From positions 992,001 to 1,056,000 of the forward strand of contig NZ_CP054918.1 of NCBI RefSeq assembly GCF_013364195.1: a DNA stretch of 64,000 nt, in the 5' to 3' direction. Made by a program: the position numbers and the translations under genes. Shown here piece by piece: positions 1 through 64,000 of the stretch (the first letter of the stretch is position 1; each line of letters begins with the position of its first letter). The notes beneath the pieces were generated by a model. It worked only from the letters and a program-made list of their open reading frames with translations, ran no database searches and had not been told where the DNA came from. The stretch comes from Streptomyces sp. NA04227 (lineage in GTDB: Bacteria; Actinomycetota; Actinomycetes; Streptomycetales; Streptomycetaceae).

Positions 1-620
1 ACCTGACCGGGCAGCCGCTCGGCCGCCAGGGCTGGGCCGGGCTCGCGCTGCTCGCGGGAGGCGTCACGACGTTCATCCTGGCGGGTGAGCCCCAGGGCTC
101 CGACCAGGTCGCGGGACCGCTGCGGCACTGGCTGATCTTCGGCGTCGTCACCGGCATCGCTCTGCTGCTCGCCGGGGTCGCCGCCCACCGCCGCCCCTTC
201 TACGGACCGGTCCTGCTGGGCGCGGCGGCCGGTCTCCTCTACGGCGTGCAGGACGCGCTGACCCGGGTCAGCGGCGAGCGGCTCGGCGACGGCGGCTGGC
301 CCCTCTTCTTCGAGAGCTGGCAGCCGTACGCCGTCCTGGTACTCGGCGTCACCGGGCTGATCCTGGTGCAGAGCGCCTTCGAGACGGCACCGCTGCAGAT
401 GTCGCTGCCCGCCCTGACCGCCGCCCAGCCGCTGGCCGGGATCGTCTGCGGGGTCGGCTTCCTCGGCGACCGGGTGCGTACCGACACCGGTGCCCTGGCC
501 TGGGAGGCGGCGGGCCTCGCCGCGGTCGTCACCGGCATCGTGCTGCTCGGGCTGCACCCCGCGCTGCCCACACGGACGGCGGGCCCCGGCGAAGAGACGA
601 GGGACCTTCAGCCACGGTGA
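1..620 (+). CDS. DMT/EamA-family membrane transporter, 5' end outside the window
   Basis: The reading frame is open from position 3 to the TGA at 618-620 and enters from the left edge, so the N-terminal half is missing. The visible ~205 residues show several hydrophobic segments (for example around LIFGVVTGIALLLAGVAA and YAVLVLGVTGLILVQSAF) and the small-residue helices typical of the DMT superfamily repeat (second EamA half). Family members export metabolites or small amphipathic compounds across the cytoplasmic membrane; the substrate cannot be read from sequence. A GTG at 246 is internal and is not a credible start because the frame is coding well upstream. The NUDIX gene follows 24 bp later on the same strand, so co-transcription is possible. 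Confidence 0.75.
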   Translation, partial: LTGQPLGRQGWAGLALLAGGVTTFILAGEPQGSDQVAGPLRHWLIFGVVTGIALLLAGVAAHRRPFYGPVLLGAAAGLLYGVQDALTRVSGERLGDGGWPLFFESWQPYAVLVLGVTGLILVQSAFETAPLQMSLPALTAAQPLAGIVCGVGFLGDRVRTDTGALAWEAAGLAAVVTGIVLLGLHPALPTRTAGPGEETRDLQPR

Positions 621-644
621 GGGGCGCCCTGATTGGATGGACAC

Positions 645-1208
645 ATGAGCGCCGCCGACGAGATCCTCGACATCGTGGACGCGCACGACCACGTGATCGG
701 CCAGGCACCGCGCGGCGAGGTCTACGCCCGCGGACTGCGCCACCGCTGTGTGTTCGTGCTCGCCACCGACCCCGACGGCCACCTCTTCGTGCACCGCAGA
801 ACGCCCACCAAGCTGGCCTTCCCCTCCTGCTACGACATGTTCGTCGGCGGAGTGGTCGGCGCCGGTGAGAGCTACGACGACGCGGCGCTGCGCGAGGCCG
901 AGGAGGAGCTGGGCGTACAGGGGCTGCCCAGGCCCGTACCGCTGCTGAAGTTCCTGTACGAGGACGACAGCGGCCCGCGGAACGGGGGCGACGGCGAACC
1001 CTTCGCCTGGTGGTCCTGGGTCTACCAGGTCCGCTGCGACCTTCCCGTACAGCCCCAGCCCGAGGAGATCGACTGGTACGGCTTCCTCACCGAGCAGGAG
1101 GTCGACGCGCGCCTTGGCACCTGGGAGTGGACGCCGGACGGGCTCGCCGCCTACGCGCTGGTCAAGGCGCGGCGAGGCGAGGAAGGGGGCACGGGTGTCG
1201 CGCGGTGA
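645..1208 (+). CDS. NUDIX hydrolase (YfcD/IPP-isomerase-like subgroup)
   Basis: A 187-residue protein with a complete Nudix box at residues 69-91 (G-x5-E-x7-REAEEELGV), which coordinates the divalent cations needed to cleave nucleoside diphosphate linked compounds. The N-terminal layout, with a substrate line ending HRR before the box, is like YfcD and IPP isomerase, but I see nothing that fixes the substrate. I chose ATG 645 over the upstream in-frame TTG at 633, which has no ribosome binding site. The 3' end overlaps the next gene by 14 bp, indicating translational coupling with the DUF202 pair. Confidence 0.85.
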   Translation: MSAADEILDIVDAHDHVIGQAPRGEVYARGLRHRCVFVLATDPDGHLFVHRRTPTKLAFPSCYDMFVGGVVGAGESYDDAALREAEEELGVQGLPRPVPLLKFLYEDDSGPRNGGDGEPFAWWSWVYQVRCDLPVQPQPEEIDWYGFLTEQEVDARLGTWEWTPDGLAAYALVKARRGEEGGTGVAR

Positions 1209-1596
1209 GGACTGGCGGCGGGTGGCGCGGCTGTGGCTGGCACCCGCCCGTATCGCCGAGGAGGGGGACACCCCCGATTACCGCTTCTCGCTGGCCAACG
1301 AACGTACCTTCCTGGCCTGGCTGCGCACCGCCCTCGCGCTGATCGGCGGCGGCTTCGCGGTGGACCAGTTCCTGCCCGACCTGCGCTGGGCCTGGCGGGT
1401 GTGCCTGGCGGTGGCCCTCCTCGCGGCGGGCGTGCTGTGCGCGTTGCGGGCGGTCAACCACTGGGTGCGCTGCGAGCGGGCGATGCGGCGCGGGCAGGAC
1501 CTGCCGGTGTCCCGGTTTCCGGCGCTGATGGCCCTCGCCATCGCCGTGGTCGCCCTGCTCATGGTGGTGATCGTGCTCGCGGGCGGGCAGTCGTGA
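1195..1596 (+). CDS. DUF202 (YidH-type) small membrane protein
   Basis: A 133-residue protein with an N-terminal cytoplasmic stretch carrying the DUF202 signature FSLANERTFLAWLRTALALIGGG, followed by three hydrophobic segments ending at the C-terminus (ALAIAVVALLMVVIVLAG). The family is membrane-embedded and its function is unknown. The start is the GTG at 1195, behind a purine-rich GGAAGGGGG, which overlaps the NUDIX stop. Its own stop codon overlaps the GTG of a second DUF202 gene (GTGA). Tandem DUF202 pairs are common in actinobacteria and probably act as a heteromer. Confidence 0.85.
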   Translation: MSRGEDWRRVARLWLAPARIAEEGDTPDYRFSLANERTFLAWLRTALALIGGGFAVDQFLPDLRWAWRVCLAVALLAAGVLCALRAVNHWVRCERAMRRGQDLPVSRFPALMALAIAVVALLMVVIVLAGGQS

Positions 1597-1898
1597 CGGC
1601 GCGCGACCCGGGGCTCCAGCCGGAGCGGACCAGGCTGGCCTGGCGGCGCACCACGCTGGCCTGCACGGTGGCCACCGTCCTCGCGGGCAAGGCGGCCCTG
1701 CAGAGCGGCGACGCGCCCGGCGTCCTGGCCGGGGTGCTGTGTGTGCTGCTGTGGCTGGGCTTTCTGTGGGTGGCCCACCGCAGGATCACCGCGCTCGGCG
1801 AGGCGGCCGTTCCCCGGCCGCTGGTGCCGCGGCTCGCCACCACGGCCGCGCTGTGCACGATGGCGCTCGCGGTGTGCGGCGCCGTCGTCGTGCGCTGA
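1593..1898 (+). CDS. DUF202 family membrane protein, second of the pair
   Basis: A 101-residue protein starting at GTG 1593 inside the stop of the preceding gene. Residues 8-25 carry the family motif (LQPERTRLAWRRTTLAC), followed by three hydrophobic helices. Membership in the same family plus the 4-bp overlap argue that the two proteins are made stoichiometrically and form one complex in the cytoplasmic membrane. Biochemical role unknown. The gene ends 28 bp before the convergent oxidoreductase gene. Confidence 0.8.
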   Translation: MTARDPGLQPERTRLAWRRTTLACTVATVLAGKAALQSGDAPGVLAGVLCVLLWLGFLWVAHRRITALGEAAVPRPLVPRLATTAALCTMALAVCGAVVVR

Positions 1899-1926
1899 CG
1901 CCCGGCCCGCCCGCGCCGCAGCAGGG

Positions 1927-2862
1927 TCAGTCGCCCCAGTCGACCGTGACCACGATCTTTCCCCGGGTGTGCCCCTCCTGGCTGCGGCGGTGCGCCTCGG
2001 CGGCCTCGGGCAGCGGGAAGGTCTCGGCCACGTGTACGCGCAGTTCCTCGTGCTCCACGAGTTCGGAGAGCCGCCGCAGATCCTCGGCGTCGGGGCGGAC
2101 GAAGAGATAGCGCCCGCCGAGGCTGACCACCTCGTGGTCGGCGACCGAGACCAGCCGCCCGTCCGGTGCGAGCAGGTGTTCCGAGCGGCGCAGGGTGTCC
2201 CCGCCGACCGTGTCCAGGATCGCGTCCACGCCCCCGGACGCCAGTTGCCGCACGCCCTCGGCGAGGTCCTCCCGGTAGTCGACCGGCTCCGCGCCCAGCT
2301 CCCGCAGATAGTCGTGGTTGCCGGCGGAGGCGGTACCGATCACCCGGGCGCCGAAGTGCCGCGCGATCTGCACGGCCGCCGAGCCGACACCACCGGCGGC
2401 CGCGTGCACGAGGACCACCTCGCCCTCCTGGACGCGCAGGGCCCGGGTCAGTGCCTGGTAGGCGGTGAGCCCGGTGAGCGGGAGGCCCGCCGCCTCCTCG
2501 AATCCGATGTTGCGCGGCTTGCGGGCCAGGGTGCGTACGGGCGCGGCCACGTACTCGGCGAAGGTGCCGCGCGAGAGCATGTCCTCGCGTACGTAGCCGA
2601 CCACCTCGTCGCCGACCGCGAACTCGGTGACGGAGGCGCCGGGCTGGGTCACCACCCCGGAGACGTCCCAGCCGGGGACGACCGGGAACACGGCGTCGAA
2701 CGCGCTGTCGAGACGGCCCTCGCGTGCCTTCCAGTCGACCGGGTTCACGGCCGCCGCGCGGACCTTCACAAGCACCGAGTCGGGGCCCACCTTGGGGTCG
2801 GCCACGTCCCCGTACTCCAGCACCTCGGGTCCGCCGTAGCTGCGGTAGGTGATCGCCTTCAT
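1927..2862 (-). CDS. NADP-dependent quinone oxidoreductase-like MDR protein
   Basis: A 311-residue zinc-independent medium-chain dehydrogenase/reductase. The N-terminal GroES-like half includes NPVDWKAREG. The Rossmann half contains the cofactor motif VLVHAAAGGVGSAAVQIA (about residues 140-160), with no catalytic Cys/His zinc set. Such enzymes reduce quinones or enones with NADPH in the cytoplasm; the physiological substrate is not evident. ATG at 2862 is preceded by an AAGGGG ribosome binding site. It is divergent from the metallo-beta-lactamase-fold gene, with about 220 bp between them. Confidence 0.85.
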   Translation of the reverse strand: MKAITYRSYGGPEVLEYGDVADPKVGPDSVLVKVRAAAVNPVDWKAREGRLDSAFDAVFPVVPGWDVSGVVTQPGASVTEFAVGDEVVGYVREDMLSRGTFAEYVAAPVRTLARKPRNIGFEEAAGLPLTGLTAYQALTRALRVQEGEVVLVHAAAGGVGSAAVQIARHFGARVIGTASAGNHDYLRELGAEPVDYREDLAEGVRQLASGGVDAILDTVGGDTLRRSEHLLAPDGRLVSVADHEVVSLGGRYLFVRPDAEDLRRLSELVEHEELRVHVAETFPLPEAAEAHRRSQEGHTRGKIVVTVDWGD

Positions 2863-2926
2863 GCTGCCCCTTGTACGTACGGGCCTGTGGTGACGGGTTC
2901 GCCGCTGCTCACTGCCGACCGGCGCT

Positions 2927-2945
2927 GATCACTGTGGATCACTGT
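2927..2945. promoter_or_regulatory. Direct repeat GATCACTGT x2 in a divergent promoter region
   Basis: GATCACTGT occurs at 2927-2935 and again at 2937-2945, a 10-bp period that places both copies on the same helix face. A degenerate copy (GCTCACTGC) lies at about 2907. The site sits between the divergent MDR and MBL-fold genes. It may be a regulator binding site; the function is inferred from position only. Confidence 0.25.
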
Positions 2946-3081
2946 CGAGGCTGCCACAGGAGGCCCTCGGCGGCATCACGAGCGGCCACCGCCCCGGCGC
3001 GGTCCCGGGCGCCCTACCGCCCCGAGGTGCCAACTGGCAGTCTGTGCGGGCCTGTTGTCGATCACGAATCCGGGAGTGCGC

Positions 3082-3993
3082 ATGACCGCGCGGGAGCCGT
3101 ACACCGTGGCGCTGGCCGAGGGGGTGCACGCCTATGTGCAGCCGGACGGCGGGTGGTGCCTGAACAACGCCGGTTTCCTCTCCGACGGCACCTCGACCCT
3201 GCTCGTCGACACCGCGGCGACCGAACGCAGGGCCAGGGCGCTGCGCGCGGCGCTCCTGGCGACGGGCGCCCCGCCGCCCGCGCAGGTGGTGAACACCCAT
3301 CACCACGGCGACCACACCTACGGCAACAGCGTCTTCACGCCGCGGGCGACGATCGTCTCGCACGCCGACTGCCGCCGTGAGGCGCTCGCCGCGGGCAACC
3401 ACCTGGAGCTGCTCTGGCCCCGGACCGAGTACGGCGAGGTCCCGGTGACGCCCGCGAGCCTCACCTACACCGACCGGCTGACCCTGTTCACGGGCGGCAC
3501 CGAGGCCCAGGTGCTGCATCCCGGGCCCGCGCACACGGTCGGGGACTCGGTGGTGTGGCTGCCCGGGGAGCGGATCCTGTTCACCGGGGACCTGATCTTC
3601 GAGGGCGGCACCCCGTTCGTGCTGATGGGGTCGCTCAGCGGCTCGCTGCGCGCCCTCGCCATGCTGCGCGAACTCGGCGCCGAGACCGTCGTCCCCGGGC
3701 ACGGGCCGGTCACCGACCCCTCCGCGTACGACCGGACCGAGCGGTACCTGCGCTTCCTCGCCGACCTGGCGCAGACGTCCCGCGCGAGCGGGCTGACCCC
3801 ACTGCAGGCGGCGCTCGGCGCGGACCTCGGCGAGTTCGCCGAGCTGCGCGAGAGCGAGCGGCTGGTGGCCAATCTGCACCGGGCCTACGCGGAGCTCGAC
3901 GGGCTGCCGCCCGGTTCCCCGCTGGATCTGCTCACCTGCTTCGGCGACATGGCGACCGTCAACGGCGGCGAGATGGTGGCCTGTCACGCCTGA
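3082..3993 (+). CDS. MBL-fold metallo-hydrolase
   Basis: A 303-residue protein with the metallo-beta-lactamase metal motif HxHxDH at residues 73-78 (THHHGDH), a downstream metal histidine in HPGPAHTVGD, the bridging Asp in LFTGDLIFEGG and the last His in VVPGHGPV, so a complete dinuclear zinc site is predicted. The fold hydrolyses thioesters, lactones or phosphodiesters; the substrate is unknown. ATG 3082 was chosen because GGGAG lies 5 bp upstream, while the TTG at 3055 has none. It converges on the TetR gene 45 bp downstream. Confidence 0.85.
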   Translation: MTAREPYTVALAEGVHAYVQPDGGWCLNNAGFLSDGTSTLLVDTAATERRARALRAALLATGAPPPAQVVNTHHHGDHTYGNSVFTPRATIVSHADCRREALAAGNHLELLWPRTEYGEVPVTPASLTYTDRLTLFTGGTEAQVLHPGPAHTVGDSVVWLPGERILFTGDLIFEGGTPFVLMGSLSGSLRALAMLRELGAETVVPGHGPVTDPSAYDRTERYLRFLADLAQTSRASGLTPLQAALGADLGEFAELRESERLVANLHRAYAELDGLPPGSPLDLLTCFGDMATVNGGEMVACHA

Positions 3994-4038
3994 GCCCGCC
4001 CCCGGTGACGGGCGAGGCGGCGAGGCCCGGCGTACGGC

Positions 4039-4632
4039 TCAGGGCCGCAGCGCCTGCAGCAGCAGATCGGCGAGGTGGTCGGCGACCTGCTGCGGGGAGA
4101 GCGGGCCGTCGGGCCGGTACCAGGTGGACAGGTGGTGCACCGAGCCGAAGTGGTAGTCGACGACGAGGTCGGCGGGGGTCGCGTCGGAGAACACCCCCGA
4201 GCGCTGGCCCTCCTCGACCAGGGCCCGGAACCGCTCGTGGTAGCGGCGCCGTTCGGCCCGTACCCGCTTGTGGTTCTCGGGCCCGAGGTGGTGCATGGAG
4301 CGGAAGAAGATGGAAGCGTCGTCGAGGTTGTCGATGGTGGTGACCACCACGTCCGCGGCGGCGTCGCGCAGCCGCCGCTCCACGGGCCCCTCCGCCTGGG
4401 CGAAGTCGTCCAGGCGCTCCTGCTGGAGGCGCAGCACCCGGGCGTAGACCTCCAGGAGCAGCTCTTCCTTGGAGCCGAAGTAGTGGTAGAGGGCGCCCTT
4501 GGTGACACCGGCCGACTCCACGATCTCCTGGACGGAGGTGCGGTCGTAGCCCTGTTCGGCGAAGAGGCGGGTGGCCGCGGCCAGCAGCCGCTGCGGCACC
4601 GGCGCCGCCGGTTCGTCCGTGTTCCTGGCCAT
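4039..4632 (-). CDS. TetR/AcrR-family transcriptional regulator
   Basis: A 197-residue regulator starting at ATG 4632 (MARNTDEP); a longer upstream frame is non-coding in composition. Residues 13-60 form the TetR helix-turn-helix (AATRLFAEQGYDRTSVQEIVESAGVTKGALYHYF shape). The C-terminal ligand domain is all-helical and ends in a dimerisation region. It is divergent from the NamZ gene and convergent with the MBL-fold gene. Lipid-metabolism TetR regulators have similar N-termini, but neither ligand nor operator can be assigned. Confidence 0.85.
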   Translation of the reverse strand: MARNTDEPAAPVPQRLLAAATRLFAEQGYDRTSVQEIVESAGVTKGALYHYFGSKEELLLEVYARVLRLQQERLDDFAQAEGPVERRLRDAAADVVVTTIDNLDDASIFFRSMHHLGPENHKRVRAERRRYHERFRALVEEGQRSGVFSDATPADLVVDYHFGSVHHLSTWYRPDGPLSPQQVADHLADLLLQALRP

Positions 4633-4990
4633 TGCCGCCACCTGCCTCTGTTCATCCGTTCTTCGCCGGGTCAGCGAACTCTCGTCGGAGGATCTTCCCA
4701 CTTGTCGGGTCCACGGCTTCCCCCGAGGGCAGCACTCCGCACGCCGCCCCTCGCACCGGCCCCCGCTCCCCCGGCCGGACTCACCGCCCATTTCCCCCTG
4801 CCGCGTTCGTTCCCCGCCACCGCCCGCCGCGCTAGCGTGCGTGGCCGCGGTCCTGTTGTGCGTCATGCCGTCATATCTCTTGTACGTCGTGTCCGTTGAG
4901 CGCCATGTGTCTTGTACGGCAGGCCTGTTGAGTGTCAGGGGTCACTTCCCCTGGTGAGTGATGCGTTGTTCCCCGAGTGCGGAGGTCACC
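4633..4990. other. Divergent intergenic region between tetR-like and namZ-like genes
   Basis: These 358 bp contain no supported gene. The half nearest the TetR start is pyrimidine/GC rich without a clear box. The half nearest the muramidase holds the spaced direct repeats listed separately and a GGAGG at 4981-4985 that sets the ATG 4991 start. Confidence 0.5.
4879..4932 (+). promoter_or_regulatory. Two-copy direct repeat (CTTGTACG-N6-CYGTTGAG), 32-bp period
   Basis: CTTGTACG at 4879-4886 and 4911-4918, and CCGTTGAG/CTGTTGAG at 4893-4900 and 4925-4932, form two copies of a composite half-site exactly 32 bp (three helical turns) apart. They lie about 60-110 bp upstream of the NamZ start, a good position for an activator or a response-regulator dimer. 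The binding protein is unknown. Confidence 0.4.
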
Positions 4991-6265
4991 ATGAACCTGT
5001 CCAGACGGGGCCTGCTGGCCGCGACCACCTCGGCCGCCGGAGCACTGGCACTGTCCACCCCCGCCACGGCGGCCGACACCGGCGGCGGGCGGCTGCGTAC
5101 CGGCTTCGAACGGCTGGCCGCCGACGGCTACGCCCTGCTGTCCGGCAGCCGCGTCGGCGTCGTCACCAATCCGACGGGAGTCACCGGCGGCCGGAGCGAC
5201 GACCCCGGCGGGGCGGCGGGCGTACGGCACATCGTCGACGTCATGCACGCCGACGAGCGCGTCGACCTGATCGCTGTCTTCGGCCCCGAGCACGGTTTCC
5301 GCGGCACCGCGCAGGCGGGCGGCTCCGAGGGCCGCTACGACGACCCGGCCACCGGACTGCCGGTCTACGACACGTACCTCAAGAGCGGACAGGCACTCGC
5401 GGACATCTTCACCGCCTCCGGCGTGGACACGATCGTCTTTGACATCCAGGACGTCGGCGCCCGCTTCTACACCTACATCTGGACGCTCTTCGACTGCATG
5501 GAGTCCGCCCGGCTGGCGGGCAAGCGCTTCGTGGTCCTCGACCGGCCCAACCCGGTGACCGGCCGCGCGGCCCTGGGCCCGGTGCTGCACAAGGAGTTCG
5601 CCAGCTTCGTGGGCCGCCGGCCCATCTCACAGGCGCACGGGATGACGGTCACCGAACTCGCGCGCCTGTTCAACGGCGAGTTCCTGGAGTCGCCCGTACC
5701 GCTGGAGACCGTGACCATGACCGGCTGGCGGCGCAGGGACTTCTACGAGGAGTCGGGACTGCCCTGGGTGCCGCCGAGCCCCAACATGCCGACGCCGGAC
5801 ACCGCGCTGGTCTACGCGGGCACCTGCATGTTCGAGGGGACGAACCTGTCCGAGGGCAGGGGGACCACCCGGCCCTTCGAACTGCTCGGCGCCGAGGGCG
5901 TCGACCGCCGGTGGGCGCAGGCGGCGAACGCGCTCGCACTGCCCGGAGTGGCCTTCCGGGAGGCCTACTTCGCGCCCACCTTCTCGAAGTTCCAGGGCAA
6001 GACGGTCGGCGGGGTGCAGATCCACGTCCACGACCGCCACGCCTTCGATCCGGTGCGCACCGGAGTCGCCCTGCTGATCACGGCCAAGCAGGTGTGGAGC
6101 GGATTCGCCTGGCGACCGGACAACTGGATCGACAAGCTCACCGGCAGCACCCTGGTGCGCACCATGATCGACGCGGGCGCGGGCACCGACGAGGTCGTCG
6201 CCGCCTGGCAGCGGGAGCTCGACACCTTCCGCCTGATTCGTACACGTTATCTCCACTACCGCTGA
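4991..6265 (+). CDS. Secreted DUF1343 protein, NamZ-type exo-beta-N-acetylmuramidase
   Basis: A 424-residue protein with a twin-arginine signal peptide (SRRGLLA at residues 4-10, hydrophobic run, cleavage near ATA-AD at ~29), so it is probably exported folded. The mature part is a full DUF1343 domain, including FGPEHGFRG, DIQDVGARFYTYIW and DRPNP. The characterised family member, Bacillus subtilis NamZ, removes MurNAc from the non-reducing end of peptidoglycan fragments in muropeptide recycling, and the same role is inferred here. GGAGG at 4981 with a 5-bp spacer fixes ATG 4991. It stands alone, with no NagZ or AmiE gene beside it. Confidence 0.8.
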   Translation: MNLSRRGLLAATTSAAGALALSTPATAADTGGGRLRTGFERLAADGYALLSGSRVGVVTNPTGVTGGRSDDPGGAAGVRHIVDVMHADERVDLIAVFGPEHGFRGTAQAGGSEGRYDDPATGLPVYDTYLKSGQALADIFTASGVDTIVFDIQDVGARFYTYIWTLFDCMESARLAGKRFVVLDRPNPVTGRAALGPVLHKEFASFVGRRPISQAHGMTVTELARLFNGEFLESPVPLETVTMTGWRRRDFYEESGLPWVPPSPNMPTPDTALVYAGTCMFEGTNLSEGRGTTRPFELLGAEGVDRRWAQAANALALPGVAFREAYFAPTFSKFQGKTVGGVQIHVHDRHAFDPVRTGVALLITAKQVWSGFAWRPDNWIDKLTGSTLVRTMIDAGAGTDEVVAAWQRELDTFRLIRTRYLHYR

Positions 6266-6479
6266 CCGACCTCGTCCGACAGCTCCCTGAACCAGCGTTT
6301 CACCAGGTCACAGGCGTGCGGCCGGGGCCCGCTCCGCTTCAGCGGCAGCGCGGTCCCCGGCCTCCGCCGGATTTTCCTCGCCATTTGCCCCGCAGAGGGG
6401 ATCCGACAGGCCTGCTCGTACGTCTACGGGTAGACGCCCGTACGACAAGACCTGGTACGTGTGACGGAGGGACAGCGAG

Positions 6480-7082
6480 ATGGCAGGGTTCAGAAGCCTC
6501 GCAAGACAGGTGCGCGATCCGCGCAACGACCTTGCCCTGCGCAGGTATTCACTGCGCAAGTGCCTGGAGCGGTTCGCTCCTTACGGCCACCGGGCCACCT
6601 GGGACCACCTGTGCTCCCGGTCCGGGTTCGGCCCCGAGGACCGCTCCCCCGACCCCCGGCGGCTGCTCTCCGCGCTGGACGAGCTGGAGGCCGCCCGAGC
6701 CGTCTGGCTCGCCTACGAGGACGACTTCGCCGAGCGCCGCAGGCGCGAGAAGCACGAGGGACTGCGCCGCCCGTCCAGCGTGGACGACTGGCACCGGCTC
6801 ACCTGGGGCGGTTTCGGCGTCGCCTGGTGCGACGACCCCGCCGTGCACCCCCACGATCCGCTCGCCGTCGTACTCGGCCGGATCATCGACGCCCTGGAAC
6901 GCCACCCCGGCGCGAGCTGCCCGGTCTGCGAGGGACACAGCCTGCTCTGGCGGAACGACCTGGCTCACGAGCCCTCCTGCGCCCCCGTGTGCACGGACTG
7001 CGGCATCGTCGTGCCACGCCCGGTACTGACCGACGCGGCCGTGAGCCGCGCCTGGCACGCCCGGGTACTCGTCTCGGCCTGA
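6480..7082 (+). CDS. Conserved hypothetical protein with a C-terminal zinc-ribbon-like cysteine set
   Basis: A 200-residue protein with no recognised domain. The N-terminal ~100 residues are helical, charged and rich in Arg. The C-terminal part has C147-x2-C150 and C171-x2-C174, plus C167, a spacing that would suit a small zinc ribbon. There is no signal peptide or membrane segment. A GGAGGG 8 bp upstream supports ATG 6480. It precedes the repeat-split gene on the same strand with a 143-bp gap. Function unknown. Confidence 0.65.
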   Translation: MAGFRSLARQVRDPRNDLALRRYSLRKCLERFAPYGHRATWDHLCSRSGFGPEDRSPDPRRLLSALDELEAARAVWLAYEDDFAERRRREKHEGLRRPSSVDDWHRLTWGGFGVAWCDDPAVHPHDPLAVVLGRIIDALERHPGASCPVCEGHSLLWRNDLAHEPSCAPVCTDCGIVVPRPVLTDAAVSRAWHARVLVSA

Positions 7083-7225
7083 GCGACCAACCGCGACGGG
7101 ACGCCGTTGGCACAACTCCTCATGCCCCTACGCCCGCACACCCCCTCGTCCACCCGCCGGACGCCGCTCGTTAAGGTGGCCGCTCGGCACGGCGCGGCCA
7201 CCGCGCGGCAGACAAAGGGGGCGGG

Positions 7226-9105
7226 GTGTCGGGCGAGCGGACGGGCTGGATCCGGGTGCCGGTGGGCGAGGACGCGGACCGCTGGACCACCCGCCGCGCC
7301 TCCCGCACGGTCCTGTTCGTCGTGCACAACGTCACGTCCGCGACCCGGCTCCTCGACGTACTGCCGCTGTTCCGCGACGATCTGCGCGTCCAGCTCCTGC
7401 TGACCTGCACCGGCTCCTCCCCGTTCCGGAGCGGTACGGACGAACTGCTCGCCGCCCTCGAACTCCCCGTACTGAGCTGGGAGCAGGCCTGCGCGACCGA
7501 AGTGGACCTGGTCGTCACCGCCAGTTTCGGCGGCCAACTCCACTGCCTTCAAGGGCCTGTTGTCGCCCTCTCACACGGCATTGGATACAATAAGAGGCTG
7601 GCCGCGCCGGGAGCCGGGAGCCGGGAGCCGGGAGCCGGGAGCCGGGAGCCGGGAGCCGGGAGCCGGGAGCCGAATCGGCCGTGGCGGGGCCGGTGTTCGG
7701 GCTGTCGCCCGAGTGGAATCTGGCCGGGGGCAAGCCGGTCGCGGACGTCATGGTGCTGTCCCACCCCGAGCAGCAGGAGCGCCTCGCGCACTACGGCGGC
7801 GGGGGCGGGCCGCGCGGTGTACTCGCGGGTGACCCCTGTTTCGACCGGATGCTCGCCGCGCGCCGGTACCGGGAGCGGTACCGCAGGGCACTGGGCGTGC
7901 GTCACGGCCAGCGGCTCGTCGTACTCAACTCCACCTGGAATCCCGAGTCGTTGTTCGGCGACGGGGCGGGAACCGATCCGGAGCGGGCGCCCGGCCACCA
8001 CCACCTCCGTGAACCGGGAAACGACGTACTGCGCAGGCTGCTCGCGCGGCTTCCGGCCCAACTGCCGGTCGACGACTACCGGTTGGCGGCCGTCCTGCAT
8101 CCCAACATCTGGCACGGTCACGGCCCGGGCCAGGTGCGGACCTGGCTGGACTCGGCCCGCCGCGCCGGTCTCACCCTGATCGATCCGCTCCACGACTGGC
8201 GCCAGGCGGTGCTCGCCGCGGACGCGGTCATCGGCGACTTCGGCTCGGTCAGCTACTACGCGGCGGCCCTCGGCACCCCCGTACTGCTCGCCGCGACGGG
8301 CGCCGACCGTCTCGATCCGCTCTCCCCCGTCGCCCGCTTCGTCCGCACGGCACCGCGGCTCGACCCGGCGGCTCCCCTGGGCGCCCAACTCGACGCGCTG
8401 ATCGGGGCCCAGCAGGGGCCCCGGCCCGGACCCGATGAGCCCGGGTTCGGTGTGCCCGGGCCCACCGAACCCGGGCGCACCGAACCGGGGCCCGCCGAGC
8501 TGACGACCTCCGACCCCGGCCGGTCGGCGTTCCTGCTGCGGCGGCTCTTCTACGAACTCATCGGCATCGGCGAGCCCGGCAGCCCCGCCCACCTCGATCC
8601 GCTGCCGATGCCCGCGTACCAACCCCCTTGCCATCTGGCGCCGTTGGCGGTGCGGACGACGCGGTGTGCGGGCACCGCGGTGGAGATACGGCGTTACGGC
8701 GATTCCCCCTTCGCGCCGCCGACGGGCGGGGTGGCGCATCTGGCCGTGCACGAGGACACCCTCGATCCGGAGGCGCTGGCCCTGGCCGATGTGCTCTTCC
8801 GCGAGGGCGCGGCGGACGATCCGGTGCTCGGCACACCCGAGGAGTGGACGGCGGAGGCGCTCGCCCGGCATCCGCACGCGGCACTCGCGGCCCGGGTCAC
8901 CGGCCCGGCCGAGTGCGTGGCGCGGCTCAGGAGCGGCGATCTCTACGACCTGGTGGGCGAGCCGCGCGGGGCCGACCCGGCGGCCGCCGCCTCGGCGCTG
9001 CTCGGCTGGCTGGCCGAAGGCGGCAAGCCGGACGAGCTCCTGGCCGGGGGACTGACCGTGGTGACCGACGCCGCGAGGTACGCGGTACGGGTCACCCGGC
9101 GCTGA
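7226..9105 (+). CDS. Glycerophosphotransferase-like (GT-B) protein, frame interrupted by a 7-bp repeat tract
   Basis: Two well-composed frames abut at a heptanucleotide tract. The first starts at GTG 7226 (AAAGGGGG ribosome binding site) and encodes a Rossmann-like half (TVLFVVHNVTSATRLLDVLP, then VVALSHGIGYNK). The second runs from about 7673 to 9105 and encodes the partner half (VFGLSPEW, VLSHPEQQERL, AGDPCFDR, ADAVIGDFGSVSYYAAALGTP), resembling the CDP-glycerol glycerophosphotransferase/epimerase fold. With the present 9.57 repeats the first frame runs out of phase to a stop at 8177-8179 (317 residues). Adding one repeat or removing two would fuse both halves into a ~625-residue protein. 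The second half has no stop codon in ~475 codons, so decay, if any, is recent. GTG 7681, behind SD-like GGGAG units, could permit separate translation. Its 3' end overlaps the convergent STAND gene by 14 bp. Confidence 0.6.
7606..7672 (+). repeat. Heptanucleotide microsatellite (GCCGGGA)9 plus GCCG
   Basis: Nine perfect GCCGGGA units occupy 7606-7668, followed by GCCG at 7669-7672. Seven is not a multiple of three, and the tract is open in all six frames (Ala-Gly-Ser-Arg-Glu-Pro-Gly on the sense strand), so each unit gained or lost shifts the downstream frame without creating a stop inside the tract. It lies between the two conserved halves of the flanking gene. Confidence 0.95.
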
Positions 9106-11212
9106 GGCAGCGCTCGCGCAGCCTGCGCACCCGGTCGGCGTGCGGGCTCGCGTTCTCCTCGCCGAGGATCCGCAGCGCACGGTCGAGGAGCGGCAGCGCC
9201 GCCGCCAAGTCCTCGGCTTCCAGGTGGACTTCGCCGAGATCGGTGAGCGTGCGCGCGGCGTTGTAGGCCTCCTTCTGCGTCTCCTCGAAGAAGACCAGGG
9301 CCCCCGAGAGGAAGCGGGCGGCCTCGTCGAAGCGGCCGAGCCCGCGCAGGGCACGACCCCGGTGGCGCAGGAGCAGCGCCCGCCCGCGCGGAGCGTCCTC
9401 GAAACCCTCGTCGCCCTCGGCGAGTTGGGCGAGTTCCTCGTCGGCCCGCTCGAAGAGCGCGTACGCCTCGTCCCAGTTCCACTGGGACAGACGCAGCAGG
9501 CCGAGGCACTCCAGGGCGGTGGCGCGTCCTCGCCGGTGGCCGTCGGCCGCCTCCGCCTCCTCGGCGAGCCGGAGCTGGCGCTCGGCCTCCTGGTGCTGGC
9601 CCAACTCGACAAGGGCGTTGCCGAGTTGGGTGCACGCCCGGCCCTCGATTCGGGTGCCCGGATAAAGCGCACCGGCGGCCCGTGCCGCCGCCCGGAGCGC
9701 GGGCAGCAGTTCGTCGGTCGCGCCCGCCTTGAGCTGAACGGCCCACTGCGCCTCGCCGAGTTGGCGCGCGGACTCCGCATCGCCGCTCTGCGCGGCCGCG
9801 AGGGTCGCCTGCACCAGGTTCCTGCGTTCGGCGATCAGGGCGGCCACGGCCTCGCCCAGCCGCGTGCGGGGCCCGGCGTCAAGTGAGGTGTACAGCGGCC
9901 CGAGCCACCAGCGCTGCGGCAGCGCCGCGCGGTCCGCGCGCACCGCGAACTCCAGGTACCAGCGGACGGTACGGGCCAGTGCGGCGGCACAGGCCACCAC
10001 TCCGTCCTCGGCGGCCGCCTCCCGCTCGGCCCGGGCCCGGACCGCCGCCCGGTACCGGTACCGGCCGTCGTCCGTGGTCAACAGCAGCCCGCGGGCGGCG
10101 AGTTCGGCCAGCGCGTCAGCGGCCCGCGCCTCCTCGATTTCGGCCGTGTGCGCGGCGACGGCGGGCCCGAATCCGGGCCACTCCCACAGGGCCATCAGCC
10201 GGAAGACCCGCAGCGCGGTCGCGTCGAGCCCTGAGGTTCCGGCCTCGACGGCGTAGTCCACGGGTTCCCGGCCCGCCCCGGAGAGCGCGAGGTCCGGCTC
10301 GGACAGCCGTGGGGCGAGGGCACGCAGCGCGAACGGGGACCCGCCGCAACGTTCCAGTACGGCGGGCAGCACGGCCGCGGCCCCGGCGACGGTCTGCCGG
10401 TCGGTGAGTTCGGTCAGGAGCCGGACCGCGTCACGTTCCACGAGCGGGCCCACCGACAGGGGCACGGCGTCGAGTTGGGCGAGGCGCTCGCGGGCGACGA
10501 CGACCGTGAAGGCGTACGGTGCCGCGGTGATCAGGGGCCGTACCTGTGCCGCCGTTGCGGCGTGGTCCAGGACGACCAACAGGCGGCGGCTGCCGATGAG
10601 TTCGCGCAGCAAGGCGGTCCTGTCCTCGGTGGCGGGCGGCATCTGCGCCGCGGCCACGCCGAGTTGCCCCAGAAGGATCCGGGCCGCCGCGGCCGGTGCC
10701 AGTGCGGCGCCGGTCCCGCCCTGGCCGCACAGGTCCACGTACAACTGCCCGTCCGGGAAGGCCTTTTCGTTGCTGTGTCCGTAGTGCGCCGCGAGTGCGC
10801 TGGTGCCCATGCCGGCCGCGCCGTGCAGCAGGGCGACCCGCGGACGGCCGTCGCTCTTGCGTCCTGCCTCCCGGGCCAGCTCGCGCAGGAGTTCCCGGCG
10901 GTCGGTGAAGAACCGTACGGACGGCGGGAGTTCGCGGGGTGTGCGGGTCACCGTGGCGCCCTGTGGGCTGCTGCCGATCCAGGCCCGCACCGCCGACGCG
11001 TGCCGGGGATCCCGCGCGGCGGCCTCGGCCAGTTCCCTGGCGAGTTGCTCCCGCTCGGCGGCGTCCCGGGGCGCGGGCACCGCGCGGCCGGTCACCCGCC
11101 GGGCCAGGGCCCCCGCCGATTCCCAGGCGCTCTTGCCCACCTCGCTCGCCATCCCCGCGGCGACCAAGCTCAGCGTCCCGGTCAGAGGGCCCCACAGCAT
11201 CGGATCGAACAT
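9092..11212 (-). CDS. STAND/NB-ARC-like ATPase with TPR repeats, degenerate Walker A
   Basis: A 706-residue protein in three parts: a short N-terminal region, an NTPase module and about 350 residues of helical TPR-like repeats (LGNALVELGQHQEAERQLRLAEEAE and similar). The P-loop at residues 131-138 reads GAAGMGTS, with Thr137 where Lys is expected. The Walker B strand LLVVLDHA (211-218) keeps the Asp. NB-ARC/STAND proteins are signalling switches, many of them in defence or SARP-type regulation; without the Lys, ATP hydrolysis is doubtful and a scaffold role is plausible. GGGGAG 6 bp upstream supports ATG 11212. It is divergent from the RNA ligase gene and convergent with the repeat-split gene. 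Confidence 0.75.
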   Translation of the reverse strand: MFDPMLWGPLTGTLSLVAAGMASEVGKSAWESAGALARRVTGRAVPAPRDAAEREQLARELAEAAARDPRHASAVRAWIGSSPQGATVTRTPRELPPSVRFFTDRRELLRELAREAGRKSDGRPRVALLHGAAGMGTSALAAHYGHSNEKAFPDGQLYVDLCGQGGTGAALAPAAAARILLGQLGVAAAQMPPATEDRTALLRELIGSRRLLVVLDHAATAAQVRPLITAAPYAFTVVVARERLAQLDAVPLSVGPLVERDAVRLLTELTDRQTVAGAAAVLPAVLERCGGSPFALRALAPRLSEPDLALSGAGREPVDYAVEAGTSGLDATALRVFRLMALWEWPGFGPAVAAHTAEIEEARAADALAELAARGLLLTTDDGRYRYRAAVRARAEREAAAEDGVVACAAALARTVRWYLEFAVRADRAALPQRWWLGPLYTSLDAGPRTRLGEAVAALIAERRNLVQATLAAAQSGDAESARQLGEAQWAVQLKAGATDELLPALRAAARAAGALYPGTRIEGRACTQLGNALVELGQHQEAERQLRLAEEAEAADGHRRGRATALECLGLLRLSQWNWDEAYALFERADEELAQLAEGDEGFEDAPRGRALLLRHRGRALRGLGRFDEAARFLSGALVFFEETQKEAYNAARTLTDLGEVHLEAEDLAAALPLLDRALRILGEENASPHADRVRRLRERCLSAG

Positions 11213-11513
11213 CGCGGACTCCCCCTGCACCTGGCCCGTCACGACCGGGGCGCCGCCCGGCCCCGGCGTCGCGAGCACTCACCTCGACGACCACGCCGAT
11301 CCTAACGGGGCGGGAACGGAGCGCGTCGGCCGGTGCACCGAGCGCGACGATTCCGGGGCTCCTGCCCACCCGCCGTGACCGGGCACCGTCGGCGCCGCGC
11401 GAGGTTAGCAGCCACATATTCGCTGGCCAACTCCTATTGGCCGCACCAGAGTTGGGTGCATGACCAGCAACCCAACGGTCCCCCGGACCAGCTGAAGGAG
11501 CCAGGAGCACACC
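11213..11513. other. Divergent promoter region between STAND and RNA ligase genes
   Basis: No gene is supported in these 301 bp. The right half (11401-11480) is clearly less GC-rich than its surroundings and holds two inverted repeats described separately, so it is probably the promoter region for the ligase gene. GGAG motifs just before 11514 set the ligase start. Confidence 0.5.
11425..11476. promoter_or_regulatory. Two inverted repeats upstream of the RNA ligase
   Basis: GGCCAA-N6-TTGGCC at 11425-11442 and GTTGGGT-N12-ACCCAAC at 11451-11476 are both perfect inverted repeats, 40-90 bp before the ligase ATG. Either could be a protein operator or an mRNA hairpin. Neither matches a site I can name. 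Confidence 0.4.
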
Positions 11514-12581
11514 ATGTCGACGCTGCGCGTCACCGCCGAGAAACTCACCGTCCACGAGCACCCGAACGCCGACGCCCTCGAGCTGGCCCAGGTGGGCCTG
11601 TACCGCGCCGTCGTCGCCAAGGGGGCTTTCCGTACGGGTGAGTTCGCGCTCTACATCCCCGAACAGGCCGTACTTCCGCAGGAGTTGATCGCGGAGCTGG
11701 GACTGACCGGGCGGCTCGCCGGCGGCAAGGCGGACCGGGTGAAGGCGGTGCGGTTGCGCGGGGAGCTGTCGCAGGGCCTGGTGTGCCGCCCCGCGGCGCT
11801 GGCGGATCACGATCTCGCGCGGGCGGCGGACGAGGGCACGGACTTCGCCGGACCGCTGGGCATCACCAAGTGGGTGCCGCCCGTGCCGACGACCATGAAC
11901 GGCGACGTGGAGGCGGCCCCCGACCTGCTGCCCTGGGTCGACGTCGAGAACCTGCACCGCTACCCGGACATCTTCGAGCCCGGCGAACCGGTCGTCCTGA
12001 CCGAGAAGCTGCACGGCACGGCCTGCCTCCTGACGTACCACGCCGAGGACGGCACGTATCAGGTCTCCTCCAAGGGCTTCGGCGCCAAGTCCCTTGCCCT
12101 GAAAGAGGATGCGCGCAATCTCTACTGGCGCGCGGTGCGCGGCCACGGTGTGCCCGAGGTCGCCGCACAACTCGCGAAGGAGCTGGGCGCACGCCGCGTC
12201 GGCCTCTTCGGCGAGGTCTACGGAGCGGGCGTACAGGACCTGACCTACGGCGCGGACGGGCGGCGCGAGACGCTGGGCTACGCGGTGTTCGACGTCTCCG
12301 CGGAGATCGACGGCCAGGTCCACTGGCTGGACGCGGCCGCCCTCCTCGACGGCCGACTGCCGCTGGTACCACGGCTGTTCGAGGGCCCGTACGACCTCGA
12401 CGAGGTGCTGTCGGTGGCCACCGGACAGGAAACGGTCTCGGGCCGCGGCCTGCACCTGCGCGAGGGCGTCGTCATCCGTCCCGTCGCGGAGCGCTACAGC
12501 CCGGTAACCGGCGGCCGCGCCATCGCGAAGGCGGTCAGCCCCGCCTACCTCACGCGCAAGGGCGGTACGGAGTACGAGTGA
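11514..12581 (+). CDS. RNA ligase (ATP), DRB0094/Rnl5 family
   Basis: A 355-residue nucleotidyltransferase-superfamily ligase. Motif I is EKLHGT with the predicted adenylated Lys165, motif IIIa is GLFGEVYG (230-237), motif IV is EGVVIRP (317-323) and motif V is IAKAVSP with Lys339. An N-terminal ~130-residue OB-like domain matches the Deinococcus DRB0094 architecture, in which the enzyme seals nicked 3'-OH/5'-PO4 RNA. The expected role is RNA nick repair in the cytoplasm. The gene is monocistronic, with a hairpin terminator 11 bp after the stop and no kinase or 2',3'-phosphatase beside it, unlike classical tRNA-repair operons. Confidence 0.88.
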   Translation: MSTLRVTAEKLTVHEHPNADALELAQVGLYRAVVAKGAFRTGEFALYIPEQAVLPQELIAELGLTGRLAGGKADRVKAVRLRGELSQGLVCRPAALADHDLARAADEGTDFAGPLGITKWVPPVPTTMNGDVEAAPDLLPWVDVENLHRYPDIFEPGEPVVLTEKLHGTACLLTYHAEDGTYQVSSKGFGAKSLALKEDARNLYWRAVRGHGVPEVAAQLAKELGARRVGLFGEVYGAGVQDLTYGADGRRETLGYAVFDVSAEIDGQVHWLDAAALLDGRLPLVPRLFEGPYDLDEVLSVATGQETVSGRGLHLREGVVIRPVAERYSPVTGGRAIAKAVSPAYLTRKGGTEYE

Positions 12582-12591
12582 ACGGGCCTAC

Positions 12592-12636
12592 GCCGTCCGG
12601 CACTTGAGGCGCCAAGCGCCCCGGGTGCCGGACGGC
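12592..12636. terminator. Bidirectional hairpin terminator
   Basis: GCCGTCCGGCAC (12592-12603) pairs perfectly with GTGCCGGACGGC (12625-12636). The loop contains a further GGCGC/GCGCC stem. It lies between the convergent RNA ligase and soxR genes and has no T-tract, as is usual in Streptomyces. Confidence 0.7.
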
Positions 12637-12685
12637 CCCGCCCCGGCCCCGCATCGGCTCGCGCGAGATCCGCCGCGCGCCCCGC

Positions 12686-13237
12686 TCAGCAGCACTTCTC
12701 CGCCTGCTGCCCGCCTTCCCCCTCGACGGGCGCCGCCTCCTTGCCCGAACCCGCCGCCCGCTTCGGACCGTTCCCCCGCCCCCGTCGCTCGCCGAACAGC
12801 ACCGAACCGGTGACCCGCTCGCCCGTGATGTCGTCGGGGTTGGACAGCGCGCACTTCTCCAGGGAGAGACAGCCGCAGCCGATGCAGTCGCCGAGATAGT
12901 CCCGCAACCGGCTCAACTGGGCGATGCGTGTGTCGAGTTCGGACCGCCAGGACTCCGAGAGGCGGGCCCAGTCCTCGTGGTTGGGGGTACGTTCCTGCGG
13001 CAGTCCGGACAGTGCCTCGCGGATGGTGGCGAGCGGAATTCCGACGCGCTGGGCGGCGCGTACGAAGGCGACCCGGCGGAGCGTGTCACGGGTGTACCGG
13101 CGCTGGTTGCCCGAGGTGCGGCTGCTCTTGATGAGTCCCTTGGACTCGTAGAAGTGCAGCGCCGAGACGGCGGCGCCGCTGCGCGCCGCGAGCTGGCCGA
13201 CGGTGAGTTCATGGATCTTCTCGGGAATCTGAGGCAC
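12686..13237 (-). CDS. soxR: Redox-sensing MerR-family activator SoxR
   Basis: A 183-residue MerR protein. The winged HTH covers residues 9-75 ([26 protein letters not shown]) and is followed by the dimerisation helix and the [2Fe-2S] ligand set C118-x2-C121-x-C123-x5-C129 ([12 protein letters not shown]), diagnostic for SoxR. In Streptomyces, SoxR responds to redox-active compounds such as endogenous quinones rather than controlling soxS. The GTG at 13237 gives the usual N-terminus (PQIPEKI); a GTG at 13255 would add six residues. The C-terminus is extended and ends in Cys-Cys, which is unusual but does not touch the core. A good SoxR box occurs at 44.7 kb in this window. Confidence 0.93.
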
Positions 13238-13301
13238 CCTGCCGAGCCTACCCACACCGTGTGACGGACCTCGTTGACATCCCGGCCCCGGAGCAGCAGT
13301 G

Positions 13302-13315
13302 TAAGCAAGCGCTTA
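13302..13315. promoter_or_regulatory. TetR-type operator TAAGC-N4-GCTTA upstream of maoC-like gene
   Basis: TAAGCAAGCGCTTA is a perfect 5-bp inverted repeat with a 4-bp spacer, 30 bp before the MaoC start. A 12/14 match (TGAGCGAGCGCTTA) lies upstream of the neighbouring TetR gene at 14587-14600. The sharing suggests that this TetR protein controls both genes. Confidence 0.55.
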
Positions 13316-13345
13316 TACATCGATCGATTGCGGGAGGCCGGACAG

Positions 13346-13807
13346 ATGGCAGAGCCGAGGATCTTCACCTCCGCCGAGGAACTCAAGGCGGCGGTCGGCG
13401 AGCAGCTCGGGTACAGCGACTGGCTGGAGGTCGACCAGAAGCGGATCGACCTGTTCGCCGAGGCCACCGGCGACCACCAGTGGATCCATGTCGACCCGGA
13501 ACAGGCCGCGAAGGGCCCGTTCGGCACGACCATCGCGCACGGCTATCTGACGCTGTCCCTGCTGCCCGTACTGGTACCGCAGGTGCTGCGCGTGGAGAAC
13601 GTGAAGATGGGCGTCAACTACGGGTCCAACAAGGTGCGTTACCCCGCGCCCGTGCCGGTGGGCTCGCGACTGCGCGCCGGTGTGGCGCTCGCCGAGGTCG
13701 CCGAGGTGGGCGGCGGTGTGCAGGTCACCGCCAAGGTGACGATCGAGATCGAGGGGGGCGACAAGCCCGCCTGTGTCGCCGAGCCGGTGACCCGCTACTT
13801 CTTCTGA
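13346..13807 (+). CDS. MaoC-family (R)-specific enoyl-CoA hydratase
   Basis: A 153-residue single hot-dog-fold protein. The catalytic dyad of the hydratase-2 motif is visible as Asp43 and His48 in ATGDHQWIHVD, followed by KGPFGTTIAHGYLTLSL. The enzyme hydrates trans-2-enoyl-CoA to (R)-3-hydroxyacyl-CoA in fatty acid or polyketide precursor metabolism. ATG 13346 is set by GGGAGG 8 bp upstream; an upstream in-frame start at 13274 would overlap the operator. It converges with the TetR gene across a 99-bp spacer with direct repeats. Confidence 0.88.
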   Translation: MAEPRIFTSAEELKAAVGEQLGYSDWLEVDQKRIDLFAEATGDHQWIHVDPEQAAKGPFGTTIAHGYLTLSLLPVLVPQVLRVENVKMGVNYGSNKVRYPAPVPVGSRLRAGVALAEVAEVGGGVQVTAKVTIEIEGGDKPACVAEPVTRYFF

Positions 13808-13829
13808 TCCCGTCTGATCGCTTCGGACT

Positions 13830-13880
13830 CCGTCGGGGCTCTTCGGGCTTCTGCGGACCGTCGGGGCTCTTCGGGCTTCT
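13830..13880 (+). repeat. 23-bp direct repeat, two copies, 28-bp period
   Basis: The segment CCGTCGGGGCTCTTCGGGCT, continuing with TCT, occurs at 13830-13852 and again, identical, at 13858-13880, in the convergent spacer after the MaoC gene. Weaker TTCGG units flank it. It is probably a slippage product in non-coding DNA. Confidence 0.8.
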
Positions 13881-13906
13881 TCGGATTCCGGGCGGCGGGG
13901 CCCGGC

Positions 13907-14542
13907 TCAGGCCGAGCCGGGCTCCTTGGCCCCCACCATGCGCAGGGCGAGGTCCGCGTAGAGCCGGCCGACCTCCTCGGGCGTGCGGCGGCCGCCTTCC
14001 TTGAACCACCGCGCCACGTCGATGCACAGGGACAGCACCGCCAATGTGGTGCCCGGCACGTCGGGTACGTCGAACTCGCCCGCGGCCACGCCGTCGTTGA
14101 TGATGCCGCGGACCTCGGCGTCGGCCTGCCGCCGCAGCGCCACGATCTCGGCGCGGCTCTCCTCGCCGAGCGCCTCGAGTTCGTACTGCACGACGCGGGC
14201 GGTGGTGTGCTGGGCCGCGTGCCAGCCGACGAAGGAGCGCACCGCGAGCGCGAGCCGTTCGGCCGCGCTGCCCTCGGCGCCCGACGCGGACCGCAGGACC
14301 TCGACGGCCCGCTCGTGGCCGATCCTGCTGATCCGGTGGAGGAGCTCCTCCTTGGTCTTGTAGTGGATGTAGAGCGCCGCCGGGCTCATGCCCGCACGAC
14401 CTGCGATGTCGCGGGTCGTGGTGGCGTGATAGCCACGCTCGGCGAAGGCGTCCACAGCCGCGATGAGCAGCCGGCGCGCCGCCTCCGGGGTGACCTCGCC
14501 CCAGGGCCTGCCCTCGGCGACACCGTCCTTGGCCGCAGCCAT
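13907..14542 (-). CDS. TetR-family regulator, likely of the adjacent maoC-like gene
   Basis: A 211-residue TetR protein. The HTH occupies residues ~20-65 (AAVDAFAERGYHATTTRDIAGRAGMSPAALYIHY), and the helical C-terminal domain resembles regulators of acyl-CoA metabolism. ATG 14542 has GGAAGGAG upstream. The shared motif TRAGCRAGCGCTTA lies 45 bp before its own start and before the convergent MaoC gene, so autoregulation plus control of the hydratase is inferred. An acyl-CoA ligand is likely from family precedent but is not shown by the sequence. Confidence 0.85.
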   Translation of the reverse strand: MAAAKDGVAEGRPWGEVTPEAARRLLIAAVDAFAERGYHATTTRDIAGRAGMSPAALYIHYKTKEELLHRISRIGHERAVEVLRSASGAEGSAAERLALAVRSFVGWHAAQHTTARVVQYELEALGEESRAEIVALRRQADAEVRGIINDGVAAGEFDVPDVPGTTLAVLSLCIDVARWFKEGGRRTPEEVGRLYADLALRMVGAKEPGSA

Positions 14543-14586
14543 CCTGTGCTCCTTCCACCCGTAGCGGGAGACACCCTACCTGCCGA

Positions 14587-14600
14587 TGAGCGAGCGCTTA
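14587..14600. promoter_or_regulatory. Second copy of the TRAGCRAGCGCTTA operator
   Basis: TGAGCGAGCGCTTA matches the site before the MaoC gene at 12 of 14 positions. It is centred about 50 bp upstream of the TetR start and is the probable autoregulatory operator. Confidence 0.5.
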
Positions 14601-14786
14601 GGGTTCGGGATCTTGGCGGACGCAAGAATACGGGCAGCGGCCCCGAGGATCCGCAGGAACGGCAGGGTTGGCAGAGCCGCAAACGAAGGAGCCGCCCCCT
14701 CGCGACTGCGGGGAAGGCGGCCCTCGTACGCATTCCGGCATGGGCCGGAGGGCGAGACCCGTGCGGGCCTCGCGGTCTGTCATCGG

Positions 14787-15074
14787 TCAGAGCTTCTGGA
14801 ACGGGTCGTGCTCGGCCAGGAGCTTGTCGACGCGCGCCTGGTCGACCCGGCTCACGATCTGTCCGGCCTCCTGCCGGTCCCGGATGACCTTGGCGAGCGT
14901 GAAGCTGGAGGTCACCAGGAACAGGACGGCGATCGCGAGGAAGGCCCGGGTCCAGGCGTTCGTCTCGAGCTGGTAGATGCCGATGGCGGTGGCGGCCATG
15001 GCGACCGTGAAGGAGGCGATCGCCTGGCCGTAGAAGGCCGTGGTGCTCTGCTGCTTCACCTGTGTGTCTGTCAT
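14787..15074 (-). CDS. YiaA/YiaB-family inner membrane protein
   Basis: A 95-residue protein with two hydrophobic helices (ASFTVAMAATAIGIYQLE and AFLAIAVLFLVTSSFTLAKVIRD), then a charged C-terminal tail containing DRQEAG and ARVDKLL. This is the YiaAB two-helix layout. The family is of unknown function in the cytoplasmic membrane. ATG 15074 (MTDTQVKQQ) was chosen because the upstream extension is Arg-rich and non-hydrophobic. No operon partner is evident. Confidence 0.75.
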   Translation of the reverse strand: MTDTQVKQQSTTAFYGQAIASFTVAMAATAIGIYQLETNAWTRAFLAIAVLFLVTSSFTLAKVIRDRQEAGQIVSRVDQARVDKLLAEHDPFQKL

Positions 15075-15236
15075 GACAGACAGCTTCGCCGTGGTGCGGC
15101 GCCGGTCACATCCGTACACGTACTCAGATGCCGGAACCACGCTACTCAGGCCCCGGCCGGACGCACCGGCGGGACCTGAGTACGTCGTGAACCACCTTGC
15201 CACCCAAGGCACTTGGGCACGGTTCGCGACCGAGGC

Positions 15237-16391
15237 TCAGAACGCGCTGACGCCCGTCAGGGCCCGTCCGATCACCAGCTTCTGGATCTGGCTGGTGCCC
15301 TCGTAGAGGGTCATCACGCGGGCGTCGCGCAGGAGTTTGCCGACCGGGTACTCGTCGATGTAGCCGTAACCGCCGTACACCTGGAGGGCGTTGTTGGCGG
15401 CGCGTACGGCGGCCTCGGAGGCGAAGAGCTTCGCCTTCGAGGCCTCGGTGGTGAAGGGCAGTCCGCGGTCGATGAGGTCGGCCACCCGCCAGGTCAGCAG
15501 GCGGGCCGCGTCCACGTCCACCGCGATGTCGGTGATGAGTTCCTGGACGAGCTGGTGATGGGCGATCGTCTTGCCGAACTGCTCGCGCTGGCCCGCGTAG
15601 GTCAGGGCCGCGTCGAGTGCGGCCTGGGCGATGCCGACGCAGCCCGCGGCCACCGACATCCGGCCCTTGGCCAGTGCCGACATCGCGACGGAGAAGCCCT
15701 TGCCCTCGGGGCCGAGCATCGCCGAGGCGGGCACCCGTACGTCCTCGAAGGTCAGCTCGGCGGTCGCCTGTCCGCGCAGGCCCAGCTTTCCGTGCACGGT
15801 CCGCCGGGTCAGTCCGGGAGTGTCGGTGGGGACGAGGAAGGCGGAGACGCCCTTGTGGCCGGGGGCGTCCGAGGTACGGGCGAAGACCAGGACGAGGTCG
15901 GCCCAGGTGCCGTTGGTGATGAACATCTTGGCGCCGTTGATCACGTAGTCCCCGCCGCCGTCGCGCACCGCCCTGGTCGACAGGTTGCCCGCGTCCGAAC
16001 CGGTGCCGGGCTCGGTGAGGCCGAAGCAGCCGAGCAGTTCGCCGGAGGTCAGACCGGGCAGCCACGCGCGCTTCTGCTCCTCGGTGCCCCAGTGGGCCAG
16101 GGTCTTGGTGACCAGGCCGAGCGAGACCGAGACGATGCCGCGCACCGAGGAGTCACCGCGCCCGAGTTCCTCGGTGACCAGGCAGTACGCGAGGTGGTCC
16201 CCGCCGCTGCCGCCGTACTCCTCGTCGATGGTCAGGCCGAGGAAGCCGACCTCGCCGAGCTTCTTGACCAGGGACCGGTCCACGCTCTCGGCCCGGTCCC
16301 ACTCGACGACGTGCGGCGCGATCTCGCGGGCCACGAAGTCCTTGGCGAGCTGCCGGACGGCGGACTGTTCCTCGCTGAGCTCCAGGTTCAC
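15237..16391 (-). CDS. Acyl-CoA dehydrogenase
   Basis: A 384-residue FAD enzyme with all three acyl-CoA dehydrogenase domains. FAD/substrate motifs are CFGLTEPGTGSDAGN and MFITNGTWAD. The catalytic base is Glu364 in TLYEGTSQIQ, and the C-terminal helix motif YGGYGYIDEYPV is intact. It oxidises acyl-CoA to 2-enoyl-CoA and passes electrons to ETF. The short- or branched-chain type is likely from length and Glu position, but the substrate is not certain. It is divergent from a TetR gene with a 19-bp palindrome between the starts, so it is probably repressed by that protein. Confidence 0.92.
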   Translation of the reverse strand: MNLELSEEQSAVRQLAKDFVAREIAPHVVEWDRAESVDRSLVKKLGEVGFLGLTIDEEYGGSGGDHLAYCLVTEELGRGDSSVRGIVSVSLGLVTKTLAHWGTEEQKRAWLPGLTSGELLGCFGLTEPGTGSDAGNLSTRAVRDGGGDYVINGAKMFITNGTWADLVLVFARTSDAPGHKGVSAFLVPTDTPGLTRRTVHGKLGLRGQATAELTFEDVRVPASAMLGPEGKGFSVAMSALAKGRMSVAAGCVGIAQAALDAALTYAGQREQFGKTIAHHQLVQELITDIAVDVDAARLLTWRVADLIDRGLPFTTEASKAKLFASEAAVRAANNALQVYGGYGYIDEYPVGKLLRDARVMTLYEGTSQIQKLVIGRALTGVSAF

Positions 16392-16406
16392 GGCTGCTCC
16401 ACATGA

Positions 16407-16425
16407 AAATTAGCACTGCTAGTTT
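16407..16425. promoter_or_regulatory. 19-bp palindromic operator, site 1 (acyl-CoA dehydrogenase/TetR divergon)
   Basis: AAATTAGCACTGCTAGTTT contains the perfect inverted repeat TAGCA-C-TGCTA and near-symmetric AAA/TTT ends. It lies 16 bp from the acyl-CoA dehydrogenase start and overlaps the -35 region expected for the TetR gene. Closely matching sites are at 19835-19853 and 55868-55886. Confidence 0.7.
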
Positions 16426-16451
16426 ATGGCTCCAGCCCTACTATGTGCCGC

Positions 16452-17126
<675 letters not shown>

Positions 17127-17150
17127 CCGGGACGGCCCCGACGGGCTGAA

Positions 17151-17212
17151 CTCCCGCCGGGCGCCCGGCTGTTGTGCGTGGTGTCCGCCCGCCCTCCCGG
17201 GCGACGGCGGGA
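17151..17212. terminator. Probable bidirectional terminator region
   Basis: TCCCGCC at 17152-17158 can pair with GGCGGGA at 17206-17212, enclosing the perfect palindrome GCCGGGCGCCCGGC and a CCCGGG. It is located between the convergent TetR and alcohol dehydrogenase genes. Confidence 0.4.
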
Positions 17213-17227
17213 AGGTGACGCCTGGAT

Positions 17228-18313
17228 CTAGAAGACGACCAGCGCCCGTCCGCCCTTGCCCGCGATCATGTTGTCGAAGGCGGCCGGGATGCCGTCCAGG
17301 CCGATGCGCTCGGTGACCAGCACGCCGAGGTCGAGGGCGCCTTCGCGGAGGTGGGCGGCGATACGCGGCAGGTCCCGCGCGGGGTCGGAGTCGCCGTAGA
17401 CGCAGCCACTGAGGGTGCGGCCCCAGTGGAAGATCTCCAGGGCGTTGAAGGAGACCTGCTGGTCCTTGCCGCCGATGCCGACGACCGTGGTGCGGCCGCC
17501 ACGGCGGGTGGACTCCCAGGCGGTACGGATGGTGACGGCGCGGCCCACGCACTCGACGGCCACGTCCACACCCTGACGGCCGGTCAGCGCGCGGATGTCC
17601 TTGGCGGTGGTCTCCGAGGCGACCACGAACTCGGTGGCCCCCGCGGCCCTGGCCAGGTCCTCCTTCTCCGGCGAGACGTCCACGGCGACGATGGTGCTCG
17701 CCTCGGCGACCCGGGCCGACTGGAGCGCGGCCAGGCCCACTCCGCCGACACCGAAGACGGCGACGCTCTCACCGGGGCGTACCCGCGCGGAGTTGTGCAC
17801 GGCGCCGTAGCCGGTGAGCACGGCGCAGCCGAGCAGGGCGGCCTCGTCGAGCGGCACTCCCTCGGGGGCGGGCAGCAGGCACTTCTCGGCGACCACGGTC
17901 TCCTCGGCGAAGGCCGCGACGTTCAGGCCCGGGTACAGGTCCGAGCCGTCGGAACGCCGGGCGTACACCGCGCCCGCGCCGTTCAGCGCGTTGGCGCACA
18001 GCCAGACCTCGCCGAGCCCGCAGGCGTGACAACTCCCGCAGGCGGGCGCCCAGTTGAGGACCACGGCATCGCCGGGGGCGTAGGCCTCGACGCCCTCGCC
18101 CACGGAGACGACGGTGCCCGAGCCCTCGTGCCCGAGCACGGCCGGGACCGGCACCCGCATGGTGCCGTTGGACAGCGAGAGGTCCGAGTGGCAGACGCCC
18201 GCGGCGGCCAGTCGCACCCGTACCTGTCCGGGGCCGGGTTCGGGCAGTTCGATCTCGGCGATCTCCAGGGGCGAACCGACAGCGGGCAGTACGGCGGCGC
18301 GGACCACGATCAC
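17228..18313 (-). CDS. Zinc-dependent alcohol dehydrogenase
   Basis: A 361-residue zinc MDR. Catalytic zinc ligands C41 (CHSD), H62 and E63 (GHEGSG) are present, as are the structural zinc cysteines C92, C95, C98 and C106. The Rossmann motif VFGVGGVGLAAL follows at ~190, and the Asp in VAVDVSPEK at the end of strand 2 suggests NAD(H) preference. It oxidises primary alcohols to aldehydes, which fits the ALDH gene 94 bp upstream on the same strand. The pair is probably one transcript under the 19-bp operator before the ALDH gene. Confidence 0.9.
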   Translation of the reverse strand: MIVVRAAVLPAVGSPLEIAEIELPEPGPGQVRVRLAAAGVCHSDLSLSNGTMRVPVPAVLGHEGSGTVVSVGEGVEAYAPGDAVVLNWAPACGSCHACGLGEVWLCANALNGAGAVYARRSDGSDLYPGLNVAAFAEETVVAEKCLLPAPEGVPLDEAALLGCAVLTGYGAVHNSARVRPGESVAVFGVGGVGLAALQSARVAEASTIVAVDVSPEKEDLARAAGATEFVVASETTAKDIRALTGRQGVDVAVECVGRAVTIRTAWESTRRGGRTTVVGIGGKDQQVSFNALEIFHWGRTLSGCVYGDSDPARDLPRIAAHLREGALDLGVLVTERIGLDGIPAAFDNMIAGKGGRALVVF

Positions 18314-18407
18314 GACTCCTGACGGACGAACGGGACAAACAGCGCGGGGCCAGGGCGGCCACCGGCGGGAAGCTGCTGCTCAGAGGCTCGGAAGACTGCT
18401 CCGGGCC

Positions 18408-19796
18408 TCAGAGCTGGAGGGACTTCGTCTGAAGGTACTCGGTGAGCCCGTGGGCGCCCAGTTCGCGCCCGACGCCGGACTGCTTGTACCCGCCGAAGGG
18501 CGCGCGCGGGTTGAAGCGCCCGCCGTTGATGTCGACCTGACCGGTGTCCAGCCGCCGGGCGAAGGCCACGGCGGTCTCCTCGTCGGCCGCCCACACGGCC
18601 CCGGCGAGACCGTAGACGGTGCCGTTGGCGATCCGTACGGCCTCGTCCTCGTCGCGGTACTTCAGGATGCTGAGGACCGGGCCGAAGATCTCCTCCTGCG
18701 CGATCGTCATCTCGGGGGTGACGTCGGCGAAGACGGTGGGGCTCACGTAGTAGCCGTGCTCGCGCGGGGCCTCGGGGCCGCCCGCGACCAGCCGGGCACC
18801 CTCGGCGACGCCCTTGGCGATGTAGCCGCGCACCCGCTCGTGCTGCTTGGCGTTGACCACCGGGCCGATCCGGTCGCCGTACTTGGCGGCGGCAGCGGCG
18901 GCCAGGCCGACCGCCTCCTCGTAGCTGTCCTCGTGCACCAGGAGCCGGGTCCAGGCGCTGCACGTCTGGCCGGTGTTGGACATCACGTTGGCGACACCGA
19001 CGTTGACCGCCTTGGCGAGGTCGGCGCCGGGCAGTACGACGTTGGCGGACTTGCCGCCGAGTTCCAGGGCGACCCGCTTGACGGCCGCGCCCGCGGTGGC
19101 ACCGATGGCCCGGCCGACCGCGGTGGAGCCGGTGAACGAGACCAGGTCCACGCCCTCGTGCTCGGCGAGCGCCTGACCGGCCACCGGGCCGAGCCCGGTG
19201 ACGAGGTTGAAGACACCGGCCGGGATGCCCGCCTCGTGCACCGCCTCGGCGAAGAGCTGGGCGGTCAGCGGGGTGTCCTCGGCGGGCTTGAGTACGAGGG
19301 TGCAGCCCGCGGCGAGCGCCGGGCCCGCCTTGGCGACGATCTGGTGCAGCGGGTAGTTCCAGGGCGTGATCGCGCCCACGACTCCGACGGGTTCGAGCAG
19401 CACCCGCGAGTTGCCCACCTGCTCCTCGAAGGCGTACTCGGCGGCGAGTTCGGCATAGGAACCGGCCACCGCGATCGGTACGCCCGCGTGGACGAGACGG
19501 GAGAACTCCAGCGGGGAGCCCAGCTCGGCGGTGACCGTCTCGGCGATCTCCTCCTTGCGGGCGGCCAGCACGTCGCGCAGCGCGGCGAGCCGGGCGGCAC
19601 GCTCGGCGGGCGGCGTCGCGGCCCAGCCGGGCAGGGCGGCGCGGGCCGCGCGGACGGCGGCGTCGACATCCTCGGCGGTGCCCGCCGGGACCTGGCCGAT
19701 GACCTGTTCGTCGGCCGGATTGACGACGCTGATCGACTCGGTGCCCGCGGCGGGCCGCCAGTCACCGTCGATGTACATCCCGTCGTGCGCCTTCAT
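18408..19796 (-). CDS. NAD(P)-dependent aldehyde dehydrogenase
   Basis: A 462-residue aldehyde dehydrogenase. The catalytic base Glu245 lies in [12 protein letters not shown] and the nucleophile Cys279 in [14 protein letters not shown] and FTGSTAVGR (coenzyme loop) are intact. It converts aldehydes from the downstream alcohol dehydrogenase to carboxylates. ATG 19796 has GGGAGG upstream, and an upstream extension would run through the operator. Transcription is probably controlled by the palindrome at 19835-19853. Confidence 0.92.
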
Positions 19797-19834
19797 GACA
19801 GTCCTCCCGGGCCGGTGTGCGTCGTCCACACCCC

Positions 19835-19853
19835 AAACTAGCGGTGTTAGTTT
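19835..19853. promoter_or_regulatory. 19-bp palindromic operator, site 2 (ALDH-ADH operon)
   Basis: AAACTAGCGGTGTTAGTTT is identical to site 1 at 15 of 19 positions and keeps the TAGC/TAG half-site core and A/T ends. It lies 39 bp upstream of the aldehyde dehydrogenase ATG. Confidence 0.65.
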
Positions 19854-19925
19854 TGCGGCGCCAGGGTGACCGGCGGCCGGCCCGGGAGGTCTGCGCCACA
19901 AGGCGTCCGCAGGGGCGCCACAGGG

Positions 19926-20225
19926 TCAGCAGAACCAGCCGTCCTGGACCCAGCCCCGCCGGTTGATGTCGCCGTACGCGAAACCGTAGACCCAGTCGCC
20001 CTGCTTCCTCTCGACCAGGAACGTCTGCCCCTTGTACAGGGTGCCCATCCAGGCGCCGAGCGGCTGGGTGCGCACAAACAGGTCCTGCGAGCAGACCGTC
20101 TCGCGCTCACCGATGGTGCCGTCGGCCGCCGAGGCCGGATCCGCACCGGCCAGCAGCGCGCCCACACCGAGCACGGCGGCCAGCACGCCCGACTCGACGG
20201 CACGTGCGTATCGCTTCACGGACAT
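19926..20225 (-). CDS. Small secreted SH3-like protein
   Basis: A 99-residue protein. Residues 1-34 form a Sec signal peptide (KRYARA, hydrophobic stretch, cleavage near ASA-AD). The mature 65 residues contain LFVRTQPLGAWMGTLYKGQTFLVER and end GWVQDGWFC, with the beta-strand pattern of bacterial SH3 domains and two cysteines that could form a disulfide. Such domains bind peptidoglycan or other proteins outside the cell; the target is unknown. The longer upstream frame was rejected because the signal peptide starts at ATG 20225. A second small secreted gene lies 64 bp upstream. Confidence 0.65.
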   Translation of the reverse strand: MSVKRYARAVESGVLAAVLGVGALLAGADPASAADGTIGERETVCSQDLFVRTQPLGAWMGTLYKGQTFLVERKQGDWVYGFAYGDINRRGWVQDGWFC

Positions 20226-20289
20226 CGGGTTTCCTCTCGAAGTCACGGTGATGCCAGGGGAGTTGAGAAGCGGAAATGCTTCGGCGGGA

Positions 20290-20625
20290 CTACCAGGAGC
20301 CCCAGCCGCCGAGGCACTCGTAGCGCACGTAACCCCAGTCGTTGGGGCCGAAGTCGAAGGTGGCGGCCCAGCCGTTGTAGACGGGGTGCGCACCGCGGGT
20401 GTGGCCGACCTTGTCGCCGTAGGACAGGGTCCGCTTGAGGCCGGAGGGCCCGGAGGAGCTGTCGTAGTTCGCGTACAGGCTCGCCGACTGGCAGACGATG
20501 ACGGCGTGCTCGGGGACCACCGGGTCGGCGTGGACGGCCGGTTGCTGGAGCGCCACGGCGGCGAGCGCACCGGCGAGAACGGCGAACGCCTTCCGTGCCT
20601 TCGTCAGCTTTCGTGTCTTCGTCAT
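20290..20625 (-). CDS. Small secreted SH3-like protein, paralogue of the downstream gene
   Basis: A 111-residue protein with a basic N-terminus (MTKTRKLTKARK), hydrophobic core and cleavage near VHA-DP at ~33. The mature part (VIVCQSASLYANYDSS, LKRTLSYGDKVGHT, WGYVRYECLGGWGSW) has the strand and aromatic pattern of SH3-like secreted proteins, with two cysteines. GGGAG about 10 bp before ATG 20625 supports the start. It lies in tandem with the 19926-20225 gene and was probably produced by duplication and divergence. Role unknown, presumably cell envelope or extracellular. Confidence 0.6.
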   Translation of the reverse strand: MTKTRKLTKARKAFAVLAGALAAVALQQPAVHADPVVPEHAVIVCQSASLYANYDSSSGPSGLKRTLSYGDKVGHTRGAHPVYNGWAATFDFGPNDWGYVRYECLGGWGSW

Positions 20626-20816
20626 CTTCTGACAACTCCCGCTGGACAGCAGTTGGTTGACGCGCGTAGGCACGACGGAACGCTTGCATATTGGCATGCA
20701 CGCGTCATGACGACAACGGTGCGGAATCGGCCTTGTGACGATGTGGTGGCACGGACGGGTGGGTGCGCTCTCGTACGGCTGGGAGGGGCCCGATACCTGC
20801 CCCGGCGCCGCTCGGG

Positions 20817-21500
20817 TCAGCCCAGCGTGAGCCACCGGATGCCGAGCCGTTCGACCTGTGCGGCCGCGGCCGGGTCGAGCGGCTCGCGGCCGGTGATCCT
20901 GCGCAGCAACTCGGCCCGGTCCCAGCCGAGTTCACGGGTCGCTGTCTGCCGGTCGGAGGCGAGCATCAGCTCCAGTACGACATCGGCGGCCGGTGCGGTG
21001 AGCCACGGCTCGCGGTCCAGGGCGGCGGCGAGGTCCAGGCCGTGCACGGCGACCTCGACGACCCGGGTGACCAGGAACTGCGTCAGGAGCATCGGATCGC
21101 CGTGGCGGGTACGCACCACACGGTCCACCGGCTCGGCACGGCACAGCCGGTCCGTCCGCTGCCAGACCGCCACGAAGTCCCGGACCAGGGCGGCACCGTC
21201 GGCGTGACCGGTCGCCTGGTCCCGGGCCGTGGCGATACGGGCGGTGTTGGCCTGTGGTGAGAACCGGTCGTCGGGCCGGTAGTACTCGGCCGCGGACACC
21301 TCCGCACGGGGCGGCGCCGGAGCGTCCAGCATCGAGGGCACTCGGGCGACCGTCATCCGGACATGCCCCAACAGCTCCCGCACGGACCACGGTTGGCACC
21401 GGGTCGGAAGATCCCACTGGGCTTCCGACAGCCCCTCGACGGCGCGGGTGAGGTCACGGGCCTCGCCGCGGAACGCGTCCAGCACTCGGTTCGACTCCAT
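20817..21500 (-). CDS. Maleylpyruvate isomerase-family (mycothiol-dependent, DinB-like) protein
   Basis: A 227-residue protein with the DinB/maleylpyruvate isomerase N-terminal four-helix fold: LTEAQWDL-like LSEAQWDLPTRCQPWSVRELLGHV at ~25-50, and VVEVAVHGLDLAAAL near 150 with the metal-binding His. Actinobacterial members use mycothiol as thiol cofactor or bind a divalent metal, and most have no proven substrate. No gentisate pathway genes lie beside it, so the name reflects the family only. Single gene, start ATG 21500. Confidence 0.75.
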   Translation of the reverse strand: MESNRVLDAFRGEARDLTRAVEGLSEAQWDLPTRCQPWSVRELLGHVRMTVARVPSMLDAPAPPRAEVSAAEYYRPDDRFSPQANTARIATARDQATGHADGAALVRDFVAVWQRTDRLCRAEPVDRVVRTRHGDPMLLTQFLVTRVVEVAVHGLDLAAALDREPWLTAPAADVVLELMLASDRQTATRELGWDRAELLRRITGREPLDPAAAAQVERLGIRWLTLG

Positions 21501-21625
21501 GCGGCAAAGCTACCCGGACGGGTGTTCCCTCCTGGTACCGGACGGCGCCCCACCGACCGTCCTCGGCCGATGGGGCGCCCATGCGTTCCTGTTCCGCGTA
21601 CCGGACGTGTGGGGGGAGTCGTCCG

Positions 21626-23080
21626 TTACACGATGCCGAACAGAAGCGCCGCTCCGAGCACCACCAGGCACGTCAACGCCGCCCACTTCACGGTGAAGCG
21701 GGTGTGGTCGCCGAACTCGACCTTGGCCATACCGACCAGGACGTAGACGGCGGGGACCAGCGGGCTCGACATGTGCAGGGGCTGGCCGACGATGGAGGCG
21801 CGGGCGATCTCCAGGTTGGTGACGCCGTGGGCGGAGCCCGCTTCGGCGAGGACCGGCAGGACGCCGAAGTAGAAGCCGTCGTTGGACATGAAGTACGTCA
21901 GCGGCAGGCTCAGGAGTCCGGTGACCAGGGCCATGTGCGGGCCCATCGCGTCGGGGATCGCGTCGACCAGCCAGGTCGCCATGTGGTCGACCATGCCGGT
22001 GCCCTGGAGGACGCCGGTGAAGACGGCGGCCGCGAAGACCATGCCGGAGACGTTGAGCACGTTGTCGGCGTGCGCCGCGATACGGGCCTTCTGATCCGCC
22101 ACCCGCGGGAAGTTGACCGTCAGTGCGAGCGCGGCACCGAGGATGAACAGGACCGGGATCGGCATCCACTCCATGATCATGGCGGTGAGCAGCGCCACGG
22201 TCAGCGCGGCGTTGAACCAGTACAGCTTCGGCCGCAGCGTCTCGCGGTCCGGGTCGAGGCCGCGCAGTCCGTCGCCGTCGTCGTTCAACGGGCCGGAAAA
22301 CGGGCCGGAATCGGCCGCGGCGGCGCCGGAGCCCGTGGAACCGGTGGAGCCCGCCGCGCCGCCGCGGTTCGCGCCCTTGCCCGTGCCCTTGCCCGTGCCC
22401 GCGCCGACGAGCACCTGCTCACGCTCCTCGGTGGCCTCGTCGAGCTCCCCGTCCGGGACCGACACCATGCCCAGCCGCCTGCGCTCACGCATACCGAGTA
22501 CGTACGCGAGGCAGAACACCGCGAGCAGGCCGACCGCGAGGGCCGGGATCATGGGGACGAAGATGTCCGCGGCGTCGACCTTGAGCGCGGTCGCGGCGCG
22601 GGCGGTGGGGCCGCCCCAGGGGAGGGTGTTCATGACGCCGTTGGCGGTCGCGGCGACGCCGGTCATCACGACCAGGCTCATGCCCAGGCGCTTGTAGAGC
22701 GGGTACATCGCGGAGACCGTGATCATGAAGGTGGTGGAGCCGTCGCCGTCCAGCGACACGATCGCGGCGAGTACCGCGGTGCCGACCACGATCCGCATCG
22801 GGTCGGCCTTGCAGAAGCGCAGGATGCCTCGTACGACGGGGTCGAAGAGGCCGACGTCGATCATCACGCCGAAGTAGACGATGGCGAACATGAGCATCGC
22901 CGCGGTGGGCGCGAGCGTGCCCACGCCGTCGAGTACGTAGTCGCCGAGATGCGCGCCCTTCCCGACAAGGACGCAGAAGAGTGCGGGGACGAGAACCAGC
23001 GCCGCGATCGGCGACATCTTCTTCATCATGATCAGGACGAGGAATGTCGCGATCATGGCGAAGCCGAGGATGGTCAGCAT
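21626..23080 (-). CDS. CitMHS-family divalent metal-citrate:proton symporter
   Basis: A 484-residue polytopic protein, mostly hydrophobic, with the CitMHS conserved segments SLDGDGSTTFMITVSAMYPLY and MNTLPWGGPTARAA near residues 105-165, and the C-terminal FMSNDGFYFGVLPVLAE motif. Members import citrate complexed with Mg2+ or Ca2+ together with protons. A Gly/Ser/Thr-rich charged loop lies between the two transmembrane halves, with repeated GTGKG codons. ATG 23080 is the start of the hydrophobic N-terminus. A long-armed inverted repeat lies just upstream, but no two-component sensor is adjacent. Confidence 0.88.
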   Translation of the reverse strand: MLTILGFAMIATFLVLIMMKKMSPIAALVLVPALFCVLVGKGAHLGDYVLDGVGTLAPTAAMLMFAIVYFGVMIDVGLFDPVVRGILRFCKADPMRIVVGTAVLAAIVSLDGDGSTTFMITVSAMYPLYKRLGMSLVVMTGVAATANGVMNTLPWGGPTARAATALKVDAADIFVPMIPALAVGLLAVFCLAYVLGMRERRRLGMVSVPDGELDEATEEREQVLVGAGTGKGTGKGANRGGAAGSTGSTGSGAAAADSGPFSGPLNDDGDGLRGLDPDRETLRPKLYWFNAALTVALLTAMIMEWMPIPVLFILGAALALTVNFPRVADQKARIAAHADNVLNVSGMVFAAAVFTGVLQGTGMVDHMATWLVDAIPDAMGPHMALVTGLLSLPLTYFMSNDGFYFGVLPVLAEAGSAHGVTNLEIARASIVGQPLHMSSPLVPAVYVLVGMAKVEFGDHTRFTVKWAALTCLVVLGAALLFGIV

Positions 23081-23088
23081 GGGTGGAC

Positions 23089-23144
23089 ACCTAACGTTCG
23101 CCCTTGAACGCCCCCAGCGGCCGGGGACTCGGACGACGTTAGGT
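23089..23144. promoter_or_regulatory. 9-bp inverted repeat in the citrate transporter leader
   Basis: ACCTAACGT (23089-23097) and ACGTTAGGT (23136-23144) are perfect reverse complements 38 bp apart, directly upstream of the transporter start. They could be paired operator half-sites or the stem of a leader-RNA hairpin. Confidence 0.4.
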
Positions 23145-23237
23145 CTCCGTAAGGGCGTCAACAAGCGCGTCGGCCGTGAGCAATAAGAGCAAAACCCCAG
23201 CTCAGATGAGGGTCACCTACGCTCGCCCGGCCGGGAG

Positions 23238-25520
23238 TCACCCCTCTGCGCTGAGCGTGACCGGCACCCCGTTGAGTACGGAGGTGCCCGACAGCGGGTC
23301 GAGCAGCGAGCCGTCGAAGAGCTGGTTGACGTTCACCCCGGGGTCGCTCGCGGCGACCCTCAGCCGGGTGCCGGGGCGGTCGTGGCCCCAGCCGTGCGGC
23401 AGGCTCACCACGCCGCGGCGCATGGTGTCGGTCAGCTCGGCGGGCGCGACGACCGCGCCGCCGTCGCCCTCGACGCGGACCGGCGAGCCGTCCCGGACGC
23501 CGAGCCGAGCGGCGTCCTCGGGGTGGAGTTGCAGGGTGCAGCGGTTCGTACCGCCGATCAGAGCGGGCACGTTGTGCATCCAGCTGTTGTTGGACCGCAG
23601 GTGGCGGCGGCCGACCAGGAGCATCCGGCCGGTGGTGTCCCGCGCGGCCGAGCGCAGCCGGTCCAGTTCGCCGACGAGCGGCGCGGGGAGCAGTTCGATA
23701 CGGCCGGAGCGGGTGCGCAGCGGCTGCGGCAGGCGCGGGGATAGCGGCCCGAGGTCGATTCCGTGCGGATGCGCGAGCAGTTCGTTCAGGGTCAGGCCCT
23801 TGGGGTCGGCGCCGAAGCCCTCGCCGTACGGGCCGAGCCGCAGCATCATGTCCAGCCTGCGTTCGGCGCCGTTCTCGCCGGTGAGCTGCCCGGCCAGTTC
23901 CCCGGCGTCGCGTCCGTGTACGGGGCTGTGCGGGTCGGCGACCGCCTTGCCGAGGGTCTGGGCGATGACCAGGTCGTCGACGACGGCGGGGTCGGTGCGC
24001 CGGGGCCCGTCCTCGCTCCGCGTCCAGTAGTTGCCGCCCACCGCGAGGACCAGCCGGGCGAGGATCTCGGACTCGGAGAGCCGGTCCTCCGGGCGGGGCA
24101 CCGCCGCCCTGCTGTACCGGACCTGGTTGCGCACCGCGAGGCCGTTGAACGCGAAGCCGAAGTGCGGGCTCTGCGAGTGCGGCGGCGGGGGCAGCACGAC
24201 GTGGGCGTGCCGCGAGGTCTCGTTGAGGTACGGGTCCACGCTCACCATGAAGGCGAGCGAGGCGAGGGCCTTGTCCAGACGGTCGCCGTCGGGCGCGGAC
24301 AGGACGGGGTTGGCTGCCACCGTGATCAGAGCGCGGACGGGGGTGGCGCTCTCGCCGGACTCCCCCGCCGTGACCGTGTCGATCTCCTCGGCCAGGGCGG
24401 CGAGCGGGAGTTCGGACTTGGCCTCGGGGTGCCCGGAGACCCGGCTCGACCAGCGGCCGAGCGCGAAGCCGCGGCCGGGCCCGGCCGGGCGGTGGGCGGC
24501 GCGGTCGGTCGCCGAGAGGGGGAACAGCGCGCCGCCGGGCCGGTCGAGGTTTCCGGTGAGGATGTTGAGCACGTCGACCAGCCAGCTGGTCAGGGTGCCG
24601 AAGGCGACGGTGCTGCTGCCGATGCGGCCGTAGACGGCGGCCCGGGGCGCGGCGGCCAGTTCACGGGCGAGCGTACGAATCGTTTCGGCCGGCACCTCGC
24701 AGGCCTCGGCCGCCTTCTCGGGGGTGAACTCCCGTACTGCTTCGGCGAGTTCGGTCAGGCCCTCGACATGCGGGGCGAGCGCGCCGAGGTCGGTGAGCCG
24801 CTCCTCGAAGAGCACCTGCGCCATCGCGGCGAGCAGCAGCGCGTCGGTGCCGGGGCGGATCGGCAGGTGCCGATCGGCGAGCCGGGCGGTACGGGTGCGG
24901 CGCGGGTCGACGACCGTGAGGTGGCCGCCCCTGGCCCGCAGCGCCTTGAGCCGCCCGGGGAAGTCGGGCGCCGTGCACAGACTGCCATTGGACTCGACGG
25001 GGTTGGCGCCGATCAGCAGCAGATGGTCGGTGTGGTCGAGGTCGGGCACCGGGATCGCCAGCGCGTCGCCGAACAGGAGCCCGCTGGAGACGTGCTTGGG
25101 CATCTGGTCGACGGTGCTGGCGGTGAAGAGGTTGCGGGTGCCGGTCACCGTGCTGAGCAGCGGCGGGTAGAGGGCGCCCGCCACGGTGTGCACGTTCGGG
25201 TTGCCGAGCACCAGGCCGAGCGCGGCCGGGCCGTGCTCCTCGATCAGCGGCCGCAGCCCCTCCGCGACCGCGTCGAACGCCTCCTGCCAGTCGACCTCGG
25301 TCAGCTCGCCGTTCTTGCGCAGCAGCGGCCGCCGGAGCCGGTCGGGGTCGGCGTCGGCCTGCGGGAAGGCGGCGCCCTTGGGACAGATGAAGCCCTTGCT
25401 GAAGACGTCGTCCGGGTTGCCGCGGGCGCCCGTGACCCGGTCGTCCTCGATGGTGAGGGTGAGCCCGCAGGTCGCCTCGCACAGCGGGCAGATACGGAGG
25501 GCGGTGCGTGCTGCGGACAT
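23238..25520 (-). CDS. Molybdopterin oxidoreductase (formate dehydrogenase/nitrate reductase superfamily)
   Basis: A 760-residue protein. The N-terminal [4Fe-4S] set is C11-x2-C14-x3-C18 and C46 (CPLCEATC, then FICPKG). The body carries the molybdopterin-binding domain (GANPVESNG, VVDPRRTRTARLADRHLPIRPGTDALL), and the C-terminal molydopterin-dinucleotide domain contains LLVGRRHLRSNNSWMHNVP. There is no Tat signal, so it is cytoplasmic. I see no Cys or Sec at the usual metal-ligand position, so the reaction is uncertain. It is a single gene with no dedicated electron-transfer subunits nearby. ATG 25520 has GGGAGC upstream. Confidence 0.85.
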   Translation of the reverse strand: MSAARTALRICPLCEATCGLTLTIEDDRVTGARGNPDDVFSKGFICPKGAAFPQADADPDRLRRPLLRKNGELTEVDWQEAFDAVAEGLRPLIEEHGPAALGLVLGNPNVHTVAGALYPPLLSTVTGTRNLFTASTVDQMPKHVSSGLLFGDALAIPVPDLDHTDHLLLIGANPVESNGSLCTAPDFPGRLKALRARGGHLTVVDPRRTRTARLADRHLPIRPGTDALLLAAMAQVLFEERLTDLGALAPHVEGLTELAEAVREFTPEKAAEACEVPAETIRTLARELAAAPRAAVYGRIGSSTVAFGTLTSWLVDVLNILTGNLDRPGGALFPLSATDRAAHRPAGPGRGFALGRWSSRVSGHPEAKSELPLAALAEEIDTVTAGESGESATPVRALITVAANPVLSAPDGDRLDKALASLAFMVSVDPYLNETSRHAHVVLPPPPHSQSPHFGFAFNGLAVRNQVRYSRAAVPRPEDRLSESEILARLVLAVGGNYWTRSEDGPRRTDPAVVDDLVIAQTLGKAVADPHSPVHGRDAGELAGQLTGENGAERRLDMMLRLGPYGEGFGADPKGLTLNELLAHPHGIDLGPLSPRLPQPLRTRSGRIELLPAPLVGELDRLRSAARDTTGRMLLVGRRHLRSNNSWMHNVPALIGGTNRCTLQLHPEDAARLGVRDGSPVRVEGDGGAVVAPAELTDTMRRGVVSLPHGWGHDRPGTRLRVAASDPGVNVNQLFDGSLLDPLSGTSVLNGVPVTLSAEG

Positions 25521-25639
25521 GGGCGCTCCCGGGGCAGCGGCTGTATGGCACACGAGTGCGCCCGAGCATACCGACCGGTAGGCATGGAGCCCAGACCCGG
25601 GAAACGGCGGGAGAAGGAGCTACAGGGGTTGCGGAAGGC

Positions 25640-26260
25640 TCAGTCGAGGTGCGGCGCGAGGTAGCCGAGCAGCATCTCGCGCATCTCGGCGAGGATGTCC
25701 ACGTCACCGTCGGGGCTGACCCGGAAGGCGAGCTTGATCAGCGCGTCCGCGGTCTCCACGACCAGGAGCAGCAGTCGGCGCAGTTCGTCGTCGGGCTCGC
25801 GGCCGAGGTGGGCGCCGAACAGTTCGGCGAGCCGGTCGGACATCAGCCGGTTGGGCTGGACGTCGCGCGAGCCGACCGGGATCTCGTTGCCGAAGTCGAC
25901 CAGGGAGAAGCCGGGCATGGTGCGCTTCATGGCGAGGTACTCCTCCAGCGCCACATCCATCGCGCCCCGCCAGTCGCCGGTGTCCACGTCCGCGAGCCGG
26001 ACGGTGACCCGCTCGCCGTAGTCGGCGAGGTTCCGCTCGGCGAGCGCCTCGACCATGGCGCGCTTGTTGCCGAAGAAGCGGTACACGGAGCCGATCGGGA
26101 CCTGCGCCCGTACGGCCACGGCGCGCGTGCTCAGGTCCTCGTAGCCGACCTCGTCCAGGAGCGAGGCACAGGCGTCGAGTATCCGGCTGAGCCGCTCGGC
26201 ACTGCGCTGCTGTACCGGTGCACGGCGAAGAGACGTGGAGTGCTGCACGCACTTCATCAT
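25640..26260 (-). CDS. TetR-family regulator divergent from hmgA
   Basis: A 206-residue TetR protein. The HTH at ~residues 22-68 (ILDACASLLDEVGYEDLSTRAVAVRAQVPIGSVYRFF) is typical, and the C-terminal domain is helical with LLLLVVETADALIKLAF. Two adjacent start codons exist (26260 and 26257). It lies divergent from homogentisate dioxygenase. From memory, the syntenic S. coelicolor TetR next to hmgA was reported as a down-regulator of antibiotic production, but I cannot confirm orthology here. Targets are unknown. Confidence 0.8.
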   Translation of the reverse strand: MMKCVQHSTSLRRAPVQQRSAERLSRILDACASLLDEVGYEDLSTRAVAVRAQVPIGSVYRFFGNKRAMVEALAERNLADYGERVTVRLADVDTGDWRGAMDVALEEYLAMKRTMPGFSLVDFGNEIPVGSRDVQPNRLMSDRLAELFGAHLGREPDDELRRLLLLVVETADALIKLAFRVSPDGDVDILAEMREMLLGYLAPHLD

Positions 26261-26436
26261 GCCTTGCCCGTACCGGCGGAAACACGCTCGGGCCCGCTAC
26301 GGGACGCGGGGACGGCGCTTTGCCCTGCCTCGTCGTGATTACCCGCGCGTACGGTCCACGACCACCTCCGCACAGCCACCGTCTCCACGGAATCCGACCG
26401 GGCCGCTTGTGTCGTTCCCCTTGCGGGACAGAAAGC

Positions 26437-26464
26437 GGAATCCTACGGTGCTCCATAGGAATGG
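26437..26464. promoter_or_regulatory. Imperfect inverted repeat in the hmgA promoter
   Basis: GGAATCCTA (26437-26445) and TAGGAATGG (26456-26464) form an imperfect inverted repeat with a 10-bp spacer, 20-47 bp before the hmgA ATG. It is a candidate repressor site overlapping the core promoter. Confidence 0.35.
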
Positions 26465-26483
26465 TTGATTGAGGAGTGAAGTT

Positions 26484-27818
26484 ATGAGCGGGGACGCGCG
26501 CAAGATCGCGGCGGGACTGCGGTACCTGACGGGCTTCGGCAACGAGCACAGCAGCGAGGCGGTTCCCGGCGCACTGCCGGTGGGCCGCAACTCTCCGCAG
26601 CGGGCACCACTCGGCCTGTACGCCGAGCAGCTCAGCGGCACGGCCTTCACCGAGCCGCGCGCCCACAACCGGCGCTCCTGGCTCTACCGGATCCGCCCCT
26701 CGGCCGCGCACCCCGCCTTCGTACGGATGGACAACGGGGCCCTGAGCGGCGCCCCGTTCACCGAGACCGTGCCGGACCCGAACCGGCTGCGCTGGGACCC
26801 GCTGCCCGAGCCGGAGCCGGGCACCGACTTCCTCGCGGGCCTGTGGACGCTCGGCGGCAACGGCGACGCGGCCACCCGCAACGGCATGGCGGTGCACCTC
26901 TACCACGCCAACTCCTCCATGACCGACCGGGTGTTCAGCGACGCCGACGGGGAACTGCTCATCGTCCCCGAGCGCGGCGGGCTGCTGCTGCGCACCGAGT
27001 TCGGCCTGCTCGCCGCCGAGCCCGGGCACGTGGCACTGATCCCGCGCGGCGTCCGCTTCCGGGTCGAACTGCTCGACGAGAGCGCCCGCGGCTACGTCTG
27101 CGAGAACTACGGCGCCCACTTCCGGCTGCCCGACCTCGGCCCGATCGGCGCCAACGGCCTTGCCAATCCCCGTGACTTCCAGGCCCCGGTGGCCGCGTAC
27201 GAGGACACCGACGGCACCGAGGGCCCGGTGGAGGTCGTCAACAAGTACTGCGGCAACCTCTGGCGGGCGCGCTACGACCACTCGCCGCTCGACGTCGTCG
27301 CCTGGCACGGCAACCTCGTCCCGTACGTCTACGACCTGCACCGGTTCAATGTGATCGGTTCGATCAGCTACGACCACCCGGACCCGTCGATCTTCACGGT
27401 GCTCACCTCGCCCTCGGACACCCCGGGGCTCGCCGGGGTGGACTTCGTGGCCTTCGCGCCGCGCTGGCTGGTGGGCGAGGACACCTTCCGGCCGCCGTAC
27501 TTCCACCGCAATGTGATGAGCGAGTACATGGGCCTGATCGAGGGCGCGTACGACGCCAAGAAGGCGGGCGCGGGCGGCTTCGCGCCGGGCTGCGGCTCGC
27601 TGCACAACATGATGTCGGCGCACGGACCCGACCGGGACACCTTCGACAAGGCGAGCGCCGCGGAGCTGAAGCCGCAGCGGATGGCGGACGGTCTGGCCTT
27701 CATGTTCGAGACCAGGTGGCCCGTCGTCGCCACCGCGCAGGCCGCTCGGGCGGACCATCTGCAGTCGGGGTACGACGATGTGTGGCAGGGTCTTGAGCGC
27801 CATTTCACGCAGGGATAG
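26484..27818 (+). CDS. hmgA: Homogentisate 1,2-dioxygenase
   Basis: A 444-residue protein with the full family signature: GFGNEHSSE at residues 17-25, [18 protein letters not shown], and the C-terminal iron centre with His341 and Glu347 in [11 protein letters not shown] and His380 in [10 protein letters not shown]. It opens the ring of homogentisate to maleylacetoacetate in tyrosine and phenylalanine degradation, and its loss gives brown pyomelanin. ATG 26484 has GAGGAG 7 bp upstream. No fumarylacetoacetase or maleylacetoacetate isomerase is adjacent. A GntR regulator follows 81 bp downstream on the same strand. Confidence 0.95.
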
Positions 27819-27899
27819 CGTCTGTTTCACCCGGGGCCTCAGTTCAGGTCCGTGAAACCTCGAGGCGGACGCCTGTTCAGGAACCGATGGGGAGAGGCT

Positions 27900-28649
27900 G
27901 TGACCGCTTTCGCGCCGGACTCGATCGTCCTGAACCGCAAACTGCCGCTGTGGTACCAGGTCTCGCAGTCGCTGCGCGCCTCGATACTGGGCCGCCCCGC
28001 GGACGCCCCGCTCCGGCTGCCCACCGAGGAGCAGCTCGCGGGGCACTACGGGGTCAGCGTGCTGACCATGCGGCAGGCGCTCAAGGAGCTCGAGGACGAG
28101 GGCCTGATCAGCAGGCACCGCAGGCGCGGCACTTTCATCGAGCCGAGCGCCCACCGGGGAGCCCCGGTGCGGCTGCTCGGCTCGGTGGACGCGATCGTGG
28201 CGCAGCAGTCCGGCATGAGCACCGAACTGCTCACCCACGGCACGGCTCCCGTGCCGCAGCAGCTCGCGGAGCACTTCCCGGGCCAGAGCGAGGTGGCCAC
28301 CTTCCACCGGCTGCGACGCGACGAGAAGACGGGCGAACCGACCAACCACGCGCTGAACCACGTGCGTTCGGAGGTGGCCGCGCGGCTCGACGTGGCCGCC
28401 CTGGAACGCTGGCCGATGACCAAGCTCCTGCGCGACCTCGACGGAGTGCAGATCAGCCGGATCACCGACACCGTCGAGGCGCGCCTCGCCGACCCGGAGA
28501 CGGCACGCCTGCTCCAGGTCCCGCTGCTGAGCCCGATCCTGCACTACACGGGCATCAGCTACGACGACGACGGCAAGGTGCTCGACGTCGCCGTGATCGC
28601 CTACCGCGGCGACCGCTTCTCGTTCACGGTCACCCTCGACGCCCATTGA
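27900..28649 (+). CDS. GntR/HutC-family (UTRA domain) regulator
   Basis: A 249-residue regulator with a winged helix at ~residues 20-75 (LPTEEQLAGHYGVSVLTMRQALKELEDEGLI, RRRGTFIE) and a C-terminal UTRA ligand domain ending DVAVIAYRGDRFSFTVTLDA. The UTRA pocket binds small carboxylates or sugars. GTG 27900 was chosen because GGGGAGAGG precedes it, and the upstream in-frame GTG 27852 lacks one. Its position after hmgA suggests, but does not prove, a role in aromatic amino acid catabolism. Confidence 0.82.
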   Translation: MTAFAPDSIVLNRKLPLWYQVSQSLRASILGRPADAPLRLPTEEQLAGHYGVSVLTMRQALKELEDEGLISRHRRRGTFIEPSAHRGAPVRLLGSVDAIVAQQSGMSTELLTHGTAPVPQQLAEHFPGQSEVATFHRLRRDEKTGEPTNHALNHVRSEVAARLDVAALERWPMTKLLRDLDGVQISRITDTVEARLADPETARLLQVPLLSPILHYTGISYDDDGKVLDVAVIAYRGDRFSFTVTLDAH

Positions 28650-28752
28650 TCGGGTGGCGGCCGCCAAGTGTCCTGCGGCGCGGTGCACTTGCTCGGTTCT
28701 CCGGGAGCACTGCGCACCGTCCGCCCCCGCCGCCCGCGGCCGTCGTCGTACG

Positions 28753-29976
28753 ATGCCGGGCGTGACCCACGACGACGCGCCGCTCCTCGCGGAACTCCTG
28801 CCGTGGTCCGTCGCCGCACCGCGTATCGGCCGGGCCTGGCCGCTCGCCCCCGAGGCGGCATCCCTCCGGGCCCGCTGGGACGCGTTCGTGCGCGCCGGGC
28901 GGGCCGAGCGCGAAGCGCTCATGGAGCCCACGCGTGCCCGTGAACTGCGTTCCGCGGTGGCCCAGTTGCCGGGCCGGGACACCTCGACGGCGCCGCTCGC
29001 CGAGGAGGACGGCCCCTGCCCCGAGCCGGTACGCGTCCTGCACGCCCCCTTCGACGAACAGTGGCTGATCCCGGACCACCGGCTGATCGACGCGGCACGT
29101 CCCGAGTTGTGGCGGGTCGCGGACGCCCGGCAGATCTTCCTGGTCGAACAGCCCACCGCGCCGGGCGAGTCGGGCCCCGCCGTACTGGCCACCTCGCTGC
29201 TGCCGGGGGCGACGGTCCCGCAGACCGGGGCCCCGACGGTCCGTCCGGGCAGGATCCGGCCGCTCTATCGCCGCCCCGGTGGCCTGGAACCCAATCTGGC
29301 CCCGGGACTCGTGGCCCACCTGGCGGCCCCCACCGGGGCGCGGGTCTCGGCCGAGGAGCTGCCGGCCTGGATTCTCGCGGCAGCGCGGAGCGGCCCGAAG
29401 GGACCCGTGGTGCCGCTGCCGAGGGACGCAGGGGTGTGGGCGCGCGGCGTGGAACTCGGGAGCCGCCTTCTGTGGCTGATGCGCCGCGGCCCGGGCGAAC
29501 GCCCGAAGCTCCCCGGCGGCAGACGCCCCTACGTACGCGCCCCGCTGCCCGCCCGCCCCGAAGCACCGCAGTACGACCCGGCGGAGGAGACCCTGCTGAT
29601 CGGTTCCGGCCGGGTGGCCCCGGTCCCGGCCGCCGCCTGGGAGTTCCGGATCGGCACGGTGCCCGTACTGGAGAGCTGGTTCGCCCGGCGCGCGGCGGTG
29701 GGCGCGCCCGGTTCGCTGGCCGCGATCGGGCCCTCGGCCTGGCCCCAGGCACGTACCACCGAACTCCTCGAACTGATCACCGTCCTTGCCCTCCTGGCCG
29801 AACTGCGGCCGCGCCAGGAGGAGTTGGGCGAGGAGCTGGGTGATCCCGGCGAGTCGATCGGCCGGGACGAACTGTGCGAGGCGGGTGTGCTGCCCCCGCC
29901 GGACAGCGCGCGCCGCCCCGCCTCGGTGCTCGACCACCAGGAGGAGGGGCCGGGCGGGCAGTTCGCGCTGCTCTGA
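28753..29976 (+). CDS. Stand-alone protein resembling the specificity region of type ISP restriction enzymes
   Basis: A 407-residue soluble protein with no methyltransferase (no NPPY), helicase or nuclease motifs. Its C-terminal half (YDPAEETLLIGSGRVAPVPAAAWEFRIG, VLESWFARR) resembles the target-recognition/C-terminal part of type ISP restriction-modification enzymes, and many Streptomyces carry such stand-alone homologues annotated that way. The N-terminal part (LPWSVAAPRIGRAWPLAP, HAPFDEQWLIPDHRLID) has the same origin. A DNA-binding or adaptor role is possible, but no catalytic activity is supported. ATG 28753 was chosen by the start of conserved sequence. It stands between GntR and CoA-transferase genes. 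Confidence 0.6.
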   Translation: MPGVTHDDAPLLAELLPWSVAAPRIGRAWPLAPEAASLRARWDAFVRAGRAEREALMEPTRARELRSAVAQLPGRDTSTAPLAEEDGPCPEPVRVLHAPFDEQWLIPDHRLIDAARPELWRVADARQIFLVEQPTAPGESGPAVLATSLLPGATVPQTGAPTVRPGRIRPLYRRPGGLEPNLAPGLVAHLAAPTGARVSAEELPAWILAAARSGPKGPVVPLPRDAGVWARGVELGSRLLWLMRRGPGERPKLPGGRRPYVRAPLPARPEAPQYDPAEETLLIGSGRVAPVPAAAWEFRIGTVPVLESWFARRAAVGAPGSLAAIGPSAWPQARTTELLELITVLALLAELRPRQEELGEELGDPGESIGRDELCEAGVLPPPDSARRPASVLDHQEEGPGGQFALL

Positions 29977-30079
29977 GCCCGCCGGACACCGAGGCAAGTG
30001 GCCGGAAACGGCGCTCTCGCGGGGCGGCGTGACGAAGACCTCTGTGACAGGGCCCGGTCCGCCGGGTCATGATCCCGCC

Positions 30080-31339
30080 ATGGAGTCCGCCGCCGCACAG
30101 CCCGCCCCGCAGTCCCCTCCCCCGGCTCGTTCCCCGGCCCCTTCCCCCGTCGATCCTCTGCCGCTCGACGGGCTGACCGTGGTGGCCGTCGAGCAGGCGG
30201 TCGCCGCGCCCTTCGCCACCCGGCAGCTCGCGGATCTCGGGGCGCGGGTGATCAAGGTGGAGCGTCCGGGCGGCGGCGACTTCGCCCGCCACTACGACAC
30301 CGCCGCCGCGGGTCTGGCCTCGCACTTCGTGTGGTGCAACCGCGGCAAGGAGTCGCTCGCCGTGGACCTGAAGGACCCGCGCGGTCTCGACGCGGTGCGC
30401 GCCCTGGTGGCGGGCGCGGACGTGTTCGTACAGAACCTGGCGCAGGGCGCGGCGGCCCGGCTCGGGCTGGACGCGGCCACGCTGTGCGCCGCGCATCCGC
30501 GGCTGATCGCGGTGGACATCTCCGGGTACGGGGCGGGCGGTCCGTACGCGGACCGGCGCGCCTACGACATGCTCGTGCAGTGCGAGGCGGGCCTCGTCTC
30601 GGTGACCGGGACGCCCGCGGAGCCCGCGAAGTCGGGCATTCCCGCCGCGGACATCGCCGCGGGCATGTACGCCTTCTCCGGGGTGCTCGCGGCGCTGGTA
30701 CGGCGTGGCACCACCGGGCGCGGCGGGCCGGTCGAGGTGTCCATGCTGGAGGCGCTCGCGGAGTGGATGGGGCACCCGCTGCACCACACGATCCACGGCG
30801 GTTCGGCCCCGCGCCGGACCGGTCTCGCGCATGCGGTGATCGCCCCGTACGACGCCTTCGGCACCAGGGACGGCGGCCGGGTGCTGTTGTCGGTGCAGAA
30901 CGACCGGGAGTGGCAGCGCCTCGCCGCACAGGTGCTCGGCCGCCCGGAACTGGCGGACGACCCGGACTTCGCCACCAACGCGGCGCGGGTGGCGCACCGG
31001 AAACGTACCGACGCGACGGTGGGCGCGGCGCTGGGCGCGCTCGACGCCGAGGAGGCGCTGCGCCGTCTCGACGCGGCCGGGATCGCCTGCGCGCGGCTGC
31101 GCGAGATGACCGAACTGGCAGCGCACCCGCAGCTCGCGGCGCGGGACCGGTGGCGGGAAGTGGCCTCACCGGCGGGGCCGTTGAGCGCGCTGCTGCCGCC
31201 CATCACGCTGCCCGGCGGGGAGGAGGCGCGGATGGGTGCGGTGCCCAGGCTCGGTGAGCACACCGACGAACTGCTGCGGTCCGTGGGGATGACGGACGCG
31301 GAGATCGCGCGGATGCGGAAGGACGGAGTGGCCGCCTGA
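30080..31339 (+). CDS. CaiB/BaiF family III CoA-transferase
   Basis: A 419-residue class III CoA-transferase. Residues 31-75 carry the CoA-binding start (VVAVEQAVAAPFATRQLADLGARVIKVE), and the catalytic Asp191 lies in SGIPAADIAAGMYAFSG. The C-terminal part (AHPQLAARDRWREV) is complete. The enzyme moves CoA between organic acids without an anhydride intermediate exchange of the type I kind; the acid is not identifiable. The first 25 residues are Pro/Ala rich and probably unstructured. ATG 30080 follows a short spacer, 103 bp after the ISP-like gene. Confidence 0.88.
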   Translation: MESAAAQPAPQSPPPARSPAPSPVDPLPLDGLTVVAVEQAVAAPFATRQLADLGARVIKVERPGGGDFARHYDTAAAGLASHFVWCNRGKESLAVDLKDPRGLDAVRALVAGADVFVQNLAQGAAARLGLDAATLCAAHPRLIAVDISGYGAGGPYADRRAYDMLVQCEAGLVSVTGTPAEPAKSGIPAADIAAGMYAFSGVLAALVRRGTTGRGGPVEVSMLEALAEWMGHPLHHTIHGGSAPRRTGLAHAVIAPYDAFGTRDGGRVLLSVQNDREWQRLAAQVLGRPELADDPDFATNAARVAHRKRTDATVGAALGALDAEEALRRLDAAGIACARLREMTELAAHPQLAARDRWREVASPAGPLSALLPPITLPGGEEARMGAVPRLGEHTDELLRSVGMTDAEIARMRKDGVAA

Positions 31340-31362
31340 GAACAGGCGGCGACCCGTACGGC

Positions 31363-31638
31363 TCAGCGACCGCCGAACAACGTGCGCCGCAGGCGGCGCA
31401 GCGGAGCGAAGAGCGAGACCTTGCGTACGCGCTCGCCGCGTCCCGTCGGGGTCTGCTCCTGCGGCTTCTCGCGGGCGGTGAGCTCGCGCATCAGCGACGT
31501 GGCCTCGGCGGCCTCGCGCTGCGGGACCACCGGACCGCCCATCACGGCGAAATGCCGGTCGAGACGCGACTTGGTCGCGCTGCTCCCGCAGTTGATGGCA
31601 GGCACTCGCGCCCTGCTGCGGACCGTTATCTGTTCCAT
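31363..31638 (-). CDS. Small conserved hypothetical protein
   Basis: A 91-residue basic protein starting at ATG 31638 with GGGGAG 4 bp upstream. It contains PAINCGSSATKSRLDRHFAV, PQREAAEATSLMREL and a basic end (PLRRLRRTLFGGR). There is no signal peptide, membrane helix or known domain. I recall near-identical short proteins in other Streptomyces, so it is probably real, but the function is unknown. Confidence 0.6.
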   Translation of the reverse strand: MEQITVRSRARVPAINCGSSATKSRLDRHFAVMGGPVVPQREAAEATSLMRELTAREKPQEQTPTGRGERVRKVSLFAPLRRLRRTLFGGR

Positions 31639-32019
31639 GTCACTCCCCACCCGTACGACGGCACCCGGCCCGGGCACCTCAACCCTATCGCCCCGACAGG
31701 ACAGTCGTGTATCCCGATAGCCGGATTCACCTTTCCCGCAAGGGTGTTGACGATCACTCTCCGAATCCGGTTGCCCCCAGGGCGAGTTGGATCATGGGCC
31801 GACCAGGTGCGCGGGCGACCACGACCGCCGCCCGGCGTCCCGGTCCGCGAAAGCGGCGTGCGGGGCCGCGGACGGGAGTGTCGCCGCGTGAACACGGCGC
31901 ACGCACGGCCTTCGCGCCCGCATGCGGAAGCGAGGGCCGTGCGCTCACAAACACCTTGAGAACGTGCGGAGTTGAGGGCGCGACAGATGACGGAGGACTC
32001 CGGGACCGAACACGCGAAC

Positions 32020-32033
32020 GTGATGATCATCAC
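32020..32033. promoter_or_regulatory. Perfect palindrome GTGATGATCATCAC (Crp-like)
   Basis: This 14-bp perfect palindrome has the GTGA-N6-TCAC form of Crp/Fnr-family sites and continues with an A, matching TGTGA-N6-TCACA at 9 of 10 positions. It is about 380 bp upstream of the 31638 start, far for a promoter site, so function is uncertain. Confidence 0.35.
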
Positions 32034-32123
32034 AGGATCTCGCGGAGTGAACGGTCGAAGTGGACGGACGGAGTGGGCGGAAGGTCCCCGCGCCCGCCGG
32101 AGCACGGGGACCCGCCCTTCCTC

Positions 32124-32213
32124 TGTGCCACCTGCACCACCTGTGCCACCTGCGCCACCTGCGCCACCTGCGCCACCTGTGCAACCGGCGTCACCGGCGT
32201 CACCCGTCGCACC
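32124..32213. repeat. Degenerate 9-bp tandem repeat (TGYGCCACC), about 10 copies
   Basis: Ten consecutive 9-bp units related to TGCGCCACC fill 32124-32213, with three adjacent perfect copies at 32151-32177 and more divergent ones at the right end. The repeat starts 6 bp after the lipase stop codon, so it would form the 3' UTR of that mRNA. Plus-strand translation gives a Pro-Ala-Pro string without a credible gene. Confidence 0.85.
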
Positions 32214-32219
32214 GTCGGC

Positions 32220-33041
32220 TCAGGTGGCGCTGTTCAGGGCCGGGAGGTAACCACCGGACTGACCGGCGGCCGTCGGGTGGTAGGACTCGCCGATGTTGGT
32301 CCAGTTGACGCTGTGCAGCCACGGGGCCGAGGAGCAGATCTCGTGGCCGCTGAAGTTGCCGGTGACGTCGGCGTAGGTGAAGCCGTGGTCGGCGGCGCGC
32401 TTGGCGACGACCGAGTTGAGGACGTCCGCGCCGGAGTTGATGGCCGCGCGCTCGGTCTCGGTGAGACCGGCCAGGCAGCCGCCGCCCAGCTTGTAGAAGC
32501 GCGGGTAGCCGAGGACGACCACATGGGCGGAGGGCGCCCGGCCGGTGATCGCCGAGTACACCTGGTCCAGCTTGCCGGGCAGCTGGTTGTTGGCGAACGC
32601 CTTCGCCTCGTTGACGCGGGCGACGCAGGTGCTCTCGGACTGCAGGATGCAGGTCGTCATGACGTCCGAGAAACCGGCGTCGTTGCCACCGATGGTGATG
32701 CTGACGGTGCCGGTGTTCGCGTTCAGCGGGCCGAGCTGGTTGGCGAGCACGTCACCGGTGACCGCGCCGGAACAGGCGACGAAGTCGAAGGACGCGGGAG
32801 CGTGGGCGTTCTTCCAGAGCACCGGGTACGCCTTGGTGCTGCGCTTGCAGTCACCGCTGCCGCTGTCGTAGCTCCCGGCCCCGAGCCCCGAGGAGTAGGA
32901 GTCGCCGAGGGCCACATAGCCGGTACCGGCCGCGGGTCCCACCGGAGCGACGGCGGCCTGAGCACTCGACGCACCGGTGAGGGCGGCGGCCCCGGCCAGA
33001 GCCAGAGCCGATAAAACGGAAGCAATGCGCGTAAATCTCAT
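32220..33041 (-). CDS. Secreted SGNH/GDSL lipase-esterase
   Basis: A 273-residue protein with a Sec signal peptide (MRFTRIASVLSALALAGAAA, cleavage near AQA-AV at ~30). The catalytic Ser48 lies in the block I motif GDSYSSG; block III Asn in TIGGNDAGF and the C-terminal block V His in ESYHPTAAGQ complete the SGNH set. Six cysteines fit three disulfides. It hydrolyses acyl esters outside the cell, and similar Streptomyces enzymes include the well-studied SCO1725. GGGAGG 5 bp before ATG 33041 sets the start. Confidence 0.9.
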   Translation of the reverse strand: MRFTRIASVLSALALAGAAALTGASSAQAAVAPVGPAAGTGYVALGDSYSSGLGAGSYDSGSGDCKRSTKAYPVLWKNAHAPASFDFVACSGAVTGDVLANQLGPLNANTGTVSITIGGNDAGFSDVMTTCILQSESTCVARVNEAKAFANNQLPGKLDQVYSAITGRAPSAHVVVLGYPRFYKLGGGCLAGLTETERAAINSGADVLNSVVAKRAADHGFTYADVTGNFSGHEICSSAPWLHSVNWTNIGESYHPTAAGQSGGYLPALNSAT

Positions 33042-33557
33042 CCGAACCTCCCTGAGCAGGAATTTCACCGCAACTGTGGTAGCACGCCGCAGAGTTCACC
33101 GGAAGTGTTCATGACAACAAGCTCTCAAGAAAACAACATCACTGCCGACGCGCCTCGCCCGTTCATCACCGATTCGACTGCCCCCGCCCACAAGGGGCAT
33201 GACGGTTCACCGGCCCGCGCGACTACTCGCGTAGACCTGCTCTCCGCACGCACCACCGGAAGCCTGGGAAGCAGTGTGCCCGTGCGCCTCTCTTCTGCCC
33301 CGTCCGCGGCCGTTCCACGCGCGTCCGGGTGTCTCAACCGGCCTTTGGGCGCGAAGTGTTGGCGCGTGCGCCGTGCACATCGGCTCGTACCGGCGCACAC
33401 GCCCCATCGGCGGGGAAGCCGGAACTCCTGGGCGTCTTCCCCGCGTCGCTGTGCCGTCGACTCGCGCGGCATGCTCCGTACCGTCCGATCTCCGAGCACA
33501 CCGGCACGAAACGGAAAGCGGATGCGGGCGCGGCTGCCGGTGACCGATCATTGCCGC
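33042..33557. other. Divergent intergenic region between lipase and AAA ATPase genes
   Basis: These 516 bp contain no supported gene. Several open frames cross the region, but they are Arg/Pro-rich and lack ribosome binding sites. An AT-richer segment at 33095-33160 is the likely lipase promoter, though I could not pick confident -35 and -10 boxes. Confidence 0.45.
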
Positions 33558-34667
33558 ATGTCTGCGCACCCTGAGGATGCCCTGCCGATACGGCTCAACG
33601 TCGATGACAGCGACTCCCCTTCGGACGTCGTCGACGCCCTGTTCCTCGGGCGCTTCGCCACCGGGGAGCAGCCCTACTCGCACAGCGTCAACATCGAGCG
33701 GGTGCGCAGCGGCGCCAGTCTGCTGCCGCCCCGCGCGCGAGTGCTGCGCGCGGCCCGCGACGACGACCGCAACACCACCCTCGCCGAGGGCGACGGCTGG
33801 ACGGTGCTGGTCTCGCGCTGGAACCGCGGCGCCGACGTCACGGTCACGGCCACCTCCGCCGAACTGGCCAAGGAGATCGTGGGCCAGGCCACCGACGGCG
33901 CCCAGGACGAACCCGAACCGCAGCCGGACGACGTCACCATGGGCTTCTGGTACGTCTCACCGCGCCGCGGCCCGCACCGTACGACCCGTCAGATCTCCGC
34001 CGGTACCTGGCCCGAGGTGCGGCAGAACTACACCGGCCCGGTGGCCGAGGCCATGGACGGTCTGATGAAGACCGGGCCCGAGGACATCACCGGACGGCTG
34101 CTCCTGCTGCACGGGCCGCCCGGCACCGGAAAGACCTCCGCACTGCGCACCCTCGCCCGCTCCTGGCGCGACTGGTGCCAGGTGGACTGCGTCCTCGACC
34201 CCGAGCGGCTGTTCTCGGACGTCGGCTATCTGATGGACATCGCGATCGGCGAGGACGAGGGCACCTCCAAGAGCCGCTGGCGGCTGCTGCTCCTGGAGGA
34301 CTGCGACGAACTGATCCGCGGCGAGGCCAAGCACACCGCCGGACAGGCCCTGTCCCGGCTGCTCAACCTCACCGACGGACTGCTCGGCCAGGGGCGCAAC
34401 GTCCTGGTCGGCGTCACCACCAACGAGGACCTGGAGCGGCTGCACCCCGCGGTGGTACGCCCCGGCCGCTGTCTGGCCCGTATCGAGGTCGGCCCGCTGA
34501 CCCACGCCGAGTCGCTCAACTGGCTGGGCACACAGGCCGCGCAGCACGAGTCCGCGCTCGGCCGCGACGGCGCCACGCTCGCCGAGCTCTACGCCCTGCG
34601 GCGCGGCTCCACACCGCCCACGGTGCCCGGCCGCCGGGAGGGCGCGGACGCGGGTCTGTATTTGTGA
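33558..34667 (+). CDS. AAA-family ATPase with N-terminal DUF5925-like domain
   Basis: A 369-residue protein. The first ~160 residues form a DUF5925-like domain (DVVDALFLGRFATGEQPYSHS, WTVLVSRW). The AAA+ core has Walker A GPPGTGKTS (186-194), Walker B LLLLEDCDE (243-251), sensor 1 VGVTTNEDLERLHPAVVRPGR, and the arginine-finger segment RPGRC, so it should be active. There are no membrane segments. Homologues are widespread in Streptomyces without a proven function. ATG 33558 begins the conserved sequence; no strong ribosome binding site is visible, so a leaderless or weakly translated message is possible. Confidence 0.8.
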   Translation: MSAHPEDALPIRLNVDDSDSPSDVVDALFLGRFATGEQPYSHSVNIERVRSGASLLPPRARVLRAARDDDRNTTLAEGDGWTVLVSRWNRGADVTVTATSAELAKEIVGQATDGAQDEPEPQPDDVTMGFWYVSPRRGPHRTTRQISAGTWPEVRQNYTGPVAEAMDGLMKTGPEDITGRLLLLHGPPGTGKTSALRTLARSWRDWCQVDCVLDPERLFSDVGYLMDIAIGEDEGTSKSRWRLLLLEDCDELIRGEAKHTAGQALSRLLNLTDGLLGQGRNVLVGVTTNEDLERLHPAVVRPGRCLARIEVGPLTHAESLNWLGTQAAQHESALGRDGATLAELYALRRGSTPPTVPGRREGADAGLYL

Positions 34668-34704
34668 GCACGGCATTTGTGAGCACGGCCGTGGCCCCGT
34701 GGCC

Positions 34705-35109
34705 TCAGTCGCGGCTCCCGTAGACCGCGCGCAGCGCGTCGCGGGCGGCGAGCAGGGCCTCGTCCTCGGTGAGTCCGAGGCGGTGCACCTGCTCGGCGAA
34801 GGTCTGCGCGGCCGTGGCCGCCTGCCGGATCGCCGCGTCGCCCGCGGCGGCGACGAAGGTGCCGTTGCGGCCGCGGGTCTCGATCACTCCGTCGGTTTCC
34901 AGGGCCCGGTAGGCCTTGGCGACGGTATTGGCGGCGAGGCCGAGTTCCTGGGCGAGGCCACGGACCGTGGGCAGCCGGTACCCGACCGGCAGCCGTCCGG
35001 AGCGGGCCTGCTCGGAGATCTGGGCGCGCAGTTGCTCGTACGGAGGTGTGCCGGTGTCCTCGTCGAGGGCGAGGTCGATCTTCAAGGTCACCCGGAGATT
35101 GTCGCGCAT
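34705..35109 (-). CDS. GntR-family regulator, YtrA subfamily
   Basis: A 134-residue short GntR protein: HTH at ~residues 22-75 (PPYEQLRAQISEQARSGRL, GYRLPTVRGLAQELGLAANTVAKAYRALE), wing RNGTFVA, and a short helical dimerisation tail typical of YtrA. An alternative GTG start lies six codons in. YtrA regulators often control adjacent transporters or themselves. An inverted repeat GTAACCG/CGGTTAC lies directly upstream, between this gene and the divergent acetyltransferase, so it probably regulates both. Confidence 0.82.
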   Translation of the reverse strand: MRDNLRVTLKIDLALDEDTGTPPYEQLRAQISEQARSGRLPVGYRLPTVRGLAQELGLAANTVAKAYRALETDGVIETRGRNGTFVAAAGDAAIRQAATAAQTFAEQVHRLGLTEDEALLAARDALRAVYGSRD

Positions 35110-35118
35110 TCGCAGCCA

Positions 35119-35142
35119 GTAACCGTCCGACCAGGCGGTTAC
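35119..35142. promoter_or_regulatory. Inverted repeat GTAACCG-N10-CGGTTAC, probable GntR operator
   Basis: Perfect 7-bp arms at 35119-35125 and 35136-35142 are followed by a further CGGTTA half-site at 35151-35156. The site lies 10 bp from the YtrA-type gene and 56 bp from the divergent GNAT gene. Confidence 0.6.
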
Positions 35143-35197
35143 CTGCCCGACGGTTATTCGGAGGCGCGGGAAGCCGGGCGCACGTAGCGTGCCGGGC

Positions 35198-36151
35198 ATG
35201 ACCCTGATCGTTCGTGACCTGCGGCGCAACGACTTCGACGACGCGGAGAACTTCGTCCGTGCGCGTCGTGCGGCGATGCCCTTCCTGGTGATGACCGCCG
35301 AGGGATTTCTGCACGATCTCGCGCACGCCCACCCGGACAAGAAGTTCCGGCTCCTTGTCGCCGAGGAGGACGGTGAGGTCCTCGGCACCGCACAGGCCGG
35401 GCTCGCCCACGAGGCGCCGGAGCCGGGCCTCGCCTTCGTCAATCCGTATGTGCGTCCCGACCGGCTGCGGCGCGGGGCCGGTGCGCTGCTGCTGCGCACG
35501 GCCGAGGAGCACCTCGCCCGTCAGGGCGCGCGCCGCGTGTTCTCCTGGGTGCTCGACGAGCCCGGCAACCGTGACTTCGCCGCCCGGCACGGCTATCTGC
35601 CCGCGCGCCAGGCCCACTTCCTGCGGCTCGACCTGGCCGCCGGGCCGCTGCCACCGCTCCCCGAGCGGATGCCGCCCGGGGTCGAGGTGCGCAGCGCCGC
35701 GTCCTTCACCGCCGATCCGCGCCCGCTGTTCCGGCTCGACGCGGAGTGCGCGGCGGACGAACCGAGCGATGTGGGCAGCCGGTTGGAGAACTACGAGGAG
35801 TGGTTGCAGGACACCTGGGACCATCCGCTGACCGACCGCGAGCTGACCACGGTCGTCCTGGTGGACGGCCTTTTGGCGGCGTTCTGTCTGGCGGAGACCG
35901 ACGGCCTGAGCCGTTACCACTCGGGCATGACCGGCACCGCACGCGCCTTCCGCGGCCGGGGCCTGGCCAAGCTGGCCAAGAACGCCTCCCTGCATCGCGC
36001 CCGCGCCGCCGGTTACCGCGAGGCGTTCACCGGCAACGACTCCGACAACGGCCCCATGCTGGCGATCAACGAGAGCTTCGGGTACCGCAGGTGCGGCACG
36101 GAAGTGCGCCACGTCCGCGAACTCGGCGGGCCCCGCGGGACCGACAGCTGA
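35198..36151 (+). CDS. Double GNAT-domain N-acetyltransferase
   Basis: A 317-residue protein with two GNAT domains. The first (residues 1-145) has VNPYVRPDRLRRGAGALLLRTAEEHL, a Q/RxxGxG/A-type acetyl-CoA loop. The second (155-317) has TGTARAFRGRGLAKLAKNASLHRA and ends with NESFGYRRCGTEVR. The arrangement resembles mycothiol synthase-type tandem GNATs, but the substrate is unknown. ATG 35198 was preferred to GTG 35189, which is 9 bp upstream. It is divergent from the YtrA-type regulator and followed 24 bp later by the DUF402 gene. Confidence 0.82.
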   Translation: MTLIVRDLRRNDFDDAENFVRARRAAMPFLVMTAEGFLHDLAHAHPDKKFRLLVAEEDGEVLGTAQAGLAHEAPEPGLAFVNPYVRPDRLRRGAGALLLRTAEEHLARQGARRVFSWVLDEPGNRDFAARHGYLPARQAHFLRLDLAAGPLPPLPERMPPGVEVRSAASFTADPRPLFRLDAECAADEPSDVGSRLENYEEWLQDTWDHPLTDRELTTVVLVDGLLAAFCLAETDGLSRYHSGMTGTARAFRGRGLAKLAKNASLHRARAAGYREAFTGNDSDNGPMLAINESFGYRRCGTEVRHVRELGGPRGTDS

Positions 36152-36175
36152 CACCGGAAGACACAGGAGAAACTG

Positions 36176-36655
36176 ATGAGCACCGTGGACGTCGTCCTGG
36201 TCAAGGCAGGCCGTACGAAGATCCGTTACCCGGCCGCGCTGCTGCACGACGACGGCACCCGGATCACCGTACGCGCCGAGTGGGCGGGCGAGGGCGCCCG
36301 GGACTTCGGCTTCGTACGCTTCGAGCCGGGCGATGTCTTCACCGAGTACTACTGGCGCGACCGCTGGTACGCGCTCAAGGAGGTACGCGGACCGCAGGGC
36401 ACGCTCAAGGGCTGGTACTGCGACATCACCCGCCCCGCCGTCCTGAGCGGTACCGAGCTGGTGGTCGAGGACCTGGACCTGGACCTGTGGCGCTCGGCGG
36501 ACGGTACCCAGGTGCTGCGCCTGGACGAGGACGAGTTCGCCGAGAGCGGCCTGGCCGACCGTGATCCGGAAGCGGCCCGGCAGGCGGTGGCCGCCCTGGA
36601 CGAGCTCGAACTCCTCGCCCGCCAGGGCGACTTCGGGACACTCACGGGGAGCTGA
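36176..36655 (+). CDS. DUF402 (FomD-like) domain protein
   Basis: A 159-residue protein with the DUF402 barrel signature: YYWRDRWYALKEVR (about 60-73), KGWYCDIT (about 80-87) and DLDLDLWRSADG, then LDEDEFA. FomD-like proteins are nucleoside-diphosphatases that need divalent metal, and the acidic cluster here fits metal binding. No fosfomycin or related gene is nearby, so only the family role is inferred. GGAGAAACTG precedes ATG 36176. It probably belongs to the transcript of the GNAT gene. Confidence 0.75.
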   Translation: MSTVDVVLVKAGRTKIRYPAALLHDDGTRITVRAEWAGEGARDFGFVRFEPGDVFTEYYWRDRWYALKEVRGPQGTLKGWYCDITRPAVLSGTELVVEDLDLDLWRSADGTQVLRLDEDEFAESGLADRDPEAARQAVAALDELELLARQGDFGTLTGS

Positions 36656-36694
36656 AGCCGGGCAGCGGGCGGCTCGGCAGGGGTACGCGGCGCG

Positions 36695-37490
36695 TCACCC
36701 CGCGTCGTCGAGCCGCCCCACCACGGCGTACCGCTCGTCGGTCACCGCCTTTCCCCACAGCTCCTCGCGGTCCGCGAGGTTCTCGGTGTGCAGCCGGGCG
36801 ACCAGGGCCTGTCCGGCGGATCTTCGTGGAGTAGCCCGCGGCGTCTGGTGCGTGCTCTCGGCGTGCGCCCGGATCGCCCTCGTACTGGACGTACTTGGGT
36901 GATTCGGGCGTGCGGCGAGAGTGCGTGCCAGGCGTCGTGGGCCCACGAAGATCCGCCGGACAGGCCCGGGGGCGCAGGGCCGACGTCAGCCAGGCGGCGG
37001 GGATCCCGGCCGGGGAGGTCTCGCCCCACACGCCCTCCACCAGCACCAGCCTGCCGCCCGGCCGCAGCAGTCCGCGCCAGTGGCGCAGTACCCGCTCGGG
37101 CTCGGGCAGGGTCCACAGCACGTGCCGGACCAGGACGACGTCGAAGCGGCGGTCCCCGACGGGCGGCGAGGCCGCGTCGCCGACCAGCACCTCGGCCGGG
37201 TGGCCGGTCAGCTTGGCCCGGGCCAGTTCCACCATGCGCGGGGCGGAGTCGACCGCGGTGATCCGGTGCCCCTGGCCGGCGGCGAGCAGGGAGAGGCTGC
37301 CGGTGCCGCAGCCGAGGTCGAGCAGTTCGCCGGGGGCGGTAGGCAGCCACTGCCGCAGCCGTGCGTCCCAGGCCGCGCGGACCTCGTCGTCCCGGAGCCC
37401 GTGGTCGGGCTCCTCGTCGAAACGGTCCGCGGCCGCGTTCCAGTCGGTGCCCGGCACCGGGCTTTCACCGGATTGTTCTGTCATGGTCAT
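36695..37490 (-). pseudogene. SAM-dependent methyltransferase gene interrupted by a MITE-like element
   Basis: The N-terminal ~175 codons from ATG 37490 encode a class I methyltransferase with motif I LLDLGCGTGSLSLLAA, VLVGDAASPPV and VLVRHVLWTLPEPERVLRHWRGLLRPGG. The frame then runs into a 163-bp insertion and continues as an unrelated Arg/Pro-rich tail. The missing end (LVARLHTENLADREELWGKA, then VTDERYAVVGRLDDAG) is found in another frame after the insertion, down to the TGA at 36695-36697. Removing 36805-36967 exactly joins ALRP to LVARL in frame. The present product would lack its final strand, so it is probably inactive, though the core SAM fold remains encoded. Confidence 0.82.
36805..36967. 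mobile_element. 163-bp MITE-like element with 25-bp perfect terminal inverted repeats
   Basis: Left end 36805-36829 (begins GGGCCTGTCCGGCGGATC) is the exact reverse complement of right end 36943-36967 (ends GGATCCGCC-like ATCCGCCGGACAGGCCC), with 113 bp between. It carries no transposase. It lies inside a methyltransferase gene and its exact removal restores the frame. I recall related repeated translations in other Streptomyces (PKYVQYEGDPGARREHAPDA type), consistent with a dispersed family. No clear target duplication is visible because the junction is a C-run. Confidence 0.8.
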
Positions 37491-37625
37491 CGCGGCCTCG
37501 ACGTGGGTATGCATGACCACAGCGTGACAGTCACCACTGACAACGCGCCGTTGATGAGGAACGCTCCCGGCACGGGTCTCCCGCTGTACCAGGTACGGGA
37601 CCCGGTGGGCACCAAGGAGGCAGTC

Positions 37626-37760
37626 ATGCGCCGTGTGACCGTGCAACGCCCCGTCGTCAATCCCTCCACCCGCCGCAGGCGCGAGGAGGCCGAGGAGAAG
37701 ACCGTCCGCCGGTCGGAGATCCGTCAGGACATCCGGCGCACCTGGTGGCCGCAGGACTGA
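37626..37760 (+). CDS. Small Arg-rich protein, 44 residues
   Basis: A short gene with a strong GGAGG 5 bp before ATG 37626. The product is highly charged (PSTRRRREEAEEKTVRRSEI, ending RRTWWPQD), with no signal peptide, and is predicted helical. It is followed 18 bp later by a hairpin terminator, which supports expression as a unit. Function unknown; a nucleic-acid or protein-binding peptide is possible. Confidence 0.55.
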   Translation: MRRVTVQRPVVNPSTRRRREEAEEKTVRRSEIRQDIRRTWWPQD

Positions 37761-37778
37761 GTCCGCTCACGGACGGAC

Positions 37779-37817
37779 GCGGGCGGGCGCGCTCCCCTGG
37801 GACGCACGCCCGCCCGC
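37779..37817. terminator. Bidirectional hairpin terminator
   Basis: GCGGGCGGGCG (37779-37789) pairs with CGCCCGCCCGC (37807-37817) across a 17-nt loop. It is between the small Arg-rich gene and the convergent secreted lipase gene. Confidence 0.65.
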
Positions 37818-37832
37818 ACCGCCCGGCGCGGC

Positions 37833-38699
37833 TCAGGAGTGGCAGGTGGTCGGTGTCGCGTGGGCCGGGTCGAGGGCGTTGGCCACCTCGTGGAAGGCGA
37901 CCTTGTCGACGGTGCCGATCAGCACGTGCTCGGAGAGGTCCGCGCCGCACAGGTCCTGCACCTTGACGTTACGGACGCCCGGTCCGCTGAGGTACTGCGA
38001 CTGCCAGGGCGTGACGACCTGGTCGTACTGCGTCGAGATCACGGTGTACTTGACTCCCGGCACGGTGTCGCCGCCCTCGTTGAGCTTCTTCATGAAGGGC
38101 GAGCCCACGACCTGGTCGGTGAGGGCGGGGGTGTTCTCGTTGAGCAGGTTCTCGATGCCCGGGAAGTAGGGCAGCAGTTCGGTGAACCCGCTCAGATTGG
38201 TGCCGTGGTTGTCCGGTGCGATGCCGACGAGCGCGTTCACCTTCTGCGCGCCCCCGAGGAACTTCAGGTAGTAGCGGGGCATCATGCCGCCCTGCGAGTG
38301 CCCGACGATGTCGACCTTGCCCGCGCCGGTGGCGCCGCGCACCCGGTCCACGAAGGCGCCGAGCTGTCCGGCGGACTTGTCTATCGGACCGAGCCCGTTG
38401 AACACGGGCACGCCGGGGAGCTGGCCGTAGTCGAGCGAGTAGACGCAGTAGCCACGCGCGACCAAGTAGGGGGCAAGGACCAGCCAGTTGTCGATCGAGT
38501 TGGCGAAGGTGCCGTGCACCAGCACGACGGGACGTGGGTGGGCGGCGGAGGGTTTGCAGGACCAGTTGTTCCACCCCGCCTCGGCGGTGGTCGTTTCCAT
38601 CGGGGCGGGTGCCGCGGTGGCGGGGGTGGTGGTGAGTGCGGCGGCCAGCAGGAGGCCCGCGGCGATCAGGCCGCGTGCGCGTTTCCGGGGCAGCTTCAC
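37833..38699 (-). CDS. Secreted alpha/beta-hydrolase triacylglycerol lipase
   Basis: A 288-residue protein with a signal peptide (MKLPRKRARGLIAAGLLLAA, cleavage near ATA-AP at ~30). The oxyanion motif is VLVHGTFANS and the nucleophile Ser135 is in IVGHSQGG. The acid and His lie in the C-terminal half (VISTQYDQVVTPW; VAFHEVANAL). Cysteines at 48, 85 and two C-terminal positions suggest disulfides. This is the Streptomyces family I lipase-like group that hydrolyses triglycerides outside the cell. A Crp-like palindrome lies 44 bp before ATG 38699. Confidence 0.9.
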   Translation of the reverse strand: MKLPRKRARGLIAAGLLLAAALTTTPATAAPAPMETTTAEAGWNNWSCKPSAAHPRPVVLVHGTFANSIDNWLVLAPYLVARGYCVYSLDYGQLPGVPVFNGLGPIDKSAGQLGAFVDRVRGATGAGKVDIVGHSQGGMMPRYYLKFLGGAQKVNALVGIAPDNHGTNLSGFTELLPYFPGIENLLNENTPALTDQVVGSPFMKKLNEGGDTVPGVKYTVISTQYDQVVTPWQSQYLSGPGVRNVKVQDLCGADLSEHVLIGTVDKVAFHEVANALDPAHATPTTCHS

Positions 38700-38742
38700 G
38701 TGATCTCCTTGCGGCTCAAGGGAGTTCGGAGGGGGATGCCCC

Positions 38743-38758
38743 TGTGATCCGGATCACG
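38743..38758. promoter_or_regulatory. Crp-like site TGTGATCCGGATCACG at the lipase promoter
   Basis: It matches TGTGA-N6-TCACA at 9 of 10 positions, with a perfect 14-bp palindrome core (38744-38757). Its position, 44 bp upstream of the lipase start, would allow direct control by the Streptomyces Crp protein. This is inferred from sequence match and position. Confidence 0.5.
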
Positions 38759-38938
38759 AGGAGAGGTGTTGTCGCCAAGTTAATGGCGAGTAGCCGAAGA
38801 GGTAAGTGAGCGGAGCTCAGAAAATTCGCCTGTCCGACCCGTCTTTCCGGGCCCGTTCGCTCACTTTTCGCGCACCTGCTCACTCGGTGACAGGCCCTCG
38901 GGCTCTTTCGCTCACCTCATGAGTACGCCCCGCGCGCC

Positions 38939-39976
38939 TCAGCGCTCCCGCTTCTCCCCGTACCGCCGATGCCGGTGCCACCCCAACTCGGCCAGCGTCC
39001 CCGGCATGACCGCCTGCGGGCCGAACTTCGCCCGCGCCCGGTCGGCGACCTCCTCGATCCGGCGCAGCTTGTCGTCCACGGGGTCGAAGCTGAGCTGGTG
39101 CGCGGCGCGTTCGGCGGGGCCGAGGCCCTCGGCCCGCAGGACGAACCCGCGTACCCGGGCGCGTTGCAGGCCAAGCGAGTCGTACATCCGGTACGCGACA
39201 CCGCTCAGTACGGCCGAGTGCGCGGAGGGCTCCGGCAGGCGCCTGCTGCGGGTGAGCCCGGCCTGGCCGGTGCGGCCGACGCAGCGCACGGTCAGGCTCA
39301 GCGTGCCGCAGACCTGATGCGCGCCGCGCAGCCGCGCGCCGAGTTCCCCGGCCGCGGCCAGCAGGGCCCGCCGGTGCAGGAAGGGGTCCAACTCGTCCCG
39401 GTCGAAGCCCCGTTCGGCCGCAAGCGAGAGCGAGGCGGCGTCCGGCACGACCCGGCTGCGGTCGACGCCGCGCGCCCTCTCGTGCAGCTCCCGCCCGGCC
39501 CGTGCGCCGAGGAGCCGTTGCAGGGTGGGCAGGGGCGCGGCGGCGACCAGACCGAGCGTGTCGAGTCCGTACGAGCCGAGCGTACGGGCGGTCGCGGCGC
39601 CCACTCCCGGCAGTGCGGCCACCGGCCGCCCGGACAGGAACTCCGCGACGCCCGCGCCCTGTTCGGACTCCTCGGCCACCACCCGGGGACGTCCCGGCTC
39701 CGCCTCGGCGGCGGCGATCCTGGCCGGAACGGGGCTCGGCCCCACCCCGGCCACGCAGTCCACCCCGTACTGGGCGAGCGCGCGGACCCGGATCACCTCG
39801 GCCAGCCGGACCGCGTCCTTGCCGAAGTACCGCTCGGCGCCGCCTAGATCGGCCAGGGCACCGTCCGGCGGCAGCGCCTGGACGACGGGGGTGAACTCCC
39901 CGAGCAGAGCGAGCAGTCCGGACATCGCCGCCTCCTGTCCGGGGGCGAGGGCGAAGCGTACGCACAGAACGGTCAT
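38939..39976 (-). CDS. imuB: ImuB-like Y-family polymerase homologue
   Basis: A 345-residue Y-family protein. It opens TVLCVRFAL where active polymerases have the metal Asp, and the DE pair expected in the second motif reads DGALADLGG, so the catalytic Glu is replaced. The helix-hairpin-helix (LPGVGAATARTLGSYGLDTLG) and little-finger region remain. This is the ImuB pattern: an inactive scaffold that joins DnaE2 to the beta clamp for mutagenic translesion synthesis. ATG 39976 overlaps the dnaE2 stop by 4 bp (ATGA), so the two are translationally coupled. Confidence 0.85.
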   Translation of the reverse strand: MTVLCVRFALAPGQEAAMSGLLALLGEFTPVVQALPPDGALADLGGAERYFGKDAVRLAEVIRVRALAQYGVDCVAGVGPSPVPARIAAAEAEPGRPRVVAEESEQGAGVAEFLSGRPVAALPGVGAATARTLGSYGLDTLGLVAAAPLPTLQRLLGARAGRELHERARGVDRSRVVPDAASLSLAAERGFDRDELDPFLHRRALLAAAGELGARLRGAHQVCGTLSLTVRCVGRTGQAGLTRSRRLPEPSAHSAVLSGVAYRMYDSLGLQRARVRGFVLRAEGLGPAERAAHQLSFDPVDDKLRRIEEVADRARAKFGPQAVMPGTLAELGWHRHRRYGEKRER

Positions 39977-42900
39977 CCCGCGCTCCCCGGGCTCTGGTGC
40001 CAGAGTTTGCGCCCCGGCGCGGCACCCTCACCCGCCGGGCGCAGATCCGCCCAGGGGTGCATCTCGTAGCCGGTGGACATCCGGATGCTGCGGCCCTCCC
40101 CCCGGTAGGTGTCCCGGTCTCGGTCGGTGTCCCGGTCTCGGTCGGTGCCCCGGTCGCCGCCCGGCCCGCCCTCGCCGTCCCCTTTCCCCTCCCCCTCCTC
40201 GCCCGGTCCCTCGGGGGCGGCGAGGCGTTCGGCCACCGCGGACAGGCCGCCGTGGGCCCGCAGTTCGATCAGGTCGGCGAGGTTCCAGGCCGCCTCGCCG
40301 ACCACGCTCAGGCTGCGCGGACCGCGCCGCTGCACGGTCCCGCGCACCAAGAGCAGCCAGGAGTGGAAGACCGTATGGGCGCAGCGCTCGTGGGAGTCGT
40401 CGAAGAAGGCCAGGTCCACTAGGCCGGTGCCGTCGTCGAGGGTGGTGAAGATGACCCGCCTGCCGGAGCGGATCGGCGGCGTCTGGGTGGCCGCCTTGGC
40501 CCCCGCGACCAGTACCGTCTCGCCCTGCCGCGCCGCCCGCAGCCTGCGCGCCGGGACGACCCCGAGTTCGCGGAGGAACTCCAGGTGGTCGCCCATCAGA
40601 TGACGGGAGGCGTCCATGCCGAGTACGCCGAGTTCGGCGCTGAGCCGTTCGGCGTCGCCGAGGTCGGGCAGCCCGGCGGACGCGGTCCGGTGGCCGCCCG
40701 CGAGCGGCAGTTGCTCGCCCCTGGAGCCTCGGGACCCGCGGTGGAGTTCGGCCAGGTGCAGTTGCAGATCACGGCGGTTGGCGCCGAACGCGTCCAGCGC
40801 GCCGACCTGGGCGAGCCGCCCGGCGACCGGACGGCTCGGCCTGCCGCGCTGCCAGAAGTCGAGCAGCGAGGAGTAGGGCTGTCCCGCCGCCAGCCGTGCG
40901 GCCTCGCTCTCGCCGATGCCGTGCACATCGCTGAACGCGAGCCGGATACCCCAGCGATCCGCGCCCCTTTCAGGGGAGTTGGCACGTTTTTCACCAGACA
41001 CCAGTTCGATGCGATGGGCGACCGCCGAGCGGTTCACGTCCAGCGGCAGGATCGGCACCCCGCGCCGCCGCGCGTCCGCGAGCAGCAGCCGCTTCGGGTA
41101 CATCCCGGGGTCGTGGGTGAGCAGCCCCGCGTAGAAGGCGGCCGGGTGGTGGGCCTTCAGCCAGGCCGACTGGTAGGTCGGCACCGCGAAGGCGACGGCG
41201 TGCGCCTTGCAGAACCCGTAGCTGCCGAAGGCCTCGACGATCTCCCAGGTACGGGCGATCGTGTCCGCGTCGTACCCCTTGGCCGCCGCGTGCTGGGCGA
41301 ACCAGAAACGGATCCGGCCCTGCGACTCGGGGTCGGAGAGCCCGCGCCGCACCCGGTCCGCCTCACCCAGGCCGCAGCCGGTCATGATGTCGACGATCCG
41401 GATGATCTGCTCGTGGAAGACCACCACCCCGTACGTCTCGCGCAGCGCTTCCTCCAGATCCGGGTGCGGGTAGCGGACGGGCGCCCGGCCGTGCCGTGCC
41501 TCGATGAACGGGCGCACCATGTCGGCCGCCACCGGCCCGGGCCGGAACAGGGAGATGTCCACCACCAGGTCCTGGAAGGTGGCCGGTTGCAGCCGTCCGA
41601 CCAGGTCCCGCTGGCCCGGCGATTCGATCTGGAAGCAGCCGAGCGTCTCGGCGGAACGGATGAGCCGGTACGTCGCGGGGTCGCCCTCGGGCACCCCGTC
41701 CAGGTCGATCCGCTCGCCGCCGGCCCGCTCCACCTCGGCGACCGCGTGCGCCATCGCCGACTGCATCCGCACCCCGAGCACATCGAGTTTGAGCAGCCCG
41801 AGGTCCTCGACGTCCTCCTTGTCGAACTGCGACATCGGCAACTGCTCCCCGCTGGTCGGCACGACCGGGGTACGGGCGTACAGGGAGGCGTCCGAGAGCA
41901 GCACCCCGCAGGGGTGCATGGCGATCCCGCGCGGCAGCGCGTCCAGCGCCTCGACCAGGTCCCACATCCGCTCCCGGCCGCCGCGCTGCCTCATCTCCTC
42001 GGCGAGCGCCCGCAGTTCGGGCAGTTCCTCCATCGCGGCGCGGGCGTCGCGGGCCCGGATGTGCGGAAAGGACTTGGCGATACGGTCGATGTCCGCGGGG
42101 TCCATGGACAGCGCGGCGCCCACATCGCGGATCGCGTGGCGCACCCGGTAGGTCTCGGGCATCGCGACGGTGGCGACCCGCTCCCGGCCGAAGCGGTCGA
42201 TGATCGCCCGGTAGACCTCCAGCCGCCGGGCGGACTCCACGTCGATGTCGATGTCCGGCAGTACGAAGCGCCGGGTGGACAGGAACCGTTCCATCAGCAG
42301 CCCGTGGGCGAGCGGATCGGCGTGCGCGATGCCGAGCAGATGGTTCACCAGGGACCCGGCTCCCGATCCCCTGGCGGCCACCCGGATCCCCAACTCCCTT
42401 ACGTCGTCCACCACTTGGGCGACAGTGAGGAAGTAGGAGGCGAAGCCGTGGTGGGCGATGACGTCCAGTTCGTCGTGCATGCGGCGCCAGTAGTCACGGG
42501 CCGCGGGCAGCCGGTCGTAGCCCCGCAGCACCAGCTGTCCGGCGGCCCGCGAGGCGAGGGCGCGCTGCGCGGTACGGCGCCCGGCGCCCACCAGGTGCGG
42601 TTCGGGGAAGCGTACGGAGCCCATCCCGAGGTCGTCCTCTGGGTCGACCCGGCAGGCGGCCGCGGTGTCCCGCGTCTGTTCGAGCAGCCGGTGGGCGGTG
42701 TCGCGGCGGAAACCGGCGGCCTCGACGATCCGCTCGGCGGCGTGCCGCATCGCGTCCGCGCCCTTGAGCCAGCGCTCCCCGCTGTCCAGTTCGCCCCGCG
42801 CGTCGACGGGCACGAGTCGGCGGGCCGCGTCCAGGACGTCGGCCACCGGCCCCGTCCCGGGGTCGGCGTAGCGCACGTCGTTGCTCAGCACGGGGCGCAC

Positions 42901-43527
42901 CCCCTGCTCCGCGGCGAATCCCACGGTGCGCGCGGCAAGCCGCAGCGAACCGGGGCCCGCGCCCTCACGACCGTGCCACACGGCCTCCAGACGCAGGTCG
43001 TCACCGTACGTTTCCCGCCAGGGCGCGAGCAGTCGTACGGCCCGGTCGGGGCGGCCCGCGGCCAGCGCGCGCCCCACTTCGGAGGAGGGCCCGAGCAGCA
43101 CCGTGAGCCCGGCGGCCGGAAGGTCGGCCACCTGGAGCAACGGTTCACCGGTGGCGGTGTGCGCGGCGGTGACCAGGCGGCACAGCTCGGCCCAGCCGCT
43201 CGCTCCCGCGCGGGCGAGGAAGGTGACCCGGGGCGAGGACTCGTCGACGAAGGCACCCCCGCGCACCGGGGTACGCCGGGCGCCCGAGGCGGTCCGCTCG
43301 GACCGCTGCGTTCCGGCCACCGCGAGATCGACCCCGAACAGCGGCCGCACCCCGTGCTCCGCACAGGCCTTCGCGAAGCGGACGGCCCCGGCCAGGGTGT
43401 CCCGGTCGGTCAGCGCGAGCGCGTCCATCTCCCGCTCCGCGGCACGCTCGGCCAGCCGCTCCGGATGAGAGGCCCCGTACCGCAACGAGTATCCGGACGC
43501 GGTGTGCAGATGCGTGAACCCGGGCAC
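39973..43527 (-). CDS. dnaE2: Error-prone DNA polymerase III alpha subunit DnaE2
   Basis: A ~1184-residue C-family polymerase. The PHP domain starts at residue 1 (FTHLHTASGYSLRYG), the palm contains VLPDIDIDVESARRLE with the metal Asp residues, and the helix-hairpin and OB regions follow. Near the end, an 18-bp repeat encodes an Asp/Arg/Thr string (DRDTDRDRDTYRG type), an unusual linker. The enzyme performs induced mutagenic lesion bypass with ImuB. GTG 43527 was chosen because GGGAGG ends 5 bp upstream; GTG 43533 would overlap that site. A LexA-type box lies ~50 bp before the start, indicating SOS control. Confidence 0.93.
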   Translation of the reverse strand: MPGFTHLHTASGYSLRYGASHPERLAERAAEREMDALALTDRDTLAGAVRFAKACAEHGVRPLFGVDLAVAGTQRSERTASGARRTPVRGGAFVDESSPRVTFLARAGASGWAELCRLVTAAHTATGEPLLQVADLPAAGLTVLLGPSSEVGRALAAGRPDRAVRLLAPWRETYGDDLRLEAVWHGREGAGPGSLRLAARTVGFAAEQGVRPVLSNDVRYADPGTGPVADVLDAARRLVPVDARGELDSGERWLKGADAMRHAAERIVEAAGFRRDTAHRLLEQTRDTAAACRVDPEDDLGMGSVRFPEPHLVGAGRRTAQRALASRAAGQLVLRGYDRLPAARDYWRRMHDELDVIAHHGFASYFLTVAQVVDDVRELGIRVAARGSGAGSLVNHLLGIAHADPLAHGLLMERFLSTRRFVLPDIDIDVESARRLEVYRAIIDRFGRERVATVAMPETYRVRHAIRDVGAALSMDPADIDRIAKSFPHIRARDARAAMEELPELRALAEEMRQRGGRERMWDLVEALDALPRGIAMHPCGVLLSDASLYARTPVVPTSGEQLPMSQFDKEDVEDLGLLKLDVLGVRMQSAMAHAVAEVERAGGERIDLDGVPEGDPATYRLIRSAETLGCFQIESPGQRDLVGRLQPATFQDLVVDISLFRPGPVAADMVRPFIEARHGRAPVRYPHPDLEEALRETYGVVVFHEQIIRIVDIMTGCGLGEADRVRRGLSDPESQGRIRFWFAQHAAAKGYDADTIARTWEIVEAFGSYGFCKAHAVAFAVPTYQSAWLKAHHPAAFYAGLLTHDPGMYPKRLLLADARRRGVPILPLDVNRSAVAHRIELVSGEKRANSPERGADRWGIRLAFSDVHGIGESEAARLAAGQPYSSLLDFWQRGRPSRPVAGRLAQVGALDAFGANRRDLQLHLAELHRGSRGSRGEQLPLAGGHRTASAGLPDLGDAERLSAELGVLGMDASRHLMGDHLEFLRELGVVPARRLRAARQGETVLVAGAKAATQTPPIRSGRRVIFTTLDDGTGLVDLAFFDDSHERCAHTVFHSWLLLVRGTVQRRGPRSLSVVGEAAWNLADLIELRAHGGLSAVAERLAAPEGPGEEGEGKGDGEGGPGGDRGTDRDRDTDRDRDTYRGEGRSIRMSTGYEMHPWADLRPAGEGAAPGRKLWHQSPGSAG

Positions 43528-43582
43528 CCGCACCTCCCTGCCGATCCGTTTCTGCTGCCCCGGACTCCACCATAGAACAATT

Positions 43583-43598
43583 TCGAATGCATGTACGA
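43583..43598 (-). promoter_or_regulatory. LexA (SOS) box upstream of dnaE2-imuB
   Basis: On the minus strand this reads TCGTACATGCATTCGA and matches the actinobacterial LexA consensus TCGAAC-N4-GTTCGA at 10 of 12 defined positions. It is centred about 60 bp before the dnaE2 start, where LexA would block the promoter. Confidence 0.7.
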
Positions 43599-43628
43599 AT
43601 GACCTTCCGGAGGCGGCTCACGAGGGGC

Positions 43629-44618
43629 TCACAAACGAGTGCCACGCCCCAGCAACGCCATCGCCTCGCCCAGCCGCTCGCGCGCCCAGTCGTACTGTTC
43701 GGTGCCGGTGTGGCCCCGGTAGACGGTCTCGATCACCATGATCAGCGTCAGATGCAGGCAGTACAGACGGCGGCGTACGTTCTCGTTCTCGGTCAGCGGG
43801 GGATGTCCGTAGCCGCGCATGAAGTGCGTGGAGTCGCCGAAGGCGGGCAGTTGGGGGCCCGCGAACCCGGACTCGATGAGCGGGTCGCCGAAGAAGGCCC
43901 GCTCGTGGTCGATGACACAGGCGATCCGTCCGTCACGGACCAGGACGTTGCCGTCCCACAGGTCCCACTCCACCAGCCGGGGCTCACGCACCTCGTCCAG
44001 GCTCGCGGCATGCTCGGCCAGCACCTCCCGCACCGTGTCGTACTCCCGGCCCAGCTCGACGCCGCGGCGTTCGCCGTCGGTCAGCACGTCCTCGACGATG
44101 CCGGTGAAGACCCGGCGCCAACTGCTGTCCCCGGGCCCCGCCAACGGCCCGAACGCCGTTCCCCGGACGGAGTTGATCTCCCGGTTGGCCGCACCGACCT
44201 GCTCCTTGCAGGCCGCAAGCACCGGCGCCGGGAGTCCGGGGCCGACGACACCGAGATTGTCGCCGTCGACGAACGGCATGCAGAACCACTCCGCGCCGCC
44301 CAGTTCACGGCTCCGGTCGACGAAGTCCACGCGCGGTACGGGCACGGTGGTGTGCCCACGGATCAGCTCAAGCGCCGCGAGCTCGGTGCCCATCGCGCCG
44401 CGCTCGTAGGTCATCACCTCCACCCCGGGCGGCGGCGCGATCTTCAGCACGGCCTCGTACCCGTCGCGCAGCCGCAGGCGGTACGCGACGTTGAACCAGC
44501 CGTGCCCCAGTTCGCTCAGCCACTCCTCGCCGTCCGGGACCAGGCCGGGGCCGTAGGCCCGCTCGGCCATGGCCCGAAGGACCTCCGGCGACTGCCGGTT
44601 CTTCGTGATGCTCTCCAC
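43629..44618 (-). CDS. Aminoglycoside phosphotransferase (APH)-family kinase
   Basis: A 329-residue protein kinase-like-fold phosphotransferase. The Brenner motif is VEWDLWDGNVLV (usual HxDxxxxN; here the His is Trp but Asp and Asn are kept), and the DFG-equivalent is VIDHERAFFGDP. The N-lobe Lys in EAVLKIAPP is present. Members phosphorylate antibiotics, sugars or amino-sugar-like metabolites; the substrate is not identifiable and resistance cannot be assumed. GTG 44618 has GGGAGCGGG upstream. It is divergent from the NmrA-like reductase. Confidence 0.8.
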   Translation of the reverse strand: MESITKNRQSPEVLRAMAERAYGPGLVPDGEEWLSELGHGWFNVAYRLRLRDGYEAVLKIAPPPGVEVMTYERGAMGTELAALELIRGHTTVPVPRVDFVDRSRELGGAEWFCMPFVDGDNLGVVGPGLPAPVLAACKEQVGAANREINSVRGTAFGPLAGPGDSSWRRVFTGIVEDVLTDGERRGVELGREYDTVREVLAEHAASLDEVREPRLVEWDLWDGNVLVRDGRIACVIDHERAFFGDPLIESGFAGPQLPAFGDSTHFMRGYGHPPLTENENVRRRLYCLHLTLIMVIETVYRGHTGTEQYDWARERLGEAMALLGRGTRL

Positions 44619-44713
44619 GCCCGCTCCCGTCCCAAGGCGGTGCACGGCGCCCGCCCGACATCCTGACCATCCTCACCGCCCAGGGTGTCCCAACCACCCC
44701 GGTCACAATCTCC

Positions 44714-44744
44714 TTGACCTCAAGTCGAGTTGAGCTTCTAGCGT
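44714..44744 (+). promoter_or_regulatory. MerR-type promoter with SoxR box (44718-44735)
   Basis: A -35 TTGACC at 44714-44719 and a -10-like TAGCGT at 44739-44744 are separated by 19 bp, the elongated spacer used by MerR-family activators. Centred in it, CCTCAAGTCGAGTTGAGC (44718-44735) matches the E. coli soxS SoxR box CCTCAAGTTAACTTGAGG at 14 of 18 positions. The NmrA-like gene starts at 44768. SoxR itself is encoded at 12.7-13.2 kb of this window. Confidence 0.75.
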
Positions 44745-44767
44745 CCTCGGTGTCGAAAGGAACAACT

Positions 44768-45574
44768 GTGACGACATTGGTGACGGGTGCCACCGGGAAC
44801 ACCGGCAGGCACGTCGTGGAAGAGCTGGTCCGCCGCGGAGAGCACGTCCGGGCGCTGACCCGGGACCCGGTCGCGGCCGCGGACCGGCTCCCGGCCGGGG
44901 TGGAGCTGGTGACCGGCACCCATACGGAGCCGGAGAAGATGGACGCCGCCCTCGAAGGCGTCGACAGGCTGCACATCACGGTGACCTCGGGGCTCGCCGA
45001 GGTCGGACCCGAGCTGGTGCGCAGGGCGGTCGACGCGGGTGTGCGGCGCCTGACCGTGGTGTGGGGCGGTTACGTGGGCCCGGTGGAGCAGGCCGTGGCG
45101 GACTCGGGGGTGGAGTGGACCCGCCTGGAACCGCAGGAGTTCATGTCCAACACGCTGACCTGGAGCGAGTCCATCCGCGCCGAGGGCGTCGTACGCGAGC
45201 CCTACGACATGCCCAGCGCGCTCGTCCACGAGGCCGACATCGGCGCGGTGGCCGCGGTCGCCCTGCTCGACGACGGCCACCACGGACGGTCCTACAACCT
45301 CACCGGGCCCGAGGCGCTGACCTCTCGGCAGCGGATCGCCGCCCTGTCCCGGGCGACCGGCCGCGAGATCTCCTTCGTCCCCATCACCCATGAACAGGCC
45401 ATCGAGCGGCTGCTGGCCACCGGTGTCCCCCGGGCGGACGCCGAGTACGTCATCGGCTGGTACGCCGAACCGGGCGAGGACGCCACGACCGTGGTCGACA
45501 CGGTGGAGAAGGTGACCGGCCGTCCGGCGCGCACCTTCGCGCAGTGGGTCACGGAGTATGCGGGGCGCTTCTAG
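44768..45574 (+). CDS. NmrA/NAD(P)H-binding atypical SDR, probable SoxR target
   Basis: A 268-residue NmrA-like protein. The dinucleotide motif G7-x2-G10-x2-G13 (TGATGNTGRHVVEELVRRGE) is followed by VRALTRDP with basic residues that favour NADPH. There is no YxxxK catalytic pair in the usual place, as in QorB-like or redox-sensing NmrA proteins. It may reduce quinones or act as a redox sensor. GTG 44768 has AAAGGAA upstream. The promoter is a textbook SoxR arrangement, and a NAD-dependent epimerase/dehydratase is among the SoxR targets I recall for S. coelicolor. Confidence 0.82.
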   Translation: MTTLVTGATGNTGRHVVEELVRRGEHVRALTRDPVAAADRLPAGVELVTGTHTEPEKMDAALEGVDRLHITVTSGLAEVGPELVRRAVDAGVRRLTVVWGGYVGPVEQAVADSGVEWTRLEPQEFMSNTLTWSESIRAEGVVREPYDMPSALVHEADIGAVAAVALLDDGHHGRSYNLTGPEALTSRQRIAALSRATGREISFVPITHEQAIERLLATGVPRADAEYVIGWYAEPGEDATTVVDTVEKVTGRPARTFAQWVTEYAGRF

Positions 45575-45730
45575 CCCCACAGCCGTATCTCGCCCCTGCC
45601 TCCTGTCCTGCCTGCATGGACCGCTTGTGCGGTCCGGCGGGGCAGGTGGCGGGCGGCGGCTCCTGCCCGGAGTGGGCGAGGGGCGACGAGTGAACTGCGC
45701 ACAGCGGGTACGCAAGCCGCCCCGCGAAGG

Positions 45731-46126
45731 TCAGGATTCGGCCACGTCCCCCTCGCGCACCGCCACCGCCCCGGCCGCCGCACCCTCCTCGCGCGCCGCC
45801 GCGATCGCGGCCCCGGTGCGGTACAGCTCGGCCAGCAGGGGGCGCAGCGCTTGGCCCCCCGGAGTCAGCCGGTAGCGCGTACGTGCCGGAAAGCCCGGCA
45901 GCCGGTCGCGGGCGACGAGTCGCTGCTCTTCGAGTTGGCGCAGCCGTTCGGTGAGCACCTTGGCGCTCAGCGCGGGAAGCCGCTCGCTCAACTCGCCGAA
46001 GGAGTACGGGGCGTGCATCAGCTCGCGCAGGACGAGTGTCGTCCAGCGTCCCGCCACGGCGGCGAGGGCGACCTCGACCGGGCAGTCGGGCTCGGGGCCG
46101 CGGGTGCGCCCGCGTTCCTCCGGCAC
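45731..46126 (-). CDS. HxlR-family winged-helix regulator
   Basis: A 131-residue regulator with the HxlR signature CPVEVALAAVAGRWTTLVLRELMHAPYSFGELSERLPALSAKVLTERLRQLEEQRLV (one Cys at residue 15), then RYRLTPGGQALRPLL. Family members sense aldehydes, quinones or thiol stress through that cysteine or a ligand pocket. GTG 46126 was chosen because earlier codons overlap the divergent gene. The inverted repeat at 46174-46199 is the candidate operator for this gene and the SnoaL-like gene. It is convergent with the NmrA-like gene. Confidence 0.82.
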   Translation of the reverse strand: MPEERGRTRGPEPDCPVEVALAAVAGRWTTLVLRELMHAPYSFGELSERLPALSAKVLTERLRQLEEQRLVARDRLPGFPARTRYRLTPGGQALRPLLAELYRTGAAIAAAREEGAAAGAVAVREGDVAES

Positions 46127-46173
46127 GAGTGCGCCGTCCCAGCCGCCGAGCGGGGTCCCGGGGAAGCCCGGTG

Positions 46174-46199
46174 CGTGGGTTTCCGTTCGGTGACCCACG
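46174..46199. promoter_or_regulatory. Inverted repeat CGTGGGT-N12-ACCCACG in HxlR/SnoaL divergon
   Basis: Arms at 46174-46180 and 46193-46199 are perfect reverse complements separated by 12 bp and lie between the two start codons. Probable HxlR binding site; inferred from symmetry and location only. Confidence 0.45.
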
Positions 46200-46222
46200 T
46201 GGGCAGCGGCTTCACTGCCGCC

Positions 46223-46657
46223 ATGAGCTCTCACTCGCGCACTTCGCGCACTGGACCTGGCCATGCCCCCACCCTTGAGCTGACCACCGAGGTCGCGCAA
46301 CACCCCGCGGTGTTCGCCGCCGCCTTCAACTCCGGTGACATCCGGGCGGTACTCGGGGTGTACGAACCCGGCGCCGTCTTCGTCCCCCGCCCGGGCCACC
46401 CGGTGAAGGGGCGCGAACTGGCCACGCGCACCGAGGAGTTCCTCGCCCTGGGCCTGCCGATCGCCCTCCGACCCCGGCACATCTACGAGACGGGCGACCT
46501 CGCCCTGCTGGTGGTCGACTGGACCATCGAGGGCACGGGCGCGGACGGGGTGCCGGTACACCTGGAGGGCACCGCGACCGATGTCGCCCGGCGGGGCGTG
46601 GACGGGCTGTGGCGTTATGTCATCGACAACCCGTTCGGAACCGTGCCGCCCGCCTGA
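46223..46657 (+). CDS. SnoaL-like/DUF4440 NTF2-fold protein
   Basis: A 144-residue single-domain protein. FAAAFNSGDIRAVLGVYEPGAVFVPRPGHPVKGRELATRTEEFLALG is the NTF2-like start, and DLALLVVDWTIEG and GLWRYVIDNPFG follow. Such proteins bind small ligands or act as isomerases. No secretion signal is visible. ATG 46223 leaves about 95 bp to the divergent HxlR gene, which probably regulates it. Function cannot be narrowed further. Confidence 0.72.
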   Translation: MSSHSRTSRTGPGHAPTLELTTEVAQHPAVFAAAFNSGDIRAVLGVYEPGAVFVPRPGHPVKGRELATRTEEFLALGLPIALRPRHIYETGDLALLVVDWTIEGTGADGVPVHLEGTATDVARRGVDGLWRYVIDNPFGTVPPA

Positions 46658-46718
46658 CGTCACGCCTCGCCCCGGCCAGTGGTCTGCCTCCAAGTCAGTG
46701 GATCGCCACCAAGACCGA

Positions 46719-46790
46719 GGGCCGGCCCGCGCGCCGCGGGCCGGCCCCTGGTGCCGGGTCCCGGTCCGCCCGGGCAAGCGGGCGGACCGG
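46719..46790. terminator. Two tandem hairpin terminators
   Basis: Stem 1 is GGGCCGGCCCGC (46719-46730) with GCGGGCCGGCCC (46736-46747), loop 5. Stem 2 is CCGGTCCGCCCG (46761-46772) with CGGGCGGACCGG (46779-46790), loop 6. Both are perfect 12-bp stems in the spacer between the convergent SnoaL-like and protease genes, so they likely end transcription from both sides. Confidence 0.8.
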
Positions 46791-46807
46791 AGTAGGGGTG
46801 GGACGGG

Positions 46808-47881
46808 TCAGCCGATCTCGGCGCCGTAGACGGAGAGCGCCTCGGTCACCGGCTGGAAGAAGGTCTCGCCGCCGGAGGAGCAGTTGCCGCTGCCGCCGGA
46901 GGTGAGGCCGAGCGCCTGGTCACCGGCGAACAGCGAGCCGCCGGAGTCGCCGGGCTCCGCGCAGACGTCGGTCTGGATGAGCCCCTCGACCGTGCCCTCG
47001 GCGTAGTTCACCGTGGCGTTCAGGCCCGTGACGGTGCCGTCGTGGACCTGGGTGGTGGAGCCGCTGCGGGTGACCTGCTGGCCCTCGGTGGCCTCGGCGG
47101 CGCCGGTGATGGGCTGGGTGCTGCCGTTGTAGAGGTCCACCTCGCTGGGGTGCGCGGTGTCGCCCGTGTACTTCACCAGGCCGTAGTCGTCGCCGGGGAA
47201 GCTGGAACCGGCGTTCTCACCGATGACCGGGCCGCCCTGGCTCTCCGACCAGCTGCTGATCGCCTCGGTGCAGTGGCCCGCGGTGAGGAAGTGCGGGGCA
47301 CCGTCCTTGACGACGTTGAAGCCGAGCGAGCAGCGGCCGCCGCCGCCCCAGATGGCGTCGCCGCCGGCGATCATCGGTTTGAACTCGCCCTTGCTGTGCT
47401 TGAGTTCGACCGTGCTGCCGAGGCCCTTGACGACCTCGGTCAGCTTGGCGAGCTCGGCGCCCTTGACCGTACGGTCCGCGGTGACGACGACCTTGTTGGC
47501 CGAGTTGTCGACGGTCCACGCGGTGCCGGGGATGGTGGCCCGGTCCTTGAGCGTGGCGCGGGCGCCGTTCAGCGCGGCGAGCGAGTTCTCCACGACTCTG
47601 GCCTTGGCACCGGCCGACTCGACGGTCTCGGCGGCGTCCTGGTTCAGGACGTTGACGACGAGGTGCCTGCCCTGGGCGTCGTAGTACGTACCCGCGGCGT
47701 CGGCGCCGAGGTCCTTGGTGAGGGAGGAAGCGAGCTTTCCGGCCGCCGTCGCCGAGAGGGAGTCGGCGGTGACATCGCTGTCGGCGTTCGCGGACTGGAC
47801 CGTAAGGCCTGCGACGACCATGGCGGCGACACTGGCACCCGCGATCGCGGCACGCCTGGGGGAAACGCGTCGGTGCTTCAC
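46808..47881 (-). CDS. Secreted S1-family serine protease (streptogrisin type), with prodomain
   Basis: A 357-residue protein. Signal peptide residues 1-33, then an alpha-lytic-type prodomain (to ~170, with [20 protein letters not shown] and LTEVVKGLG). The mature chymotrypsin fold starts at IAGGDAI (~171). The catalytic triad is His203 (LTAGHCTEA), Asp232 (PGDDYGLV) and Ser313 (EPGDSGGS). Cysteines pair as usual for the family. The mature domain is followed by no extra binding domain. GTG 47881 has GGAGG upstream. A second protease gene of the same family lies upstream on the same strand. Confidence 0.92.
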
Positions 47882-48287
47882 GTACGTCCTCCTGTGGGGG
47901 GACGGCTCCGGGGTCACGTGGGGTTCGCCCGGAACCGGAAGGCTTATCGGCACGAGCCCGGCACTCGCCCGGTGAACCGAGTAAGTGCCGCGTCCATGCC
48001 AACGGTTGCATCCACTATCCCCATGGCCGTCGGACACCGACAAGCTCCACTTCCGGTCGCGTCACAGGGGGCGCACAGACCCCCGTCCGCCTCATCCGTG
48101 CGCCGGATCGCGCCCACTCCGCCCCTTTCCTCATGCGGGTATCTCCGGGGCTCCGCTCCCGGGCACACCCGGATCGGCCTGTCCTGTTCTGGCCCGTTTG
48201 AAGGGCGAGTTGAGGTCCTGGACACCACCGGGCCCCCACCCCGCCCGCGAACACGCAGCGCGATGTGTCACCATGCGCGCCCCTTCG

Positions 48288-48383
48288 CCCATCGATACGC
48301 CCATCGATACGCACTTCGGTTCGCGCTTCGGTTCGCATTCCGGTTCGCGCTTCAGTACGAACTTCGGTACGAACTTCGCGCGG
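48288..48383. repeat. Degenerate 12-bp tandem repeat, eight units
   Basis: Eight 12-bp units run from 48288 to 48383. Two identical CCCATCGATACG units are followed by variants of CGCTTCGGTTCG. It lies between two protease genes, upstream of the promoter of the second. Frame-preserving length (12) might suggest coding origin, but no gene is supported. Confidence 0.85.
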
Positions 48384-48400
48384 GCGCGCACACAACGACG

Positions 48401-48435
48401 CGGCCCCCGCGCACCGGATGGGTGCGCGGGGGCCG
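48401..48435. terminator. Strong hairpin terminator of the upstream protease gene
   Basis: CGGCCCCCGCGCACC (48401-48415) and GGTGCGCGGGGGCCG (48421-48435) form a perfect 15-bp stem with a 5-nt loop, 43 bp after the protease stop codon. Confidence 0.85.
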
Positions 48436-48477
48436 CCCTCACAGGATCAGCCGTACCGAACCGAATTCCGCCGGACG

Positions 48478-49383
48478 TCAGTAGACGCTGACTCCGTAGG
48501 CGCTGAGCGCCTCGGTGACCGGCTGGAAGAAGGTGGTGCCGCCGGAGGAGCAGTTGCCGCTGCCGCCGGAGGTCAGGCCGTACGCGGTGCCGTTGCTGCC
48601 GTAGAGCGGGCCGCCGGAGTCACCGGGCTCGGCGCAGACCGTGGTCTGGATGAGGCCGGAGACGATGTCACCGCCGCCGTAGTTGACGGTCGCGTTGAGG
48701 GCGGTGACCCGGCCGCTGTGCGTACCCGTGGTGGAGCCGTCACGGATGACGGTGGTGCCCACGCTCGGGGTGGCCGCGCGGGTGATGTCCACACCGTTCG
48801 CGGTACCGGGCTTGCTGATGGAGGTGTTGGTGTACCGGACGATGCCGTAGTCGTTGCCCGGGAAGCTGGAGCCCGAGGTGGAGCCGAGCGTGGTGGTGTG
48901 ACCGGAGTTCGACCACCAGGTGCCCGCGCCGTCGGTGCAGTGACCCGCGGTCAGGAAGTACTGGGTCCCGGCGCTGTTGCGGACGTTGAAGCCGAGGGAG
49001 CAGCGCCAGCTGCTCGCGTAGATGGCGTCACCGCCCTGGATCAGCTTGTTGAACTTGCCGGGGGTGCGCTTGACCTGAAGAGCGTCGGCCTTGCTTCCGG
49101 CGTCCTTCTTGATCTGGGCGATCTCCGCCTTGGAGACGGTGCTGTCGACCGTGACGACCACGCGGTTCGTCTTGGCGTCGACGGCCCAGGCGGTGCCCGC
49201 GACGTCGGACTCCAGGACCGAGTCGCTGACCTGGCCGAGCTCGGTCGCGCTGAAGGTGCTCGACTCGTCGGCGTTCGCCGCGGGGATCGCGAGGGCGCCC
49301 ACGGCAACCAGACCGGAGGCGACGGCGATCAGACGGGTACGTCTCGCGACGCCACTGCGGGGGGTAGTGCGCTTCAACCTCAC
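48478..49383 (-). CDS. Secreted S1-family serine protease (streptogrisin A/B type)
   Basis: A 301-residue protein with a Sec/Tat-like basic signal (residues 1-38, [19 protein letters not shown], cleavage near ANA-DE), a short prodomain (to ~115) and a mature domain starting near IQGGDAIY. The triad is His148 (LTAGHCT), Asp178 (GNDYGIV) and Ser256 (EPGDSGGP), with disulfide cysteines. It is close to streptogrisins A/B in length and prodomain size, and belongs to the same family as the downstream 46808-47881 gene with a shorter prodomain. GTG 49383 has GGAGG upstream. Confidence 0.92.
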
Positions 49384-49996
49384 TGACGTTCCTCCTGGGG
49401 AACTCGGGGGCCCGCGTGGGGTCGGGGCCCGTGAGACGCAGTCGGGAACCGGCGGTTCCGGGTTCCGGATCAGCCGTGCTCCTGACAAGCGCTGCTCGGA
49501 GTATTCGGGCACGGATTGAGCGGCACAAGGCTTACTTTCAGCCGTCTACTCCCGGGCGTCACCGTGCCGAGCACAGGCCACTGAGCTTCCTTGGATCCCG
49601 TTCCGGCACACATCTCACACTGAGTGTTTCTTTCCGGTGAACTCGGCGCCCTGACCACGACCCCATCCCTCACCCACTCAACTCCCTGCTCACAGCGGCC
49701 ATCAGACCTCTGTGGCCCCGTCCGGCGACGGCCGGATCGTCGACAGTCGACGCTCCGGCACCCCGGCGGACCGAGCGGAGCCGCACTCCCCCGCGAAGCC
49801 AACTCCCTTGTTCTTGCGCTGACTTGAAATTAACCCTGTGGCTCGGGTTCTCATCTTGGTGTGCTATGAGACATCGGGTGAAAACCCGGTCGGGAACGGG
49901 CGGATGACGCGTCGGCGACCATTCGCTCCGGCGCCCCTGGCACACGCGCCCCGGCGCGGAGCCCGGCCACCCGGCGCCCCTCGCACGCCCCTTCAC
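49384..49996. other. Intergenic region between protease and ABC permease genes
   Basis: These 613 bp hold no supported gene. GGAACC-N3-GGTTCC at 49445-49459 forms a small hairpin in the protease leader. The segment 49480-49850 is lower in GC and is the likely promoter region for the protease gene. No terminator for the permease gene could be identified. Confidence 0.4.
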
Positions 49997-50863
49997 CTAC
50001 CGGCGCTGCTCCGCGCCCCGCGCGTAGTACTTCTCGACGTAGTGCTGCCCGACGCTCAGCACCGAGGTGACGACCGTGTACCAGAGGGTGGCGACCAGGA
50101 GCAGCGGGATGACCTGGTAGGTGCGGTGGTAGACGAGTTGCACCGAGTAGAGCAGGTCCTGAACCGCGATCACGCTGATGATCGAGGTGCCCTTGAGCGT
50201 GCCGATCAGCATGTTGCCCGCCGGAGGCACGATGAAGCGCATCGCCTGCGGCAGCACGATCCGCCGCCAGCACCTCAGACGGCCGAAGCCGAGCGCCTGG
50301 GCGGCCTCGATCTGGCCGTGCTCGACGGAGAGGATCCCGCCGCGGACGACCTCGGCCGCGTACGCCGCCTCGTGCAGGGTCAGACCGATGACGGCGATGG
50401 TGACGGGGCCGAGCAGGTCGACCGTTCGGACGCCCAGGATCTGCGGGTACAGCGCCCCGATGTTGAACCAGAACAGCAGCTGGACCAGGATCGGCACCGA
50501 CCGGAACAGCCAGACATAGCCCCAACTCACCGCGCGCAGCACGGGGTTGGCGGACAGTCGCATCACGGCGAGCAGCGCGCCCAGGGCGAATCCGAGTGCC
50601 ATGACGACCGCGGTCAGCCACAGCGAGAGCCACAGCCCGCGCAGCACCGAGGCCGAGGTGAAGTAGTCGCCGACGACGTTCCACTGGAACGCCTCGTTGC
50701 GCACCACGGACTGGACGACTCCGGCCAGCAGGGCGAGCACCACCACGGCGGCGATCCACTGCCCGTAACGGCGGCGCGGGACGACGAGAAGCGGGGAAGG
50801 GTCCAGGGCGCCGGGTGTCTTCCCGGCGGTCGGCCCGGTCTTGTCGAGGGTGTCGAAGGACAT
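49997..50863 (-). CDS. Amino-acid ABC transporter permease (His/Glu/Gln/Arg family)
   Basis: A 288-residue membrane protein with 5-6 hydrophobic segments and the EAA coupling motif (AAQALGFGRLRCWRRIVLPQA) at about residues 195-215, plus the HEAAYAAEVVRGGI loop. It forms the membrane channel of a polar amino-acid uptake system. ATG 50863 (MSFDTL) starts the protein; an upstream frame adds only non-hydrophobic residues. The divergent gene encodes the binding protein. No ATPase gene lies beside either one, so that subunit must be encoded elsewhere. Confidence 0.88.
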   Translation of the reverse strand: MSFDTLDKTGPTAGKTPGALDPSPLLVVPRRRYGQWIAAVVVLALLAGVVQSVVRNEAFQWNVVGDYFTSASVLRGLWLSLWLTAVVMALGFALGALLAVMRLSANPVLRAVSWGYVWLFRSVPILVQLLFWFNIGALYPQILGVRTVDLLGPVTIAVIGLTLHEAAYAAEVVRGGILSVEHGQIEAAQALGFGRLRCWRRIVLPQAMRFIVPPAGNMLIGTLKGTSIISVIAVQDLLYSVQLVYHRTYQVIPLLLVATLWYTVVTSVLSVGQHYVEKYYARGAEQRR

Positions 50864-51555
50864 GTGAAGGCTCCGAGACGTTCGGTTCGAACGCTGAACA
50901 TGGCGAAGTGCCTTCACACCGGCGGGCCGCGGCGCGCCGTTCGGCCGAGCCCCTCAGCAGGGCCGAACCTTGAGAGTACGGCCGGATCTCGGCGCTCTGT
51001 CAAGGCCGTCCATACTGTGAGCCGGGCGCCCAAGGGGCAGTTGACGCACCCACGGATGCCTGTTCCACTTGTGCCATGCATCCGCGGCAGAGCCTGGTCA
51101 AGCGCTCCCACATCGACTTCGGTCGCGTGTGGTCCGCCTCGTGTCTGATATCTCCGCGAGCCTGACGGCCCGCCCCTTTGACGGCTCGACCCTCCCTAGG
51201 GCCTGACCGTCCGAGCGTTTCCTGCCCGACAGTTCGACTGCCCGAGCCTCTGGTCAGACGGTCCGGTTCGTCCACTCGTACGCAGCCGACGCCCGCCCCA
51301 CTGCCTTTCCTTCTGCCTTCCCCTGCTTTCCCCTGCCTTCACACGCACCGAGCACGGTGCACCCCCTCCCCTCGCGATGCCCGTGCACCGGCCTCCCACG
51401 CCGGTGCGCGCTTTCCCGAACCTCCCTAACCTCTCCAACCTCCCGAACCATCCCGAACGACCCTCACCGATCCCGAACGCCCTTGCCCGCCCGGCGAGTT
51501 CAGCCAAAGCGGGCGGGGCCGCACGGCCGGGCCGTCCCCTGGAGTCACGTCAGCC
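50864..51555. other. Divergent intergenic region of the ABC permease and binding-protein genes
   Basis: These 692 bp hold no supported gene. Pyrimidine-rich tracts (CCTTTCCTTCTGCCTTCCCC-type) fill 51300-51480. A possible minus-strand promoter for the permease lies at 50973-51003: TTGACA, a 19-bp spacer and TACTCT. The left and right ends carry no strong palindromes. Confidence 0.4.
50973..51003 (-). promoter_or_regulatory. Possible promoter of the permease gene (TTGACA-N19-TACTCT)
   Basis: The minus strand reads TTGACA (51003-50998) and TACTCT (50978-50973), a 19-bp spacer, about 110 bp upstream of the permease ATG. The spacer is long for a plain sigma-70 promoter, so an activator may be needed or the -10 call may be wrong. 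Confidence 0.35.
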
Positions 51556-52518
51556 ATGAAGAGTTTTCTGCGCCCGACGGCGCGCCACACCACGCTGTTC
51601 GCCCTGATCACCGCTGCCACACTGCTGAGCCTGACGGCCTGCTCGGAGGGCGAGGCCGGAGGGCCGGGGGCGGGCGGGCCCGGCGGCGAACCGGGAGCGG
51701 TTCCCACCCAGGACGTGGTGTCCTCGGTCACCAAGGACGAGGCGGCGGCCAGGCTGCTGCCCGCCGAGGTGCGCGAGCGCGGCTCCCTGCGCCTGGCGAG
51801 CAGTGTCGGCGGCACCCCGCCCTCCAGTACCTATCTCCCGGACGGCAGAACGGTCGCCGGTGTCGACATCGACGTGGCGGACGCCGTGGGCAAGGTGCTC
51901 GGCATCAAGCTGAAGCGGGAGGTGGCGAGCTTCGAGGCGATCCTGCCCGCACTCTCCAGCGGCAAGTACGACCTCGGTACGGGCAACTTCGGCGTCACCG
52001 AACCACGCCGCAAGACCATCGACTTCGTCACCTACATCAACGACGGCCAGGCCTTCGCCGCCCGTCAGGACAGCGACTTGGACCGAGTGACGGACCTCAG
52101 GCAACTGTGCGGCCTGACCGTCGCGACGGGCGCGGGCACCACCTTCGAGGCCACCCTGGAGGACAACAAGCACGTCTGCGCCGACGCGGGCGAGAAGGCG
52201 TACGAGGTGAAGACCTATGCCGAGCAGGGCGCGCTCTGGTCGGCACTGCACCAGGGCCGGGCCGACGTGGTGATGAGCACCATCAACGGACTGCGCTACG
52301 CGGTGGCCCAGCAACAGGGACTGAAGTTCCTGAACGAGTACCACCGGCTCGATGTCGGCTTCGCGTTCAAGAAGGGCACCCCGCTGGCGCCCGCTTTCCA
52401 GGCAGCCGTCAACACCCTTATCAAGAACGGCACTTACGAGCGCATCCTGCGCAAGTGGGACACCCAGAAGTCCGCCCTCGACACCTCCCGCATCTCACCG
52501 CCCGAGATCAAGGACTGA
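51556..52518 (+). CDS. Polar amino-acid ABC substrate-binding lipoprotein
   Basis: A 320-residue protein with a lipoprotein signal (lipobox LTAC, Cys29) and a Gly-rich linker. A type II periplasmic-binding fold follows, with the SBP_bac_3 motifs GVDIDVADAVGKVLGIKL, LPALSSGKYDLGTGNFGVTEPRRKTIDFVTY and LIKNGTYERILRKW. It captures polar amino acids on the outer face of the membrane for the divergently encoded permease. ATG 51556 lacks a perfect ribosome binding site but begins the signal peptide. Specificity cannot be read from the sequence. Confidence 0.9.
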   Translation: MKSFLRPTARHTTLFALITAATLLSLTACSEGEAGGPGAGGPGGEPGAVPTQDVVSSVTKDEAAARLLPAEVRERGSLRLASSVGGTPPSSTYLPDGRTVAGVDIDVADAVGKVLGIKLKREVASFEAILPALSSGKYDLGTGNFGVTEPRRKTIDFVTYINDGQAFAARQDSDLDRVTDLRQLCGLTVATGAGTTFEATLEDNKHVCADAGEKAYEVKTYAEQGALWSALHQGRADVVMSTINGLRYAVAQQQGLKFLNEYHRLDVGFAFKKGTPLAPAFQAAVNTLIKNGTYERILRKWDTQKSALDTSRISPPEIKD

Positions 52519-52562
52519 GGCCGCGGCACCGCCTTGGCGATCCGGTGCCCACCCGCCTCGGT

Positions 52563-53882
52563 TCAGCAACCGCAGTCGCAGCACTCACAGCATTCGCAGC
52601 ACTCACCACAGCTTCCGCAGTCACCGCAGTCGCAGTTGTTGCAGCAGCCCTGACGCGGCTGCCGCGACCAGGGATCCTCGTATTCGTCGGAGCAGCAGAC
52701 CTGGCACGTACAGAAGAGGCCGAGAGCCACCGCGCACCCGGCGAGAAGTCCGCGCCGGGGCCGGTGCGGTGGCCGGGAACCGCCACCACCGCCGCCCCAG
52801 CCGCCGTCGTCCGGTCCGCCGGGTCCGGCCGGGCCGCCCGGCGCGGGCGGGGTGATCAGCGGATTCCCGTAGTTGTCGACGGGCTGGGACCACTCCGTCC
52901 CGGGCGCGGCCCCGGGCATCATCGGCTGCGAACTGCCGTACGCCGCGGGGCCGTAGGAACCGAGGGGCGCGGTGCCGCCGGAGAGCGCGGTGCCGGATGC
53001 GGCCGCGCCCGGCCCGTGGCCGCAGCTCGCCGTGCCGAAGGCGCGGTCGACGGAGCGGCGCAGTTCGTGGACGAGCAGAACGTGGACCAGCTTGCCGCGG
53101 ACGAACTCGGTCTCGCGCAGGGCGAGCCGGATGCCGTGCAGCGCGTCGTCGGCGAGCCTGCGCGCCTCGGCGCGCGAGGTGCCGGTGGCGGTGAGCGGGT
53201 TCCAGGCGCCCGCCGCGGCGTCGGACTCCCTGTCCTCCACGGCGTCGAGGAGATGGGCGAGCCGCCCGAAGAGGCGTCCCGCCTCGGCGAGCGGTGCGGC
53301 GTTGTCCGGCCGCCCGGCGAGCGTCGCGGTGTACGCGAAGGCCGCGGCGGTTGCGGTCTCGGTGGGCTCGGTGACCGTGAGCAGCGGCGTGCCCGGACCG
53401 GCCAGGGCCTCTATTCGGGGCTGGCGGTCCACCGCGTCGAGCAGTACGGCGGTGTCGAAGCCGACGTCGGCGCCGGTGCGCCGCCCCGCGCGGTCCCAGC
53501 CCGAGGCCACCTTGCGCGCGGCCACGGCCAGCGGCCGGCGCGCCAACACCCCGTCCCCGTCGGTGAGATGGTCCCGCATCTTGGCCGAGGCCAGCACCAG
53601 CGAGACCGCGGCCGCCAGCCGGGCGCCCTCGCCGCGCGCCACCGAAGCGGTACGCATCCCGCGCAGCGGACAGGGTCCGGCGGTACGCCTGCCGTCCTCC
53701 ACGCTGCCGGACTGAGCCTCCGTCAGAACCGAGATGAGCAGGCCGTCGTAGTTGGTGACGACCCGTGCGAACTGTCCGTGGTCGCTGCGCAGGGCCAGAC
53801 AGAGTCCGCACAAATGCGCCATCCACTCGGACTTCAGTCCCCCGCCCAACCGGTGCGAGCAGGGCCTGACGATCCCGAACAC
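52563..53882 (-). CDS. DUF5685 family protein with a cysteine-rich C-terminal tail
   Basis: A 439-residue protein. The first ~270 residues are the DUF5685 domain (FGIVRPCSHRLGGGLKSEWMAHLCGLCLALRSDHG at the start, with three Cys near the N-terminus). A Pro/Gly/Ser-rich linker follows, then a hydrophobic patch LLAGCAVALGLFCTCQVCCS and a tail in which about 60% of the last 27 residues are Cys (CCNNCDCGDCGSCGECCECC and on). The tail may bind metals or be heavily disulfide-linked. GTG 53882 has GGGGGAA upstream. Function unknown. Confidence 0.75.
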   Translation of the reverse strand: MFGIVRPCSHRLGGGLKSEWMAHLCGLCLALRSDHGQFARVVTNYDGLLISVLTEAQSGSVEDGRRTAGPCPLRGMRTASVARGEGARLAAAVSLVLASAKMRDHLTDGDGVLARRPLAVAARKVASGWDRAGRRTGADVGFDTAVLLDAVDRQPRIEALAGPGTPLLTVTEPTETATAAAFAYTATLAGRPDNAAPLAEAGRLFGRLAHLLDAVEDRESDAAAGAWNPLTATGTSRAEARRLADDALHGIRLALRETEFVRGKLVHVLLVHELRRSVDRAFGTASCGHGPGAAASGTALSGGTAPLGSYGPAAYGSSQPMMPGAAPGTEWSQPVDNYGNPLITPPAPGGPAGPGGPDDGGWGGGGGGSRPPHRPRRGLLAGCAVALGLFCTCQVCCSDEYEDPWSRQPRQGCCNNCDCGDCGSCGECCECCECCDCGC

Positions 53883-54179
53883 GACGATTCCCCCACGGTC
53901 GTACGATCACTTTCACGGCATCGTAACGAGGGAGCCGTTCACCCGTACGCGCCGCCCGTCACCCGTACGCCGCGAAGAATCATATTTCACTCTCCATCAG
54001 CACCCGTGCCGGGCAAGATCCTTGGGAATGCGGCGAGTGTGACGGACCCTGTGAGGGCGTGTGTGCACCAGTCACGTCACGAAAAGCCCGCACGGCGGCT
54101 ATCTGCTTGGCGTGAGATCCGCATCATGGACCACGATAGGGAAAAGAAACCGGAAGACCGGCTGTGAGAGGAGGCGTCC

Positions 54180-54626
54180 ATGGGATCGGTGCGCAAGGCG
54201 AGTGCCTGGCTCGGCCTCGTCGACGACAACGCCGACGAGCGTTACTACGACGGATACGAAGACGACTCGGCCGAGGGGCCCGAGCAGGTCGAGGCGTGGG
54301 TGACCGACCCGCGGGTGCGGGTCGCGACGGAATCCGCCCAGGAGCACGGGCGCCGGATCGGCACGGTCACTCCGGACAGCTTCCGCGACGCCCGCGGCAT
54401 CGGCGAGCTCTTCCGGGCCGGTGTCCCGGTCATCATGAACCTCACGTCCATGGAGCCCGCCGACGCCAAGCGCGTCGTCGACTTCGCGGCCGGACTGACC
54501 TTCGGACTGCACGGCTCGATCGAGCGTGTCGCGAACCGTGTCTTCCTGCTGACCCCGGCCAACACCGAGATCGTCACCGGACAGAGCTCCGGCCGCGCGT
54601 CCGACGGTTTCTTCAACCAGAGCTGA
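54180..54626 (+). CDS. sflA: SepF-like cell division protein, SflA type
   Basis: A 148-residue protein: N-terminal amphipathic helix ([16 protein letters not shown]), acidic linker, and a SepF core ([58 protein letters not shown]). SepF links FtsZ to the membrane. Streptomyces have SepF plus the SflA/SflB paralogues, which prevent wrong-place septation; the position of this gene next to a glutaryl-CoA dehydrogenase-like gene and away from ftsZ fits SflA rather than SepF. GGAGG precedes ATG 54180. A 13-codon frame at 54126-54167 upstream may be a leader peptide but is not supported further. Confidence 0.82.
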
Positions 54627-54689
54627 GCAAGGCCCTCACCCCGGGCGTTCCCGTTTACCGGAACGCGTCGAGTCCGGTGAGGGCCTTGC
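54627..54689. terminator. Long-armed convergent hairpin
   Basis: GCAAGGCCCTCACC (54627-54640) and GGTGAGGGCCTTGC (54676-54689) are perfect 14-bp complements enclosing 35 nt. The left arm follows the sflA stop; the right arm lies inside the last codons of the acyl-CoA dehydrogenase gene, so the terminator overlaps coding sequence. Confidence 0.6.
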
Positions 54690-55845
54690 CCAGTACGAGC
54701 TGGTGCATCTCGACCGTTCCCTCGTAGGTGAGCACCGATTCGAGATTCGTGGCGTGCCGCATCACCGGGTATTCGAGCGAGATCCCGTTCGCGCCGAGAA
54801 TGGTCCGCGAGGTCCGGCAGATCTCGATGGCCTCGCGCACGTTGTTGAGCTTGCCGAAGCTGACCTGCTCGGGGCGCAGGCGGCCGGCGTCCATCCGGCG
54901 GCCCAGGTGGTGGGCGAGCAGAACACCCTTGTGCAGTTCGACGGCCATGTCCGCCAACTTGGCCTGGGTCAGCTGGAATTGACCGATCGGTCGGTCGAAC
55001 TGCTCCCTGGTCCGGGAGTACTCCAGAGCCGACTCGAACGAGGCGCGGGCCGCGCCCATCGCTCCCCAGGTGATGCCGTAGCGCGCGTGGCTCAGACAAC
55101 TCAGCGGTCCGCGCAGCCCGGTGACCTCGGGCAGTACGGCGTCGGCGGGCAACCGCACCTCGTCCAGGACGAGTTCACTGGTGACCGAGGCGCGCAGGGA
55201 CCACTTGTGCTTGATGTCGGGTGCCGAGAAGCCGGGACTGTCGGTGGGCACGACGAAGCCGCGGATGCCCTCGTCGGTCTGCGCCCAGACCACGGCGACC
55301 GCGGACACCGAACCGTTGGTGATCCACATCTTGCGGCCGGTGAGGATCCAGTCCGAGCCGTCGCGCTTGGCGTAGGTGCGCATCGCGGCGGGGTCGGACC
55401 CGTGGTCGGGCTCGGTGAGACCGAAGCAGCCGATGAGTTCGCCCGCGGCCATGCCCGGCAGCCAGCGCTGCTTCTGCTCCTCGGACCCGAAGCGGTGGAT
55501 CGCGTACATGGCGAGGGAGCCCTGCACGGAGACCAGCGAGCGCAGACCCGAGTCGGCGGCCTCCAGCTCCAGACAGGCCAGGCCGTATTGGACGGCGGTG
55601 GCGCCCGCGCAGCCGTAACCCTGCAGGGACATGCCGAGAGCACCCAGCGAGCCGAGCTGCCTGGCAAGACCGCGGATGTCGGGAAGCTCGCCGGACTCGT
55701 ACCACTCGGCGATGTGCGGCAGGACGTTGTCGGCTGCCCAGGCGCGAACGGAGTCGCGGATCGCGAGGTCCTCGGGGCTCAGCAGGTCGTCGATACCGAG
55801 CGGGTCGGCGGGGTTGAAGGGCGGCAGCTTCGAGGGTGCGGACAT
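54655..55845 (-). CDS. Glutaryl-CoA dehydrogenase-like acyl-CoA dehydrogenase
   Basis: A 396-residue acyl-CoA dehydrogenase. Motifs include GCFGLTEPDHGSDPAAMRTYAKRDG, MWITNGSVSAVAVVWAQ and the catalytic Glu375 in LTYEGTVEMHQLVLG. Length and the MWITNG and TYEGT motifs fit the glutaryl-CoA dehydrogenase subgroup, which oxidises and may decarboxylate glutaryl-CoA in lysine and tryptophan degradation. ATG 55845 starts 22 bp after the 19-bp palindrome shared with the 16.4-kb TetR cluster, so co-regulation with those genes is inferred. Confidence 0.88.
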   Translation of the reverse strand: MSAPSKLPPFNPADPLGIDDLLSPEDLAIRDSVRAWAADNVLPHIAEWYESGELPDIRGLARQLGSLGALGMSLQGYGCAGATAVQYGLACLELEAADSGLRSLVSVQGSLAMYAIHRFGSEEQKQRWLPGMAAGELIGCFGLTEPDHGSDPAAMRTYAKRDGSDWILTGRKMWITNGSVSAVAVVWAQTDEGIRGFVVPTDSPGFSAPDIKHKWSLRASVTSELVLDEVRLPADAVLPEVTGLRGPLSCLSHARYGITWGAMGAARASFESALEYSRTREQFDRPIGQFQLTQAKLADMAVELHKGVLLAHHLGRRMDAGRLRPEQVSFGKLNNVREAIEICRTSRTILGANGISLEYPVMRHATNLESVLTYEGTVEMHQLVLGKALTGLDAFR

Positions 55846-55867
55846 GGCGGGCGGCCTCCGGCGCGTA

Positions 55868-55886
55868 AAACTAGCAGCGGTAGTTA
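55868..55886. promoter_or_regulatory. 19-bp palindromic operator, site 3 (glutaryl-CoA dehydrogenase-like gene)
   Basis: AAACTAGCAGCGGTAGTTA keeps the AAACTAGC-N3-GNTAGTT form of sites 1 and 2 (16407-16425 and 19835-19853). It lies 22 bp before the dehydrogenase start, although nearly 40 kb from the TetR gene that probably binds it. Confidence 0.6.
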
Positions 55887-55963
55887 CGATGTGTCGTCGA
55901 CGGTACGACGAGCCGGGCACTACGTCCAGATCCCCCCGGTCGGCGCGGGCCGGAGCCCCTCGG

Positions 55964-57745
55964 TCAGCGCAGGGACTCGGCGGTGACAGGGGTGCGTGCC
56001 GACTGCGCGGGCAGCGGGACCTGGGACTTCTGCTGCCCCTCGGCCGGTGCGGCCGCGGCCTCCCGCTCGGCGCGGTCGGCTCCCGGGGCGCGCTTGGTGA
56101 GCCGGGCGCCGGCGGTGTGCTCCGTGCGCTCGGCCTTTTCCGTGGACTCCGCGGGCCCGGCGCACTCGGTGTGTTCCGCGTGCTCGGCGCCCGCGGGGCA
56201 GTCCATGGCCTTCGGCAGCCGCAGCGCGGCCACCGCTCCGAGCAGCAGCAGGACGGCGCTGACCAGGAGCGTGACATGCAACCCGGTCATGAAGGCGTCG
56301 CGCGCCGCCGCCCGCAGCGCCGCGCCCGTGGGGCCACCGAGCCGGTCGGAGACCTCGTAGGCCTCCCCGAGCGAGTGGCTCGCCTCGGCCGAGGCGCCGG
56401 AGGGGACCCCCTCGACCTTGTCCAGACCCGGCGAGTACACGGCGTTCATCACGCTGCCGAGGAGGGCGATACCGATTCCCGCTCCGAGCTGGTACGAGGT
56501 CTCGCCGATCGCGGCCGCCGCGCCCGCCTGGGACTTGGGAGCCTCGCTGAGCATCGACTCGTAGGCGCCGAAGAGGGTGACCTCGATACCGAAGCCGAGC
56601 AGGACGAAACCGAACAGCATCAGCGGTGGATTGTCCTCGCCGCCGATGCCGGTGAGCGTGACCACCGCGGCCGCCGTCAGACAGAACCCCGCGCAGACCA
56701 TGCGGCGTGGCCCGAAACGCTGGAGCAGCCAGGAACCGGCCAGGCCCGCGGCCATGGCGGCGAAGGTGAGCGGCACCAGTCGCAGGCCGGTCTCCAGCGG
56801 GGACAGACCGAGGACGAGCTGGAGGTACTGCGCCGCGATGAGCTGGAGGCCGACGAGCGCGAGGAGGGCGAGGACGATGCAGCCGACCGAGGTGGAGAAG
56901 GCGGGCCGCGCGAACATCGCCAGGTCGATCAGCGGATGCGGACGGCGGCGCTGACGGCGCAGGAAGGCGGCCAGCAGCGCCACTCCGAGGAGCGTCGGCA
57001 GCAGGGTGGCGGGGCTCAGCAGGTCCTCGCCGCCGCCCGCCCGCTTGACGCCCATCACCACGCCGAACAGCCCGGACGCGGCCATCAGTGCCCCGACCAC
57101 GTCCCAGGGCCCTTCCTGCTCGCCGCGGGACTCGGGCAGCAGCGCACGGCCCACGGGCAGGCTCACCAGCATGAGCGGGATGTTGATCAGGAAGACCGAG
57201 CCCCACCAGAAGTGCTCGATGAGGAAGCCGCCGAGCAGCGGTCCGACCGCGGCGCCGACCGCGGCCACGGCGCTCCAGACACCGATGGCCAGGGCCCGTT
57301 CCCTGCGGTCGGGGAAAACCTCTCGCAGGATGGAGAGCGTGGCGGGCATGATCATGGCACCGCCCATACCGAGCAGGGCACGGGCGAGGATCAGGACGAC
57401 CGGGGTGTGCGCGAAGGCGGCCAGCGCGGAGGCGATACCGAACAGGGCGTAGCCGAGCAGCAGCACCCGGCGGCGGCCGATGCGGTCGCCCAGGGTGCCG
57501 AACAGGATCAGCAGCGAGGCGCAGACCAGCGGGTAGCTGTCGACGATCCACAGGAGCTGGACCGAGCTGGGACGCAGGTCCTCGCTCACCGCGGGCACGG
57601 CCACGTGCAGGACGGTGGCGTCCACGGCGACGAGCAGCAGGCTGGCACACAGGACCACGAGGACCAGCCAGCGGTTGGCGCCGTCCTCGTGACGGTGCCG
57701 GGCGGCGGCCGTGAGGCGGGACGTGGCCGTGGTCGTCCCGGACAT
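55964..57745 (-). CDS. MFS multidrug exporter, DHA2 (14-TM) family
   Basis: A 593-residue transporter with ~14 hydrophobic segments. It has the MFS motif A (GTLGDRIGRRRVLLLGYALFG) in the first half, motif C-like GAAVGPLLGGFL, and DATVLHVAVPA typical of DHA2 antiporters. It exports drugs or metabolites using the proton gradient. The C-terminal ~90 residues are hydrophilic and rich in Ala and Glu, longer than usual for the family. It has no adjacent repressor; the upstream 540 bp hold no identified operator. Confidence 0.87.
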   Translation of the reverse strand: MSGTTTATSRLTAAARHRHEDGANRWLVLVVLCASLLLVAVDATVLHVAVPAVSEDLRPSSVQLLWIVDSYPLVCASLLILFGTLGDRIGRRRVLLLGYALFGIASALAAFAHTPVVLILARALLGMGGAMIMPATLSILREVFPDRRERALAIGVWSAVAAVGAAVGPLLGGFLIEHFWWGSVFLINIPLMLVSLPVGRALLPESRGEQEGPWDVVGALMAASGLFGVVMGVKRAGGGEDLLSPATLLPTLLGVALLAAFLRRQRRRPHPLIDLAMFARPAFSTSVGCIVLALLALVGLQLIAAQYLQLVLGLSPLETGLRLVPLTFAAMAAGLAGSWLLQRFGPRRMVCAGFCLTAAAVVTLTGIGGEDNPPLMLFGFVLLGFGIEVTLFGAYESMLSEAPKSQAGAAAAIGETSYQLGAGIGIALLGSVMNAVYSPGLDKVEGVPSGASAEASHSLGEAYEVSDRLGGPTGAALRAAARDAFMTGLHVTLLVSAVLLLLGAVAALRLPKAMDCPAGAEHAEHTECAGPAESTEKAERTEHTAGARLTKRAPGADRAEREAAAAPAEGQQKSQVPLPAQSARTPVTAESLR

Positions 57746-58287
57746 GTACTACCTCCCTGATGTTCCTCGCACGCGGCGGGCGTGGGGGACGCTGCGCCCC
57801 GCGGGTTCGCGGTCGGCGGTGCGCCGGGCTTGGGTGGGCCCTGGGCAGCCTGCCTGCGAAAGCGAGTGAGCCGTCAGAGTACGCGAGATCATCACCCTTC
57901 CGCGTGGCGGGCCTCTCACGAAAAGGCCGAGCGAATGTGGCCCCGGCCACTTCCGCACAGGCGGTACGCCCCCGTATGCGCCCCCGGGATCACACCCCGC
58001 ACACGCGGCGATACGTACCACGACGCACCGCGACCGCACCCGGGCAGCGCCCCGGCTCGCCGGGTGACGTACAGGAAAACGCGTACAAATGTCCTGGTGA
58101 ACACCGTGCGGATGACCGATAAATGGGCCTGCCATGAATTCGGGGAAAGATTGCGGGAAGTCGCGTCGCTAAATCGCGGAAACGCTGCCGAATTACTCCG
58201 TCGGTGAGAGCAATGCCACATCACATGGTCATCACAAAGCCTCCGATTCGACGGGGTCACCAGCTCACTCCCTGTAGCTTCGGTTTC
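57746..58287. other. Intergenic region between MFS and PAP2 genes
   Basis: These 542 bp have no supported gene. The right half (58030-58270) is distinctly lower in GC. A 31-codon frame at 58112-58207 with a TTA codon lies there but lacks a ribosome binding site. No confident promoter boxes could be picked. Confidence 0.45.
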
Positions 58288-59328
58288 GTGCGTACCGAAC
58301 GAAACCGCGCCCGGCTCGACCGGGTCTTCGCGCGGCTGGACCGCGAGCCGGAACGGCCGGCTCACATCGAGGTCCCCTCGATGAGCCGGCACCGGGTCGT
58401 GTTCTTCGGCGCGACTCTGGTGTTCTACGCGGCCATCATCGCCGCCGTGGTGGAGACGACCTGGCTGGTGCGCCTGGACTGGCAGGTCATGTTCTTCCGC
58501 CCGTACCAGCAGTGGCCCGAGATCCACGCCTTCCTGGACTACTACGTCGTCCTCGGGCAGCGCGGCCCGACCGCGGTGATGGTGGCGGCCTGGCTGGGCT
58601 GGCGCTCCTGGCGGCAGCACACCCTGCGCCCGCTGCTCGCCCTTGGCACCTCACTGCTGCTGCTCAACGTCACGGTGGGCGCCGCCAAGCTCGGCATGGG
58701 CAGGCTCGGCCCGCACTACGCCACCGTCATCGGCTCCAACGAGATGTGGAAGGACGGCGACATATTTCCTTCGGGACACACTGCCAACGCGGTCGTGACC
58801 TGGGGAATCCTCGCCTACCTCGCCTCCACCCCGCAGGCCAGGCGGTGGCTCTCGGCACTCTCCGCGGTGGTCGCCCTCGGCGTCGGCCTGACCACCGTCT
58901 ACCTCGGTACGCACTGGCTGAGCGACGTCCTGCTCGGCTGGGCCGCCGGACTGCTCATCCTGCTGGCCCTGCCCTGGTTCGAGCCGCTGTTCGCCACCGT
59001 GGAGGCACGGCTGCTGCGGCTGCGCGACCTGGTCCGCGACCGCCGCTTCGCCGCACCGGTCCCGCTCACCCCGGTACCGGCCATGGTCCCGGCGGATCCC
59101 GCCGATCCCGTACCGGCCCGTGGCACGGATGTGGCGGCCCTGGGCACGGACATGGGCACGCGCGAGGGCGCCCGCTATCCGCGGCACGGGCACAGCGCCG
59201 CGCCCGGCGGCCTCCATCCGGTACGCGGCGAGCGCACGCCGGGTGCGCCGACAGGCGGCCGAAGACCCACGCACGGCGACCGGCTGCCGCGCACCAACCC
59301 CTCGGCCCGGCCGGTCACGGGGTCCTGA
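58288..59328 (+). CDS. PAP2-family membrane phosphatase
   Basis: A 346-residue membrane protein with ~6 hydrophobic helices. The PAP2 (acid phosphatase) motifs are KLGMGRLGP (motif 1, KX6RP with Gly-Pro), FPSGHTAN (motif 2) and GTHWLSDVLLG (motif 3), so the catalytic His residues are present. It dephosphorylates lipid phosphates such as undecaprenyl-PP or phosphatidic acid at the outer membrane face. The C-terminal ~80 residues are a Pro/Arg-rich disordered tail. GTG 58288 was chosen; no strong ribosome binding site is visible and a later ATG at 58381 is possible. A 19-bp hairpin follows the stop. Confidence 0.85.
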   Translation: MRTERNRARLDRVFARLDREPERPAHIEVPSMSRHRVVFFGATLVFYAAIIAAVVETTWLVRLDWQVMFFRPYQQWPEIHAFLDYYVVLGQRGPTAVMVAAWLGWRSWRQHTLRPLLALGTSLLLLNVTVGAAKLGMGRLGPHYATVIGSNEMWKDGDIFPSGHTANAVVTWGILAYLASTPQARRWLSALSAVVALGVGLTTVYLGTHWLSDVLLGWAAGLLILLALPWFEPLFATVEARLLRLRDLVRDRRFAAPVPLTPVPAMVPADPADPVPARGTDVAALGTDMGTREGARYPRHGHSAAPGGLHPVRGERTPGAPTGGRRPTHGDRLPRTNPSARPVTGS

Positions 59329-59477
59329 GCGCGGGGCGCCACGTGAGAGGCGGGACAGGCGGAGCGCAGGCGCCGTCGGCCGCTCACGGACCGCGGCGGC
59401 GGACGCTCCCGCGACAGCGGTGATCGCCCCGCGACGACACCGGCCGTCTCGGCGGCAACGGACGACGAAAGACGACG

Positions 59478-59520
59478 ACAGGGGCGGGGCCCGGCTTCAT
59501 GAGCCGGGCCCCGCCCCTGT
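59478..59520. terminator. Strong bidirectional hairpin terminator
   Basis: ACAGGGGCGGGGCCCGGCT (59478-59496) and its perfect reverse complement (59502-59520) make a 19-bp stem with a 5-nt loop, between the convergent PAP2 and I78 genes. Confidence 0.9.
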
Positions 59521-59567
59521 GTTCGCCTGTCGTCGCCGGTCCGTGCCCGCACGGGCCCGGCCGGGCC

Positions 59568-59783
59568 TCAGCCCTTCCAGGAGCGGCGTACGACGCCGTC
59601 GGCGACCTCGAAGTTCACTCGGCCCACCAGGTATTCCATGGTGATGAACGCGCCCGGCGGCACGGAGCGGATGGTCGACCAGCCGCGCGCGCGGGCCCGT
59701 TCCTCGGCCTGCTCGGCGTCGAGTCCGACGTACGCCTCGAGGTCGTCGTCGGGTTCCTTGGGCGGGGTGGGGAGGGATGACAT
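59568..59783 (-). CDS. I78-family peptidase inhibitor
   Basis: A 71-residue protein starting at ATG 59783 (MSSLPTPPKE). The I78 core is EAYVGLDAEQAEERARARGWSTIRSV followed by MEYLVGRVNFEV, the fold also seen in fungal elastase inhibitor-like proteins. There is no signal peptide, so it is probably cytoplasmic, despite the two extracellular S1 proteases in the same region. A link to those proteases is not supported by synteny. The gene is followed by a convergent hairpin terminator at 59478-59520. Confidence 0.68.
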   Translation of the reverse strand: MSSLPTPPKEPDDDLEAYVGLDAEQAEERARARGWSTIRSVPPGAFITMEYLVGRVNFEVADGVVRRSWKG

Positions 59784-60172
59784 GCGGCCCACGTTAGGTG
59801 GCACGGCGGGCGGACGAAAGGCCGGGGCGGGCGAGCCGGCCCCGGCCACATACACCCAGCGTGACCGATAGCCTTCCCGTCACGCTTGTGTCACAGGTGA
59901 TCAACACGGCTATCCGGGATTGCCGCTTCGCACGGCCGAGCGGTTACCCCACCGGGCGACACCCGGACGGGTTAATTCCGTGGCGGCCCGCCCGGCGGCG
60001 AAAATAACGGCCCGGAATTGCGTGCAAAACTGATTCCGCGTCATCCATTTTCCGGCCGGGAGTAATTCCCGCGAGGCGGACCGCCATCGAACCTTCACCC
60101 CGTTCGCACAGGATCCGCGTCCGACCGGAACTGGCGCTCATCACCCGGCGGCGAGAGGAAGGCGGGCACGCC
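59784..60172. other. Intergenic region upstream of ctaD
   Basis: These 389 bp carry no supported gene. The stretch 59900-60070 is AT-richer than its surroundings and is likely the ctaD promoter. I looked for Rex-type TTGTGA...TCACAA symmetry and found only a poor partial match near 59884-59907. GGAAGG at 60158 supports ATG 60173. Confidence 0.45.
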
Positions 60173-61897
60173 ATGGGCGCCCCGACCACGGACCGGCCCC
60201 TCACGGACCGGGTTCCCCGGCAGCGGAGCCGCGGCCGCGTCCTCGTGGACTGGCTCACCACGACCGACCACAAGAAGATCGGCCACCTCTATCTCGCCAC
60301 CTCCTTCGGGTTCTTCCTCGTCGGGGGTCTGATGGCCCTGATCATGCGGGCCGAGCTGGCCCGGCCGGGGCTCCAGGGGCTGTCCAACGAACAGTTCAAC
60401 CAGCTTTTCACCCTGCACGGGACGATCATGCTGCTGCTGTTCGCCACCCCGACCTTCGCCGGTTTCGCCAACGAGATCGTGCCGCTCCAGATCGGCGCCC
60501 CCGATGTCGCCTTCCCGCGGCTGAACATGCTCTCGTACTGGCTGTTCCTGTTCGGCGGCCTGATGGTGCTCGGCTCGCTCCTGACGCCCGACGGCGCGGC
60601 CGACTTCGGCTGGTTCGCCTACGCCCCGCTCAACGGGCCCGAACACTCCCCCGGCATCGGCGCAGACCTGTGGATCATGGGCCTCGCGCTCGCCGGTTTC
60701 GGCACGATTCTCGGCTCGGTGAACTTCCTGACCACCATCATCGGAATGCGGGCGCCGGGCATGACCATGTTCCGGCTGCCGATCTTCACCTGGAACGTGC
60801 TTTTCACGACGATTCTCGTACTGATCGCCTTCCCGGTACTCGCCGCCGCCCTGCTCGTCCTCGAATCGGACCGGCGCTTCGGCACCGTGGTCTTCGACGC
60901 GCAGTACGGCGGGGCGCTGCTGTGGCAGCACCTGTTCTGGTTCTTCGGGCACCCCGAGGTGTACATCATCGCGCTGCCGTTCTTCGGCATCATCACCGAG
61001 ATCATCCCGGTCTTCGCCAGAAAGCCGATCTTCGGCTACGTGACCCTGGTCGGCGCGACGATGGCGATCACGGGACTGTCCGCGGTCGTCTGGGCGCACC
61101 ACATGTTCGCCACCGGCGGGGTGCTGCTGCCCTACTTCTCGCTGATGTCCTTCCTGATCGCCGTCCCCACCGGCGTGAAGTTCTTCAACTGGTCGGGGAC
61201 GATGCTCAGGGGCTCGCTCTCCTTCGAGACACCGATGCTCTGGGCGACCGGCTTTCTGGTGTCCTTCCTCTTCGGCGGGCTCACCGGAGTCATCCTGGCC
61301 TCCCCGCCGATGGACTTCCACGTCACCGACACGTACTTCGTCGTCGGGCACTTCCACTACGTCGTGTTCGGCACCGTCGTCTTCGCCATGTTCGCCGGAT
61401 TCCACTTCTGGTGGCCGAAGTTCACCGGCAAGATGCTCGACGAACGGCTCGGGAAGATCCACTTCTGGACCCTGTTCATCGGCTTTCACACGACGTTCCT
61501 GGTGCACCACTGGCTGGGCGCCGAGGGCATGCCGCGCCGCTACGCCGACTACCTGGCCGCGGACGGCTTCACCGCGCTCAACACCCTGTCCACCATCGGG
61601 GCGTTCCTGCTCGGCATCTCCACGCTGCCGTTCCTCTACAACGTCTGGAAGACCGCCAAGTACGGCACCAAGGTGGAGGTCGACGACCCCTGGGGCTTCG
61701 GGCGCTCCCTGGAGTGGGCGACCTCCTGCCCGCCGCCCCGGCACAACTTCGTCGCCCTGCCCCGGATTCGCTCGGAGTCGCCCGCCTTCGACCTGCACCA
61801 CCCGGACATCGCGTACCCCTCGCAGCTGCAGCGGCTGCCGGGCCACGGGCCGGGCGGCGAGGAACCGGGCGGCGACACGTTCGCCGAGCGCGGCTGA
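60173..61897 (+). CDS. ctaD: Cytochrome c oxidase subunit I (aa3 type), orphan copy
   Basis: A 574-residue protein with 12 predicted transmembrane helices. The low-spin heme ligands are His82 and His395, the heme a3 ligand His393 (VGHFHY), the CuB ligands His260, His309 and His310, the Tyr264 cross-link in FGHPEVYII, and the K-channel Lys336 (PTGVKFFNW) is present, so it should be active. It transfers electrons from cytochrome c to O2 and pumps protons. No subunit II, III or assembly gene is near, so it is a second, stand-alone copy; from memory S. coelicolor also has a ctaD paralogue. Confidence 0.95.
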
Positions 61898-61912
61898 GCG
61901 CCCCGGCCCGGT

Positions 61913-62755
61913 TCAGCCGATGTCCACCCGCACCGACAGGTCGTTGTCGGCGGTGTAGTACGGAGTGACCCGCGCCCGCGCGCCCGAAGCTCCCGACACC
62001 GCGCCCGGGTAGACGAAGACCGGGCCGCGGTCGGCGATGTCGTCGAGCAGCCGCGCCACCCGGACCCGGGGCCCCGGCTCGCCCTCGGGCAGCAGCCACA
62101 GGTCCCAGACGCCCGCGCCCGCCGCGTCGGTGAGGTCCGCGCTCGGGACGGTCAGCGTGAAGTCGCGCCCGCTGCCGTCGAGTTCGGCGCGTACGACGGG
62201 CTTGGCGGCCTGGCGTCCACAGAGCTCCGCGTGTGCGCGGGCGCCGAGCAGCGTTCCGTGGAGCCGTCCGCGTACGGCCAACCTGCCCTCGGTGAGCACC
62301 AGTTCGGCCGCCTCCGCGTGCGGGGCGCGCCACCAGGAACGCACGCTGAGGTTGCCGTGCTTGGTGGCGTACGGGATGCGCGGGGACACCTGGCCGCCGG
62401 TCGCGTCGGGTTCCCGGTCCACGAGGCGGCGCAGGTCCAGGAGGCCGGGCAGCAGTCGCTCGGGCTCGCGGCCGGGCAGCGCGGCGAAGACGTCCCAGCG
62501 GCCCTCGGCCAGTGCGAGGGTCTCCGGCAGCCGGGCGCTCGGTCGTCCGTCGGCGTCGGGCTCGAACGGCAGCGTGACCTCGGCCGGGTCCTCGGACCCG
62601 CGCAGGCGCAGCAGCAGTTCGGCGCCGGTGGAGCCGGGAGCGTCGAGGACGAAGGTCAGGGTGCCGGATTCGTCGGCGCGGCAGTCGGCGTGCGGCGACG
62701 GGGCGGCGGGCGCCTGCCCGGCGTCGCTGAGGGCGGTGGCGTGCGGGGTGGTCAT
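61913..62755 (-). CDS. Hypothetical beta-sandwich protein encoded with a GT4 glycosyltransferase
   Basis: A 280-residue soluble protein. Short alternating hydrophobic strands with Asp/Gly turns (GTLTFVLDAPGSTGAELLLRLRG, NLSVRSWWRAPHAEAAELVLTEGRLAVRGRL, WDLWLLPEGEPGPRVRVARLLDD) suggest two Ig-like or carbohydrate-binding sandwich domains. Its ATG at 62755 overlaps the stop of the glycosyltransferase gene by 4 bp, so the proteins are translationally coupled and probably act together on an envelope glycan. No signal peptide. Function unknown. Confidence 0.65.
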   Translation of the reverse strand: MTTPHATALSDAGQAPAAPSPHADCRADESGTLTFVLDAPGSTGAELLLRLRGSEDPAEVTLPFEPDADGRPSARLPETLALAEGRWDVFAALPGREPERLLPGLLDLRRLVDREPDATGGQVSPRIPYATKHGNLSVRSWWRAPHAEAAELVLTEGRLAVRGRLHGTLLGARAHAELCGRQAAKPVVRAELDGSGRDFTLTVPSADLTDAAGAGVWDLWLLPEGEPGPRVRVARLLDDIADRGPVFVYPGAVSGASGARARVTPYYTADNDLSVRVDIG

Positions 62756-64000
62756 GCGGTGCGTCCCTTCGCGAGGACGGTACGGCTCAGGTCACGCAGG
62801 GCGAGGGCGCCGCCGAGCAGCGCGCCGCGGGTGCGGTGCAGCGAGCCGCGCATCCGGCCGCCGCCACGCCTGGTGAGGTCCTGGAGCAGGGATTCGAAGT
62901 GTTCGCCGACGCGCTGCGGGTCGAAGCGCTCGGAGTCCCGCAGCGCGGCGGCCGCCATCTCCCGGCGCAGGTCGTCGTCGTTGATGAGTTCGAGCAGACC
63001 GGCGGCGATGGACTTGGCGCTGCCCGGCTTCACCAGACGGCCGTCGACGCCGTCGTCGATGATCTCGCCGGGGCCGTGCGGGCAGTCGGTCGCCACCACG
63101 GGCACCCCGCAGCGCATGGCCTCGACGATGGTCATGCCGAAGGACTCCATGCTGGAGGTGACCGCGGCGATGGAGCCCTTGGCCCACTCCGGCTCTATCG
63201 GGTTGGCCCGGCCCATCAGGAACACATGGTTGTACAGGTCGAGTTGGTCGATCAGGGCGCGCAGCTTGTCCTCTTGCTTGCCCGCGCCGTAGATCCGCAG
63301 CCGCCAGTCCGGCCGGGACTCGCGGACCAGGTCGAAGGCGCGGATCAGCAGGTCGTACCGCTTGACCTTCTCCAGCCGCCCGGCCGCCACGATCAGCTTC
63401 GCCGAGCCGTCGGCCGGGGCGACCTGGGGCGCGGGCACGGAGTTGGGCACCGCCTCGATGCGTACCCCGGGCAGTCGCATGGTGGTGCGGTACGAGCGGG
63501 CGTCGGCCTCGGTGGTCGTGGTCAGGGCGTCCAGGCGAGGGTAGACGGCGGTCAACTGGCGCCGCAGCGCCTTGGAGTGGCTGTCCAGGGTCAGGTGTTC
63601 CTGGCCGATACGGACCGGGCCGGAGCGCGTCTCGCGGGCGAGGTGCACATTGAGCCCGGGCCGGGTGGCGATCACGACATCGGCCTCGACGCTCTTGAGA
63701 TGGGCGGCGATGCGCCGGTCGGTGAGCGCGCTGTACTGCCCGTAGCGTCCCTCCGCACTGGGGAAGACCGAGGCGGGGCGCAGATAGTCGGGGTCCTCCC
63801 CCTCGTATCCCGGGCTGCCCTTGCGGATGTCGACCAGGCTGCGCACCTTCACCCGCGGGTCGTGGGCGAACGTCGGGCGGTCGCGGTGCCGGAAGACCGA
63901 CACGATCTCGACGTCGTGGTGCTGGGCCAGGGTCTCGGCCAGGTTGTAGGTGGTCCGGATGGTGCCACCGATTCCGTACGCATTGTGCAGAAGAAATGAG
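62752..64000 (-). CDS. GT4-family glycosyltransferase, N-terminus outside the window
   Basis: The frame is open from the right edge (position 64000) to the TGA at 62752-62754. The ~415 visible residues begin in the N-lobe, with LLHNAYGIGGTIRTTYNLAE a few residues in, so only a short start is missing. The GT-B fold C-lobe has VAAGRLEKVKRYDLLIRAF and the donor-site E-x7-E motif (ESFGMTIVEAM). It transfers a sugar from an NDP donor; similarity is to teichoic acid or capsule glucosyltransferases, but the acceptor is not known. It precedes the coupled sandwich-domain gene. Confidence 0.85.
   Translation of the reverse strand, partial: SFLLHNAYGIGGTIRTTYNLAETLAQHHDVEIVSVFRHRDRPTFAHDPRVKVRSLVDIRKGSPGYEGEDPDYLRPASVFPSAEGRYGQYSALTDRRIAAHLKSVEADVVIATRPGLNVHLARETRSGPVRIGQEHLTLDSHSKALRRQLTAVYPRLDALTTTTEADARSYRTTMRLPGVRIEAVPNSVPAPQVAPADGSAKLIVAAGRLEKVKRYDLLIRAFDLVRESRPDWRLRIYGAGKQEDKLRALIDQLDLYNHVFLMGRANPIEPEWAKGSIAAVTSSMESFGMTIVEAMRCGVPVVATDCPHGPGEIIDDGVDGRLVKPGSAKSIAAGLLELINDDDLRREMAAAALRDSERFDPQRVGEHFESLLQDLTRRGGGRMRGSLHRTRGALLGGALALRDLSRTVLAKGRTA

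Follow-up and report, generated by a model that had tools for sequence, protein, structure and literature searches.

Switching of a surface-polymer enzyme by a heptanucleotide tract is already known from neuO, and switching by a tract in Streptomyces from pglX. According to the accessible parts of the source (PMC13001214), neuO of Escherichia coli K1 encodes a polysialic acid O-acetyltransferase and carries a tract of AAGACTC units, with 3-53 copies in 64 genomes; the tract lies in the coding sequence, its slippage sets the frame, and the enzyme modifies a surface polymer and affects phage killing. The actinomycete gene described here shares with neuO a heptanucleotide tract in the coding sequence, a varying copy number and, probably, the setting of the frame by slippage. 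However, the neuO tract is situated in the 5' region of a prophage-borne gene of a pathogen with another enzyme activity (same parts of PMC13001214), whereas the tract of the actinomycete gene lies about 127 codons inside a chromosomal GT-B gene, and its units vary in spelling and length. In the Pgl system of Streptomyces coelicolor, phase varies with the length of a G tract in pglX and is linked to phages (accessible parts of PMC4365076); the preliminary description of our locus, which knew of no repeat-based switch established in Streptomyces, therefore needs correction on this point. As far as this source goes, Pgl differs in that its tract is a homopolymer and the gene, part of a defence system, encodes a DNA methyltransferase, with no heptanucleotide and no glycan enzyme involved. 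HMW1A and other loci of Haemophilus influenzae likewise vary in phase through heptanucleotide tracts (see PMC8262952, PMC2651432). They are an adhesin and other loci of a pathogen. The heptameric repeats of Xanthomonas and Nostoc are not of this locus type in what the excerpts of PMC4692102 describe, and a glycoprotein serves as phage receptor in S. coelicolor (excerpts of PMC5882110). The accessible sections of the GeneTack paper (PMC3711429) and of a repeat review (PMC7015867) contain nothing on this locus, and our search of the open-licence PMC literature retrieved no paper that describes a phase switch of the heptanucleotide or TagF-like kind for any actinomycete, Streptomyces included. 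As far as this literature shows, the conservation across actinomycete groups, the internal position of the tract, the turnover of its non-triplet spelling, the family-wide pattern and the tract-bound sequence element are new.

Our analysis suggests that a gene for a TagF-like GT-B enzyme in a Streptomyces genome is very probably a contingency locus that is under selection and works by slipped-strand mispairing. Such mispairing would lead to gain or loss of 7-bp units in the tract: in-frame alleles would give the full-length protein (ON), out-of-frame alleles a product truncated after an HG-GYNK motif (OFF), and the TagF-like GT-B enzyme would thereby change between both states. The locus lies in a window of 64 kb, which is the whole stretch of DNA analysed, and is arranged as follows:

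7226..7605, + strand: N-terminal gene part (~127 codons), which covers the beginning of the GT-B N domain and ends in the HGIGYNK motif (open frame and orthologues)
7606..7672, + strand: frame-setting heptanucleotide tract, GCCGGGA x 9.57 (Tandem Repeats Finder and orthologous tracts)
7673..9105, + strand: C-terminal gene part, rest of the GT-B fold and C-terminal domain (open frame and homologues)

The tract is a perfect short tandem repeat in coding sequence with a unit that is not a multiple of three. It comprises nine GCCGGGA units followed by GCCG (period 7, 9.6 copies, 100% match), and its score of 134 is the highest of the 42 Tandem Repeats Finder rows in the window. These nine units plus four bases indeed split the gene, as first described: the frame from GTG 7226 crosses the tract and ends off-frame at 8179, and the downstream half is in a different frame at the present copy number, open from 7603 or earlier up to 9105. 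It follows from the coordinates that 10.57 or 7.57 copies, i.e. the gain of one unit or the loss of two that had been proposed, would join both halves; the window sequence is an OFF allele. Its source genome is a single contig of 7.89 Mb, in which a search with window positions 6800-8600 returned only two weak matches of the tract elsewhere, both degenerate. Runs of GCCGGGA x 3 were found at 119 or more loci of many bacteria in a repeat scan, so the unit itself is not rare; what is rare is its place. Long GCCGGGA arrays in unrelated bacteria include L008, L041 and L122 (Treponema MAGs) as well as L009, L017, L022, L048 and L053 (contig ends), and several of them run into contig ends. In other tandem arrays of the window, at 17085-17120 (TCGGCG x 6) and 32123-32204 (CTGCGCCAC x 9), the unit length is a multiple of three. 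The tract had also been said to be open in every frame. This is true of its three sense frames, and all 35 unit kinds seen in orthologues are open in sense and 32 of 35 in antisense; but since 95% of the units obtained by shuffling these kinds stay open as well, the property means little, and we ruled it out as a sign of selection.

Orthologues of the gene are widespread. The C half was matched in 54 of 150 relatives and in 806 database proteins. Out of 392 genomes from the genus, 149 had a match to the N half (E <= 1e-15), many of these matches being paralogues, and a class-wide sample gave a match at E <= 1e-20 in 28 of 345 genomes. In clade A orthologues, the N part is 62-77% identical. From the best matches we picked 113 distinct loci with both halves, duplicates removed, a set that is ranked by similarity to the window gene and is not a random sample. 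The G-Y-x-K motif is in place in 110 of them; L145, L227 and L240 were set aside, of which L145 and L227 do have tracts. Counting three or more units as a tract (a 6-bp run of 3.0 copies in L149 was scored as none), we found a tract at exactly this position in 87 of the 110 loci, with a period of 7 (n=78), 10 (n=6) or 8 (n=3), 27 unit spellings and 3.3 to 33.7 copies (median 7.7); many orthologues come from fragmented assemblies, where the tract length may be wrong, and L131 has an N gap inside the tract. In a combined set of 130 loci, which omits two with a short C part (L076, L223), two that lack the N part (L259, L268) and six already represented (L247, L249, L258, L261, L264, L269), 102 loci have a tract at the same codon position, with 35 unit sequences of 7, 8 or 10 bp and no unit length that is a multiple of three. 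These numbers change little when loci derived from the repeat scan, six in the smaller and five in the combined set, are left out (81 of 104 and 97 of 125). Among the 119 scan loci listed, L013, L015, L025, L061, L076 and L108 are this gene with the tract in place, and L035, L065 and L094 are homologues with a tract near the 5' end. In the class-wide sample, members of other family groups carry differently spelled tracts (GAAACCG, AAACAGG, CAGGAGT or 8-bp units) at the same place; overall, the tracts are spread over four family groups (f1, f19, f20 and f48) and Catenulispora. Such a diversity of spellings and unit lengths indicates that the tract has retained non-triplet units although their letters were replaced over time.

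Directly upstream of the tract, the gene contains a short element that is tied to it:

7586..7594, + strand: TACAATAAG element within the Y-N-K codons, with a -10-like TACAAT, a TAA in the +2 frame and a tract-tied T at 7591

Its usual form, TAYAMTAAR, occurs once in the window on both strands taken together. The codon before the Lys of G-Y-x-K ends in T at 100 of 102 tract loci (the exceptions are L197 and L224) vs 3 of 28 tractless loci; the smaller set gives 85 of 87 vs 3 of 23, and without the repeat-scan loci the figures are 95 of 97 for the combined set and 79 of 81 vs 3 of 23 for the smaller one. Of 15 phylogenetically independent pairs differing in the tract, about 12 have the T with the tract, none shows the opposite and about 3 show no difference (sign test, p ~0.0005). 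In 85 of 87 loci, the tract begins 7-15 bases past the codon before this Lys. One could argue that the conserved T merely provides a TAA stop in the +2 frame, which blocks out-of-frame readers, and has nothing to do with a promoter; this would concern the element only, not the switch. The TAA is indeed present in every tract allele that has the T, but neighbouring bases which a stop would not need are held too, and we consider this explanation improbable: where an Arg follows the element, its codon is AGR in all 51 such clade A tract alleles (of 72), compared to 4% AGR in C halves, GGA is enriched before the element in clade A, and Thr at the element is encoded 41 times by ACT and never by ACA, the commoner of the two in C halves. 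The missing ACA and the uniform AGR imply a constraint on DNA or RNA letters rather than codon rarity.

A TANNNT hexamer as in -10 boxes is present: the window has TACAAT, and those tract loci that carry the T have TAYAMT or TACAGT. A two-hexamer scan of positions 7200-7760 detected no promoter-like site with a -35 hexamer 16-18 bp upstream, and a classical two-hexamer promoter was therefore rejected; a conserved TTG of clade A sits 21 bp off, where the window has GTT. The T, the A-rich bases that follow and the distance to the tract all agree with a -10 hexamer. The favoured reading of TAYAMTAAR is a -10-like promoter, as yet an unproven candidate. Three further clade A codons, at -16, -12 and -8 before GYxK, are rare and held at the nucleotide level (CAA/GAA, AT-rich, and TTG in 68 of 72); at -8, the window has GTT. 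Unlike the T, they are the top three outliers in tractless alleles too. CAACT and AGTTG, 17 bp apart, could form a dyad. The TACACTAAG element of L148 (G009:C1, about 8251490), which directly precedes a 13-unit tract, is interrupted by ~0.9 kb of inserted DNA that looks IS-like by eye. A link between GCCGGGA arrays in other genes and an upstream TANNNT was not obvious by eye among the repeat-scan loci.

The comparison of tract and frame among orthologues, which the preliminary description had proposed, reveals both states: the 102 tract alleles comprise 58 in frame and 44 out of frame, whereas 27 of 28 tractless alleles are in frame and one is out. Without the five repeat-scan loci, the tract alleles number 57 in and 40 out (n=97). 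In-frame alleles exceed the one third expected of a random frame (p 1.4e-6), and it seems that selection or culture favours ON, or that some tracts are near-fixed. A phylogeny of the C halves (FastTree) implies 33 or more switches between the two frame states. Copy number differs among close relatives with both frames represented. The tract surroundings of the sister pair L137 (in frame) and L172 (out of frame) are identical save one GGTCGCC unit, at a dS of 0.12 in the C half; the tracts of L127/L181 and of L191/L196, the latter with a 10-bp unit, are likewise one unit apart, with one allele in frame and one out.

Most out-of-frame alleles do not look like damaged genes. Among clade A tract alleles, the C half extends over 431-500 codons in 28 of the 30 that are out of frame, similar to the in-frame ones (430-490 codons in 41 of 42, the remaining one being cut by a contig end); none of the in-frame alleles ends early. 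Selection on the gene is purifying: among the 45 pairs listed of 256, dN/dS was 0.03-0.26 for the N part and 0.08-0.34 for the C half, and listed pairs with both members out of frame gave C-half values of 0.15 (L168/L172), 0.28 (L237/L239) and 0.29 (L151/L202). Decayed downstream halves in orthologues, which had been named as an argument against a switch, are thus not the rule, but they do occur: two out-of-frame clade A tract alleles end early, L076 after 79 and L217 after 252 codons, as do both tractless out-of-frame clade A loci, L204 and L223, where the frame of L223 (in the 110-locus set) rests on a far-downstream match and is unreliable. As these four show, some out-of-frame copies, with the tract or after its loss, are decaying, but most are not. 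In L204, the T element is present, the tract is gone and a stop lies 259 codons into the C half; it is possibly a switch that was locked off by tract collapse and is now decaying. The database proteins include off-frame N fragments with tract peptides. Two of these, P0128 and P0133, differ in tract length; with an identity of 87% in an alignment of 171 residues that counts gaps, they are not clearly from one species.

The preliminary description had also considered that an assembly error accounts for the present copy number or that we are dealing with a recent pseudogene; both are very unlikely. GC-rich repeats are hard to assemble, as the N gap in L131 and the arrays that run into contig ends at several repeat-scan loci illustrate, and the four early-ending loci are indeed out of frame. 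Yet out-of-frame tracts recur in 44 of 102 loci and, in genomes of up to four contigs, in 14 of 31 tract alleles, with the other 17 in frame (contig counts were typed by hand and limited to such genomes). Full-length C halves and constrained out-of-frame pairs also speak against this explanation, and so does the conservation of the tract itself, which a decaying gene would not need. Equally hard to sustain is the idea that the tract is a tolerated spacer of drifting length and the frame changes are harmful accidents without an evolved switch. The in-frame excess and the tractless in-frame alleles would agree with it, but a spacer in coding sequence would be expected to change by whole triplets, and no tract unit is a multiple of three although the spellings changed many times; moreover, the T element is held mostly while the tract is present, and paralogues gained non-triplet tracts at another place. 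Finally, a two-product locus, in which the C half would also be made alone by restart or from an internal promoter and the tract would switch long and short forms, could be suggested by the -10-like element, which directly precedes the tract in almost every locus that has one, and by the GGGAG within each GCCGGGA unit, but has little to recommend it. The formerly proposed restart at GTG 7681 is not conserved: among clade A tract alleles, an ATG, GTG or TTG lies between tract and FGL in 9 of the 30 that are out of frame and in 13 of the 42 that are in frame, so we rejected restart after the tract. GGGAG is found in 2 of 35 unit kinds, albeit one of them the commonest (27 of 87 loci), and a Shine-Dalgarno role of the unit was rejected on this ground. 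Moreover, the C half alone would be devoid of the first part of the GT-B N domain.

Judged from the sequences, a selected contingency locus explains the data better than assembly error or decay, and an on/off switch in soil bacteria is more probable than a damaged gene. The view of the locus as a phase-variation switch of a glycosyltransferase-like gene gains from the orthologous tracts in both states, the mostly undecayed out-of-frame alleles and the predicted fold. A model of a full-length homologue adopts a GT-B fold (range 24-429) like that of TagF and UDP-GlcNAc 2-epimerases. The loop over the tract, residues 127-151, has a pLDDT below 50. We propose that this loop of the enzyme is disordered and that the length of an in-frame tract would therefore be tolerated there. 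Identity of the protein to the teichoic acid polymerases TagF and TarL (PDB 3l7k, 8va1; PF04464) is 13%. The window halves gave no match to PF04464 (Glyphos_transf), and none of 10 proteins, 9 of them A1 members, reached its curated cut-off of 22.1 bits (best P0059, 20.9 bits); at E up to 1, 13 of 30 A1 members matched, again with P0059 as the best (E 2e-4). A PDB sequence search with a profile yielded 0 matches. With moderate certainty, we assign the predicted product to TagF-like GT-B proteins and consider it likely to be a surface-polymer enzyme. We know of no phase tract in TagF. Downstream, the gene faces a conserved neighbour:

9092..11278, - strand: convergent gene for an AAA (STAND-like; STAND/AfsR-like) and TPR protein (Pfam/NCBIfam)

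This neighbour adjoins the gene in 35 of the 42 loci tested and may or may not be functionally part of the locus. PADLOC gave no match for neighbour and protein beyond one at E 0.0067, which was deemed chance, and we rejected membership of either in a defence system. Five further window ORFs that we looked for were all missing from the 42 loci, which cover only ~2 kb before and ~4 kb after the matched N part, too little to reach the RNA ligase gene.

The genome of the window contains a second 7-bp tract, outside the window and close to a paralogue: ACCGCGA x 13 (G000:C1, about 2963267-2963358; L002:451-542) directly follows the ATG of a leader frame whose stop overlaps the GTG of the paralogue, an arrangement that looks like a switch through translational coupling. 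Seven relatives of this paralogue, 65-75% identical to it (L276, L277, L278, L279, L281, L283 and L295), have 7-bp tracts in or before their 5' part. Twelve of 20 paralogue regions have at least four units of 7 or 8 bp, one has a 9-bp run and seven have none, one of these being L293, a third copy in the genome of the window. Further homologues with a 7- or 8-bp tract at the 5' end are L272, L273, L284, L285, L288, L290, L291, L035 and L065, and the tract of L284 consists of AACGCGGG x 31. By eye, a TAGNNT ends 4-13 bases before the 5' tract in L273, L284, L285, L288, L291 and L065, and a TAAGAT in L035, but TAGNNT is absent there in L276, L277, L278, L279, L283, L295 and L002 and farther away in L272. 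This lends the promoter reading weak support, since promoters are expected at the 5' ends of genes anyway.

A tentative, rather doubtful extension of these observations is that the TagF-like surface-polymer family of actinomycetes consists of independently switching loci, with non-triplet tracts in an internal loop or at the 5' end, and that the internal ones are coupled to the -10-like element 7-15 bp upstream as an embedded promoter which promotes tract instability or controls the switch. If so, a promoter would be kept in coding sequence for the sake of a hypermutable tract. The association of TAYAMTAAR with the tract singles out one synonymous base, whose effect on slippage or expression can be measured. 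For the contingency locus itself, we infer that slippage is frequent within a culture and that OFF means no activity. By analogy with known systems and from the predicted fold, the product may build or decorate a surface polymer, the switching of which could help against phages or similar threats, with a possible role in phage or predator evasion.

Switching of this kind has mostly been studied in host-bound pathogens. If the locus does switch, this would account for a number of the hypothetical proteins of the family that are short or 'partial' (among the 120 matches listed) and might provide a genetic marker for phage resistance in industrial strains. It would also make it testable whether soil bacteria use contingency loci against phages. 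Populations of a free-living, antibiotic-producing genus would then be mixtures of cells with different envelopes.
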